Shown: one piece after another, positions 1 through 64,000 of the stretch
Position numbering within the stretch: position 1 is the stretch's first letter
Layout of the letters: each line of letters starts with the position of its first letter
DNA from: Aquanectria penicillioides
Taxonomy: Eukaryota; Ascomycota; Sordariomycetes; Hypocreales; Nectriaceae
Assembly: GCA_003415625.1 (NCBI GenBank)
Contig: PYIU01000001.1
Coordinates: forward strand, 1,984,001-2,048,000
Reading direction: 5' to 3'
Length of the DNA stretch: 64,000 nucleotides
Position numbers and translations under genes: made by a program
The notes under the pieces: generated by a model
What the model was told of the DNA's origin: nothing
Database searches by the model: none
What the model saw: the letters and a program-made list of their open reading frames with translations, nothing else

Positions 1-3000
1 TTTTATTTCTAAAAATATATTAAATAGTAAAGTTAAATAATAGAATATAATTAATCCATTAAATAATTATTGTACTAAAGATATTATTAGCCCTATTATT
101 AAATTAATAGACTAAAACTTAAGAATCTATCTTTAAAATAAAGGGCAATCTATATATATAGCTATAAAAGCATTTAATTCTATATAATATACCCTTATAT
201 TTAAGTTTAATAGCATTATACCTTTATTCTATAAAAGTCTAAAGATTAAATTTATACCTTACTAAATGCCTTTTCCTCTCTATTATTTATATTAATACTA
301 TACTTTAGCCTTCTTTACTAGTATTAATTATAAGGATAATCTCTTTAAATCCTTTAGAAAGGTCTAATATTGCTAAAATAGAAATAAAGATTATCTTTTC
401 TTTAAGAACTGCTATAGTATTAGCTTATTTCTTACTTTATATCTATATAGTATCCTTCCTTAATAATTAAATAAAAGGTCTAGCAATTTAAGCATATCTT
501 TTAACTTAAATTTAATAGTAGCCTATAATTCCTAAAAATGCTTTAATTTACTTTAAGTTATAGTATCTTTTTTATTTATTAATCTTAATTACTTTTTTCT
601 TTATTAGCTGCCTTTTAGCTATATTGCATAAGTATCTAACAATAACTATAATATACTAGTAGAACTTTAACTTCCCTATAGAAATTATATACTTAAATAG
701 CTTAATATTTAAAAGACTTTTATTTAAATTAATTAAATGCTTTAGAATAAACCTCTATACATTAGGGAGCACTTTCTCCCTATTATACTTAATCTTTAGT
801 CCTTTAATAGCAATATTATCCAAAAAGGCTTAATAGACTTTTAGTAATAAATTAAAAAGGATTTTAATTATAATCCTTAAGAACTATATTACTAAATTAA
901 TTCCTCCTTACAGTAAGGTATATATCTTAAGAAGCCCTAATAGTATATTAAAAGTTATTAAATCCTGACTTTTCTTTACTAAAAAAATTTAATTATATCC
1001 TAAAAAGAAATCCAAAAGAGTTAAGATTTTATATATCTTAAATTTAGCTAAAAATTTATTAGCTCCTAAAGGAATTAATCTATTCTATATTATATATATA
1101 TTATATCTTTTAGCTAAATTAATTAAGTAAAGTCTATTATCCTTTTTTACTATTAGTATATATAGGTTTTAATAGGCAGTATAAAACTTTTAAAAGATTC
1201 CTTTCTTTATTTAAGTTTTTAGTAATTTAATAACCTTCTTTTTTAATCCTTTAGGGATTAAAATATTTCTTATTTATTAGGCTTTATATTTAGTTATCTT
1301 AATAATCTATAGAAGGGCTACTTTAGGGTCTAATCTCCTATATTCCTTAAAATCCTAAGTAAGTGCTGCTTCTCTATTATAAAGAATTTCTAAAAGAACA
1401 CTTCTCTCTTTATTAATAAAGATCCCTTTTATTTAATTAATTACTTTCTAAAGTCTTTTTCTATATAACCTTAATCCTTTAGCTATTTTAAAGAACTTAA
1501 GTATTAAAAGCTTTAAATACTTAAACTTCTCTTTAAGATCTCCCTTTACTTCCTCCTACCTTTTTTCCTTTTAATATAGATTCCCTTTAGGAATAGATCT
1601 ATTTAATAGAATATTATCTTTAGAATATATTTTATTAGCTTTTTATTTATATATTATATTAATAAATGCTATCTCCCCTCTTTAGTATATAGCTAACTAT
1701 AGCTTCTCCTTTACCTTTATTACCTTTATATAATTAACCTTTAATTAATTTCTAATTATTAATTAAATTATTATTTTTATTAATGCTTTATCTAACTATT
1801 TAATTAAATGCTTATTATTATCTTCTTTTAGACCCTATAATTCTATTAGTCTAAAAGAACTTTAAGAACTTATCTTTAATTGCCTTAAGTAATCTTTATA
1901 CTCCTTAAAGCATTCTATTTAATATTTCTAGCAGTAAGTATAATAATCTTAATTAAGCTAAATTAATATTATAAAAGCATTTCTCCTTTTAAAAATATAT
2001 AATTAAATATAACTTTAGTAGCCCTAATAAAGAGCATTCCTAAAATAAAAGGAATAAAAATATATTCTCTTAAAGCAATATAAAATCTCTATACTATTTA
2101 AACATTTCCAAAAAACAACTTAATATCCACTTCTCTATACATTTAAATTTAATTATTAAAGTAAAATATAATAAAAGCTTCTATAGGCTTTACTTTTAGC
2201 TTGCATTTTTATACTATTTTATTAAAAATAATATTTCCTTTTAACCTAAAATCCACTAAAGCTTCCTAAATTATTCCATTAGGATTACTTAACTTTACTT
2301 AAATTTTCAATAGTTCTTAGCATTAAGCTAAAGTTCTTTAATGCTATTAATCCAAAATATTTATATAGACTATTAAATGCATTTAATTAAATATAACTTT
2401 TCCCCTTTTAATTATTATATAGCTAATATTAACTTTATTAACACTTCCCTAATCCTTAATAAAGTATTCTTTAGGCAATAGTATATAATAAAGTTTAAAT
2501 TCCTCCTTAATTAATATACTATTAATATTATACTATTTAATAATATAGTTAAAGTACTCCTTTAAAAATATTACTTTTAGATTATTAATTATAACTAAAT
2601 TAGTAGCTTATTAAACCTATCTCTTTCCTAATAAAAGTCTAGATTTTACCTATTTAATTTCTTTTATTCTCTTTATATAATTAAAAACTATCTTTAAGAT
2701 ATTATTACCTAAAGAAAGGTTAAAAGTAATTAAGTTCTTAATAGTCATTTAGACTTTTAATCCTACTACCTTTTTATAAACTTATCTCCTTATTTAAATA
2801 ACTTTAAGCATTTAATTAAAAGCATTTTAATCCTTTTCTTTAAGAATAATATTAGCAATCTCTTTATTTTTAATAAGTTCCCTATTTATAACCTAAATAA
2901 AAGATTAAATTCCTTTTTCCTCTTCTTAACTAGCTAATTTCTCTTTTAATTCTACTCTTATGCATTTTATAGTATTAATTTCCAATATAATATTAGCAAT

Positions 3001-3500
3001 AAAAGGATCATTAATTAATTCTATAGCTTAATTATCAATAAAAATACAATTAACTTTAGATTCTTAAATCTCCTTAAGGGAATTCCTATTAAGTATCAAA
3101 AAGCTATACTTTAGTTAATTAATATACCTAAAGAAGTCTTTAATTAAACACTTCTTTTCCTTAATAACCTACCATTTCTATACATTTAGCTTATCTACCA
3201 TTATAACCTTAGCTTAGCCATAAATCTTAAAGGTAAAGAATTCTAAAATCCATAAAATAACTATTTTTCTTACTCCTTTTCTAACAGCAAGCTTATATAT
3301 TAGTTTTAAGGGTAATAAAAGTTCCTATTGCCCTATTTAAATAAAGCTAGCATTACTATTATAGTCTGCAAATCCCCTCCTTCTATCTTCTATAAAAAGT
3401 AAGCAATAGTTTAGAAAATGCTTTACTTTTATATAATAGAAGCACTTTAAATCCCTATTATAACTTATATTAATATAAAAGTTATAATAGGGATATATAT
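1..3500 (-). pseudogene. Degenerate gag-pol of copy A
   Basis: Read on the minus strand, the segment holds remnants of a Ty3/gypsy gag-pol polyprotein. The CCHC knuckle at 3403-3444 keeps the C-x-x-(Y)-x4-H-x4-C spacing, with the second cysteine turned to tyrosine (TGT to TAT, a G-to-A change). The RT catalytic motif at about 815-829 reads F-L-D-N-I, where the functional family has F-L-D-D-I. Many in-frame stops remain after any reading. It is a relic with no coding capacity. Confidence 0.75.
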
Positions 3501-5373
3501 AATTAAATTCTTTTACTTAATTAAGGTTATTCTTAACTAATAATAATAATTCTATTTTTAATTAATTAATCTTTTAGTATATAATCCTCTTTAATTCCTG
3601 CAATTTATTTATAATATCTTAGGCTATATTAATTTATAGCTTCTCTATTCCTTTAGTAAGAAGATTTAACTCCCCTTTTAAGCTTTAAATAGGGTTAAAG
3701 AACTTAAGCTCTTAATGCTAAAGCTAATTTTAATAAGCAAAAGGTTTTTTAGTTTTCCTAAAATATTTAAAGTTATTATCCTTCCCTTTTATTTAAAAGA
3801 TTTAAATTCCTTTCTTAGCATTAAAAAAGTTCTTAATTAGCCCAATTATCTCTTTATACCTTATTATTCTTAAGGTATTTAAGTATTTCCCTTTCTATTA
3901 GTAAATATTAATAATAATATTTTTTAGTATAGCATTATAAATAGCTTAAGCCTATACTATAAAAGCCTCCTAGCCAATAGGATTTACTTTTCTATTAAAT
4001 TAAGCATACTTTATAAACCATTAAAAAATAACTTTATACTCTATAAACTAGATTAAAGTTATATTTATTTACTAAAGCTTATTTTTAAGTAGATCTAATT
4101 AATTTAAATCCTAATACTTAAAGGTTTCCAAAAGGTTCTACTTTATAGCAGCTTAATTATTGCCTTTCAATAAATTCATAATATCTTAAGATACTTTAAA
4201 GATTATATAGTATATAAAAGCTTTACCCTTTATACTATCTATAACTCCTTAACTAATTATAAATCCATTATATAATCTAAGGAAATATATAATATTCCTT
4301 CTATTAAAAATCATATTAAGCAATTAAATAAAGGTAATAGTTACTTCTATTATTTTGGCCAATATATTTGGTTTATTCTCTTTAAGAATATTAATATTAA
4401 TAGTATTAATTAACTTAAAAAGAATAGTTAAAGATTATTAATTATATTAACCCTCTTTACTTTTAATAGGGCTTAAAGGGTTTAATTGCATTTAATTAAA
4501 TATTCCCTTTATTTTTTTATCTAAAGGCACTAATAAATTATAGTTATTAGAATTCCTATAATAAATATTCTAATATATATATATAGGGGAGTATAGGCTA
4601 GCTGCCTAACTCCTAAAATTATAAATTGCAATAAAACAATATATATATATAATAAAAGAATAAAATAATAAAACAAATTAAAATATATATTAAAATAATT
4701 AAAAAAAGTAAAGAAAAGAAATAATAATATTATATTTAATAAGGCTTTATTTTAATAAATTTAAACTAGCTTTTTAGAATTAATAATAATAGATAAAATA
4801 GCCAATTAAAATAGTAATAAATATATATATATGCCCTTTAGCTAAAGTCTAAAAACTAGCAAGAATAATAAAAATTTCCTATCCCCTATAATTAATTAAG
4901 GGTTAAGTAATCTTTTTCTTTCTTTTCCTTTTCCTTTTTTAATCTGCAAACTAAGCTTTTAGCAGTCTTAAGTATGCTCTAATATTTAAAAGTATCTAAT
5001 TAAATGCTTATATATTATTTGCACTATTGTTTTGCCTTATATGCCTTTATACTAATATATTAGCACTATACTAAATTATTGAATTTTTCTATATATCTGC
5101 CCTAACTATAATAGTAGGTTTTCTTTTTTTAAAATGCAAATTTATATTAATATCTTTACTTACCTTTAGTATTATTTTTAATTCTAGTGCCTTTTATTTT
5201 TATAAAAGTAATGGGTTTTTTAGTATTTAGGAATTCCTAAATCTTTACAATTAATTGTCCACCACTTCTTTAGGTTCTTAATAATAGCTTAAAAGTATTA
5301 CTAAAAAGTTTAATTAAATACTTTAGTATCTTTTTAAATAACTTAAAGGCTTCTCCCTACCATAACCTCCAAA

Positions 5374-5754
5374 TGTATTAATAGATAGAAATACTAGCTA
5401 AAACATACACCCTACCTAAAAGGGTATAAAGTAAGCAAATTCAATTAAAAACTAAATAGCCTTCCCAAGCAGCTACAAATAACTTAAAAGAGTATTAAAG
5501 CATCTAATTAAATGCTTTAGAGTGTTCCTTAAAGAAAAAAAAGAAAGAAAATAAAGCAAAAAGTTATAAATAAAGTAATATTATAAGGGGCTACACTAAG
5601 ACTTTAATAGGGTCTAAATGCAAGGAATTTAAAATTTTAAAAATAAAAATTAATTAAAGAAAACTGCCTATTTATTTCCTATATCTCTAAGGTCCCTTTT
5701 ATCTTCCTAACCAACCTAATAACAGATTGATCCACATTACCCTAAACCCTAACT
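5374..5754 (-). repeat. LTR of copy A (5' LTR, minus orientation)
   Basis: The segment is 381 bp and matches 18187-18567 and 30591-30971 in the same orientation and 16834-17212 and 24005-24386 in the opposite one. It starts TGTATTAATAGATAG and ends near CCCTAAACCCTAACT. It contains the palindrome GCATCTAATTAAATGC near 5503. The right edge abuts the truncated start of copy B in a TA-rich run. Confidence 0.85.
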
Positions 5755-6999
5755 TAATATATATATATATTTATTACTATTTTAATTAGCTACTTTATTT
5801 ATTATTATTAACTTTAAAAAGCTAGTTTAAATTTATTAAAATAAAGCTTTATTAAATATAATACTATTATTTCTTTTTTTTACTTTTTTTAATTATTTTA
5901 GTATATATTTTAATTTATTTTATTATTTTATTCTTTTATTATATATATATATTATTTTATTATAATTTATAACCCTAAGAGTTAGGCAATTAGCCTATAC
6001 TCCTTTATATATATATACTAAAATACTTATTATAGAAATCCTAATAACTATAATTTATTAATGCCTTTAAATAAAAAAACAAAAAGAATATTTAATTAAA
6101 TACAATTAAACCCTTTAAGCCCTATTAAAAGTAAAAAGAGTTAATATAATTAATAATCTTTAATTATTCTTTTTAAATTAATTAATACTATTAATATTAA
6201 TATTCCTAAAGAAAATAAACTAAATATATTAATTAAAATAATAAAAGCAATTATTATCTTTATTTAATTGCTTAATATAATTTTTAATAAAAGGAATATT
6301 ATATATTTCTTTAAATTATATAATAGATTTATAATTAGCTAAAAAGTTATAAATAGTATAAAAAGTAAAGCTTTTATATACTATATAATCTTTAAAGTAT
6401 TTTAAAATATTATAAACTTATTAAAAGGCAATAATTAGCTTACTATAAAGTAAAACCTTTTAAAAACCTTTAAGTATTAGGATTTAAATTAATTAAATCT
6501 ATTTAAAAATAAGCTTTAGTAAATAAATATAACTTTAATTTAGTTTATAAAGTATAAAGTTATTTTTTAATAGCTTATAAAATATATTTAATTTAATAGA
6601 AAAGTAAATTCTATTAGCTAAAAGGCTTTTATAGTATAGACTTAAGCTATCTATAATACTATACTAAAGAATATTATTATTAATATTTATTAATAAAAAG
6701 GAAAATACTTAAATACCTTAAGAATAATAAAGTATAAGAAAATAATTAAATTAATTAAGAACTTTTTTAATGCTAAAAAAGGAATTTAAATCTTTTAAAT
6801 AGAAAAGAAGAATAATAACTTTAGATATTTTAAGAAAATTAAAAAACCTTTTATTTATTAAAATTAGCTTTAGTATTAAAAGCTTAAGTTTTTTAACTCT
6901 ATTTAAAGCTTAAAAGGGAAATTAAGTCTTTTTACTAAAGAAATAAAAAAGCTATAAATTAATATAGCTTAAGATATTATAAATAAATTATAAAAGTTA

Positions 7000-9900
7000 A
7001 AAAGAATTATATACTAAAAGATTAATTAATTAAAAATAGAATTATTATTATTAATTAAAAATAACTTTAATTAAATAAAAGAATTTAATTATATATATTC
7101 CTATTATAACTTTTATATTAATATAAATTATAATAAAGATCTAAAGTGCTTTTATTATATAGAAGTAAGGCATTTTCTAAACTATTGCCTATTTCTTATA
7201 GAAAATAAAAGAAAGGGATTTATAGACTATAATAGCAATACTAGCTTTATTTAAATAAAGCAATAAAAACTTTTACTGCCCTTAAAATTAATATATAAGC
7301 TTACTATTAGTAAAGAAATAAAAAAAATAGTTATTTTATAGATCTTAAAATTCCTTATTTTTAAGATTTATAGCTAAACTAAAGTTATAATAGTAAATAA
7401 GCTAAATATATAGAAATAGTAGATTACTAAAAAAAAAAGCATTTAATTAAAGATTTCTTTAAGTATATAAATTAACTAAAGTATAGCTCTTTAATGCTTA
7501 ATAGAAATTCTCTTAAAGAGACTTAAAAACCTAAAGTTAATTGCATTTTTATTAATAATTAAGCTATAAAATTAATTAATAACCCTTTTATTATTAATAT
7601 TATATTAAAAATTAATATTATAAAATATATAAAAGTAAAATTAAAAGAGAAATTAATTAATTAAAAAAAGAAAAAAAGAATTTAGTTTTTTATTTAAGTT
7701 ATAAATAAGGAACTTATTAAAAATAAAGAAATTATTAATATTATCCTTAAAGAAAAGAATTAAAATACTTTTAATTAAATACTTAAAGTTATTTAAATAA
7801 AAAGATAAATTTATAAAAAAGTAATAAAATTAAAAGTTTAAATAATTATTAAAAACTTAATTATTTTTAACTTTCCTTTAGGTAATAATATTTTAAAGAT
7901 AGTTTTTAATTATATAAAAGAGATAAAAGAAATTAAATAAATAAAACCTAAATCTTTATTAAAAAAAAATAGATTTAATAAGCTATTAATTTAATTATAA
8001 TTAATAATTTAAAAGTAATATTTTTAAAAGAGTACTTTAATTATATTGCTAAGCAATATAGTATTAATAATATATTAATTAAAAAGGAATTTAAACCTTA
8101 TTATATATTATTGCCTAAAGAATACTTTATTAAGGATTAAAAAAATATTAATAAAGTTAATATTAGCTATATAATAATTAAAAGGGAAAAAGTTATATTT
8201 AATTAAATGCATTTAATAGTTTATATAAATATTTTAAATTAATAGTATTAAAGAACTTTAGCTTAATGCTAAAAACTATTAAAAATTTAAGTAAAATTAA
8301 ATAACTTTAATAAAATAACTTAAAAAGCTTTAATAAATTTTAAGTTAAAAAGAAATATTATCTTTAATAAAATAGTATAAAAATATAAGCTAAAAGTAAA
8401 GCCTATAGAAACTTTTATTATATTTTACTTTAATAATTAAATCTAAATATATAAAGAAGTAAATATTAAGCTATTTTTTAGAAATATTTAAATAATATAA
8501 AGATTTTATATTGCTTTAAAAAAATATATTTTTATTTCTTTTATTTTAAAAATGCCTTTTATTAAGGCTATTAAAGTTATATTTAATTATATATCTTTAA
8601 AAAAAGAAATGCTTTTATAATATTAATTTAATTTAATTAAAATTATTATACTTACTATTAAAAATATTAAATAAAATGCCTTAAGGAATATAAAAACTAT
8701 TTAAAATAACTAAAGATAAATTCCTAAAGTTCTTTTAAACTAATAGAATTATAGAGTCTAAAAGAAAATAATAATAAGTAATTAATTAAATAATTAAATA
8801 AAATATTAATAAAAGCAATAATTTAATTAATAATTAAGAATTAATTAAAGATTAATTATATAAAGGTAATAAAGGTAAAGAAAAAGCTATAGTTAGCTAT
8901 ATATTAAAAAGGAAAGGTAATATTTATTAATATAATATATAAATAAAAAGCTAATAAAATATATTCTAAAGATAATATTCTATTAAATAGATCTATCCCT
9001 AAAGGGAATCTATATTAAAAGGAGAAAAGGTAGAAAAAAGTAAAAAAAGACCTTAAAGAGAAATCTAAATACTTAAAGCTTTTAATACTTAAATTCTTTA
9101 AAATAGCTAAAGAATTAAAGCTATATAAAAAAAGACTTTAGAAAGTAATTAATTAAATAAAAAGGATTTTTATTAATAAAGAAAAAAGTATTCTTTTAAA
9201 AATTCTTTATAATAAAGAAGTAGTATTTACTTAAGATTTTAAGGAATATAGAAAACTAAACCCTAAAGTAGCCTCTTTATAGATTATTAAAATAATTAAA
9301 TATAAAGCCTAATAAATAGGAAATATTTTAATCTTTAAAGGATTAAAAAAGAAGGTTATTAAATTACTAAAAACTTAAATAAAAAGAAAAATCCTTTAAA
9401 AGTCTTATATTACTTACTAAAACCTATATATATTAATAGTAAAAAAGAATAGTAGATTTTACTTAATTAATTTAGCTAAAAGATATAATATATATATAAT
9501 ATAAAATAGATTAATTCCTTTAGGAGCTAATAAATTCTTAGCTAAATTTAAAATATATAAAATCCTAACTTTTTTAGACTTTTTTTTAAAATATAATTAG
9601 ATTTCCTTAATAGAAGAAAGTTAAAATTTAATAACTTTTAATATATTGCTAGGGCTTTTTAAGATATATATCTTATTGCAAGAAAGAATTAATTTAATAG
9701 TATAATTCTTAAGGATTATAATTAAAATCCTTTTTAATCTATTATTAAAAGTCTATTAAGCTTTTTTAAATAATATTGCTATTAAAGAACTAAAGATTAA
9801 GTATAATAAAAAGAAAGTGCTCCCTAATATATAAAGGTTTATTTTAAAGTATTAAATTAATTTAAATAAAACTCTTTTAAATATTAAGCTATTTAAATAT

Positions 9901-11760
9901 ATAATTTCTATAGGGAAATTAAAGTTTTATTAATATACTATAATTATTATTAGATACTTATATAGTATAGCTAAAAGGTAGCTAATAGAGGAAAAAGTAA
10001 TTAAAATTAATAAATAGAAAAAATATTATAACCTAAAGTAAATTAAAGCATTTTTAGGAATTATAGGCTATTATTAAATTTAAATTAAAAAATATATTTA
10101 AATTATTAAACCTTTTATTTAATTATTAAAAAGGATACTATATAAATATAGAGTAAAGAATAAGCTAATGCTATAATAGTTCTTAAAGAAAAGATAATTT
10201 CTACTTTTATTTTAGCAATATTAAACCTTTTTAAAGGATTTAAAGAGATTATCCTTATAATTAATATTAATAAAGAAAGCTAAAGTGCAATATTAATATA
10301 AATAATAAAGGGAAAAAGGCATTTAATAAAATATAAATTTAATCTTTAGACTTTTATAGAATAAAGATATAATGCTATTAAACTTAAATATAAGGGTATA
10401 TTATATAGGATTAAATGCCTTTATAGCTATATATATAAATTGCCCTTTATCTTAAAGATAGATTTTTAAATTTTAGTTTATTAGCTTAATAATAAGGCTA
10501 GTAATATTTTTAGTATAATAGTTATTTAATAGATTAATTATATTTTATTATTTAACTTTACTATTTAATATATTTTTAAAAATAAAAATAATATAGTTAA
10601 TAGGCTATTTAAAAAAGATCTAAAAGCATTTAATTAAATAAACTTAAAGGCTAAAGGTAATATTAAAAAGTTTATTAATGCTTATTTTAATATTATTAAG
10701 ATTAAAAATAAATTAATAAAATTAAAAAAGAATTATAGTAGACCTTTATTGCAATTAAAGGAATACTTACTTTTACTAAAAAGGCTAATAGATATTACCC
10801 TATAGAATTACTAATGCTTATAGCTAAAGGCTAAAAAACATTTTATAAAAAATAGCTATTTATAGATTAAAGCTAAAAAATAGAAAGGCAACTTAAGGTT
10901 AATTATAAAAAAGGAAGATATTTAAAAGGATTTAATTAAATTATATTATATTAATAAAAGGCATTATAGTTATAATGCTATTTATATACTTTTCTTTAAA
11001 AAGTACTATTAATAAAGTATAAAAAAGAATATTATAAAAGCTATTAGGCAGTGCCTAATATATTAAATATATATTTCCTAAAGATTAATAAAAGCCTTTA
11101 TATTTATTAAGCCTATTTACTTAATAATAAAGATTTATTTTAATAAATAGTATATACCTTTTAATAAAGGATTTAAATTTATACTAAAAGCTAAATGCAA
11201 CCTTTATAGATAGATAGAGGCCAAGCTAATCCTAAAATTAAATAGTTACTATATTGCAAAATTTCTTAGAAAATTGCACTATTAATATAAAATACTAAAA
11301 AGAGTAATTACTAATAATAGAAAAAAGATTATAAAAGGGATTTCTAAAGATTTTAATAGCCTTAATATAGAAGTTATTAATACTTCTATTTATAACCCTA
11401 AAGCAAATAGATTTATTAAAGGTAGTTATACTACTATAATAAATTTCTTAAAGAAAAAGGGTAAAGAAAAAGGAAAATAGATAGATATTTTATTAATAGC
11501 TTTACTAGCTAAAAGAGCAGCTATTTATACTTTATATAGAAGATTACCTTTTTATTTGCTTTATAGATAGAAGCTAGTCCTTCTTTTAAAAGTAAAAGTG
11601 CCTATATAGCATTTAATTAAATAGAATAATATAATCTTTACTAAAGATTTACTTAAGTAAAGGATTAAAATCCTAAAATAAAAGCAAAAAGATATAGAAA
11701 AAGCTAGGCAATAAATAATTGCATTCTAAAGGTTAATTGCTAATAAAGAGACTAAAAAGA
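7000..11760 (+). pseudogene. Degenerate gag-pol of copy B
   Basis: Plus-strand translation shows a clear Ty3/gypsy polyprotein in ruins. The gag zinc knuckle at 7147-7188 reads C-x2-Y-x4-H-x4-C (CCHC with the second Cys lost by G-to-A). The RT has a K-K-D/N-G-R-like block near 9450, 'ISL'-type and 'IPLGA'-like blocks near 9510-9610, and F-L-N-N-I at 9763-9777, where the catalytic Asp-Asp has become Asn-Asn at 9769-9774. A connection motif, 'AFLGIIGYY', lies near 10048-10074. The integrase C-terminal half is recognisable near 11180-11740, with an 'YNPKAN' block near 11393, equivalent to the family's Y-H-P-Q-A-N. Numerous stops, mostly from TGG-to-TAG or CAA-to-TAA changes, destroy all frames. 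Confidence 0.8.
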
Positions 11761-14700
11761 ATTAATATAGGCTATATAAAAAGCCTTTTATTATTAAAGA
11801 TTTAATTCTTTAATATAATATATAAAATTAAAAGAATATATTTTATATTATAAAGATAAAGCTATATTAATTAGGCCCTTATAGAATTGCTAATATATTT
11901 AATAAAATAAAAAGTTATATCCTTAATACTATAGATAGAGTTAAGCTTTTTAATATAATTTATAGTAATTAATTAAGAAAGTTTATAGAGAATAAAAATA
12001 AATAGTAAGTAAGTAAAAATAATAAAAAGACTTTTAATATAAGTTAAAAAGTACTATTAAAAGTAAAAAAAGAAAGAAAAGTATTTAATTAAATGCAAAC
12101 TAAATCTATAGAATAGTAAAAATAAAATAAATTTAATTTAAATGCTATAAAAAGCTTAAATAATAATACTATAATATATATTTATATTAAGCCTAAAAAG
12201 ATTATTAAAGTTTAAATTTTAAAGATAAATAGCAATTAATAAATACAATATTAAAATATAATAAGCAATTAATTAAATAATTAATAATAGCATTAAGCTA
12301 AAAATAGCTAAATTACTATTAAAAAAGGAATATTAAAGATTAAAAAAAAAAAAGTAAAAATATTAAAATTAATACTATATTAAAAAAAGATAAATTACTT
12401 AAAATAAAATAAAAAAGTAAAATAAAAAATAATTAAAAATAAATAAAAAAATAGTAAAACTAAATAAAATTAAATAAAAATAATTAAAAATTAACTAAAA
12501 ACTCTAAAAAAATGCTAAAAATCCCTAAAAATCCCTTAAAATCTATTTAAAAACTTTAAAAATTATATTAAAAATTAATAAAAATAAAATAAAAATACCT
12601 AAAAACTATAGTAAAAAAGTTAAAATTATTTAAAAATAGATAAAAATATATAGAAAATAGTAAAAAATAAAATATTAATATTTATAAAAAATTTAAAAAT
12701 TTAAATATATTTAATAAAAATTAAGTTTTAAGGTTATTAAAATAATATAATAATAGTAATAGCTTTAAAGAATATAGAAATATTTAATTAATTGCTTTAT
12801 AATATTATTTTTTATTTATTAAACTATTATTAATAAATTAAAAACTATATTTAATTAATTTATATTAAAAAATAAACTAAAAACTATTATTTTTATTAAT
12901 TAAAACTTACTTTATGCTTTTAATTAAATACTTTTTATATTTATTTAATTAATTAATAATTATTAGCTATACTATTAATAAAAAAATTATATATAATTTA
13001 TAGATAAATAATTAATTTAAGAAAATCTACTATAAAAGTTAATAGTTAAATAAATTTATTAATAGTATTTATACTATCTAAAGGAAAGTTATAAGGGCCT
13101 TTATAAAAACCTTTTAATTAATATCTATAAAGAAAGCTTTATTTATATTTAGATTAATTATTTTAAATATAATTAATATAGTAGCTATCTATATAATTTA
13201 ATACTAAAATATATATATAAAAGGGAGTAAAGATATATTTATTATAAATAGAAACTATAAAAGTATATAATTAAATATATCTATAATATATAAAGGGGTT
13301 AGTATATTTAATAAAGGCAATAATAAATGCCTTAATATATTTAAGGTAAATTAATAGTTAAATTAAAAAGTACTTTATTAAATAAGCCTATTTTATAGGG
13401 ATATATATAAACTAAAGTTAATACTAAAGGAAAAGATCTATTTTAAAATAAAGTATTAAATTATAAAATAATAATTATAAAATAAACTATTAAGTAAGTT
13501 TATAATTAATTTACTTACTATTTTCTTTAAAGGCAATTTTAATATATAAGGGCTAGCTAAATTAATTAAAAGTTTAAAAGCTATAAATTTAAATATTAAA
13601 GTATTGCTAAATCTAAAAGTATTTAATTAATTACTAAATAAAAATAATAATTAAAAAGTAATATAAAAAGGGATATTTATTAATTATTTAATAGTAATAC
13701 TAATAGCATTAATTAAAGCCTTATAAAAGAAACTATTATAGGTATATTAATAAATAAAGCATTAATAAAAAAATTTAAAAGCTTAAATATAGCTAATAGT
13801 AAGATTATATATATTAAGGAGATAATTATAAAGTATAAAGGCAAAAGACTTAAGCTTATTATAATATAAAGCTATTATAAAATAAAAAATAAAAATTATA
13901 ATAATAACTAAAAGTATAAAAGAATTAAAAAGGTAAAGAATAATAAGCTAAAAAGAAAAAAACAAAAGGAAAGGCTAATATAGTACTTTTATAATAAATA
14001 AGAAATTAACCCTTAAGATTTAAGGTAAAAACTAAATATTAATAAAATTTTTATTAAATATTAAAAAGTATATTATTTTAAGAAATTTATTAATATTTAT
14101 ATATATATAAATATTAAAATAGTAATTTACTTAAATAATACTAAACTAAAAATAAAGGCACTTAAGTTATATTAATCTATTTTATACCTATAACTCTTTT
14201 CCTTTTTTTAATAATTTTATAGTAAATTATATTACTTTAACTTTATTTATAATACCTATAAAATACTAATAATCTTTATCTTTTAAGTTATAAGTATTTA
14301 ATTATAAGCTTTTAAACCCTTTATTAATCTTTACTTTATTTTATAATAAAGCTAAAGAAAGTAACCTTAAGTGTAATTACTTTAAAAGTGCAATTTTTAA
14401 TATTAAATAAAGACCTTTATATAGCTAAAAGAGTTATTTAAAATAAAGGTAGAATTAAAGATTTCTTTTCTTTTAGTAAAGAAAATACTATTAAAATATT
14501 TAATTAATTGCTTAATAATTAATCTATATTATTTTATTTTTAAATAAATTAAAATTATTAATTTAATAAATTAAAAATTTAGTCTATTTTAAATAATAAA
14601 AGCAATTTAAATTTTTAGCTTATTAATATTAATTGCTTTAAAGACTTTTCTTTTAACTTTTATTAAGCTTAAATATTTTATTATTAAAATCTATAGGATT

Positions 14701-16833
14701 TATTTAAAAACCTATAGAAAAAGGAAATAGCCTTAAACTTTAGTATTTAAGCTTTTCTTACTACCTTTACCTATAGACTTATTAATATCCTTATAATTTA
14801 CTAAATTAATCTTTTAATTATAAGCACTAAAGTTAAAAAGAATAAATAAAAGCAAAAGAGTTTCTTTTATAAGCTTTTACTAAAAGAAATAAATATTAAA
14901 AAGATTAAATATTTAATTAATTTTATATCTATTAAGTTTTAATAAGTAATATATAATAAAAGGCTATTAATTAACTTTACTTACTTTATTAATACTATTT
15001 ATTAAAGCTTTTTTATTTAAAATAAATAGCTAAAGCATTTAATTATTTATAATACTATTAATATCCTTTAGAATAAATAAGCTATTATATTTACTATAGT
15101 ATAAAAGGAAATTATAATTAAAATAGAATTGCCTTATAATTTCTTTATTTTTATTATGCCTATTATTAAGTAAGCTAGAAATTAAAAATATAGTTTCTTA
15201 AATGCTTTTTTTCTCTTTTTTAATATTTAAAAAATAATTAAATTTATTAAAACTTTAATTATTAAATGCCTTATAATCTAGCCTTTAATCTTTAATAGCA
15301 ATTATAATACTATTAATAATCCCTTTTAGCATTAATATATTACAATTAAGTTCTTATTAAATATAAATAAAAAAAAAGTATTTAATTAATTGCTTTAAAT
15401 ATTAATTAAATATAAGACTTTATTAATACTATTATTTTTAATAAACTTAATATTATTAATAAAAAGTTCTTTAATTAATATAAGCTTATAGAATTTATTA
15501 AAACCTAAAAATCTATTTATATTTTAAGATTTTAAAATAATTCCCTTAATACTTAATAGCTTTATATTAATTTAAAAGGTTATTATATAATAAACTAAAA
15601 AAAGTTAATTATTAAACTTTTAAAAATAAATATTAAATTATTTTAAAGCTATTTAATCCTTAAAGTAATAGCTATTAAATAAATCTACCTTTACTATTAA
15701 GCCTTTAATTGCTTTACTATTCTTTAGCTAATAATTTAATTAAATGCTATTAAACTTATAAGTATTAAATAATAGATAGATTTCCTATTAAAATTAATAA
15801 GTCTATTAAAGTTATTATTACTTTAAGTAATAATAAAGGAGAAGGTTTTAAATAAGCTTTAGATTGCTAAAATTAAAGCATTAAAGCAATTTATCTTTAT
15901 AGTTTATACCTTAAGTTTAAGACTCTTGCCTTTAAACTTGCTTAGCCCTTATATAAATTGTTTATTAGCTTATTAATTTATATAAGTATTATTTAATTAA
16001 GTATATTTAAAAAAGAAATTTAAATTAATTAAAATATATTTATTTATTTTAATGCATTTAATTAAATATTTATTAATTTCTTAAATAAAAAATAAATAAT
16101 TAAATTAATTTAATTAATTTAATAAATACCTTTATTTAAGTTAGCTATTTTATAGTAATTTAATTAAATAAATTTAAATTTATCTATTGCTAAAAGTAAT
16201 AAATAGAGTTTTTATAAGCACTTTATACTGCCTTTATTAGTTCTTTAATTAATTAAGTATATAATAAAAAAAAAAAATTATACTATAATTACTAATACTA
16301 TAGTTAGAAATATTATTAATGCTATTATTTAAACTTAATAAAGTAATTATAATTTAAACTATATTGCCTTTACTAAAAGAAAGATAATTATTAAAACTAA
16401 ATAAATAAATTTGCCTTAAATTAATTAATAAACTATTTTTAAACTCTTTTTAATAAAAAGCTAAATCTTTTATATATTAAAAGGGTTAATTTTAATAAAT
16501 TAATAAAATAAAATTATAATTGCTATTTATAAGCTATTTAAACCTTTAATTTCTATTTATTAATTTTATATTAATTAATACTATAATTAAAAACTATATT
16601 ATAAAGAAAGGTAATAATAAAGTTAAAATAAAAAAGTTAAATATTAAAAGTAAAATAAATTATAAAGAGAAATAATAATAGATTAAATAATAGATTATAA
16701 ATATAAAGCATTTAATTAAATGCTTTCTTTAAGATTTTCTTTATATTTAAATAGATTAAGCTTAAAAGTTTTTTTTTTATATTATGCCTTTAGTTTACTT
16801 AAAGATAAGTATTAAGGCATTAAAAAAAAATAA
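11761..16833. repeat. Unidentified 5-kb block between integrase and 3' LTR (copy B)
   Basis: A gypsy element normally ends soon after integrase, yet here about 5 kb lies between the end of recognisable integrase and the 3' LTR. The same block recurs in inverted orientation at 18568-23664, so it belongs to the repeated unit. I could not identify a domain with confidence on either strand. There are A/T-only tracts at about 12300-12720 and Lys/Asn-rich RIP-type translations. It may be an extra reading frame, a nested older element, or a long 3' untranslated region. Confidence 0.6.
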
Positions 16834-17212
16834 ATTAAATTTAAAGTAATATAGATTAATTTATTATTAAGTTAATTAAAAAGATAAAAGGGACCTTAAA
16901 GATATAGAAAATAAATAAGCAGTTTTCTTTAATTAATTTTTATTTTTAAAATTTTAAATTTCTTGCATTTAAACTCTATTAAAGTTTTAGTGCAGCCCTT
17001 TATAATATTACTTTATTTATAACTTTTTGCTTTATTTTCTTTCTTTCTTTTCTTTAAGGGATACTTTAAAGCATTTAATTAAATGCTTTAATACTCTTTT
17101 AAATTGTTTGTAGCTACTTAAGAAGGCTATTTGGTTTTTAATTGAATTTACTTACTTTATACCCTTTTGGGTGGGGTATGTATTTTAGCTAGTATTTCTA
17201 TTTATTAATATA
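16834..17212 (+). repeat. 3' LTR of copy B
   Basis: This is the inverted copy of the 381-bp LTR, here about 379 bp. It carries the palindrome GCATTTAATTAAATGC near 17070 and less-mutated patches such as CCCTTTTGGGTGGGGTATG near 17162. The flanking bases beyond 17212 are not an obvious duplication of any other flank. Confidence 0.83.
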
Positions 17213-18186
17213 ATGCCTTTCTAAAGATATTTAATTTAAAAGCCTATTTTATTAAAATTCTATATATTTTTGCATTTAATGTTATTATCTTTAATAAATT
17301 TACTTTAGCTAAAGAAAAAGGCTTTAATATAGGTATAATTATATATTAATTTTTAAGCTATATTAAGAGCTATAGACTTTTAGATATAAAAATATATTTT
17401 ATATTACTTTATAAATCTATAAGCCTATTTTTATAATATTATAGGCTTGTAATTAATAGCTATAAGAATAGTATTTATATAGTATTAAAGGGCCTAATTC
17501 TATATATAGTGGCTTTATATAATGTGGCAGTGCGCTTAATAGAGTATAGCTTGCTTTTATTTTAGGGATAAAAGAGACTAATTGCTGCTATTTTTAGTGT
17601 GTGGCCCTCTTCCTTTTACCTAACTATAGAGTCTTAAATATAGGATTGTAAGTGCCTTTATTGCTTTTATAATACTTTTATAATATTCTTCCTTATATAA
17701 CTTTATAGCTATAAAAGTGTATTGTTTAAGGGTTTTAAATTAATTGCATAAGAAAATAGATAAATTAATGCTAGAATTAATCTATCTTTAGACTATAGAT
17801 AATTTATTATTTAAAGTATTTATATTTAAACTTATATTAAGATTAAATATAAATTGCAATTATTATAGTATTGTAAAATAATAGTAATTTTATTGTATTT
17901 TATGCAAAATGCAATTATATATAGTAATATAAAGTAATTTAATATTAATAATAGTATATTAGTATAATTAATAGAGCTTGTATTATAAGAAATAAAGATA
18001 TAAAGAAAAATATAATAATTTAAGCTTTTTAATAAAATAGTAAAAGACTAATATTATTTTATTTTTTTGTAAATTAATATCCCTTTTGCAAATTAATAGC
18101 CCCCTTATAACTAAAAATCTATTATAGAAAAGGGGTCAATTTAAAGATCCCCCCTAATAGTTTTATATCTATAAATTATTCTATAT
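17213..18186. other. Spacer between the inverted retrotransposon copies
   Basis: About 970 bp separates the two facing LTRs. It is AT-rich but keeps more G and C than the flanking elements (for example around 17510-17640). It has no counterpart elsewhere in the window that I could find. No open frame or RNA gene is recognisable. It may be the pre-insertion host sequence or a fragment of another repeat. Confidence 0.6.
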
Positions 18187-18567
18187 TATATTAATAGATA
18201 AGAACACTAGCTAAAACACACACCCTACCCAAAAGGGTATAGAGTAAGTAGGTTTAATTAAAGATTAAATAGCCTTTTTAAGTAGCTATAAATAACTTAA
18301 AAGAGTATTAAAGCATTTAATTAAATGCTTTAAAGTGTCCCTTAAAGAAAAGAAAGAAAGAAAATAGGGCAAAAAGTTATAAATAAAGTAATATTATAAA
18401 AGGCTATATTAAAACTTTAATAAAGTTTAAATATAAGGAATTTAGAATTTTAAAAATAAAAATTAATTAAAGAAAACTGCTTATTTATTTCTTATATCTT
18501 TAAGGTCTTTTTTATCTTTTTAATTAATCTAATAATAGATTAATCTATATTACTTTAGACTTTAATT
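18187..18567 (-). repeat. 3' LTR of copy C
   Basis: The segment is 381 bp, in direct orientation with 30591-30971 and 5374-5754. It begins TATATTAATAGATAAG (pre-RIP TGTATTA) and ends near TTTAGACTTTAATT. It contains GCATTTAATTAAATGC near 18318. Confidence 0.84.
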
Positions 18568-21500
18568 TATCTTTTTTTAGTGCTTTAATGCTTATTTTTA
18601 AGTAAATTAAAAGTATAATATAAAAGGAAAACTTTAAGTTTAATTTATTTAAATATAAAGAAAATCTTAAAGAAAGTATTTAATTAAATGCTTTATATCT
18701 ATAATCTATTATTTAATTTATTATTATCTTTCTTTATAATTTATTTTGCTTTTAATATTTAATCTTTTTATTTTAACTTTATTATTACCTTTTTTATAAT
18801 ATAGTTTTTAATTATAATATTAATTAATATAAAATTAATAAATAAAAATTAAAGGTTTAAATAGCTTATAAATAATAATTATAATTTTATTTTATTAATT
18901 TATTAAAATTAACCCTTTTAATATATAAAAGATTTAGCTTTTTATTTAAAGAAGTTTAAAAATAGCCTATTAATTAATTTAAAATAAATTTATTTATTTA
19001 GTTTTAGCAATTATCTTTCTTTTAATAAAAGCAATATAATTTAAATTATAATTATTTTATTAAGTTTAAATAGTAATATTAATAATATTTTTAATTATAG
19101 TATTAGCAATTATAGTATAACTCCTTTCTTTTGCTATATACTTAATTAATTAAGAAATTAATAAAGGCAATATAAAGTGCTTATAAAAACTCTATTTATT
19201 ACTTTTAGCAATAAGTAAATTTAAATCTATTTAATTAAATTGCTATAAAATAGCTAATTTAAATAAAAGTATCTATTAAATTAATTAAATTAATTTAATT
19301 ATTTACTTTTTGCTTAAAGAGTTAATAAATATTTAATTAAATATATTAAAGTAAGTAAATATATTTTAATTAATTTAAATTTCTTTTTTAAATGCATTTA
19401 ATTAAATAATATTTATATAAATTAATAAGCTAATAGGCAATTTATATAAAGATTAAATAGATTTAATTATTAGTTTAGGCTTAATAATAGATTTAAAGGC
19501 AAAAGTCTTAAACTTAAGGTATAAATTATAAAGGCAAGTTGCTTTAATGCTTTAACTTTAATAGTTTAAGGCTTATTTAAAACTTTCTTCTTTATTATTA
19601 CTTAAGGTAATAATAACTTTAATAAATTTATTAATTTTAGCAAAAAATCTATTTATTATTTAATACCTATAAGTTTAATAGTATTTAATTAAATTATTAG
19701 CTAAAGAATAGTAAAGCAATTAAAGGCCTAATAGTAAAAGTAGATTTATTTAATAGCTATTGCCTTAAGGATTAAATAGCTTTAAAATAATTTAATATTT
19801 ATTTTTAAAAGTTTAATAATTAACTTTCTTTTAGTTTATTATATAATAACCTTTTAGATTAATATAAAGCTATTAAGTATTAAAGGAACTATTTTAAAAT
19901 CTTAAAATATAAATAGATTTTTAGGTTTTAATAAATTTTATAAGTTTATATTAATTAAAGAACTTTCTATTAATAATATTAAATTTATTAAAAATAATAG
20001 TATTAATAAAGTTTTATATTTAATTAATATTTAAAGCAATTAATTAAATATTTTTCTTTTGCTTATATATAATAAAATTTAATTATAGTGCATTAATACT
20101 AAAAAGGGATTATTAATAATATTATAATTACTATTAAAATTAAAGGCTAAATTATAAAGTATTTAATAATTAAAGTTTTAGTAAATTTAATTATTTTATA
20201 AATATTAAAAAAAAGAAAAAAAGTATTTAAAAAGCTATATTTTTAATTTTTAGCTTACTTAATAATAGATATAATAAAAATTAAAAAATTATAAAGCAGC
20301 CCTATTTTAATTATAATCTCCTTTTATACTATAGTAAGTATAATAGCTTATTTATTCTAAAGAATATTAATAGTATTATAAATAATTAAATGCTTTAGCT
20401 ATCTATTTTAAATAAAGAAGCTTTAATAAATAGTATTAATAAAATAAATAAAGCTAATTAATAGCCTTTTATTATATATTGCTTATTAAAATTCTATAGG
20501 TATAAAATCAATTAAATATTTAATTCTTTTAATATTTATCCCTTTTAGTAAAAGCTTATAAAAAAAGCTTTTTTACTTTTATTTATTTTTTTTAACTTTA
20601 GTATTTATAATTAAAAGATTAATTTAATAAATTATAAGGATATTAATAAGTCTATAGGTAAGGGTAATAAAAAGAGCTTAAATACTAAAGTTTAAAGCTA
20701 TTTCCTTTTTTATAGATTTTTAAATAAATTCTATAGATTTTAATAATAAAATATTTAAGCTTAATAAAAGTTAAAAGAAAAGTCTTTAAAGTAATTAATA
20801 TTAATAAGCTAAGAATTTAAATTGCTTTTATTATTTAAAATAGGCTAAGTTTTTAATTTATTAAATTAATAATCTTAATTTATTTAAGAGTAAAATAATA
20901 TAGATTAATTATTAAATAATTAATTAAATATTTTAATAATATTTTCTTTATTAAAAGAAAAGAAATCTTTAATTCTATCTTTATTTTAAATAACTCTTTT
21001 AGCTATATAAAGGTCTTTATTTAGCATTAAAAATTATACCTTTAAAGTAATTGCACTTAAGATTGCTTTTTTTAGCTCTATTATAAAATAAAGTAAAGAT
21101 TAATAAAAAGTTTAAAAGCTTATAATTAAATACTTATAATTTAAAAGATAAAGATTATTAATATTTTATAGATATTATAAATAAAGTTAAAGTAATATAA
21201 TTTACTATAAAATTATTAAAAAAAAGAAAAGAATTATAAATATAAAGTAAATTAATATAATTTAAATGCCTTTATTTTTAGTTTAGTATTATTTAAATAA
21301 ATTACTATTTTAATATTTATATATATATAAATATTAATAAGTTTTTAAAATAATATATTTTTTAATATTTAATAAAAATTTTATTAGTATTTAGTTTTTA
21401 CCTTAAATCTTAAGGGTTAATTTTCTATTTATTATAAAAGTATTGCATTAGCCCTTTTTTTTATTTCTTTCTTTTTTATTTATTATTTTTTATTTTTTTA

Positions 21501-23664
21501 ATTCTTTTATACCTTTAGTTATTATTATAATTTTTATTTTTTATTTTATAATAGCTTTATATTGCAATAAGCTTAAGTCTTTTGCCTTTATACTTTATAA
21601 TTATTTTTTTAATATATATAATCTTACTATTAGCTATATTTAAGCTTTTAAATTCTTTTATTAATGCTTTATTTATTAATATATTTATAATAGTTTTTTC
21701 TATAAGGCTTTAATTAATACTATTAGTATTGCTATTAAATAATTAATAAATATTCCTTTTTATATTACTTTTTAATTATTATTTTTTATTTAATAATTAA
21801 TTAAATACTTTTAAATTTAATAATACTTTAATATTTAGATTTATAGCTTTTAAGCTTTTAATTAATTTAGCTAGCCTTTATATATTAAAATTGCCTTTAA
21901 GGAAAATAGTAAATAGATTAATTATAAACTTATTTAATAGTTTATTTTATAGTTACTATTTTATAATTTAATGCTTTATTTTAAAGTAGATCTTTTCCTT
22001 TAGTATTAACTTTAATTTATATATATTTCTATAAAATAGGCTTATTTAATAAAGTACTTTTTAATTTAGCTATTAATTTACCTTAAGTATATTAAGGCAT
22101 TTATTATTGCCTTTATTAAATATATTATCCCCTTTATATATTATAAATATATTTAATTATATATTTTTATAGTTTTTATTTATAATAAATATATTTTTAT
22201 TCTCTTTTATATATATATTTTAGTATTAAATTATATAAATAGCTATTATATTAATTATATTTAAAATAATTAATTTAAATATAAATAGAGCTTTTTTATA
22301 AATATTAACTAAAGGGTCTTTATAAAGGCCTTTATAATTTTTCTTTAAGTAATATAAATACTATTAATAAATCTATTTAGCTATTAACTTTTATAGTAAA
22401 TTTTCTTAGGCTAATTACTTATCTATAAATTATATATAGTTTTTTTATTAATAATATAATTAATAATTATTAATTAATTAAATAGATATAAAAAGTATTT
22501 AATTAAAAGTATAAAATAAGTTTTAATTAATAAAAATAATAGTTTTTAGCTTATCTTTTAATATAAATTAATTAAATATAATTTTTAATTTATTAATAAT
22601 AATTTAATAAATAAAAGATAGTATTATAAAGCAATTAATTAAATATTTTTATACTCTTTAAAGCTATTACTATTATTATATTATTTTAATAACCTTAAAA
22701 CTTAATTTCTATTAAATATATTTAAATTTTTAAATTTTTTATAAATATTAATACTTTATTTTTTACTATTTTTTATATATTTTTATTTATTTTTAAATAA
22801 TTTTAACCCTTTTACTATAGTTTTTAAGTATTTTTATTTTATTTTTATTAATTTTTAATATAATTTTTAAAGTTTTTAAATAGATTTTAAGAGATTTTTA
22901 GGGATTTTTAGTATTTTTTTAAGGTTTTTAATTAATTTTTAGTTATTTTTATTTAGTTTTATTTAATTTTATTATTTTTTTATTTATTTTTAATTGCTTT
23001 TTATTTTACTTTTTTATTTTATTTTAAGTAATTTTTTTTTTTTTAGTATAGTATTAATTTTAATATTTTTACTTTTTTTTTTTTAATTTTTAGTATTTTT
23101 TTTTTAATAGTAATTTAGCTATTTTTAGCTTAATACTATTATTAATTATTTAATTAATTATTTATTCTATTTTAATATTATATTTATTAATTACTATTTA
23201 TCTTTAGAATTTAAACTTTAATAATTTCTTTAGGCCTAATATAAATATATATTATAGTATTATTATTTAAGCTTTTTATAGTATTTAAATTAAGTTTATT
23301 TTATTTCTATTATTTTATAGATTTAATTTATATTTAATTAAATACTTCTTTTTTTTTTTTACTTTTAGTAGTATTTTTTAATTTATATTAAAAGTCTTTT
23401 TATTATTCTTATTTATTTACTATTTATTTTTATTCTTTATAAACTTCCTTAATTAATTACTATAGATTGTATTAAAAAGCTTAACTTTATTTATAGTATT
23501 AAGGATATAACTTTTTATTTTATTAAATATATTAGCAATTCTATAAAGGCCTAATTAATATAGCTTTATCTTTATAATGCAAGATATATCCTTTTAATTT
23601 TATATATTATACTAAAGAATTAAATCTTTAATAGCAAAAGGCTTTTTATATAGTTTATATTAAT
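18568..23664. repeat. Unidentified 5-kb block between integrase and 3' LTR (copy C)
   Basis: This is the inverted counterpart of 11761-16833. Local indels distinguish the two, for example about 50 extra bases near 19450-19500. No domain could be assigned on either strand. A weak run resembling a retroelement polyprotein is present on the plus strand near 19910-20040, but it is too eroded to name. Confidence 0.55.
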
Positions 23665-26600
23665 TCTTTTTAGTCTTTTTATTAATAATTAACCTTTAAA
23701 ATGCAATTATTTATTATTTAGCTTTTTTTATATCTTTTTACTTTTACTTTAGGATTTTAATCCTTTATTTAAATAAATCTTTAATAAAGATTATATTATT
23801 CTATTTAATTAAATGCTATATAGGCACTTTTACTTTTAGAGAAAGGATTAACTTCTATCTATAAAGTAAATAAAAAAGTAATCTTTTATATAAGGTATAA
23901 ATAGCTGCTCTTTTAGCTAGTAAAGCTATTAGTAAAATATTTATTTATTTTCCTTTTTCTTTACTCTTTTTCTTTAGGAAACTTATTATAGTAGTATAAC
24001 TATTAAATTAAAGTTTAAGGTAATATAGATCAATCTATTATTAGGTTAGTTAAAAAGATAAAAGGGACCTTAAAGATATAGGAAATAAACAAGCAGTTTT
24101 CTTTAATTAATTTTTATTTTTAAAATTCTAAATTCCTTGCATTTAGACTCTATTAAAGTCTTAATGCAGCCTCTTATAATATTACTTTATTTATAACTTT
24201 TTGCCCTATTTTCTTTCTTTCTTTTCTTTAAGGGATACTCTAAAGCATTTAATTAAATGCTTTAACACTCTTTTAAATTGTTTATAGCTATTTAGGAAGG
24301 CTATTTGGTCTTTAATTAAACCTGCTTACCCTATACCCTTTTAAGTAGGGTGTGTGTTTTAGCTAATATCCCTATTTACTAATATACTATCTTTAATAAG
24401 TCTATTTGCTTTAGGGTTATAAATAGAAGTATTAATAACTTTTATATTAAGGCTATTAAAATCTTTAGGAATCCCTTTTATAATCTCTTTTCTATTATTA
24501 ATAAATACTCTTTTTAGCATTTTATACTAATAGTACAGTTTTTTAAGGAATTTTACAATATAATAACTATTTAATTTTAGGATTAGCTTAGCCTCTATCT
24601 ATTTATAAAAATTGTATTTAGCTTTTAGTATAAATTTAAATCCTTTATTAAAAGATATATACTATTTATTAAAATAAATCTTTATTATTAAGTAAATAGG
24701 CTTAATAGATATAAAGGCTTTTATTAGTCTTTAAAGAATATATATTTAATATATTAAGCATTACCTAATAGCTTTTATAATGCTCTTTTTTATACCTTAC
24801 TAATAGTACCTTTTAAAAAGAAATATATAAATAGTATTATAACTATAATGCTTTCTATTAATATAGTATAATTTAATTAAATCTTTTTAAATATTTTCCT
24901 TTTTTATAATTAACCTTAAATTGCCTTTTTATTCTTTAGCTTTAATTTATAAATAGCTACTTTTTATAAAGTATTTTTTAGCCTTTAGCTATAAGTATTA
25001 GTAATTCTATAGGGTAATACTTATTAGCCTTTTTAATAAAAGTAAGTATTCCTTTAATTGCAATAAAGGTCTATTATAATTTTTTTTTAATTTTATTAAT
25101 TTATCTTTAATTTTAATAATATTAAAATAAGCATTAATAAACTCTTTAATATTACCTTTAGCCTTTTAGTCTATTTAATTAAATGCTTTTAGATCTTTTT
25201 TAAATAGTCTATTAGCTATATTATTTTTATTTTTAAAAATATATTAAATAGTAAAGTTAAATAATAAAATATAATTAATCTATTAAATAACTATTATATT
25301 AAGGATATTATTAACTTTACTATTAAGTTAGTAAATTAAAACTTAAGAATCTATCTTTAAGATAAAAGGCAATCTATATATATAGCTATAAAGGTATTTA
25401 ATTCTATATAATATACCTTTATATTTAAGTTTAATAGTATTATATCTTTATTCTATAGAAGTCTAAAGATTAAATTTATACTTTATTAAATGCCTTTTTC
25501 CCTTTATTATTTATATTAATACTATACTTTAGCCTTTTTTATTAGTATTAATTATAAAAATAACCTTTTTAAATCCTTTAGAAAGGTTTAATATTGCTAA
25601 AATAGAAATAAAAATTATCTTTTTTTTAAAAACTACTATAGTATTAGCTTATTTTTTATCTTATATTTATATAGTATTTTTCCTTAATAATTAAATAAAA
25701 GGTCTAGCAATTTAAATATATCTTTTAATTTAAATTTAATAATAGCCTATAATTCCTAAAAATGCTTTAATTTACTTTAGATTATAGTATCTTTTCTATT
25801 TATTAATTTTAATTACTTTTTCCTTTATTAGCTGCCTTTTAGCTATATTATATAAATATCTAATAATAACTGCAATATATTAATAGAACTTTAACTTTCT
25901 TATAGAAATTATATACTTAAATAGCTTAATATTTAAAAAAGTTTTATTTAAATTAATTAAATACTTTAAAATAAACCTTTATATATTAAAGAGCACTTTC
26001 TTTTTATTATATTTAATCTTTAGTCCTTTAATAGCAATATTATTTAAGAAGGCTTAATAGACTTTTAGTAATAAATTAAAAAGAATTTTAATTATAATCC
26101 TTAAGAACTATACTATTAAATTAATTTCTCTTTATAATAAAGTATATATCCTAAAAAGCCTTAATAGTATATTAAAAGTTATTAAATTTTAACTTTCTTT
26201 TATTAAGGAAATTTAATTATATTTTAAAAAGAAGTCTAAAAGAGTTAAGATTTTATATATTTTAAATTTAGCTAAGAATTTATTAGCTCCTAAAGGAATT
26301 AATCTATTTTATATTATATATATATTATATCTTTTAGCTAAATTAATTAAGTAAAATCTACTATTCTTTTTTACTATTAGTATATATAGATTTTAATAAA
26401 TAGTATAAGACTTTTAAAGGATTTTTCTTTTTATTTAAGTTTTTAATAATTTAATAACCTTCTTTTTTAATCCTTTAAAGATTAAAATATTTCCTATTTA
26501 TTAGGCTTTATATTTAATTATTTTAATAATCTATAAAGAGGCTACTTTAGGGTTTAGTTTTCTATATTCCTTAAAATCTTAAGTAAATACTACTTCTCTA

Positions 26601-28700
26601 TTATAAAGAATTTTTAAAAAAATACTTTTTTCTTTATTAATAAAAATCCTTTTTATTTAATTAATTACTTTCTAAAGTCTTTTTTTATATAGCCTTAATT
26701 CTTTAGCTATTTTAAAGAATTTAAGTATTAAAAGCTTTAAGTATTTAGATTTCTCTTTAAGGTCTTTTTTTACTTCTTTTTACCTTTTCTCCTTTTAATA
26801 TAGATTCCCTTTAGGGATAGATCTATTTAATAGAATATTATCTTTAAAATATATTTTATTAGCTTTTTATTTATATATTATATTAATAAATACTACCTTT
26901 TCTTTTTAATATATAGCTAATTATAGCTTTTTTTTACCTTTATTACCTTTATATAATTAATCTTTAATTAATTCTTAATTATTAATTAAATTATTACTTT
27001 TATTAATGCTTTATTTAATTATTTAATTAATTATTTATTATTATTTTCTTTTAGACTCTATAATTCTATTAGTTTAAAAGAACTTTAGGAATTTATCTTT
27101 AGTTATTTTAAATAGTTTTTATATTCCTTAAGGCATTTTATTTAATATTTCTAGCAGTAAGTATAATAATCTTAATTAAATTAAATTAATATTATAAAAG
27201 CATTTTTTCTTTTAAAGATATATAATTAAATATAACTTTAATAGCCTTAATAAAAGGCATTTTTAAAATAAAAGAAATAAAAATATATTTTTTTAAAGCA
27301 ATATAAAATCTTTATATTATTTAAATATTTTTAAAAAATAGCTTAATATTTACTTCTTTATATATTTAGATTTAATTATTAAAGTAAAATAGAATAAAAG
27401 TTTTTATAGGCTTTACTTTTAGCTTATATTTTTATACTATTTTATTAAAAATAATATTTCTTTTTAACTTAAAATTTACTAAAGCTTCTTAAGTTATTTT
27501 ATTAAAGTTATTTAATTTTACTTAAATTTTTAATAGTTTTTAGCATTAAGCTAAAGCTCTTTAATACTATTAATTTAAAATATTTATATAAACTATTAAA
27601 TGCATTTAATTAAATATAACTTTTTCCCTTTTAATTATTATATAGCTAATATTAACTTTATTAATATTTTTTTAATCCTTAATAAAGTATTCTTTAGGCA
27701 ATAATATATAATAAAGTTTAAATTCCTTTTTAATTAATATATTATTAATACTATATTGCTTAGCAATATAATTAAAGTACTCTTTTAAGAATATTACTTT
27801 TAAATTATTAATTATAATTAAATTAATAGCTTATTAAATCTATTTTTTTTAATAAAGATTTAGGTTTTATTTATTTAATTTCTTTTATCTCTTTTATATA
27901 ATTAAAAACTATCTTTAAAATATTATTACCTAAAGGAAAGTTAAAAGTAATTAAGTTTTTAATAATTATTTAAACTTTTAATTTTATTACCTTTTTATAA
28001 ATTTATCTTTTTATTTAAATAACTTTAAGCATTTAATTAAAAGTATTTTAATTCTTTTCTTTAAGGATAATATTAATAATTTCTTTATTTTTAATAAATT
28101 CCCTATTTATAACTTAAATAAAAACTAAATTCTTTTTTTCTTTTTTTAATTAATTAATTTCTTTTTTAATTTTACTTTTATATATTTTATAGTATTAGTT
28201 TTTAATATAATATTAATAATAAAAGGGTTATTAATTAATTTTATAGCTTAATTATTAATAAAAATGCAATTAACTTTAGGTTTTTAAGTCTCTTTAAGAG
28301 AATTTCTATTAAGCATTAAAGAGCTATACTTTAGTTAATTTATATACTTAAAGAAGTCTTTAATTAAATGCTTCTCTTTTTTAGCAATTTACTATTTTTA
28401 TATATTTAGCTTATTTACTATTATAACTTTAGCTTAGCTATAAATCTTAAAGGTAGGGAATTCTAAAATCTATAAAATAACTATTTTTTTTACTCTTTTT
28501 TTAATAGTAAGCTTATATATTAGTTTTAAGGGTAATAAAAGTTTCTATTGCTTTATTTAAATAAAGCTAGTATTACTATTATAGTCTATAAATTCCTTTC
28601 TTTTATTTTCTATAAAAAGTAAGTAATAGTTTAGAAAATGCCTTACTTCTATATAATAGAAGTACTTTAGATCTTTATTATAACTTATATTAATATAGAA
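23665..28700 (-). pseudogene. Degenerate gag-pol of copy C, interrupted by a solo LTR
   Basis: On the minus strand the gag zinc knuckle survives only as spacing at 28623-28664, with both outer cysteines now tyrosine (TGC to TAC). The RT catalytic position at 26039-26044 reads Asn-Asn. The integrase region is split at 24005-24386 by a solo LTR. It is the most eroded of the three gag-pol copies, consistent with more RIP hits than copy A. Confidence 0.75.
24005..24386 (+). repeat. Nested solo LTR with 5-bp target duplication
   Basis: An LTR in the orientation opposite to its host copy C sits inside the integrase remnant. The flanks are CTATT (24000-24004) and CTATC (24387-24391). The uninterrupted counterpart in copy B (near 11425-11435) reads CTACC on the same strand, so the flanks are a 5-bp duplication that later acquired C-to-T changes. 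No internal retrotransposon sequence accompanies it. It therefore arose by insertion of a full element into C followed by LTR-LTR recombination. Confidence 0.85.
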
Positions 28701-30590
28701 GTTATAATAGGGATATATATAATTAGATTTTTCTATTTAATTAAAGTTATTTTTAATTAATAATAATAATTTTATTTTTAATTAATTAATCTTTTAGTAT
28801 ATAATTCTTTTTAACTTTTATAATTTATTTATAATATTTTAGGCTATATTAATTTATAGCTTTTTTATTCCTTTAATAAAAAGATTTAACTTTTCTTTTA
28901 AGCTTTAAATAAAATTAAGGAACTTAAGCTCTTAATGCTAAAGCTAATTTTAATAAGCAAAAGGTTTTTTAGTTTTTTTAAAATATCTAAAGTTATTATC
29001 CTTCTTTTCTATTTAAAAGATTTAAATTCCTTTTTTAGTATTAAAGAAGTTCTTAATTAGCTTAATTATCTTTTTATACTTTATTATTCTTAAGGTATTT
29101 AAGTATTTCTCTTTTTATTAATAAATATTAATAATAATATTTTTTAATATAGTATTATAAATAGCTTAAGCCTATATTATAAAAGCCTTTTAATTAATAA
29201 AATTTACTTTTTTATTAAATTAAATATATTTTATAAGCTACTAAAGGATAACTTTATACTCTATAAATTAAATTAAAGTTATATTTATTTACTAAAGCTT
29301 ATTTTTAGGTAGATTTAATTAATTTAAATTTTAATACTTAAAAGTTTCTAAAAGGTTCTACTTTATAGTAGCCTAATTATTGCCTTTTAATAAGTTTATA
29401 ATATTTTAAGATACTTTAAAGGTTATATAGTATATAAAAGCTTTACCTTTTATACTATTTGCAATTTTTTAATTAATTATAAATCTATTATATAATTTAA
29501 AAAAATATATAATATTTTTTTTATTAAAAATTATATTAAGTAATTAAATAAAAATAATAATTGCTTTTATTATTTTAGTTAATATATTTAGTTTATTTTT
29601 TTTAAAAATATTAATATTAATAGTATTAATTAACTTAAAAAGAATAGTTAAAAATTATTAATTATATTAATTCTTTTTACTTTTAATAAAGCTTAAAGGG
29701 TTTAATTGTATTTAATTAAATATTTCTTTTATTTTTTTATTTAAGGGCATTAATAAATTATAGTTATTAGGATTCCTATAATAAGTATTTTAATATATAT
29801 ATATAAAGAAGTATAGACTAGCTACTTAACTTTTAGGGTTATAAATTGCAATCAAATAATATATATATATAATAAAAGAATAAAATAATAAAATAAATTA
29901 AAATATATATTAAAATAATTAAAAAAAATAAAGAAAAGAAATAATAATATTATATTTAATAAAGCTTTATTTTAATAAATTTAAACTAGCTTTTTAAAGT
30001 TAATAATAATAAATAAAATAGCTAATTAAAATAATAATAAGTATATATATATACCTTTTAGCTAAAGTCTAAAGATTAATAAAAATAATAAAAATTTTTT
30101 ATTTTTTATAATTAATTAAAAATTAAATAATTTCTTTTTTCTTTTTTTTTCTTTTTTAATCTATAAATTAAGCTTTTAGCAGTCTTAAGTATACTTTAAT
30201 ATTTAAAAGTATTTAATTAAATACTTATATATTATTTATATTATTATTTTACTTTATATACCTTTATATTAATATATTAGCACTATACTAAATTATTGAA
30301 TTTTTCTATATATTTACTTTAGCTATAATAATAAATTTTCTTTTTTTAAAATATAAATTTATATTAATATTTTTACTTACCTTTAGTATTATTTTTAATC
30401 TTAATACTTTTTATTTTTATAGAAATAATAGGTTTTTTAGTATTTAGGAATTTTTAGATCTTTATAATTAATTATTTATTATTTCTTTAGGTTCTTAATA
30501 ATAGCTTAAAAGTATTATTAAAGAATTTAATTAAATACTTTAGTATTTTTTTAAATAACTTAAAGGCTTCTTTTTATTATAACCTTTAAA

Positions 30591-30971
30591 TATATTAATA
30601 AATAGAGATATTAACTAAAATATATATTCTATCTAAAAGAGTATAGGGTAAGTAGATTTAATTAAAGATTAAATAGCCTTTTTAAGCAATTATAAATAAC
30701 TTAAAAGAGTATTAAAGCATTTAATTAAATGCTTTAAAGTATCCCTTAAAGAAAAGAAAGAAAGAAAATAGGGCAAAAAGTTATAAATAAAGTAATATTA
30801 TAAAGGGCTGCATTAGAACTTTAATAGAGTCTAAATGCAAGGAATTTAAAATTTTAAAAATAAAAATTGATTGGAGAAAACTGCCTATTTATTTCCTATA
30901 TCTTTGAGGTCCCTTTTATCTTCCTGACCAACCTGATGATAGATTGATCCACATTACCCTAGACCCCAACT
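30591..30971 (-). repeat. 5' LTR of copy C, marking the isochore edge
   Basis: The segment is 381 bp and homologous to the other LTRs. Its outer ~100 bp (from about 30868) keep near-normal G+C, for example CCCTAGACCCCAACT at the end, while the inner part is RIP-mutated like the rest of the element. The element boundary at about 30971 coincides with the end of the AT-rich region. Confidence 0.85.
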
Positions 30972-31951
30972 CGGTATCGATTAATTTAATCGATCATGTT
31001 CGAACTTTTGCTCTAGCAAATGGAAAATAAATCCAATACCAGAAGTACGGATAAGATTATTGGATATTAATCTATGGAAATTCAATTGATAGTTGGAAGA
31101 GAAAAAAAAAACTCCAGCGACTCTCCTCGCATGACACTTTCCCAGTCCTAGATACACTAACACAGGGTAGCGTTGAGTTTTTCCAGTTGGAATACAATTG
31201 CAACTCCATAAAAGGCACGGCATGATTTCAGGGAGACGGGACTGACAAATTCTACCAGATGTGGAAAGTCCGTCAAAACATGTGTTGATATCAAGAAAAA
31301 ATTGAGTGATAATATGTATCTGGTATGTTTCGCAAGAAGCGTACTCGCTCAGCGCGAACTCCGATAAGGCGCTTCCAAGCTCCTAGTCGCCAAATTCCAG
31401 CTTGTGATGCAACCTCCCGTGATTACACAAGAGGCTTTTGCGATGGCGCAACAGCTCGAGCTATGTATACGTACAGTATGTGTAGACAACGCGAAACTAG
31501 CACTATTGCTATATTAGGAAATTTTCCTCATACAGGAACTGCGCTTTAGCGTACATTTCCTGTTCTGGTACTGGCCCACACACATGCAGAGCGGCTATCT
31601 GCACTAACCATCAAGGGAAGTTTCACAAATGCGTTGCCAGCAGAACTCTTGTCAACATTATTGCGCAAGCTTATCGATGGAACTAAAATGACGCGATTAG
31701 AGCAAATCCATTTCAAAAATGTTTATATTACCAATCCCTCCACCCTTCTAGCTTTCTTTCCTTGATAGGAAATTTTTCACCTTGCCTCTTGTCCGACGAT
31801 CTCCTCGGATAGGAAGATCCACGAAGTCACAACAAATGCGAGATTTCTCACTCCTGTAGTTCATATTTATTCACCAACTCCTTAGGACCAACCCGTGAGA
31901 ATAATGACTCTAGCTCAGGCTATATTCTAGGAGCATCTACACACATTCAAT
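30972..31951. other. Intergenic, isochore edge to oxoprolinase gene
   Basis: Ordinary composition. It opens with a perfect 19-bp hairpin (30976-30994, ATCGATTA-ATT-TAATCGAT) directly beside the LTR end. Short open frames here (up to about 80 codons) lack any recognisable feature. The last few hundred bases should hold the promoter of the downstream gene, but no TATA element or binding site stands out. Confidence 0.6.
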
Positions 31952-34900
31952 ATGGCACCTTCCATCGGAAATGACGCCAATGGGCCGCCCCCAGACATTA
32001 GTATATCCATTGATCGCGGTGGCACCTTCTGTGATGTAATTGCCACAGTTCAAGGCCGTGACGACATCATTTTCAAGCTTTTATCCGAAGATCCCAACAA
32101 TTATGCCGACGCCCCGACTGAGGCAATCAGGCGAGTCTTGAGCCAGGTTGAAGATCGCAAAATCCCGCTTGAGGAGAAACTCGATGCTTCGCGAGTTGGT
32201 ATGACATTCTTCTGTATTTGAAACCAGTACAGTTTCTGAGGCGTTTTGTAGATTCGTGCAGAATTGGAACCACGATTGCAACCAATGCACTCCTAGAGCA
32301 TAAAGGAGAAAAGTTTGCATTTGTCACAACCAAGGGTAGGTGCTCTTGTCTTGTTTTGTTATCCAACCTAATATTCGGCTAGGATTTAAAGATGTCTGCG
32401 TTATTGGGGACCAAACGCGACCAAAGATCTTTGCTCTCCGAGTACAGAAGGCCAAAGCTCTACATCACCGAGTCGTTGAAGTCGACGAACGCATTACAGT
32501 CGAGGATTATGATCTCAACCCCTTTCCTATGGACAAGGAGGAAGACATTACCGACTCATCCTTGATCCGTACAAAAAGCGGCGAAATTATTAGGGTCCTC
32601 AAGAAAATCAACCCCGAGGCAGTTCGCGCTCAACTACAATCCCTTCGAGATGAAGGTTATGAGTCTGTAGCCATCTCATTTATGCACTCATACCTATACC
32701 CCGATCATGAAAGCGAGGTGGCAGCTATCGCAAAGGATATTGGCTTCAAATATATCACCACATCCAGTCAAACCAGCCCAACTATCAAGTTCCTAAGGAG
32801 AAGCACCTCAGTTTGCTCTGAAGCTTATCTTTACCCTGTCATCCGCCGCTATGTCGAAAATTTTGAGGCCGGCTTCAAAGTTCTCCCCCAACGAGTTGAG
32901 TTCATGTGCTCAGATGGTGGCCTGAAACAGTCTCAGAAGTTCAGTGGTAATGAAGCTCTTCTAAGTGGACCTGCCGGTGGTGTTGTGGGTATTGCCAAAT
33001 CTTGCTACGACGATGAAGAGGGCACTGCACTTATCGGATTTGACATGGGAGGTACCAGCACCGATGTCTGTCGGTTTGACGGAAAGTACGACTATCTCAC
33101 AGAATCTCGAATCGCCGAACGCACCATTACCGTTCCTATGCTAAATATCCAAACTGTCGCGGCTGGTGGCGGCTCTATTCTCTTTACTAGAAATGGACTG
33201 CTTGTTGTTGGTCCGGAGAGCGCAGGCGCATACCCAGGACCAGCGAGTTATCGAAATAGCGGTCCGCTAACTGTGACGGATGCCAACCTTTTCCTTGGAC
33301 GTCTGGACCTCTCTTCATTTCCAGCCATCTTCGGCAAGAATGCCAACGAGCCTCTAGATGTGGAAGTTGTCAACAAGAAATTTAGAGAGATCACAAGGGA
33401 ATTTAACGCACAAACCTCGCAGAACCTCACCCCTGAAGAGGTGGCCCTTGGATTCTTGAATGTCGCCAATGAAACAATGAGCCGACCCATCAGAAACGCT
33501 ACTGGTATGGTGCCCAATGCCATTCTTTAACATTTTGCTAATGAGGATACAGAGGCACGAGGATACGCTCCGGAGAAGCACAACTTAGTGAGTTTTGGTG
33601 GTGCTGGTGGTCGTAAGTACACCTTTAACTTCTACTTATATGGACATGATGACATGAAGTAACTTATTGATAGAACACGCCTGTTCAATTGCCGAGAAGC
33701 TTGGTATCAATCGCATCCTTATTCACAAGTGGTCCTCACTACTATCTGCTTATGGTATCTCGCAATCACAGCTGCAGCAAGAGGTTACGGAGCCTTACTC
33801 CGGAGATTTCAAACTTAAAGACTTGCCCCGTATCCGTGAGCGCATTAAAGTATTAAAGAAGACTGTGCAAGAAGAATTGCTAGCCCAAGGCGCCGACCAA
33901 GACTCACTACAGTTCGATGAATCACTAAGCTTGCGATATTTTGGCACGGATACAAATCTGTCTATATCTCGGCCTCAAGATGAAGACTATGGAGCCGCAT
34001 TTGTTTCCGAGCATATGAGAGAATTTGCTTTCGTTCTGGGCCGCAGGATTGTCATCGACTCAATCCAAGTACGGGGTACGGGCAATGCTGGGATCGTCAC
34101 CAAGAACACCCCGCCAACTCAAGAACTGGAGCAGGTCAAGATCAACCCTACCGTATCTACTGTTAATGAGCAGCAAAAGATATATGTCGCTAGTGGATGG
34201 AAAGATGCTAGCATTTATAGACTGTCTCAAATTGCCTTAGGCACAGTCATTGACGGTCCAGCGCTTATCCTCGATGAGACGCAGACCATCTACGTGGAGC
34301 CTCGGTTCCGCGCATATATCCTTTCCAGTCATGTTGTTATCGAGAAGGTCGAACATGGCGTCGGCAAGCGAGAAACAAGTGACGAGGAATCTAACCCCAT
34401 TCAACTTTCCGTCTTTGCGCACCGTTTTATGTCTATTGCGGAGCAAATGGGTAACACACTTCAGCGAACTTCCATTTCAACTAGTATTCGAGAGCGTCTT
34501 GACTTTTCTTGCGCCATCTTCTCGCCAGATGGCCAGCTTGTCGCCAACGCTCCTCATATTCCAATTCATCTTGGAAGCATGCAAATGGCTATTGAATCCC
34601 AACACCGTCACTGGCTCGGCAAGTTGCAGCCTGGTGATGTTCTTATGACGAACCACCCAGAGTGGGGTGGAACCCATCTTCCTGACATTACAGTCGTGAC
34701 ACCGGTCTTTGTTGGTAGTGAGATCGCATTCTACACGGCAAGTCGAGGACATCATACGGATATCGGTATGCCCCATTTAGATATCGTTTTTCTACAGCAA
34801 TGCTAACAGCTCTTAAGGCGGCAAAGGAATTACTTCAATGATGCCAGACTCAAGAGAGCTCTGGGAAGAGGGTGTGAACGTCAAGTCAATGAAGATTGTT

Positions 34901-36043
34901 AGTGGTGGTAAATTCCTTGAGGATGAAGTTCGTGAGGCCTTCAACCGGGCGGGAAGTTTCCCTGGATGCAGTCCTACAAGGCGTATCCAGGACAATATTT
35001 CCGACCTCAAGGCTCAAACTTCTGCCAACCAGCGCGGTATCACTCTCCTTCATAAACTCTGTGACGAGTTCACTCTCCCCATCGTACACAAATACATGAG
35101 GGGCATTCAAGCCAATGCTGAGGTTGCCGTCCGCGAGTATTTAAAGCAGGTTGCTAAGAAGCATCCCAACGGCCTTGAAGCTGAGGATGTTTTTGATAGT
35201 GGTACGCGGTTGAGGTTAAAGATTACCATTGATCCTAAAACAGGTTCAGCTGTCTATGACTTTGCTAGAACCGAGTCGCAGGGTTGGAGCAACATCAACT
35301 GCCCCATTTCAATTACTCATTCAGCTGTTATTTATACGATCCGATGTCTTATTGATCTAGAAATCCCTCTGAACCAGGGATGTCTGTCACCCATCGAGAT
35401 TCGTGTTCCCAAGGGCTCCGTCCTTAACCCCAATCCTTCAGTTGCAATCTGTGGAAGCACAATCGCTAGTCAGCGTGTCATTGACCTTATCTTGCGTGCC
35501 TACAAGGTGGTTGCTGCTTTCCAAGGCTGTGCAAGCAGCTTTGGCTGGGGCATGGGTGGACGCAATCCAGCCACAGGAGAAATAGAGCCTGGTTGGAACT
35601 ACGGTGAATCCATTGGTGGAGGCACAGGCGCTGGTCCAGGTTGGAACGGAGAACACGCCACTCACGCACATTCTACAAACACCCGTATCACTGATGCGGA
35701 GGTTATCGAAAAGCGTACTCAAGTTATCGTTCGCCGCTATGAGATCAACAAGGGCACTGGTGGTCGGGGCAAATGGTGTGGGGGTGATGGAATCACTCGT
35801 GAGATTGAAGCCAGAATCCCGCTCAAATCCAGCATTCTGAGTGAGCGGCGTGTATTCCCCCCTTACGGCATGGAAGGCGGAGAGCCCGCGAGTGTCGGAA
35901 GAAACTATGTACTCCGCTGGAATGATGAAGGAGGGTTGGATAAGATTAACCTAGGGTCTCAAGCAGTAGTGGACTTGAGGCCAGGTGAGAGGATGCAGAT
36001 CAACACTCCTGGAGGAGGCGGTTGGGGAAAGATTGGGAGTTGA
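31952..36043 (+). CDS. 5-oxoprolinase / hydantoinase family protein (ATP-hydrolysing)
   Basis: Six exons join at consensus introns: 31952-32198, 32252-32335, 32383-33504, 33553-33612, 33674-34765 and 34818-36043, giving about 1276 residues, the usual size of eukaryotic 5-oxoprolinase (yeast Oxp1-like). The N-terminal hydantoinase-A type half begins with the ATP-binding motif DRGGTFCD at residue 21 and RIGTTIATNALLEHKGE in exon 2. A second nucleotide-site motif, GFDMGGTSTDV, and a glycine block, AAGGGS, follow. The C-terminal hydantoinase-B half has NHPEWGGTHLPDI, SRGHHTDIGG across the last intron, and a C-terminal GGGGWG. The family opens 5-oxo-L-proline to glutamate in the glutathione (gamma-glutamyl) cycle in the cytosol. 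Fungi often have several paralogs acting on hydantoin-like rings, so the substrate is inferred. The start ATG lies in TCAATATGG. It is the first intact gene beside the RIP region and shows no RIP damage. Confidence 0.93.
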
Positions 36044-36562
36044 ACTAGTGCACGATAGCGGTATTCTATGATTCATTGGATAAATATTCACAAACACTGT
36101 CGGCCCATTATTTACTCATAATGGACCCGGGCCCTCGTTGGTCACCCAGGAATCAACTTATTCACCTCCGGGTTCTCCCAATGATCGTGTCAAATCTATT
36201 AGCTGCAACCACAACGTTCCTGCAAAATAATTTACGGACAGCCATAGGCTGTATGCTTGATCTCCACATTACGCTCTACGAGTGAAAGTGTACAGGCAGG
36301 CAAACGGATGAACAGCAGGATAGGTCTACTATATCCAGGCCAAGTCCAACAAAGACGTATTTAAAGAACCACATTAACCCGGGCGATTTTCTTGCACGTC
36401 ACATACTATCATGACTCAATTGAAGATTTTCAAACAATTCAACACCAAAAATTGAGGCTTTGTGGGGCGGATACCAGGTCAGAACCACCCGTCGTCCACA
36501 TACCGGACAAAACAACATTCTCCAGAAACACCCCGTGAAGGTCGGTATTTTGCAACGTGAAC
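36044..36562. other. Intergenic, oxoprolinase 3' end to tRNA array
   Basis: About 520 bp. It contains the 3' end region of the oxoprolinase gene and nothing recognisable otherwise. Short open frames on both strands have no homology-like features. Confidence 0.55.
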
Positions 36563-36572
36563 AAAAAGAAAA
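36563..36572 (-). terminator. Pol III terminator of tRNA-Phe copy 1
   Basis: On the minus strand TTTTCTTTTT follows the mature 3' end (36577) after four bases. T-runs of four or more terminate RNA polymerase III. Confidence 0.8.
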
Positions 36573-36576
36573 GTCT

Positions 36577-36703
36577 TGCGGTTTGTGTGGATCGAACACA
36601 CGACCTTCAGATCTTCAGTCTGACGCTCTCTGCCAGTGAAGGTTAGTTATATATCTCAGATGTGGATTGAATGATTCACGTACCCCAACTGAGCTAAACC
36701 CGC
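36577..36703 (-). tRNA. tRNA-Phe(GAA) copy 1 with spliceosomal-like intron in the D-loop
   Basis: The minus strand carries a 20-nt 5' part (36703-36684), a 54-nt insert (36683-36630) and a 53-nt 3' part (36629-36577). Joined, these give a 73-nt tRNA with acceptor GCGGGTT, D-stem GCTC/GAGC, anticodon stem TCAGA/TCTGA, loop CTGAAGA with anticodon GAA, T-stem GTGTG/CACAC, T-loop TTCGATC and discriminator A. The acceptor has one G5-A68 mismatch, present in all four copies. The insert starts GTACGT, has ACTAACC and ends GGCAG, so it carries donor, branch and acceptor signals of a spliceosomal intron. It lies between G20 and A21, not at the canonical 37/38 site. The A box (TAGCTCAGTTGG) is upstream and the B box (GTTCGATCC) downstream of the insert, so both internal promoter elements are intact. 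Confidence 0.93.
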
Positions 36704-36779
36704 GGTGTGGTGACGGCCGGGCCACTCTCGTGGCCCTAAGTTCGCAGGGGTCCAGGTGCAGATGTCAAAAACGAGAAAC

Positions 36780-36784
36780 AAAAA
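36780..36784 (-). terminator. Pol III terminator of tRNA-Phe copy 2
   Basis: TTTTT on the minus strand lies about 8 bases past the mature 3' end at 36793. Confidence 0.8.
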
Positions 36785-36792
36785 GAAATGCT

Positions 36793-36920
36793 TGCGGTTT
36801 GTGTGGATCGAACACACGACCTTCAGATCTTCAGTCTGACGCTCTCTGTAGAGATGGTTAGACTTTATGGTGCTGGAGTTTTACAAGTTTGACAACTTAC
36901 CCCAACTGAGCTAAACCCGC
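36793..36920 (-). tRNA. tRNA-Phe(GAA) copy 2 with spliceosomal-like intron in the D-loop
   Basis: The exons 36920-36901 and 36845-36793 are identical to copy 1. The insert at 36900-36846 is 55 nt, starts GTAAGTT, has TCTAACC and ends TACAG; the branch-like CTAAC is 11 nt from the acceptor. Removal restores a full cloverleaf with an uninterrupted anticodon loop. Its insert is clearly related to that of copy 3 but not to those of copies 1 and 4 outside the splice signals. It has its own oligo-T terminator. Confidence 0.93.
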
Positions 36921-36997
36921 TTAGTGTTGCCAGCCTCGCTGCTGTAGCAGCCGAAGTTGTCGAGCGAAAATTACATAGTGAAAAAGGGAACTAAAAC

Positions 36998-37002
36998 AAA
37001 AA
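36998..37002 (-). terminator. Pol III terminator of tRNA-Phe copy 3
   Basis: TTTTT on the minus strand lies about 7 bases past the mature 3' end at 37010. Confidence 0.8.
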
Positions 37003-37009
37003 GAAAGGA

Positions 37010-37138
37010 TGCGGTTTGTGTGGATCGAACACACGACCTTCAGATCTTCAGTCTGACGCTCTCTATAGAGATGGTTAGACTTTTGTGATGATGGAGTTTT
37101 CCAAGTTTGTTAACTTACCCCAACTGAGCTAAACCCGC
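37010..37138 (-). tRNA. tRNA-Phe(GAA) copy 3 with spliceosomal-like intron in the D-loop
   Basis: The exons 37138-37119 and 37062-37010 match copies 1 and 2. The insert at 37118-37063 is 56 nt, with GTAAGTT at its 5' end, TCTAACC near the 3' end and TATAG as acceptor. It resembles the copy 2 insert along its length with scattered substitutions and a one-base length change, as expected of an intron drifting after gene duplication while the tRNA halves stay fixed. Confidence 0.93.
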
Positions 37139-37214
37139 GTTGTTGAGCCGCGGAAGCGGATCTTCAGTTCTTATTCTCTAGTGGTGAGGAGCCGCATTTA
37201 GAAACAGAAAATGC

Positions 37215-37221
37215 AAAAAAA
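37215..37221 (-). terminator. Pol III terminator of tRNA-Phe copy 4
   Basis: A run of seven T on the minus strand lies a few bases past the mature 3' end at 37227. Confidence 0.82.
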
Positions 37222-37226
37222 GAAAG

Positions 37227-37354
37227 TGCGGTTTATGTGGATCGAACACATGACCTTCAGATCTTCAGTCTGACGCTCTCTGTCAGTGAAGGTTAGTGAT
37301 TTGCTTCATTTGAGGGAATTAGTATTGAACATACCCCAACTGAGCTAAACCCGC
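37227..37354 (-). tRNA. tRNA-Phe(GAA) copy 4 with spliceosomal-like intron and compensated T-stem
   Basis: The exons are 37354-37335 and 37279-37227. The insert at 37334-37280 is 55 nt, begins GTATGT, has CACTAACC and ends GACAG; its 3' third resembles that of copy 1. The mature part differs from the other copies by two changes that pair with each other in the T-stem (A49-T65 in place of G49-C65), so base pairing is kept. That compensation argues that the folded tRNA is, or recently was, under selection. Confidence 0.93.
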
Positions 37355-37680
37355 GTGTTTGGATGCCTGAGGTTCCACTAATTCAGATCATGCAGGTATC
37401 GAAGGTTGGGGTTGCTCGCTCTGACCCTAGAGTTCTGCCGCAAAACTTGCTCTCTAATGAAATAGGCGTATTCTATATCTCTCTGATCGATATAATTTGA
37501 CTTCCTTCACTGAAACAGCTTGCATTGACTTGATTTGAGTTCAATCTCGCTTTGGGTATGAAAACAACGGTCAAAAAGGTTTGAATTGCTTATTCTATCC
37601 AAGTTTTCTAGCTACTAATACAAAGAGTCATCATGGCATTATACACTAAGCGGCGAGGATCTTGATCCTGCTCCTTTTCA
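37355..37680. other. Intergenic, tRNA array to cytochrome b5 reductase
   Basis: About 325 bp. It holds the upstream region of tRNA copy 4 and the 3' flank of the reductase gene. No feature is recognised. Confidence 0.5.
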
Positions 37681-38682
37681 TTAAAACTTGTGGATTTGGT
37701 TCTGCTGGTATCCCAGCTGGCCCAAAATTCCAGGAGAAATTCTCTTGCCAACAAGAGAGGTCTCCATAGCTGGGGGACCGCAAACGAAAACCTTTGTGTT
37801 TTGTTTGCTAGAGGGCAGAACCTCCTCGAGCAACTCCTTGGTGACATAGCCCTTTCGGTAGGGCGATCCTTCAACGGGATGGCTGACGGTATAGATGGCC
37901 TTGAAGCGGCTGGGGAACTCCTGTGAGAATTGATCGAACTCCTTCTTTAGCAGAATGTCCTGATCGCTATTGACGCCGAAAATAAGAGTGATGGCGGTCT
38001 TGTCATTGGGGTTTCGGAGAATGCCCTGTGCGAGTTGGTAGACGGGGGTGATTCCAGCACCACCTGCGATGAGTGTGATGTGAGGGAACTCATTGGCCTT
38101 CCAGCCGTAACCCCTAATGGCGGCGGCGAAAAACAGCTTGTCGCCGGGCTTCAGAGAGTGAAGGTGACTGCTAGCCTTGCCGTTAGGATACTTCTTGACT
38201 AGGAGGTCCATGAAACCGGGCTCATCTATGGTAAATTCCTCAGTATTTTATTATTTGGGTAATATCCAATAACAAGGCGCCTACCGGAGGGGCTGATGGG
38301 GGTGTAAGGACGAGGAACAGGAGTCCAGCCTCCCTTGGGGAATGAGACTGTCAACAGAGCAGCTAATGATTAAATGTTAGACATGATAATATCGATATCA
38401 GGTGTGAGCTTTCTAACATGTGAGAGGAAGTCCGCTGATGGCATCTTCCTGAGGGAGCTTGAATCGAAGGCGTTTGGTGTTGTGGTTCACGGACTCAGAG
38501 CTCTCAAGAGGAAGGGAGACCAAGGCGGGGCCACCCTTAAATATCTTTTTTGGGGCATTTGACTCTGCAGAAGCGTTTCCGATAACGAGCTTTGACAAGA
38601 TGGTGAGGCCAATGCCACCGGCTGCCAGGGTGGCGATGACGGGTGCAGGCCGGGCTTGTCGGAAGGTGAGTGACCAGGACAT
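37681..38682 (-). CDS. NADH-cytochrome b5 reductase (MCR1-like)
   Basis: Three exons on the minus strand, 38682-38418, 38347-38285 and 38225-37681, give 290 residues, the usual size of the family. An N-terminal hydrophobic segment (about residues 13-34) after a basic stretch suggests a membrane anchor, as in mitochondrial Mcr1 or ER Cbr1. The FAD domain shows RPYTPIS at about 101-107 (the R-x-Y-T/S flavin motif) and GKASSHLHSLKPGD. The NADH domain has GGAGITPVYQLA and, near the C-terminus, VFVCGPPAM. The protein ends in the short -HKF typical of the family's -F terminus. The enzyme passes electrons from NADH through FAD to cytochrome b5 for sterol and fatty-acid modification or ascorbyl radical reduction. 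The start at 38682 is preferred to an in-frame ATG at 38778, which would add 32 non-conserved residues. Confidence 0.9.
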
Positions 38683-39107
38683 TGTGACGTCGGCTGCTAG
38701 CAGAATGGATTTATCGGTCGATTTTTTTCGCCAAATGAAAATGAGCTTATTGTATAGTCCAGTGTTCAATTGGGCCAAATGCGAGCTCTAACGGTTGTAT
38801 TCATCTATTTATTCTATTCTGTCTATGCTGGAAGGATGACGTGACATGTTGCCTGTGCTCGGTTTCCGGACATTTCTCACTTGTCCGGGACCGAAAATGC
38901 CCGGGAAGTCCACCAAATAATCTATCCCAGTTCCGCGCCGGACCCCCAAACTACCAATTGCATTTCGCCCAACTCTTCGCCCAAATCCAAAACTGCGCCG
39001 CAAAGAGCGACTGTGGATATCAATGTCGGCACTTCCTAGCTCCGACTTCCGACCAAGGACTTTTCGCTCATTCTCGCTGTTTTCCGCGCCGTGCCGACAA
39101 CGCCCAG
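38683..39107. other. Intergenic, reductase to sugar transporter
   Basis: About 425 bp between two minus-strand genes. It must hold the reductase promoter and the transporter 3' end. No element is recognisable. Confidence 0.5.
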
Positions 39108-40710
39108 TTAGTTCCAAGCCCCTCCAGACTCTGCCACAGCCGAGTCTTCCTCATCAGGCTGTGGCACGGCAGACCCTGCCCTTTTCTCCTCGTATTTCTT
39201 TTCAATTTCTTCAAGGCTGTGTCCCTTGGTTTCAAACATGAAGATGCACACCATGATTGTCAGGAAGAAACTGCAGCCTGCAAACAGGAAGTAAGCACCA
39301 AAAGTCGATTTGGCGAGCAGCACTGGGGTGACCAGGGCCACGACGTAATTGGATACCTTGTTTCAAACGTCAATGCACATTCGAGCAAATAATAATAGAT
39401 ACTGTACTTACCCAGTTTGAGCATTGTGCAAGGCTCGACGCACTACTTCTCGTCTTCCTCGGCATGCTCTCAACCACCCAAGTTCGGAATCCGATTGCCC
39501 ACGTGAAGCTGAAAGAAATGGCAAAAAGATAGATGGACACAATCACAATCCACCTTCCTGTGCCGTGGTCCGCATGCACTTGGCCGGCCGCGTAGAGCGA
39601 GCCCATCAGGAGCATGAGGGTCGTGATGAGCACTCCGCCGAGAATGCCCGATGTTCGCCGTCCCCATCGATCTGCGAGAATCGTTGCTGGGATGGTGGCC
39701 GCCATGATCACCAATGCAGACACGCCAGAGGCCAAAAACGATGCCCGCTCACTGCTAAGGCCAGCCTGGGTAAACAGAATAGGAGCATAGTAAAGAACAC
39801 CGTCGATCCCACTAAATTGCTGGATACCCAAGATGAAGCATGCAAATGCAGTCCTGGATCTGTACGGCTCGGAGAAAGCGAGGCCAAACTCCTTGAATGT
39901 TTGAAGAATGCTTTGCCAAAAAGTCGCATCTGGATCCAAGCTCTCGTCGGGAGCTAATGCTTGTGCAAGAAGTTCCTTTTGTTCCGCCTCGTCAAGACCG
40001 AGTTGGGCAACGACAATCTTGGCTTCTTCCATCCTACCTTTGGATAGTAGCCACCGAGGCGACGGGGGCGTGACAAAGTAAGTAATGGACAACGCAAGGC
40101 CAAGGAATGAGGCAATGGCGGGTGGTAGGCGCCAAGTTATGGAAGAAGACGAGTCTCCCATACGCGAGGTGCCGTAACAGACAAAATATCCGGTAACTAA
40201 ACCGGAAACAATAAGGAACTGAGGTAGCGCGGTCATAATGCCCCGAACCCGGTATGGCGATATCTCTGACACTTGGACATAGACATTACTAAGGAAAAGG
40301 CCCTCTCCGATTCCCTTAATCAGTCGTCCCACAACGAAAACACCTAGTTTGGGAGAGCCACACTCGATTCCAGCCCCTATGCCATAGGTGATGGAACCAA
40401 TGGAAATCAGGCTGGTGTGTCCAAAATGATGTGCTAGTGCTCCCGCAATGAGCGCAGTTACGGCACCTGGGATGAGAGATGATGAAACGACCAAGCCGTG
40501 AACAGTTGCTGAGAATTCACCAAAGGTTTGTTTGAAGGCCGGCATAGTGGTTACGGAACCGATACTGCCCGTGTCATATCTGAAGCCGCATCAGCTCGGT
40601 TTCGAATTTGAATTTAAAGCAAAACCAGGAAAGAAAACTTACCCAAACAAAAAGGCAACGCATGATGTGACGACGCTCGCCGTTACATAGAAAGGAACCT
40701 TGAAAGCCAT
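39108..40710 (-). CDS. MFS sugar transporter (sugar porter family)
   Basis: Exons 40710-40643, 40579-39412 and 39356-39108 give 494 residues. The sugar-porter signatures appear in order: GYDTGSIG after TM1 (split by intron 1), GRLIKGIGEG in TM4, PSPRWLLSKGR before the central loop, QQFSGIDGVLYYAP in TM7, DRWGRR in the second cytoplasmic loop and FETKGHSLEEIE at the end of TM12. About twelve membrane segments are evident. It should import hexoses or a related sugar at the plasma membrane by proton symport; the substrate cannot be told. The 22-residue first exon was added because it supplies TM1 and joins in frame at a GTAAGT donor. The minus-strand neighbour, cytochrome b5 reductase, has no evident functional link. 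Confidence 0.92.
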
Positions 40711-41824
40711 GGTTCCTGCTTGATCTCTGAGGAGACTTGCTACAGGCAAGAATGTGAAGAGCAGGAGACCCTGAAACTAGGAGGGCGCAAAGTCTTGACG
40801 GTGTGTGTGACTTATCTAAAGTGGACTCCCTGCAAGACGCTAAAAGATTAGCATGCCCTCGACAAATGATAAGGTTTGTGGTGGTGCATCCACAGCCAAC
40901 ACGACCTCTGGTGTGGACCATTCGCCATAATACGCAGCTGGTTGCCCAACCATATCGTACATGAGAAATGCGATTTCTTATATCCGAAAGCCTTTTGTTG
41001 AGCCTATTACAAACCCTTGATCACGCAACCGGCTCGATATCGGTTCTTTGGTGGATCGCGCAGGCAAAGGCAAACAGATGGGTCTTGGCTGGGTGGTGGG
41101 TCAGAGAGATGCGGTGAGATCACCGAAAGGAATCTTTGCAACGACTGAAGGTGTCAGCGCTCATTGTTGAAGTCTGGGTTTTACTTTTATTCAACTAGAT
41201 CATTAAATCTCCCTTACTTCAATTATTAAACGGAAACTTCAAGCCTAATCTATTTTCTGTCAACCCAATCACATTACTCGCTCATGAAGTGGATTTGTCT
41301 GGAGCTTGAAGGTTCCCAAAATGGCAAGTCGAAGAGCATGTGGAATGATGAACAGTCCTGATAAACAGCATGTGGAAGGTGGTATCAATTGTGTGGGAGA
41401 AAAATCTGGCTGAAGGGAAGGGGTCTCATCGTCATAAAATGGGGACGTGGACGTATGAAGGAGAAGAAGAGAAATATAGAACAGGAATTGGCCTGCTGCA
41501 TCGTCTTCTCACATGCCACAGCAAAAGAATTGCACTGGTCCACGAACTCTGGGCCGCTGTACCTGAGTGGCGCCCGCGGCCGATTGGTTGCAGGCGGTTA
41601 GTCTTGCCTAGAACGGAAACCAACATTTCTCAAGCGCCGTTACACAGAAGAGACGGGAGAAACTACCTGGCGGTTTGCAGGAACTATACCCAAAAAAGAT
41701 TTATTAGGTGTCTTGTCCAATTCCGAAACTCCGAGAGGCCTGTCTTTCTACAGAAGATGCCTGATTTTTTGCCTAACCTATTGTACATTTTGCAACATCG
41801 GATTGCTTTGTGCTATCACCAAAC
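40711..41824. other. Intergenic, promoter side of the sugar transporter
   Basis: About 1.1 kb. Open frames up to about 150 codons (for example 41370-41828, plus) lack coding features. No RNA gene or repeat was seen. Confidence 0.5.
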
Positions 41825-42670
41825 CTAGTAAACAGAGCTGCTGAGCGAGTCGGCGTTTTGACCCACAGCAGCTGGGGAAGTGGTAATATCGTTGTAGTCG
41901 GCAGAGCAGAAGTAGTACCAGCCAATACCGTCGTTCTCAATAGTCTCAGCGTAACTGGCCAACAGGGACGCGGAGGCAGTCTTGCCCTGGTAGTCTTCGC
42001 CAGTGAATCTGTTGACGATGACAGCGCCCTGAGGCTTGTATTCGGTGGGGAAGTTGGCGTCAAGGGTTGTCTTGCCCTTGTACTGGGGCAGGTCGTCGCC
42101 GCAGTTGAGGCAGCTCTCAAAGCCGACCACGATATCGCAGATGCCGTAGTACTCCTCGGCAGCCTTGACGCCGAAGTTGCAGATAGTAGTGATTGATTTT
42201 CCAAACGCAGTTCGTGCATATGTAATGGCTTCGTTTAGGTAGTCGAAGTCGGCGTCCGATTCGTCGAAGAAGATGCCGTGTATCGAAATGTTGTTCGCGG
42301 CATAAGAAGACCAGGTGGCATAGTTGGTAATGTTGGCCTTGAGCTCATCCATGGGGGACTTGGCGTAGTTGGTTCGGACGTAGCCAACAGTCTTGACATT
42401 GTCGAATGCATTTAGCTGAGACACGCCACTAATGATATTGACGTCGTCATCACCAGGTTGTCCACTTGGTCCAGGGCCGTTGCTGGGGTTGACGACGACC
42501 GTCCAGTCGACGCCGGAAGAAGCCTTCACGGCTTCAAAAACGGGCTTCCAGTTGGCAGCACCGTCGTTCCAGACGGCAGCAGGGTAAACGTAAAGGGGAA
42601 GCAAGATTCCAGTTGCAGAAACAGAAGTAACCAGGCTGGCCAGAGCGCTGGAGATAAAGAATGATCGCAT
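41825..42670 (-). CDS. Secreted spherulin-4 family protein (GH135-like)
   Basis: A single exon of 281 residues starts at ATG 42670. Residues 1-19 are a signal peptide ending in SVSA. The mature part follows the spherulin-4 pattern: LPLYVYP near the N-terminus, a VVVNPSNGPG block, VKTVGYVRTNYA, and HGIFFDESDAD, whose Asp136-Glu137 pair sits where the family's acidic active-site pair lies. An IVVGFE block with Glu185 follows. Aspergillus Sph3 of this family is an endo-acting hydrolase of alpha-1,4-N-acetylgalactosamine in the galactosaminogalactan exopolysaccharide. A similar wall/biofilm polysaccharide role here is inference. Paired cysteines (CLNCG) suggest a disulfide. The 5' untranslated region has a short GAA-type repeat (42700-42720). 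The nearest neighbours are transporters, and no exopolysaccharide cluster is visible. Confidence 0.9.
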   Translation of the reverse strand: MRSFFISSALASLVTSVSATGILLPLYVYPAAVWNDGAANWKPVFEAVKASSGVDWTVVVNPSNGPGPSGQPGDDDVNIISGVSQLNAFDNVKTVGYVRTNYAKSPMDELKANITNYATWSSYAANNISIHGIFFDESDADFDYLNEAITYARTAFGKSITTICNFGVKAAEEYYGICDIVVGFESCLNCGDDLPQYKGKTTLDANFPTEYKPQGAVIVNRFTGEDYQGKTASASLLASYAETIENDGIGWYYFCSADYNDITTSPAAVGQNADSLSSSVY

Positions 42671-44803
42671 GATGGGCGTTTATTGAGTTAAGGAGAGTCA
42701 AGAAGAAGAAGAAGAAGAAGTATAAATGCACAGAAAGAATGAATGAAAGAAAAAAGCTTCGATGCGATACTACATCAAACAAAAAAAGCGGAATCGAAAC
42801 GTTTATACAAACTTGCTGCAGAAAAAGGAAGTCACTCGACGCGTAGTCGTCCATAGCCGCCATCTGAGGTCAGCGTTTGCAATGAAACGGCCATCCATGT
42901 TGCGGATCCTTCGTCGCATGGTTTTGAGACATTAGACGAAATTGGCTTGAATCCTCCGCAACAGATAACAGGCTAGGGCTGAAACGATGAAATGCACAGA
43001 TGGGATGAAAAAAAAAACCGGACGATGCGGAATTAATTAATGTACGTGGCTGCAGACCATATTCTCGGACGGTTATTCGTTGGTTCGGTTAGGGTGTTGG
43101 TCTCTGATCTTAAGGGGCCAACATCAGGACCGAGTGGTGTTCGGTTTCCCCCCACATCCAACAGCTAGAAGGGGGAAATCCCTGAGAAATCGGTCACTGA
43201 ACCAACATTGTTTGTTTGAGTGAGGGCTAGTTGGGTTCCGAAAGGATTCTAGTCTAATGTTGCACTGTGAGGCTGGTGCAATGCCATCAACCAACCCATG
43301 GGGAATCCTACACAAATATTGCCTCACCTCTCAGCTCATATATATTAACCCCTACACCCCATCCGAGCCGGAGTTGCCGCCTTGTGCATCCATCCCTGAG
43401 GTCATACAGGCTTCGGTTCGTTCGACTCAGCGTCGCATCGCCGTCAGTCCTCCTGTGAGAGTGTGCCATGCTCAGACCGTCCGGATCACCCGGCCGAATC
43501 CGTTTCAAGATCCATTGTACCACGCTCTACAAAGTCATTCGTTCGTTTACGGTGAGGACGCAAACATTCAACAAGTTTCACTGGACCAGAAACGAGCGTT
43601 GTTTGGGTACCACGCTGCGGTCTGCCGGGGTATGAGGTGGCACACGACACGTCGGGCATGCCCAAACACCAAGCTAAGCGGAATTACGTACCTACACCCA
43701 TGACGGATACATCTCATTTCCATCCTACGGCATAGAATAGCTGGGCATTTGACGAGACTTTCGTGTGTAGATTTACTACATCATAGCCCTCGCCCATTTT
43801 CGACGTCGTTGCAGCTCCAGCTCGCTTGGCTTGCGGTTAAGGCTTAGCCGAACTTTGAAGTGATCGTCAAGTAACTAACCCTCGTGGGTGGTGCGGGGGA
43901 TGACAGGCCCTCGACCGGAAGTCAGCTCGTGTGCATGTGTCAAAACCTGAGACCCGCATTTCCTCGACGCTCATCGTCGTGCACGGACATGACCCCTGGG
44001 GAAGTGTTCGTCCGATCTCTAACCAACAAAGTGTAATGTGTTTATGGAGAGCGTGGCCTTCCAGTATATTTGTTATCTGCATTTTATCTGTCCTTGAGTT
44101 CACAATGTCCATCTGAGGTGTAGATAATAAAGGGCCACGACAGGGTAATCAACTACTCGTGAAAAGTTACCTTCACAATGTGGAATTCAACCTACCACTC
44201 TCTATTAGGGCATGAATAAGAAACGTCAAGAATATCTCAGTCTCTGAGGTTCTAACTAGTGTTAATAACAAACCTGAAAAAAAAAAAAAAAATCCTATCA
44301 CTCTGTTTATCATCAAAATTCGACATAATAGTTTGACTTACAGCAGTCGTCACCATAGCAGATTAGCCTACCCGGTACCTACGTCAAGTTGAGGGGTTCG
44401 ATCAGATAATGGTAAAAAATACGGTCCTAAAGATAACAACATGGTTTATTTCTACAAATAAAACTATAGAATGACTGATTGTATATTGTATCGACCATCA
44501 GGTACGAAACGTGAAGCTACAAACAAGATTCATGTCTTGTGTCAGGTCTTAATATGATACGCTTTCGGAAACAATTTATTTGAGTTTCGAGTAGAGTCAC
44601 AGCAGAGTGATAACACAACCAGACAGGTTCAACATATCAATACTTTCAATGAAGTTTTAGAAACGCAACATTGCACTTCATTAGCGCTGAAACATCACAA
44701 GCTTAAATATCAAACAGGGATCATTGATTAGCCATTAATTTGAATAGCTATGTCTAAGCCTAGCCTCCTTCCTATGAGTCACCAGTTTTCTTCTTCAGCC
44801 TGT
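42671..44803. other. Intergenic, spherulin-4 gene to GIT1-like gene
   Basis: About 2.1 kb. It contains a (AGA)n run at 42700-42720 and an A-homopolymer near 44278-44292. A 148-codon frame at 43257-43703 (plus) has no recognisable domain and is not called. The spherulin promoter should lie in the first several hundred bases. Confidence 0.5.
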
Positions 44804-46324
44804 TTACATCTTCTCTGTCTTCTCGGTCACCATGGTGGTACTGCTAGGCACCTGAACATCCTCGGCTAGGGCCTTCATGTCATCCTCACCCATCTCGCCA
44901 TCCCAACCGTTCTGAACCAGGTAAGCGCGGAACTGCTCGTCCCTGGTGGTCAGATCCTCGCCAGTAATGTTGGGAACGAAGAAGTATGTGACGAGCATGC
45001 CGGCAACACCGCAGATGGCGGCGATGATAAAGGTCCATTTCTTGCCCAGGTTGGTCTGAATGGGGGTAAAGGCTTCGGTGCCGATGGCAGCACCGGTCTT
45101 ACCAAGGGCAGCGCTAATGCCGTAGCAGGTACCGCGGACGCTGGTGGCGTAGCTCTCTGAGGACAAAAGACCGAGCATGTTACCTGGACCCATGTTTCCA
45201 AGACTCTGCATGAGGCCGTAGAAGATGACGAAGAGAGGAACAATCTTGATAATCTTGTCGTAAGCGCAGCCAATGATGAGGCCAAAGACGAGGTAGCCAC
45301 CGAAACCCAGCATCATGGTGGTCTTGCGGCCAACGCGGTCGCACATCCAGGCACCAAGGAAAACACCAGGCAGGGCGATGATGCCGAGGAGGAGCTGCCA
45401 CTCGCCAGTGTGAAGAAGAGTGTTGCCACCAGTGGGGACGACAGAGGCCAGGATGGTACCGGAGAAGACACCGTTGGGGAAGGTAATGAAGTCGTACAGG
45501 AACCAGGCACCGCAAGTTCCAATCAGCGTCTTCCAGTAGTAGCGGATGACCAGACCGTAAGGCACATGCTTCTTGATGGCACCGCGGCGGTACAGCTTCG
45601 AGTTGAGCATGCGCATGCGGAAGTAGAAGACGGACAGCGGCCAGATAATACCGATACCAAAGCAGACACGCCAAACGGTAGATAGATGGTCGGTACCGGC
45701 AGCAGAGAGCACAATCAGGAAGACGATGACGGCGAAGGGACCACCAAAGGACAAGGGAAGGTTGGTGACGAGGATGAAAAGAGGGCCGCGGCGGCTCAAG
45801 GTGCGTTCGTTGGCGGACTCGGAGGCGGAGACACTGCTGGCTGGGTACTCACCACCAGTGCCGAAACCAACGATACCTCGAGAAACGGTCATCATCCAGA
45901 ACATGCCTTCGATGGTGGCACCGTGGGAGGCGGTGGCCAGAATACCACCGAGGACAATGCAGAGAGTGGTCAGGACAATGGCAGTCTTGCGGCCCATGTA
46001 GTCACAAGTCAGGCCGATGGTGACCTGGCCGAGGACTTCACCGACAAGTAGAGCGTTGGAGACTCGGGTGCTGACGGGTGAGGTGTACTCCTTGGCGTAT
46101 TCTTTCTTGAACAGGACGTTGGACATGGTCATCAGATTGTTCTGGTATCCATCCGAGACGAGGGCGGCACCAGCACAGAAGATGGTGAACAAGTCAGACA
46201 TGCGCTGGCGGTTGTTGTTGCCGGCAGCGGGAGCAGCCTCAACATCGACTTGGTGTGAAGCCTCCATGGTTCCATCTTTGGAGGTGTCAGACGCCTCAGC
46301 CTTGTCCAATTGCTTCTCAGCCAT
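44804..46324 (-). CDS. GIT1-like glycerophosphodiester / phosphate permease (MFS)
   Basis: A single exon of 506 residues. After a 45-residue hydrophilic N-terminus comes GAALVSDGYQNNLMTMSNVL, the characteristic first membrane segment of Git1-type permeases. It is followed by DYMGRKTAIVL (first MFS loop), GFGTGGEYPASSVSASE in TM4, DRVGRKTTMML (the repeated MFS motif in the second half), and GNMGPGNMLGLLSSE near TM10. About twelve membrane segments are present. Yeast Git1 takes up glycerophosphoinositol and glycerophosphocholine as a phosphate source with proton symport. The fungal family has several paralogs, so the exact substrate is open. The absence of introns contrasts with several neighbours. 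Two CACGTG hexamers far upstream (47231, 47596) are weak hints of phosphate control. Confidence 0.9.
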   Translation of the reverse strand: MAEKQLDKAEASDTSKDGTMEASHQVDVEAAPAAGNNNRQRMSDLFTIFCAGAALVSDGYQNNLMTMSNVLFKKEYAKEYTSPVSTRVSNALLVGEVLGQVTIGLTCDYMGRKTAIVLTTLCIVLGGILATASHGATIEGMFWMMTVSRGIVGFGTGGEYPASSVSASESANERTLSRRGPLFILVTNLPLSFGGPFAVIVFLIVLSAAGTDHLSTVWRVCFGIGIIWPLSVFYFRMRMLNSKLYRRGAIKKHVPYGLVIRYYWKTLIGTCGAWFLYDFITFPNGVFSGTILASVVPTGGNTLLHTGEWQLLLGIIALPGVFLGAWMCDRVGRKTTMMLGFGGYLVFGLIIGCAYDKIIKIVPLFVIFYGLMQSLGNMGPGNMLGLLSSESYATSVRGTCYGISAALGKTGAAIGTEAFTPIQTNLGKKWTFIIAAICGVAGMLVTYFFVPNITGEDLTTRDEQFRAYLVQNGWDGEMGEDDMKALAEDVQVPSSTTMVTEKTEKM

Positions 46325-47230
46325 TGTTGTTGCTGTTGTTATGTCTCAGATAGGGCGTTTTTGGTACTCGTATTGTACACTATCACGGCTACGAGATGTA
46401 ACTTGGACGGAATCGCTCAATCCAACACGCTGATCAGATCAAAGTGCTGATACCAATCATATATGAACAAAGAGAGAGTAGGAGGAGCGGGGAGTTATGC
46501 GCCTTTGCGGACACGGATTCAGGGTTGCATTCTGCTGGAGCCAGACGGCCGTCGAGATTGTCTTTATACAGGATCGCTCGCATACCCAGCACGCGACACG
46601 CAGCGAAGCTTTTGGAGTTGCGCTACCGGCCTTGCAGCGTAGGACTAACCCACATATCCAGGCCGTTGGGACCAGCCAAACGGTGCCGACATTCCGTGCC
46701 TTGGGCCTTTTGCCGGTCCGTTTTGGGCCATTGTGACGACGAAGTACGCGGTGATCGATCCCAAGCAGTTCTGGCAATAGACCTTGGTCGGCGTCTTGTA
46801 TCCGAGTCAACCTATGAAAGAAGCTCATGGGGCCATGTGGCTTTGCGTCGACGGGCCCCCACCGACGACCGATCCACAACGGGCTCCGTATCTGTGGCAT
46901 GAGAATGGAGAAGGATGAGATGGGGGTTTGGACAAGATGCAAAAGAGAGAGAGAGACGACGTTGGCCCTGATTTCCATTTGCCATGAATCGCCGGACCCG
47001 GTCCCCATTCTTCAAGAACGTGGTAGCAACCACCGCACTTCGATGGCAAGCCGCGAGCCTTATCGAGGCTAGGAGCAATGCGTTCACCGAGGGTCTCTTT
47101 TTCACGGTCGAAACCCGGCCGGCCACTTCTCTCTGCGTGTGGGCTCTCCCAGGATGACTGAGAAAAAGATGCTCAACACTAAGAAACCACGGCCGCACGT
47201 CGAACGGAAGGCATGTCCGGCTTTGCAATC

Positions 47231-47236
47231 CACGTG
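47231..47236. promoter_or_regulatory. CACGTG hexamer upstream of GIT1-like gene
   Basis: A palindromic CACGTG lies about 0.9 kb upstream of the GIT1-like start codon. Pho4/NUC-1 type bHLH factors bind this core in phosphate-regulated fungal promoters. The distance is large and one hexamer is weak evidence. Confidence 0.22.
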
Positions 47237-47595
47237 GTTTTTTTCTTCCGTTTTTCCTCCTTTCACATGTCTGTATTTTCCTAGCGTTTTCGTCTTGCCC
47301 TCGCGTCAGCCAGAACGACATACGACGGCATCCTATCCCGACAAGTCTCCACCTCTATTACACCTTGCGAGGACCCCGGGAACCAACCAACGCTATATCG
47401 GTGGTTCTGCTATATTGTAGTTCAATGAGAGAAAAGATCTAACCCCATCCCCCATTCATCTTCTCCCCCTAGCACACACTTTTGAACTGCATGCGAACAT
47501 GTTTCGGACCCACGTCTCTAAAGAGGAAATTTAAGAAAAAAAAATAAATAAATAAAAATAAAAAGGAGAGGGCACAAACAGGCTCCTAGGTATCG

Positions 47596-47601
47596 CACGT
47601 G
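47596..47601. promoter_or_regulatory. Second CACGTG hexamer upstream of GIT1-like gene
   Basis: Another CACGTG lies about 1.27 kb upstream of the same start. It may equally be chance. Confidence 0.18.
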
Positions 47602-48171
47602 GCAATGGGGGTCCCGTCAGAGTTTAGTTGAAGCGGCGAATCGGCGTGCGGCTCTCCCAAGGCAAGTCGATCCGAAGATCCATGCTTTTTTAACGTACGT
47701 CAGCATTGTGATGCGACATTGTCCGTCGTATGTCTTCCTCGTTCAGGCACAACACTCAGCCCGCCAAAATCCAATGGCTGGATACTTATGAGGAGACCTA
47801 GATGATAAAGGGGGGAAGCTAGAGAAAAGTCCCCTTTCATTCTCTTCTTCTTCTCTTCTCTCTTCCCAAGTCATGGAGTGTTTGTCAAAAACGTGCTGTC
47901 ACGCAACACACTTACGGGCTCCTGTTGCTCCAATGATAAGATGGGTAGGATGAAATTAACTCGCTACATCACCAGACCTAACGCCTCTATTATAAATACT
48001 TTAGCTGTTTGCCACTGGGACATGACAATGAGAAGACCAGGACTCTCTTCGAAAGGCAAGTTGCAAGCGTGAGAGGCAAGTTTGGTTGAATGTTTTATGA
48101 ATTATTATATCAAAGGGTATATGTCATCCAAATGAAATTATGTACTTCGTCACGCCCTTTCGTGGGGGCGG

Positions 48172-49681
48172 TTATGAACTGACCGTGGTATTCACAGTCC
48201 CAATCTTATCCCAGTCGAAAAAGGTCGTCGCATCGCCCTTGGTGTCGCCTTGCCACGCCCACTCGACGACCTTAGTGTTTAAGCCGGTTCCCACTAGGCA
48301 GTACACCCTGCGGGCGAAGTTCAACGCCATGACGCTTCTCGGCACGCAGTCTGACAAGGCCGTCACCTCGCCGGCGGAATTCCAAGACCCCGATCTTTTG
48401 TATGTCAATTGCACTCCGTTCGACGCACCAGCACTCGTAGTCAGCACCTGGAAGCCCGAGTTGGTGCCGTTCCAACCCGATGCAAAGGCTACAATGGTCG
48501 AGTTGGCTGCCAGGCCCCTTGACAGCGACGTTGATGTATACGTGGTCATCCCGTCGTAGGCGATCTGGCCCAGGACCCCGGAACTTGTTTGGTAGAAGAT
48601 GCTCATGCCCCGGTTGGACTCGTCCTTTGCGGCTACCGACGTCATGGCCATGGATGAGAGACTGACGGCCGCGCTGGCGTCCGAGAAGTTCCTATCGGTC
48701 CACCCGTCCTCGTTGGCGTGCAGCAAGGATCCTCCCAAGATTTCGGCAGAGCTGTCCTGGAAGAAGACGTAGGAGTAGTCGGCGCAGTGATCGCACTGTT
48801 TTGCGTATGAAATAATGTTTGACCCATTGGCTGCGCTGTACACATCCGTCGCAAAAGGTGAGGTCCAGTTTTCAGGGCTCAGCGTTGTAGTAGTGGGGAG
48901 GTTGCTTTTCATGAATAATGTTTTGATGGCGTTTGTGGGGATTGCCAATACAGATGGAAGTCTCTGTTCTAAACGGAAAAGTTAGCATTATTTCCCGTTC
49001 TCTTTAATTATTCATCGAGATAAACAACAGTATCCGTTGAATTGGTGGAGAGAGCCGTACGGATGAGTTGTGGTAGTAGACGTCCATAGCAAGGTCAGTG
49101 CCCTCCCGGACCATTTCCAGGCTAATGCCGTTGGTGCCGTCCACTACCGGAGACACTATCCATTTATTTTCGGACGAGTTAAATGCCGACATGTAAATGG
49201 CCTTGCTCTGCAGCTGGTACAGGAGGAGGTAATTCTGGTTGTTGTACGAGTCGGTGAAGTTTGCTGAGGCGATTTTCGTGTTTGGATACAGCGCATTGGA
49301 CGGGATCGTCGTCGTCGTCGTGTCCGCTGAGCCGCTGTTGCTCGCCTCGTGGTTATTGTCCTTGTTCTTCTGGACGCCTACCACGATGCCGGCAATTACA
49401 GCACCGATAATGACAAGAGCAGCGACAACGAGCCCGAAAAAGTACTTGCGCCGGATGCCACATATCCTCGGCCACTCGGCGGGCGGCGTGTCTTCTACGA
49501 CAAACGGGCCCTCCGACTTGTCGGGCGCAACCTCGGGATAGTCGCGGTCCATGGTCGCCTGGTGGTTGACCTCGGGAGGCGAGTGCCTCTGGCTGTTCTC
49601 GATAAAGTGGTTGTCATTGTGCACGCGGGTGTCCACCTCGAGGGTGCTATAATCCGATTCCTGCGCCGGCGATGATGCCAT
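48172..49681 (-). CDS. Type II membrane protein with fucose-lectin-like ectodomain
   Basis: Two exons, 49681-49061 and 48963-48172, give 470 residues. The first ~78 residues are hydrophilic and acidic/proline-rich, with ICGIRRKY before a single membrane span at about 81-103 and no signal peptide, so a type II orientation is likely. A Thr/Ser linker follows. The remaining ~350 residues are rich in Trp, Asn-x-Ser/Thr sequons and repeated strand patterns such as IYMSAFNSSENKW, MSIFYQTSSGVLGQIAYDG and IVAFASGWNGTNSGFQVL. These resemble the bladed fold of fungal fucose-specific lectins. Fucose binding is inferred. The intron has a GTACGG donor and two close acceptors (TTTAG then AACAG); only the second keeps the frame. 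The role is unknown; surface glycan recognition is one possibility. Confidence 0.8.
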
Positions 49682-51012
49682 CTTGCTTCATGGCACAACA
49701 ACGCCCGCGGGGGTTGTGGGAAGAGACAGGGCAACTGGATAACACAAGGGGACAAGAAGAAGGAGAGGGAAGAGGAAAAGAGGATGTGGAAAAGACGCGA
49801 ACCATCCTTTTTTTTCTCCCTCTCTCCAGCTATGCATGGGATCCAGACGAGTGCAGCAGCTGAAAGAACATTGAACATGGACCCAAGTTTACCCATCAAC
49901 TCCATCAACCCACCAACGTGCTGATCCAGACTTGCAGACAAGAGCCGAGACCAGGGAATGCCTGCCATGATTGGCCGTGGTGGTCATGTATGTTGGTTCG
50001 GTCCCTGTGAGCTCCCATAATAGTAAACCATCCATCCGTTTCAGCCGTGACATGGGTCCCCTCGGCTTTGATCAATCGCCCAAGTGTTGCGATGGTGCGG
50101 GAGCCCACAAGTGACCAAGCAGAGAGCCCAAGAGGCAGCTATGGGACCCGGCGCTACGTACGCCTTTCGTCTCCTCGGGCGCCCTATCATCATAGGCTGG
50201 GCGGTTAAATTTTTCTTTTCTTTTCTTATCGTGCATTTGTACACGTATTCCAGGCGGTTGCGCCAGGGATCTTGCGCGGGAATCGCGTGTTTGCGTAAGA
50301 CTCACGAGACTGGGCTGTTGCTTGTTCCCCGATCCCGCATCGGCCATGTTGCCTGTTGCTTGCTGATCGCCGCATGTTTGTCCCGGTCGGTTCGTCCATC
50401 TCGTGTTTGCCCAGCCTAATCACGGCTGTGGGTTGGCATATTCCTCCAGACGAATCTCCGCACAGATATGCCAGTGCCAAGTGCTTTTGTTTCGCCGTTG
50501 GTGCCAACTAACAGCTTTGAGAATCCAATATGAGCAAAGGGAGAGGGGCAGGTACTGGTCCTGAAGGAGTACCGTTCCATAGGGCTCTGGACAATCAATA
50601 CGAGCCCAACCTCTTTCGGCTGTTACGCCCCCAACCCCGCTACAATTAAATCCGCTCACCTCACCACCAGCAGAGGCTGTGCCCAGCGCCTAGGAGGGGC
50701 TCCTTATGCTGCATGCTACTGTACGTCCCTCATTCTATGAGCTCATCGCAGATGCACCGCCTCACGCCTTCTCCTCGCTATCTGAACCTTCGCCTCGTCG
50801 CATCACATCACGTCTCACTGTGTTGAATCCTGCTCAAGGACCAAGCCTCAAACCAACCGGCTCCAAGTCGCATCCCCTCGCATCCCCTCGCATCCCCTCG
50901 CATCCCGTCGCTTCCCGTCGCCGCCGCGCGATGCTCCCGCTCGTGTTTGCGGCACTCTGAAACAACCGCCCGCCACCTTTCATCTGCGCCCAATCCCTCA
51001 AATCCCCCGCTC
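49682..51012. other. Intergenic, divergent promoters of lectin-like and B-box genes
   Basis: About 1.3 kb between divergently transcribed genes. It contains a 10-bp tandem repeat (50871-50920, listed separately). Short frames on both strands are not supported. Confidence 0.5.
50871..50920 (+). repeat. Tandem repeat, five 10-bp units
   Basis: The unit CATCCCCTCG is repeated three times exactly and then twice with one or two changes (CATCCCGTCG, CTTCCCGTCG). It lies about 90-140 bp upstream of the B-box protein gene, in its probable 5' region. Confidence 0.95.
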
Positions 51013-52324
51013 ATGTCCGACCCTATCGACAGGTCCCTCCTCGATCGCCTGCAGGCCCTGCGAGGCGGCGGCGGAAAGGGAGGGGCCGGCACAACGTCAA
51101 CTGCAAATGCTCCGACAAAGTAAGTTGAGAGACGCCCGCCCCCCTGCCACCCCAATTCCAACTTCAACTTCAAGTTCAGGTTCAAGTCCAAGTCCAAGTC
51201 CAAGCATAAAGCCCAGTCACAACTGACCTGGGCCTCTCCCTCCATGTAGCATCACTGTAGATCTTATCGAGCGCCAGAAGCCTCCGACTCGGGAGGATGC
51301 GCTAGCCGCCCGCCTCAAGTCCCTGCGAGACCAGGATTCTGCTTCGCCCTCATCCACAGCAAAGTCCTCCACCAGGGCCGAGGGGCCGTCCGAGCCCCCT
51401 GCACCATCTAGCGCGAGTCCCGCGCATGTGACGCCGACGCCGACGTCGCGGGGGAAATCTAGCAAGCCCGTTGAGGACGATGATGATGACCTCGATGCTG
51501 TGTTTCAGACTGACGATCAGACTCTCGAAGAGCTCCTCGGTGATGTTGGCCCCGACGAGGGCTTCCAGGTTGAGCCAAGTGATGCTCAAGTAAAGGCTCT
51601 CTTGGACGAGCTTGCCCAGTCCATCCCCAAGGACGCCGATGATGAGCCAGGTCATTATGTTAGTAATGAAGAGCGGGAGATAGACCCCGACGACTCAGAC
51701 GACGAGGGCATGAAGCGCGAAGTCGACGATGTCCTCGCCCGATTTCGAGATGAGCTGGAACTGGACGCAGCCCTCTCCAAGGACGACGATGCTCCAGATG
51801 CCGACGACAAGGCCACGACTGCCGAGGAGCACGACCCAGACGTTCCCATCGCCTCGACGGAAGGAGACTCAGCATCAAGCTTCTCCCTGCCAGACCTCCC
51901 GCCAACCCTTGCCGACCTTCCTGCGGCCCAGACAGCCCGCGCTGCCAGCACAGATCTGGACGACCTCACGGCCCGCATGGCCGCCCTCAAGGCCGCCAGC
52001 AGCAAGACAAGCGCGGCCAACGACCTGCTGGACATGCCCCAGGTGCCCTCAGACGCGCCGTCCAAGCCTGCCGCCAAGGGGGGGTTTAAGCGCCTCACGT
52101 CGCGCACAAACTACACTGACGACGACGTGGACTCGTGGTGCACCGTGTGCCTTGAGGACGCGACGCTGCGGTGTCTAGGCTGCGACGACGATGTCTACTG
52201 CGCGCGGTGCTGGCGCGAGATGCATGTTGGCCCCGCAGCGCACTTTGACGATCGCAGTCACAGGGCCGTGCAGTTCACCCGGGACAAGAAGAAGGAGAGG
52301 AGACGAGTGGCCCTGGGGGCCTAA
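51013..52324 (+). CDS. ANCHR/ZFYVE19-like protein with C-terminal B-box-type zinc finger
   Basis: Exons 51013-51119 and 51250-52324 give 393 residues. The N-terminus, MSDPIDRSLLDRLQALRGGG, and a second similar helix, REDALAARLKSLRDQ, precede long acidic, low-complexity regions. A pair of DELAQSI/LARFRDELEL-type helices lies in the middle. The C-terminus has a zinc-binding pattern, WCTVC (Cys333, Cys336), CLGC (344, 347), CARC (353, 356), then His361 and further His, typical of a B-box-like finger. ZFYVE19/ANCHR proteins delay cytokinetic abscission through ESCRT-III/VPS4 in animals. The fungal relatives are little studied, so that role is inference. The start ATG and the GTAAGT donor are clear. 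The intron carries a hexamer-type repeat (about 51157-51204). Confidence 0.82.
51157..51204 (+). repeat. Intronic TTCAAG/TCCAAG tandem repeat
   Basis: Units of six bases drift from AACTTC through AAGTTC to AAGTCC, repeated about eight times within the single intron of the B-box gene. This is expansion-prone sequence. Confidence 0.85.
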
Positions 52325-52600
52325 TAAACGAAGAGGAGCAAACCAACACTTTGAAGCAATCTGTGGGAACCCCACTATGGGCTTTGAACATACGTATCCG
52401 TACATGATTGAAACCAACCCTCTCCCAGACTCCACAACGACCCAATGCCATTTCAAATACAGATACCCAAACATGCCCGGACCTCACTTTAAACTCCGTT
52501 CCCAATTCGTGTATTGTGCTTGTGCCATCCAAACCCAGAAAAAAAGAAACTGTTGTCATTCTGTTCCATCCTTTACTCACACACAATTCATACAGTCATA

Positions 52601-54397
52601 TCAGACGTCAGTTGATCGTGACCCGTTCCTCACGTCGCTGCTTGTACTGTTCCTGCTGTTTGCGGATCCGGTCTTCCCCCTGACATCTTGCCAGGTGGCA
52701 CCGAATCGTCTCCCCGTCGAGGCCAAGAGGCTCTCCTCCTCATCAGCCTCAGCTTGCTCATCAATCTCGGACATGTTGAGTTTGGGAGCGCGGAAGAGGG
52801 CGGTTATGAAGACAATGAGGAAGACGGCAAGGAAGGCAAACTGTGCCCAGAAATCGACGAGACCGAAAAATGGCCACGTGATGGTAATTCGGTTCAGGAA
52901 CGTAGACATCATGGAAGGAGTGCACACATCCTTGGCGTGCTTATACTTCAAAATCTCCGAGCACGGTTGAATCAGGTCGCGGTGGTCCCGGCAGTTGGGC
53001 TGCGCTCCAGGGAAGGCGGGAGTGTTTGAGCAGAAGGTCTGCGTTCCATAAATGGAATACTGCGGAGCAACCATCATTGCGATGCTATAGTTGCTGGCTA
53101 GGATGATCATACCCAGCAGAACTGTCGCAATGAGCAGGGCCTGAGGAGCGGTCCGGCCCTTGCGAATCTGGAAGATCCGGACCCACAAGAATCGAATACC
53201 AACAATGGCAACACCAGTGATGGAGCTGCTGAAGAAGAACAAAACCAACAAGGCCATGAGAATATAGTCAACGGGGAAGACCTTGGCCGCCTTGACAAAG
53301 ATGAAGTTGACGGGTTGGAAGACGTGAATCTGTCCAAGGATATAACCGCAGCGCTGCTTGCAGACCGAGTTTTTGGCCTTGTCGATGCCTGTGATGAACA
53401 TGGAAACCCAAATAAGGACGGCCAAGAGAAGCAGCAGGATTCCGCCCAGCATCTTGATAGGGCGCAGTAGGGCGCAGATCTTGAGCCAAGCCTGGTAGAC
53501 CTTGCTCTTTCCTTCTCCCTGGGCCTCGGCGGCCAATCTCTCCCGTCGAACCAGCGTCTGCTCCTCTCTAACCAAAGCATCAAGCTCGCGTCGATCCTTT
53601 CGAGACATGCCCTCCTGGCGACCGGAATTGCGCATCTCGAGCTGTCGTTGGCGTTCGCGGTTTTGTTCGAGCTGGGAAGCGGTGGTTTCGGAAAGCTGTG
53701 GAGCTGAGATTGAGGGCGCCGACTTGATGAAGGAGATTGGAAGGAGGGCGAGTCCAGCACCAGTGTAGACAACGTAGAGCAAGGTGCCAAGCGTCACCAG
53801 AAGACCGAGGGCAAATGTCAGCGCCTTTTCGCCATGATTCTGTGCAATTAGCTTCTTAAAGTAGTCGAGATCCCAGTGAGCCTGGGTATTGTCGCCAGCA
53901 GCAGGGACAAAGAAGCCGAGCAAGAAAAGGATGGCGACGAATGCGACGAAGAAGCTAGTGTATCGAGACGCAGCCCAGAAGCGGCTGCTCAGGGAACGAC
54001 CTTCCTCGACCTCAATCTCATCATACTCCTCGTGCCAAAAGTAGGCAAAGGGGATGACAATAAGGCACAGAAGTGCGTCCAAGCTGTAGAGGCTGTAGTA
54101 GACGACCTTGAGGGTAAACAGGATCTCATCGATGCGTTCCGGAGTAGCCCAATCCTTCTTGGCGCCGAGGGCCGGGGAGCTGGTGGCAGAGACGAGGGCG
54201 ATGTCGACGGGGAGGAGCAGGACAGTGGCGAGCAGCGACGTCAAGCTGACCACGGCGACGAAGCTGACCACGGCAGAGCGCTCGCGCGGCGTCTGCCAGG
54301 TGAAGGTGGTGAGGAGGGCTGCAACCAGGCAAAGGCCCACGGCAACGGCGTAAGCGACCCAGATCAGGCTGGTCTGAACAAGGCCGGCGGCGGCCAT
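52601..54397 (-). CDS. LMBD1-like lysosomal/vacuolar membrane protein (probable cobalamin transporter family)
   Basis: A single exon of 598 residues if translation starts at ATG 54397 ([16 protein letters not shown]), the usual N-terminus of the family. An in-frame extension to 54439 lacks an ATG start of its own. About nine membrane segments are evident. The charged central stretch between [10 protein letters not shown] and [10 protein letters not shown] is probably coiled-coil. The C-terminal half has [17 protein letters not shown] and [12 protein letters not shown], both typical of fungal LMBD1 proteins, and ends in an acidic then Ser/Asn-rich cytosolic tail. The human homolog LMBRD1 is needed for cobalamin exit from lysosomes. 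Most fungi neither make nor use cobalamin, so the fungal role, probably vacuolar, is unresolved. It is convergent with the B-box gene, with a ~280-bp gap. Confidence 0.9.
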
Positions 54398-55237
54398 GAT
54401 GACGAAAGGAAGGCTGCGGAGGAGAGCTGCAGGTCTCAATCAACTCGACGCAAGGGAGGTGCAGCAATTTGCGGAGGCAAAGTGTCAAAATGTCTTTGTT
54501 TTTTGTGTGTGGTTGTGGGTGCGATCTGAGATCCGAAATTGAGGTTCGCAGCAACAGGCAGCTAGAAGTGGGCAACGGAACCTAAAACTCCCTGCTGTCA
54601 AATGCAATGCACAGCACAGCACAGCACAGCACAACAGTCTGGCCGGTGACGTCGGGATTAGGCACCAGAGCAAGCGTGGTTGCTGGTAGCAGTATGTAGC
54701 GGCAGTTGCGATGGAGCGCGCACTGATCAAGAGAGATTGACAAGGTAAGGAAGGAAAAGCAAGTAATCCTGAGAGCAACCAAGTAACTTATTAAGTCATG
54801 GTGGAACTGAGCTGAGCTGAGCTTTGTTTGAAAAAGCCGGCTTTGAAGGAGCTGCGGTTGTCGTGACGCAATGGATTGGCCTTTGCCGAAGGAACGGGGA
54901 TAAGGTGGAGCATAGTTATATGCACACCCAGAGCTGCCACAAGACACGCCCATCCTGGCTACGATTAGCTGGCAGGGGTATCTCTAATTCAGTGTCATGC
55001 CGCCATGTAGGGTAAGCCTAAAAACATGGTCAGCTTCTGTGCCTGACGACGCCCCGGAAGCCGGAAGCTACTTTGATCCGACAGAAGCTCGAGCTTTCGC
55101 AACATCCAACACCAACCAACCGCTGTTGTCGCGGCATCTGAGCGTCAAGGCGAATAAAGTCACCTCTAAAACAATTTCTCACAGAGCTCGAGCTCAATCC
55201 CCCTCTGCCTGCCCCGCGAAAGCATGGTCTTGCAGCA
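54398..55237. other. Intergenic, divergent promoters of LMBD1-like gene and CFT1
   Basis: About 840 bp. A short GCACA-type run (CAGCACAGCACAGCACAGCA) sits near 54612-54632, and an AGCTGAGCTGAGCTGAGC run lies near 54808-54825. No gene is supported. Confidence 0.55.
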
Positions 55238-58200
55238 ATGCAGGCCTACACCGAGCTCGCGGCTCCCTCAGCCGTCACCCACTCCCTGAGCCTGCCTCTC
55301 ACGTCTGCAACCGCCATCAACCTCGTTGTCGCAAAGGGTTCACTGCTTCAGATCTTCACCACAAAGTCCATCTCCGCCGAATTCGATGCCCAGAACCAAG
55401 CCTCGCAGGCCGCAAAGGCTGAGCCCGAGTTTGACCTCCGAGCAAACGATGATGATGGCCTCGAGTCCTCCTTCCTTGGCGGGGAGTCGATGTTGGTGCG
55501 GACCGATCGAACAAACAACACGAAGCTCGTGCTGGTAGCAGAGATCCCGCTTGCTGGCGCCGTCATAGGATTGGCGAGGCTCAAGACAAAGCGCACAAAG
55601 TCGGGGGTGAAGCTCTCTTGCTGGCGTACCAGGCAGCCAAGATGTGCCTTGCGGAGTGGAATCCCAACAAGCACACGCTCGAGACTATCTCGATACACTA
55701 TTATGAGAAAGATGAACTGCAGGGCGCACCGTGGGAGAGCTCCTTTGGCGATTATGTCAATTTCCTCGAGGCAGACCCCGGGAGCAGATGCGCGGCGTTC
55801 AAGTTTGGGTCGCGAAACATCGCCATCCTCCCGTTCCGGCAGTCGGAAGAAGACTTGGAGATGGACGACTGGGATGAGGACCTCGACGGCCCACGGCCCG
55901 TCAAGGAGACCACTGCAGTCGCCAATGGAGATAGCGACAGTCTAGAAGCAGCGTATACACCGTCTTTTGTCCTTCGTCTCCCTCTGCTAGATCCCAGCCT
56001 GCTCCACCCCGTGCACCTCGCCTTTCTGCATGAGTATAGAGAGCCAACCTTTGGCATTCTCTCGTCCAGTCAATCGTCTGCACACTCCCTGGGCCAGAAA
56101 GATCACCTTACCTACAAGGTCTTCACTCTGGACCTGCAGCAGCGTGCTTCCACTACCATCCTGTCCGTCACAGATCTGCCCCGTGGCCTTTTCAAGGTCA
56201 TTGCGCTGCCTGCCCCAGTGGGAGGAGCCCTGTTGATGGGCCAGAATGAGTTGATCCACATCGATCAGTCAGGAAAAGCCAATGGAGTTTCCGTCAATGC
56301 AATGGCAAAGCAAATGACTTCCTTCAGCTTAATAGACCAGGCTGAGCTAGATCTCCGGTTGGAGGGCAGTACTGTTGGCCAACTTTCCATAGAAAATGGC
56401 GAGTTGTTGCTGATTCTAAATGATGGCAGAATTGCTATCGTCTCTTTCCGAGTTGACGGCCGCACCGTCTCAGGCATCAACGTGAGGATGGTTGCTTCAG
56501 AAAACGGAGGAGATCTTGTCAAGACTCGTGCTTCATGCATCTCGAAGCTCAGCAAGAACACGGTTTTCGTTGGAAGCGAGACAGGAAACCCCCTCGTCCT
56601 CGGCTGGACAAGGAAGCAAGGGCAGGAAAAGCGTCGCAAGGCCCGCGTGGTCGACCCCGACCTGGCGTTGGATGTCGATGATTTAGATCTCGACGACGAT
56701 GATGACGAAGATGACGACTTGTATGGCACAGAATCCGCGGCTGCGAAGCCCTCACAGGCGAGCAACGGGGCTGGGAAACAAGGCGAGCTAAGTTTCCGCA
56801 TTCACGACAGCCTGCTCAGTATCGCTCCTATCCAGGAGTTTACGACTGGCAAAGCATCTTTCCTTCCCGACAGCGAGGAGGCGACCCTTTCGAAGGGTGT
56901 TGTTGCCGAGTTACAACTGGCGTGCGCTGTTGGCCGTGGCAATTCTAGCTCGCTCGCATTGTTGAACCGGAAAATCCAGCCCAAGATTGTAGGGCGCTTC
57001 GAATTCCCAGAAGCTCGAGACTTCTGGACTATGGCGGTCAAGAAGCCGATTCCCAAGTCCCTAGGCGCCAATGTCGCCGCTGACAGCGACTACGAAACAT
57101 TTGGACAGTATGACAAGTTCATGATTGTGGCCAAGGTGGATCTCGATGGTTATGAGACGTCGGATGTTTATGCCCTTACGGCCGCAGGTTTCGAGACGCT
57201 GAAGGAGACGGAGTTTGACCCAGCCGCCGGATTTACTGTCGAAGCTGGAACTATGGGCAAGCAAATGCGGATTATCCAGGTCTTGAAGTCTGAAGTCCGT
57301 TCTTACGACGGAGGTATGTTGATATTTCCCTTACACAATCACTGATACAGCGACTAACAGACCTCAGATCTTGGCCTTATCCAAATCTTGCCCATGCTTG
57401 ACGAGGAGACTGGCGCGGAGCCCAGAGTAACTGGTGCCAGCATTGCAGACCCCTACCTCCTTCTCATCCGTGATGATAGCAGCGCCTTCATTGCCCAGAT
57501 CGACAGCAACAACGAGCTCGAAGAGGTTGAAAAGACCGACAGCATTCTTACCAGCACGAAATGGGTGGCAGGATGTCTATACACCGATGCCAAGGGTACA
57601 TTCCAGACCATCGCCAGCGATAAGGGTGCAGATATGGAGCCCAAGATTATGGTGTTTTTGCTAAGCTCAACCGGATCGCTCTATGTAAGTGCCCTCCCTC
57701 CTCGCCCATGTGCACGTGAATATGGGCATTGTTGACAATTGATAGATATATGCCCTCCCGGATCTCTCTAAGCCAGTTTATGTGGCTGAGGGTCTGTCTT
57801 ATGTTCCCCCTTTCCTATCCTGCAACTACGCTCACCGTCGAGGCATGGCCCGCGAGTCACTCCGTGAGATCATGGTTGCCGATCTGGGAGACTCAGTGTC
57901 ACAGTCGCCATACCTCATCCTCCGTCACCCCACCGACGACCTCACCATTTACGAACCCATCCGTTACCAGCCCGAGGGCTCAGAGCCTAGTCTCAAGACA
58001 TCCCTCTCCTTCAAGAAATCTTTCAACTCCACTCTTGCCGCAGCGCCTGTCGAGCCCACAGGCGACGGTGACGACACAGTCCAGCAGCCCCGGTTCGTCC
58101 CTCTGCGTGCATGCGCCAATGTCAACGGGTACAGCACCGTTTTCCTCCCAGGGCCATCACCTAGCTTCGTCATCAAGTCCAGCAAGAGCATCCCTCGCGT

Positions 58201-59719
58201 GGTTGGTCTTCAAGGTCTTGGTGTGAGAGGCATGAGCCCGTTCCACACGGAAGGCTGTGATCGAGGCTTCATCTACGCTGATAATGAGGGCATTGCTCGC
58301 GTCACACAGTTGCCCCCGGACACCAACTTCACCGAGCTTGGCGTCTCAGTCAAGAAAGTGCCACTGAATTGTGACGTGCGCGGGATTGCGTACCACCACC
58401 CTACGGGCACTTACATTGCAGGCTGCATGTCGTACGAACCCTTTGAGCTGCCCCGCGACGACGATTATCACAAAGAGTGGTCCAAGGAGGCGGTCCCATT
58501 CCCTCCCACCGTGGCGCGCGGCGTCCTCAAGCTCATCAGCCCCATCAGCTGGACCGTCATCCACGACCTGGAGCTGGAAGCTTGCGAGTCGATTGAGTGC
58601 ATGAAGACGCTGCACCTGGAAGTTTCAGAAGAGACCAAGGAGCGGCGCATGCTGCTTGCTGTCGGCACAGCCGTCTCCAAGGGTGAAGACCTGCCCATCC
58701 GCGGCCGGGTGCACGTCTTTGACATTGTTACGGTCATCCCCGAGCCGGGCCGTCCAGAGACCAACAAGCGCCTGAAGCTCATCGCGCGCGAGGACATCCC
58801 TCGCGGCGGCGTCACGGCGCTATCCGAGATCGGCACGCAAGGCCTCATGCTCGTCGCGCAGGGCCAGAAGTGCATGGTGCGCGGTCTTAAGGAGGACGGC
58901 TCCCTGCTGCCCGTGGCCTTCCTCGACATGAGCTGCCACGTCTCCAGCACGCGCACGCTGCCCCGGACCGGCCTGTGCCTGATGGCCGACGCGTTCAAGG
59001 GTGTGTGGTTTGCCGGATACACGGAGGAGCCCTACACATTCAAGATCCTTGGTAAGAGCAATGGTCGATTGCCGTTGATTGTGGCCGACTTCCTCCCCGA
59101 CGGCGAGGACCTGGCCATTGTTGCCGCCGATGCCGACGGCGATCTGCACATCCTCGACTTCAACCCCGAACGTAAGTCTTCTGATAGCGACCCCTGAATT
59201 ACCTCCACCATGATGCATCTCGATGCTAACAATCTCTGTAGATCCCAAATCCCTCCAAGGCCACCTCCTCCTCCACCGCACATCCTTCTCTGTAACGCCC
59301 AACCCTCCGTCATCCACCCTCCTCCTCCCGCGCACCCTCCCCCCACGCATGCGACCCCCGACTCGCCTCCTCACATCCTCGTCCTCGCCTCTCCCTCCGG
59401 CCACCTCTCCACCCTCGTGCCGCTCCCCGAGACGACCTACCGCCGCCTCCTCTCCGTGACGAACCAGCTCCTCCCCGCGCTGGTCCCCCACGGCGGCCTC
59501 AACGCCAAGGCCCACCGCCTAGGCGAGGGCAACCGCGCCGTGGGCGTTGAGACGGCCGCGGGCCGCACCATTGTCGACGGCGCCGTGTTGGCCCGGTGGA
59601 CCGAACTAGCTGCCGCGAAGCGCGCCGAGATCGCCGGCAAGGGTGGATACGACGGCGTGGCCGAGCTGCGAGACGAACTTGATGCGTTGTTGGGTTGGAG
59701 CGGGTTGGCGTATTTTTAA
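55238..59719 (+). CDS. CFT1: CFT1 / CPSF160, cleavage and polyadenylation factor subunit (with two apparent single-base indels)
   Basis: Four exons, 55238-57313, 57368-57684, 57746-59171 and 59242-59719, give about 1432 residues once two one-base gaps are allowed for, matching fungal Cft1. The N-terminus, MQAYTELAAPSAVTHSLSL, and NLVVAKGSLLQIF are diagnostic. Family blocks include LETISIHYYEKDELQG, GPRPVKETT, an Asp-rich stretch (DLDLDDDDDEDDD), and the C-terminal CPSF-A region with GHLLLHRT and GYDGVAELRDELDALLGWSG. Cft1 is the beta-propeller scaffold of the nuclear polyadenylation factor that binds pre-mRNA at the cleavage signal; it is essential in yeast. The frame breaks at a G5 run (55603-55607), where KSG must continue as GEALLLAY, and again within C-runs at 59339-59359. 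No GT-AG intron bridges either. Assembly indels are the likeliest explanation; a dead gene is the alternative. Confidence 0.92.
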
Positions 59720-60354
59720 CACAGACGAAAAAAAAAGCCCCATGTGTCATGTGTCGTTTGCTTGATGATGGGTCGATGGATGAATGGATGGATGGATTAT
59801 GCTGTTTCGATATCTAGGGAAATATGAAAACGGTCCGTATAGTGCCAGCGTGTTACGGCAACAGTGTGTTTGCCATGTCGCTTACAGATAGACTAAAAGT
59901 TGGACCTGGGTGAATTTACCGGGCTTAACATATTGACACACAACCATGGTGACCAATTGAAAGATTGAAATGCGTATTTCTTTTCGGATCAAATCTAGTC
60001 GCTTTGTGTATGTGGTATCGTTCATTGTATAGCTCTATGTATCCGCAGCAGGCCTTGCTTCTGGGATTAAGCATGACTGTAATCTCAAGCCTTCTTTCAT
60101 CATATCTTCCTTCATTTGTCTCCCAGTGCGGTGGTCATAAAGTCTTTCAAGTCTGACCAGCCCAAAGCATCATTCGCATGGCTATATACCCACCTCTATT
60201 TCCGTTTGAATCATAGGTAGCCATTTTATCTGTAAAATTGTCTCGAGCTCAAGGCCAACAAAATGAAAATAAAAAACAAACGCCAAGTACAATCCCGAAT
60301 GAAATAAAAAATTCTGCAAATGAGCTGTATAGGGTCTCGATTACCCACACCAGG
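59720..60354. other. Intergenic between convergent CFT1 and Pal1
   Basis: About 635 bp holding both 3' ends. A GATG/GATGGATGG repeat lies near 59772-59797. No other feature is seen. Confidence 0.5.
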
Positions 60355-62085
60355 TTAGACATCTTGCGCCTTCTTCCGACGGATGCTGCCGAACCGTTTC
60401 TTGAGACCGTCACTGAGTCGCTTGCTTGCTGAATTGTGGCGACCAAGACTGGCAGAGTTCGAAACACCAGCGCTAGCACCGTTTCGTCCCCCCGAGCTTC
60501 GACGACTGCTCAAAGGGGGCGTGACACCAATTCATATTCAGCAGCCTGGCCTTTGGCCAGACGCTTCTTCTCCTTTAGGTCTCTTTCAAATTCAAAGTTT
60601 GGACCCTTTCCCTTGAGATCATCGGCATGGTATTCCTAATATCGGTGTTAGCGGATAAGCCCTCACCAAACTTTGTTCAATTTACTCACAATGCCGTCCC
60701 AACGCTTATACGCACCTCCAGCCGCATCGGGTTCTCTCATCAAATCAGCGCCTTCGGTGTAGGTCATCACATTGCCACGGAAATCTTCAACGCCGTTGGG
60801 GATGATTGCGGTACCCTGGAGCGGCACGTTTTTGCGCAAAGAGTCCTCAATGTACTCCTTCGGGGTGGCTCGGATAGCTTCCATATTGGAGTCACGGACG
60901 GCAGCAACTGGCGAGTACATCTGATTTCGGTTCCGACTGGCGAGTGCGGCATCGTAAGGTCCTCCATGATGATAAGTGCCGCCGATCGTATCCAGCGCAT
61001 CGATGGTGTCAGTGTGAGGCAGGTTCCTTCGCCGGAGGTGGGGCGATCGGTCAGCGGCGCGGGCCTCCTTCCGGAGAATGTCAAGAGGACGGTGGCTCAT
61101 GTCGCCGGGGAAGCGCCTATTGATTGAGCGATTGCGAGAAAGGTCGCAATTTCCAGTGCTGAGGCTTCGTTGGTGACGAGTGTCAGGCTGGTTTGGCGAA
61201 AGGTGCGGGACTCGAGCGCTTGCCGAGCGGGTGACAGCGGTGTTTGGAGGGTACCGTCGTGAGCCGTGAGGGGCCCCGGGAGGAGATCCTGGTGGAGATC
61301 TAGGCGGGGAGATAGACCCAGAAGAAGATTCACCGGGGGCGAAGAAAGGGTTTGAAGGGTGAAAGCTAGATCGAGATGGACTCGCAGAGGTTGGGGGCGT
61401 AGGATAGCCGCGTTGTTGTTGTTGTTGCGGTGGTGATTGCTTGCGAGGAGTCCGCGCCTTCTGGTCGCTGAATTCCCTCGAAGACCCGGGATTTGAATCA
61501 GAGAGATTGAATTTCTTGAATTGAGCAGCAAGGTTATGAGATGATGCGATACCCGTGTCTTGACTAGGTTCCGGAGCAGTCAACGGGTCAAGGATGTAAG
61601 CTTTCGCCTGTGAGTGGAGGAAAAAGTCAAGGTTAGTTATATGGCCGACAGAACGTAGGCGAAGAGAAGAGATGAAAGGAGAATCATGGTGCAGGGCTTT
61701 GATCCAAGGCGACGCAGCGCGCTTGCGCGTACTCGATGCCCCATCTCATTAGATAGGGCGGCGGTGTATCTTGGCTATCCAAGTGGTGCTGTGCTGGCAC
61801 ATGCCAATCGCAGCGTTGAAGAAATCTTTAGGTCTGGGGATCCTAGTAGCGGGTGGATCCGCATTGACGCAAGGCGGACGACGCCAAAAAAGGGTCCAGT
61901 CGACACGATTTAGGTCCCTGACGTTAATCATGTCGTCGGGTTGGATGGGATGACGTTGGGCGAGAAAAGGGAGGGTGTAGGGCCAGAAGGAGGAGGGGGA
62001 AAGACTGGGTCGGGGATCGAGGACAGGATTGATCGCCAGAAGCGGTGCGACTCACCCACTGTTTATCGCTGTTTGATTCTTTCAT
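60355..62085 (-). CDS. PAL1: Pal1 cell morphology protein (with one apparent single-base indel)
   Basis: Three exons on the minus strand, 62085-62056, 61607-60690 and 60635-60355, give about 409 residues after allowing for one missing base. The short first exon (MKESNSDKQW) joins through a 448-nt intron to AKAYILDPLTAPEPS, a conserved Pal1 start. The middle is Ser/Pro/Gln-rich, and the core domain has RNLPHTDTIDALDTIGGTYH followed by GPYDAALASRNR. Exon 3 has GKGPNFEFERDLKEKKRLAKG and a basic C-terminus, LSDGLKKRFGSIRRKK. Within exon 3 the frame shifts at a G5 run on the plus strand (60515-60519); adding one base restores a family-like C-terminus, so an assembly indel is likely. Pal1 proteins associate with endocytic sites and cell tips and help keep cylindrical shape in fission yeast. 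The choice of first exon is inference from its GTGAGT donor and frame. Confidence 0.88.
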
Positions 62086-62978
62086 TGTGGCGAGTATATG
62101 ATGGGATGATGAGTAAAGGACTTCTATTGGCGACGAAACCGATCGGCAGATGATATTTTGGGAACAAGTGCAGCAGGATTCCTGCTGTTGAGAAGGTCGA
62201 GTTTGTCCTGGAGATTCGAAGGCGGTCCTGGTGGTTCTATATCTGCTTTGTCCTCCCTGTCGTTCGGGGGGTGATGGGTGTCAGGCGGGGTTGAGTCGAG
62301 CCACCATCGGCCAAGTGAGGGACTGTCAGATAGACCGTGGTGCAACAGCAAAATCGAACAGCGGCGAGTTGTAAGCCGAGTAAGCCAAGAGGTTCCGTTA
62401 AGTGGGTGAAGCCAAAGCAAAGAGCTGCGGACAATTCCAAGGAAGACAGGCGGAAGGCCAAGGAAGGGAGGTGAGGGACGCAAGGGGAGTAGGCGAGGAG
62501 GTGGGAGAGGCTGCAGGTCTTATGAGAAAAGAAAATTAAGAATAGGCAAGAGGCTTGTGCAGGAGGGTGACCTGGGGTTCGCTCCTTAGGTTAGTAGGTA
62601 GCTACGATCCTTGAGGTAGGTACGCAAGGCAGCTTTGGGAAGGTCCGGCGACGGGGAATGGAGACCGGAGACCGGAGACGGCGGGAATGGGGGGGCAATG
62701 GGTGTGATGGAAGGTAGGTACACCGGCACACCTTCCTCCTCCTCCTCCTCCTCCTCCACCAACCCTTTAGCACCCTCCATCCCGCCAACCCTACAGCCCT
62801 CCAACTTTTGTCGTCCGGATACGCGGCGCGAAGAGGGAAGCTGGATCTTCCTTGTGACTGCTTTGGTCTTTGACCTCGCGTATCCACCATTCCCAAGATA
62901 GACAGCATCCATCACTCGCATCACACTCTGCGAGAGACATACCACCTACCAGAGACATAGTCGCACACGCACAACAAC
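62086..62978. other. Intergenic, divergent promoters of Pal1 and small membrane protein gene
   Basis: About 890 bp. A (TCC)n microsatellite lies at 62734-62757. Overlapping frames on both strands here are low-complexity and unsupported. It likely holds the Pal1 5' untranslated region and promoter. Confidence 0.5.
62734..62757 (+). repeat. (TCC)n microsatellite
   Basis: Eight consecutive TCC units in the Pal1 upstream region. Confidence 0.95.
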
Positions 62979-63391
62979 ATGGGCTACCACGGTACACTCC
63001 ATTTGCAGCCGCACCCACAGAAGGCCCCGGAATCCCAAAAATCCCAGGAAGCCAAGGCACACGCACTCTCCCACGCATCTAAGCTTGCTAGGCTACGCCG
63101 CGCCGCCCACGCCATTGAAGGCGCCCCTCCCAACGACATTCAACTAGTCCTGCTTCTGGCCCTGGTGTTGCTCGTGGTGTGTCGCGGGGGAGGGGCTTGC
63201 TGGTTGACTTCCCTGTTGCGTTGCAGGCCCTTCGCCCGTTTGAGCTCTCGCTTCCCAGGTACGAGGGTCCCAAGATACCTAAGATACCACCAAGATACCC
63301 GATACGAGCGAAAAAACGTTCTGTCAAATTCGTCATCCAGCAGACGTCAACCATCTCGCCCTCAATCTTTGCTCCTCGGATCCCACTCTGA
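62979..63391 (+). CDS. Possible small single-pass membrane protein
   Basis: An ATG at 62979 opens a 66-codon exon (62979-63176). It can be joined through a 50-nt intron (GTGTGT donor, GTTGAC branch-like site, TTGCAG acceptor at 63226) to 63227-63391, giving about 120 residues. The predicted protein is hydrophilic and Lys/His/Gln-rich for ~50 residues, has one hydrophobic segment (IQLVLLLALVLLV), then a Pro/Arg/Lys-rich tail. I do not recognise a family. The evidence is the in-frame join with intron signals and the membrane segment. The whole could be an untranslated leader or spurious. Without the intron the frame runs on to 63419 with low-complexity sequence. Confidence 0.4.
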
Positions 63392-64000
63392 TCGCACGGG
63401 CCCGGAACGATCGGCCTGATAACGAGGTTTTCTTGCTCTGCTTCAAATCCACCTTCCTCGCCTCCATCTACCATACTCCGTGGTACCGGCCTGCTTTGCT
63501 GCAAGTACTTGCCCTGCAGCAGGAACCCCACAACACGCCAAGTCACAAGCCAAGCAGAAAAACGGCTCGCCATCGTCACCTGACCACCTCGCGCAGTCAC
63601 GACTGGGTACGCATCCTACCACGAAGGGCCTAGCCCAGGGTGCCGAGGAGCATCTGGTGGACATGGAGTCACACGGGTGGACTTGTCTATCCATGGCAAT
63701 GGATGTTCCAACTTTGTGGTTTCTGGGCTGCCAAATCCTCAACTCTTTGTCCGTGTGGAACCCCCCATCGTCCGGTCTTGGCCCTGCCCCAAGCTAAGAG
63801 CTAAGCCCAGGGACACGCACGCACACACGTCAAAAGGCACACCTACGTAGCATTAAGCTTTGCAACTGCAGAAACCTGGTGGGTGTGTCGTTCGGGCCAC
63901 CCTCGAGCCCTCAAGCCATGGCAGCTATGATTCGATTTCTTCGTCCAGGCTTCCGGCCTGAGGTGACTGGCTGATGACGAAAGACGAGCAACAATCGTAC
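63392..64000. other. Intergenic to window end
   Basis: About 600 bp with no supported gene. Overlapping short frames on both strands conflict with each other. Confidence 0.5.

Follow-up and report, generated by a model that had tools for sequence, protein, structure and literature searches.

All nine tRNA-Phe(GAA) genes found in the genome of this fungus are split between tRNA positions 20 and 21 by inserts that carry the signals of mRNA introns. As judged from the sequence, these inserts are very probably spliceosomal (U2-type) introns that reside in an RNA polymerase III (Pol III) tRNA-Phe precursor and would be removed by the nuclear spliceosome. Provided that no unsplit gene exists, the spliceosome is likely to represent the only route of the fungus to cytosolic tRNA-Phe.

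The window, i.e., the whole 64-kb stretch of DNA that was analysed, corresponds to positions 1984001-2048000 of contig C1 in an assembly of 53.76 Mb and 13 contigs. Four tandem tRNA-Phe(GAA) genes occur on its minus strand at window positions 36577-37354 with a spacing of 216-218 bases, and in each of them an insert separates a 5' exon of 20 nt from a 3' exon of 53 nt. Gene 1 (36577-36703) has its 5' exon at 36684-36703 and its 3' exon at 36577-36629, separated by a spliceosomal-type intron of 54 nt (36630-36683; GTACGT...CTAAC...CAG). Gene 2 (36793-36920; exons 36901-36920 and 36793-36845) is interrupted by 55 nt (36846-36900; GTAAGT...CTAAC...CAG), gene 3 (37010-37138; exons 37119-37138 and 37010-37062) by 56 nt (37063-37118; GTAAGT...CTAAC...TAG) and gene 4 (37227-37354; exons 37335-37354 and 37227-37279), in which pair 49-65 is A-U and not G-C, by 55 nt (37280-37334; GTATGT...CTAAC...CAG), all three introns being of the same spliceosomal type. 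T runs that are probable Pol III terminators follow the 3' end of each gene, at 36563-36567 (five T) for gene 1 and at 36780-36784, 36998-37002 and 37215-37221 for genes 2 to 4. The first-pass annotation had described the four split genes with these insert lengths, insert position, donors and acceptors, and all its details were confirmed, including a CTAAC close to the acceptor, which ends 12, 11, 11 and 12 nt before the end of the respective insert.

Excision exactly at GT and AG returned the 73-nt tRNAs that had been predicted, and ARAGORN assigned them as Phe(GAA). The cloverleaf is paired as previously described, with 20 intact pairs and a single G5-A68 mismatch that is common to all nine copies of the genome. 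ARAGORN recognised tRNA-Phe(GAA) in nine of nine excised genes and in none of the nine unspliced ones; when introns were allowed, the unspliced genes gave calls in two cases, as Thr and Leu, and a scan of the 64-kb window by the same program found no tRNA. At its cut-off, Rfam detected one of the four window copies (gene 2), which was also the only one detected among the nine genomic copies. Standard tools thus overlook split genes of this kind. The restored cloverleaf with its GAA anticodon fits a functional nuclear tRNA-Phe gene, of which expression and maturation are putative.

The whole assembly was searched for tRNA-Phe with four queries: anticodon arm, 5' exon and T arm plus acceptor, for each of which up to 3 mismatches were allowed, and the complete gene as DNA. 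Although such pattern searches give counts that are lower bounds, all four query types converged on the same nine tRNA-Phe(GAA) loci, four in the window, two elsewhere on C1, one on C2 and two on C8. The initial observation was therefore correct for the four tandem genes and incomplete for the genome, where five further split copies occur. The insert lies at 20/21 in all nine genes, and not at the 37/38 position of the canonical intron cut by the tRNA endonuclease SEN. No unsplit tRNA-Phe gene was detected in the 53.76 Mb by the four query types; the separate canonical gene set that would have spoken against the first-pass annotation was thus not found. An additional three-mismatch locus returned by one of these searches was dropped, since ARAGORN sees no tRNA there. 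Unless an unsplit copy is missing from the assembly, the cell would have to remove the inserts in order to read Phe codons.

Other tRNA genes were sampled by scoring 63 of 2343 first-look candidates, a partial sample which gave 62 matches, none of them one of the nine tRNA-Phe genes, and lacks Ala, Glu, His, Lys, Trp and Tyr. All 62 were read as tRNA genes under 13 labels, some of which may be wrong, and 19 of them showed introns of 7-31 nt in the anticodon loop, the only location in which ARAGORN allows introns. A motif combining an A box with GTANGT occurred at 24 places with a first spacing (nine of them being the tRNA-Phe genes; reversed-motif control, 63) and at 12 places with a second spacing (control, 54). 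Over the two spacings, 25 of the 27 places outside tRNA-Phe had a candidate acceptor and none gave a tRNA after virtual splicing. A B-box motif scan returned 199 places versus 144 in the control. Exact scans of viral contigs and of bacterial and archaeal genome contigs gave no match, as expected.

The splice signals are complete in all nine inserts. The donor is GTA[A/C/T]GT, in agreement with the U2-type GTRNGT; the branch is CTAAC, with 12-13 nt following the branch A, as expected for a CTRAY located 10-20 nt before the acceptor; and the acceptor is a YAG, represented by CAG in eight inserts and TAG in one. The flanking exon bases are G before and A after the insert. The tRNA exons fix the cut site to two equivalent registers, one of which corresponds to GT-AG. 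These features were compared with three mRNA introns of a CPSF1-like gene on the plus strand of the window, verified by an open reading frame across the joins: one of 54 nt (57314-57367; GTATGT, CTAAC, CAG), one of 61 nt (57685-57745; GTAAGT, TTGAC, TAG) and one of 70 nt (59172-59241; GTAAGT, CTAAC, TAG). In a study of 2022 introns in 226 core genes of Fusarium, the donor consensus is G53/G100 T99 A74 A42 G93 T66, with A, C and T common at position 4 and G at 4%, CTRAY occurs in 91% and YAG/R in 94%, and the median length is 57 nt (PMC5677156). The tRNA-Phe inserts show the same donor variation as these Fusarium introns, and their length of 54-56 nt is usual for the lineage. The length, which the first-pass annotation had called typical of ascomycete mRNA introns, and the signals match both the CPSF1-like introns and the Fusarium consensus.

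A chance control was carried out on 549,960 stretches of 54-56 nt taken from both strands of window positions 31001-64000 and of 15 other loci (two of which overlap), a sample that includes the tRNA-Phe loci by design. Of these stretches, 375 start with GTANGT, 16 of the 375 end with YAG, and 11 of the 16 have a properly spaced CTRAC. Nine of the 11 are the tRNA-Phe inserts; the other two are the CPSF1 intron and an insert in a U6 gene, with no match elsewhere. The signals of the tRNA-Phe inserts exceed chance; the nine introns are related to one another and do not count as nine independent observations.

Donor, branch and acceptor are kept in all inserts although the insert cores have diverged, with identities of 42-66% between three subfamilies and 69-88% within them. 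The stretch from branch to acceptor (CTAACC.TC.CT) is more conserved across subfamilies than splice signals require, a feature that speaks against the spliceosomal reading. As a possible trace of a donor intron, the 18-base tail of six inserts was searched in its six-copy form, and the genome showed no other occurrence when up to 2 mismatches were allowed. The exons of the nine copies are identical except for pair 49-65, which is never mixed: six copies have G-C and three have A-U. The A-U form is found with two intron subfamilies, which suggests exchange between copies.

The nine genes also share the features of Pol III transcription. An A box and a B box are present in all of them, the insert starting right after G19-G20, behind the A box; the distance between the two boxes is 99-101 nt in the unspliced gene and 45 nt after excision. 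In every case a run of 5-7 T starts 6-10 nt past the 3' exon and a TCA or CAA occurs at most 15 nt upstream of the gene. The precursor of the split genes is thus a probable Pol III transcript.

A matching insert was found in a U6 snRNA gene on C1, where 54 nt (C1:3831966-3832019) with the signals GTAAGT...CTAAC...CAG lie between AAACGAT and the ACAGAG of the ACAGAGA box. The gene is preceded by TTATAATG and shows a run of 7 T, and its insert contains GTTCGAATTC, which is B-box-like; the U6 introns of fission yeast likewise contain a B box. A second U6-like gene, on C7, is continuous at that site, without the insert. For SRP RNA, the sole match spans the model and shows no large insert (302 nt versus 293 positions). 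The genome appears, from its signals, to hold spliceosomal introns in both tRNA-Phe and U6, two different Pol III RNAs, and the U6 insert suggests that the spliceosome of this fungus handles Pol III transcripts. The U6 intron itself belongs to a known kind, since an mRNA-type, spliced intron was described in fission yeast U6 snRNA (Tani and Ohshima 1989, 1991, as cited in PMC10484740). Like the putative introns of tRNA-Phe, the fission yeast intron is spliceosomal and resides in a small structured RNA, U6 being a Pol III product; however, U6 is a component of the spliceosome, and reverse splicing was suggested by the position of its intron close to the catalytic nucleotides. In contrast, tRNA-Phe has no link to the spliceosome, and nine of the nine gene copies found are affected.

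The inserts might instead be ectopic tRNA introns that SEN cuts at a bulge-helix-bulge (BHB) motif, like those of Cyanidioschyzon merolae and archaea, with the mRNA-like signals arising by coincidence. Such a route appears to be present in this fungus, as two PF01974 endonuclease-family matches were found in the genome and anticodon-loop introns occur in 19 of the 62 sampled tRNA genes. The location is not without parallel either: the ectopic tRNA introns of C. merolae, nucleomorphs and archaea lie outside 37/38 like the tRNA-Phe inserts (PMC9602550, PMC3978253, PMC4090602), and 20/21 is listed for archaeal introns (PMC4090602) and also occurs in one permuted C. merolae tRNA (PMC3978253). A BHB was looked for in three pairing layouts and the two equivalent cut registers, and the only notable layout was compared with random insert ends. 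In this layout, exon positions 15-18 pair with insert positions -6 to -3 at four of four positions in six copies and at three of four in the remaining three, but two or three of the pairs are G-U in the six copies and the other three contain a mismatch. Random insert ends with YAG reached at least three of four pairs in 49% of cases and four of four in 12%, so that the central helix is at the level of chance, and the inner helix is missing in all nine copies. The BHB motif at the insert ends was therefore rejected. SEN cutting would also leave GTAHGT and CTAAC unexplained in all nine inserts, and we regard this alternative as improbable. The introns of C. merolae and archaea are tied to a BHB and the tRNA endonuclease, whereas the tRNA-Phe inserts combine a chance-level BHB with complete spliceosomal signals. 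Canonical 37/38 introns, such as those of the 19 sampled genes, likewise reside in a Pol III tRNA precursor; the tRNA-Phe inserts differ from them in position, in their greater length (54-56 versus 7-31 nt) and in their spliceosomal signals.

A silent or decayed state of the nine genes, with cytosolic tRNA-Phe derived from an unsplit gene absent from the assembly, is very unlikely. An incomplete assembly and pattern counts that are lower bounds would leave room for such a gene; however, decay would hardly leave exons that are the same in nine copies save for one pair changed on both sides, would not be expected to retain A box, B box and T run in all nine, and does not fit splice signals that stay invariant while the cores diverge. 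Alternatively, the introns might be spliceosomal and the genes read by RNA polymerase II, so that no Pol III transcript would meet the spliceosome. Spliceosomal signals are indeed normally read in Pol II transcripts, but the A and B boxes, the T runs of at least five within 10 nt and the upstream TCA or CAA, present nine times out of nine, argue against such transcription, as does the U6 gene, where an insert of the same kind is accompanied by TTATAATG and the 7-T run. We consider this reading extremely unlikely.

The proposal of the first-pass annotation that a Pol III transcript may depend on the spliceosome is accordingly supported by the splitting of all nine genes, the mRNA-type signals, the chance-level BHB and the U6 insert, from which we infer the removal itself. 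In the spliceosomal mechanism, Pol III would transcribe through the A box, the intron and the B box and stop at the T run. Pairing of U1 with the GTAHGT that follows the A box immediately, and of U2 with CTAAC, would lead to two transesterifications that ligate G20 to A21. The spliced tRNA-Phe would then fold, and trimming, modification and export would follow. Against this mechanism, Pol III transcripts are devoid of the cap and the Pol II tail that normally aid splicing. In terms of origin, a released intron may have entered a mature tRNA by reverse splicing, the route that has been proposed for the introns of U6, and the copy of this tRNA may have then spread to all loci; reverse splicing into a mature tRNA would also account for the fact that no 37/38 intron is left in the tRNA-Phe genes.

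Folding of the precursors was explored by calculation. The predicted minimum-energy folds lie 7.6-14.0 kcal/mol below the cloverleaf-constrained RNA, and in the consensus predicted for all nine the anticodon stem, the T stem and a portion of the acceptor stem persist and the D stem is lost. Such non-cloverleaf folds, calculated without modifications, would weakly suggest that splicing ahead of tRNA folding is plausible; their weight is limited by the spliced A-U form, which was also predicted as non-cloverleaf. The mean unpaired probability over the nine precursors was 0.01-0.53 for the donor, 0.24-0.67 for the branch and 0.62-0.69 for the acceptor; the donor is thus often predicted to be paired, which would speak against easy access of U1. 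A pairing between intron tail and anticodon arm seen in the folds of six copies was rejected, as in 1000 shuffles for each of the nine copies the fraction at least as stable was 0.008-0.42 and exceeded 0.04 in eight of nine. Yeast Trm5 is described as nuclear and acting on spliced tRNA-Phe only (PMC4090602). Spliceosomal removal would locate tRNA-Phe splicing in the nucleus and might, as a speculative benefit, spare re-import.

We consider it probable that the spliceosome has taken over an entire essential tRNA species from the tRNA endonuclease, all cytosolic tRNA-Phe being spliced from a Pol III precursor. The splicing of tRNA and that of mRNA are regarded as distinct systems, a division that would be broken by a spliceosomal intron in every known copy of a tRNA. 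Such introns would represent a further class of tRNA introns beside group I, group II and endonuclease-cut ones, and would couple translation directly to the splicing apparatus via tRNA-Phe. The spliceosome would moreover act on a Pol III transcript that is highly structured and in which a tRNA exon of 20 nt precedes the intron, and the split genes offer a testable trace of reverse splicing into structured RNA. Spliceosomal introns also occur in the rDNA of lichen-forming ascomycetes, again in a structural RNA that is not made by Pol II, but the host there is a Pol I rRNA and not a tRNA. Among the titles listed from the open literature searched, none concerned a spliceosomal intron in a tRNA, and the term "spliceosom" is absent from the tRNA-intron review PMC4090602. 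The earlier view that no precedent had been described holds for tRNA within this literature and fails for the mechanism, as mRNA-type introns are known in U6 genes, which are transcribed by Pol III (PMC10484740). The kind of intron is therefore known, and its nuclear tRNA host is new as far as searched.

Finally, the surroundings of the tRNA-Phe genes were inspected. Window positions 1-31000 show 12-21% GC in 2-kb steps next to a region at 46-60% GC, and this AT-rich part resembles the outcome of repeat-induced mutation of a repeat block. Three successive open stretches on the plus strand at 32340-36043 look like parts of one gene, probably separated by introns, which we take to be of the 5-oxoprolinase/hydantoinase type. 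Protein comparisons point to a Nectriaceae-like ascomycete as the source of the genome, Thelonectria being a member of Nectriaceae (Hypocreales). A full-length LMBR1-type protein of the window shares 90% identity with one of Thelonectria olida, 89% with Cylindrodendrum hubeiense and 87% with Mariannaea and Ilyonectria. The GIT1-like transporter shows 81-85% identity to the same genera, and the best match of the CPSF1 exon, among mostly unnamed ones, is 84%.
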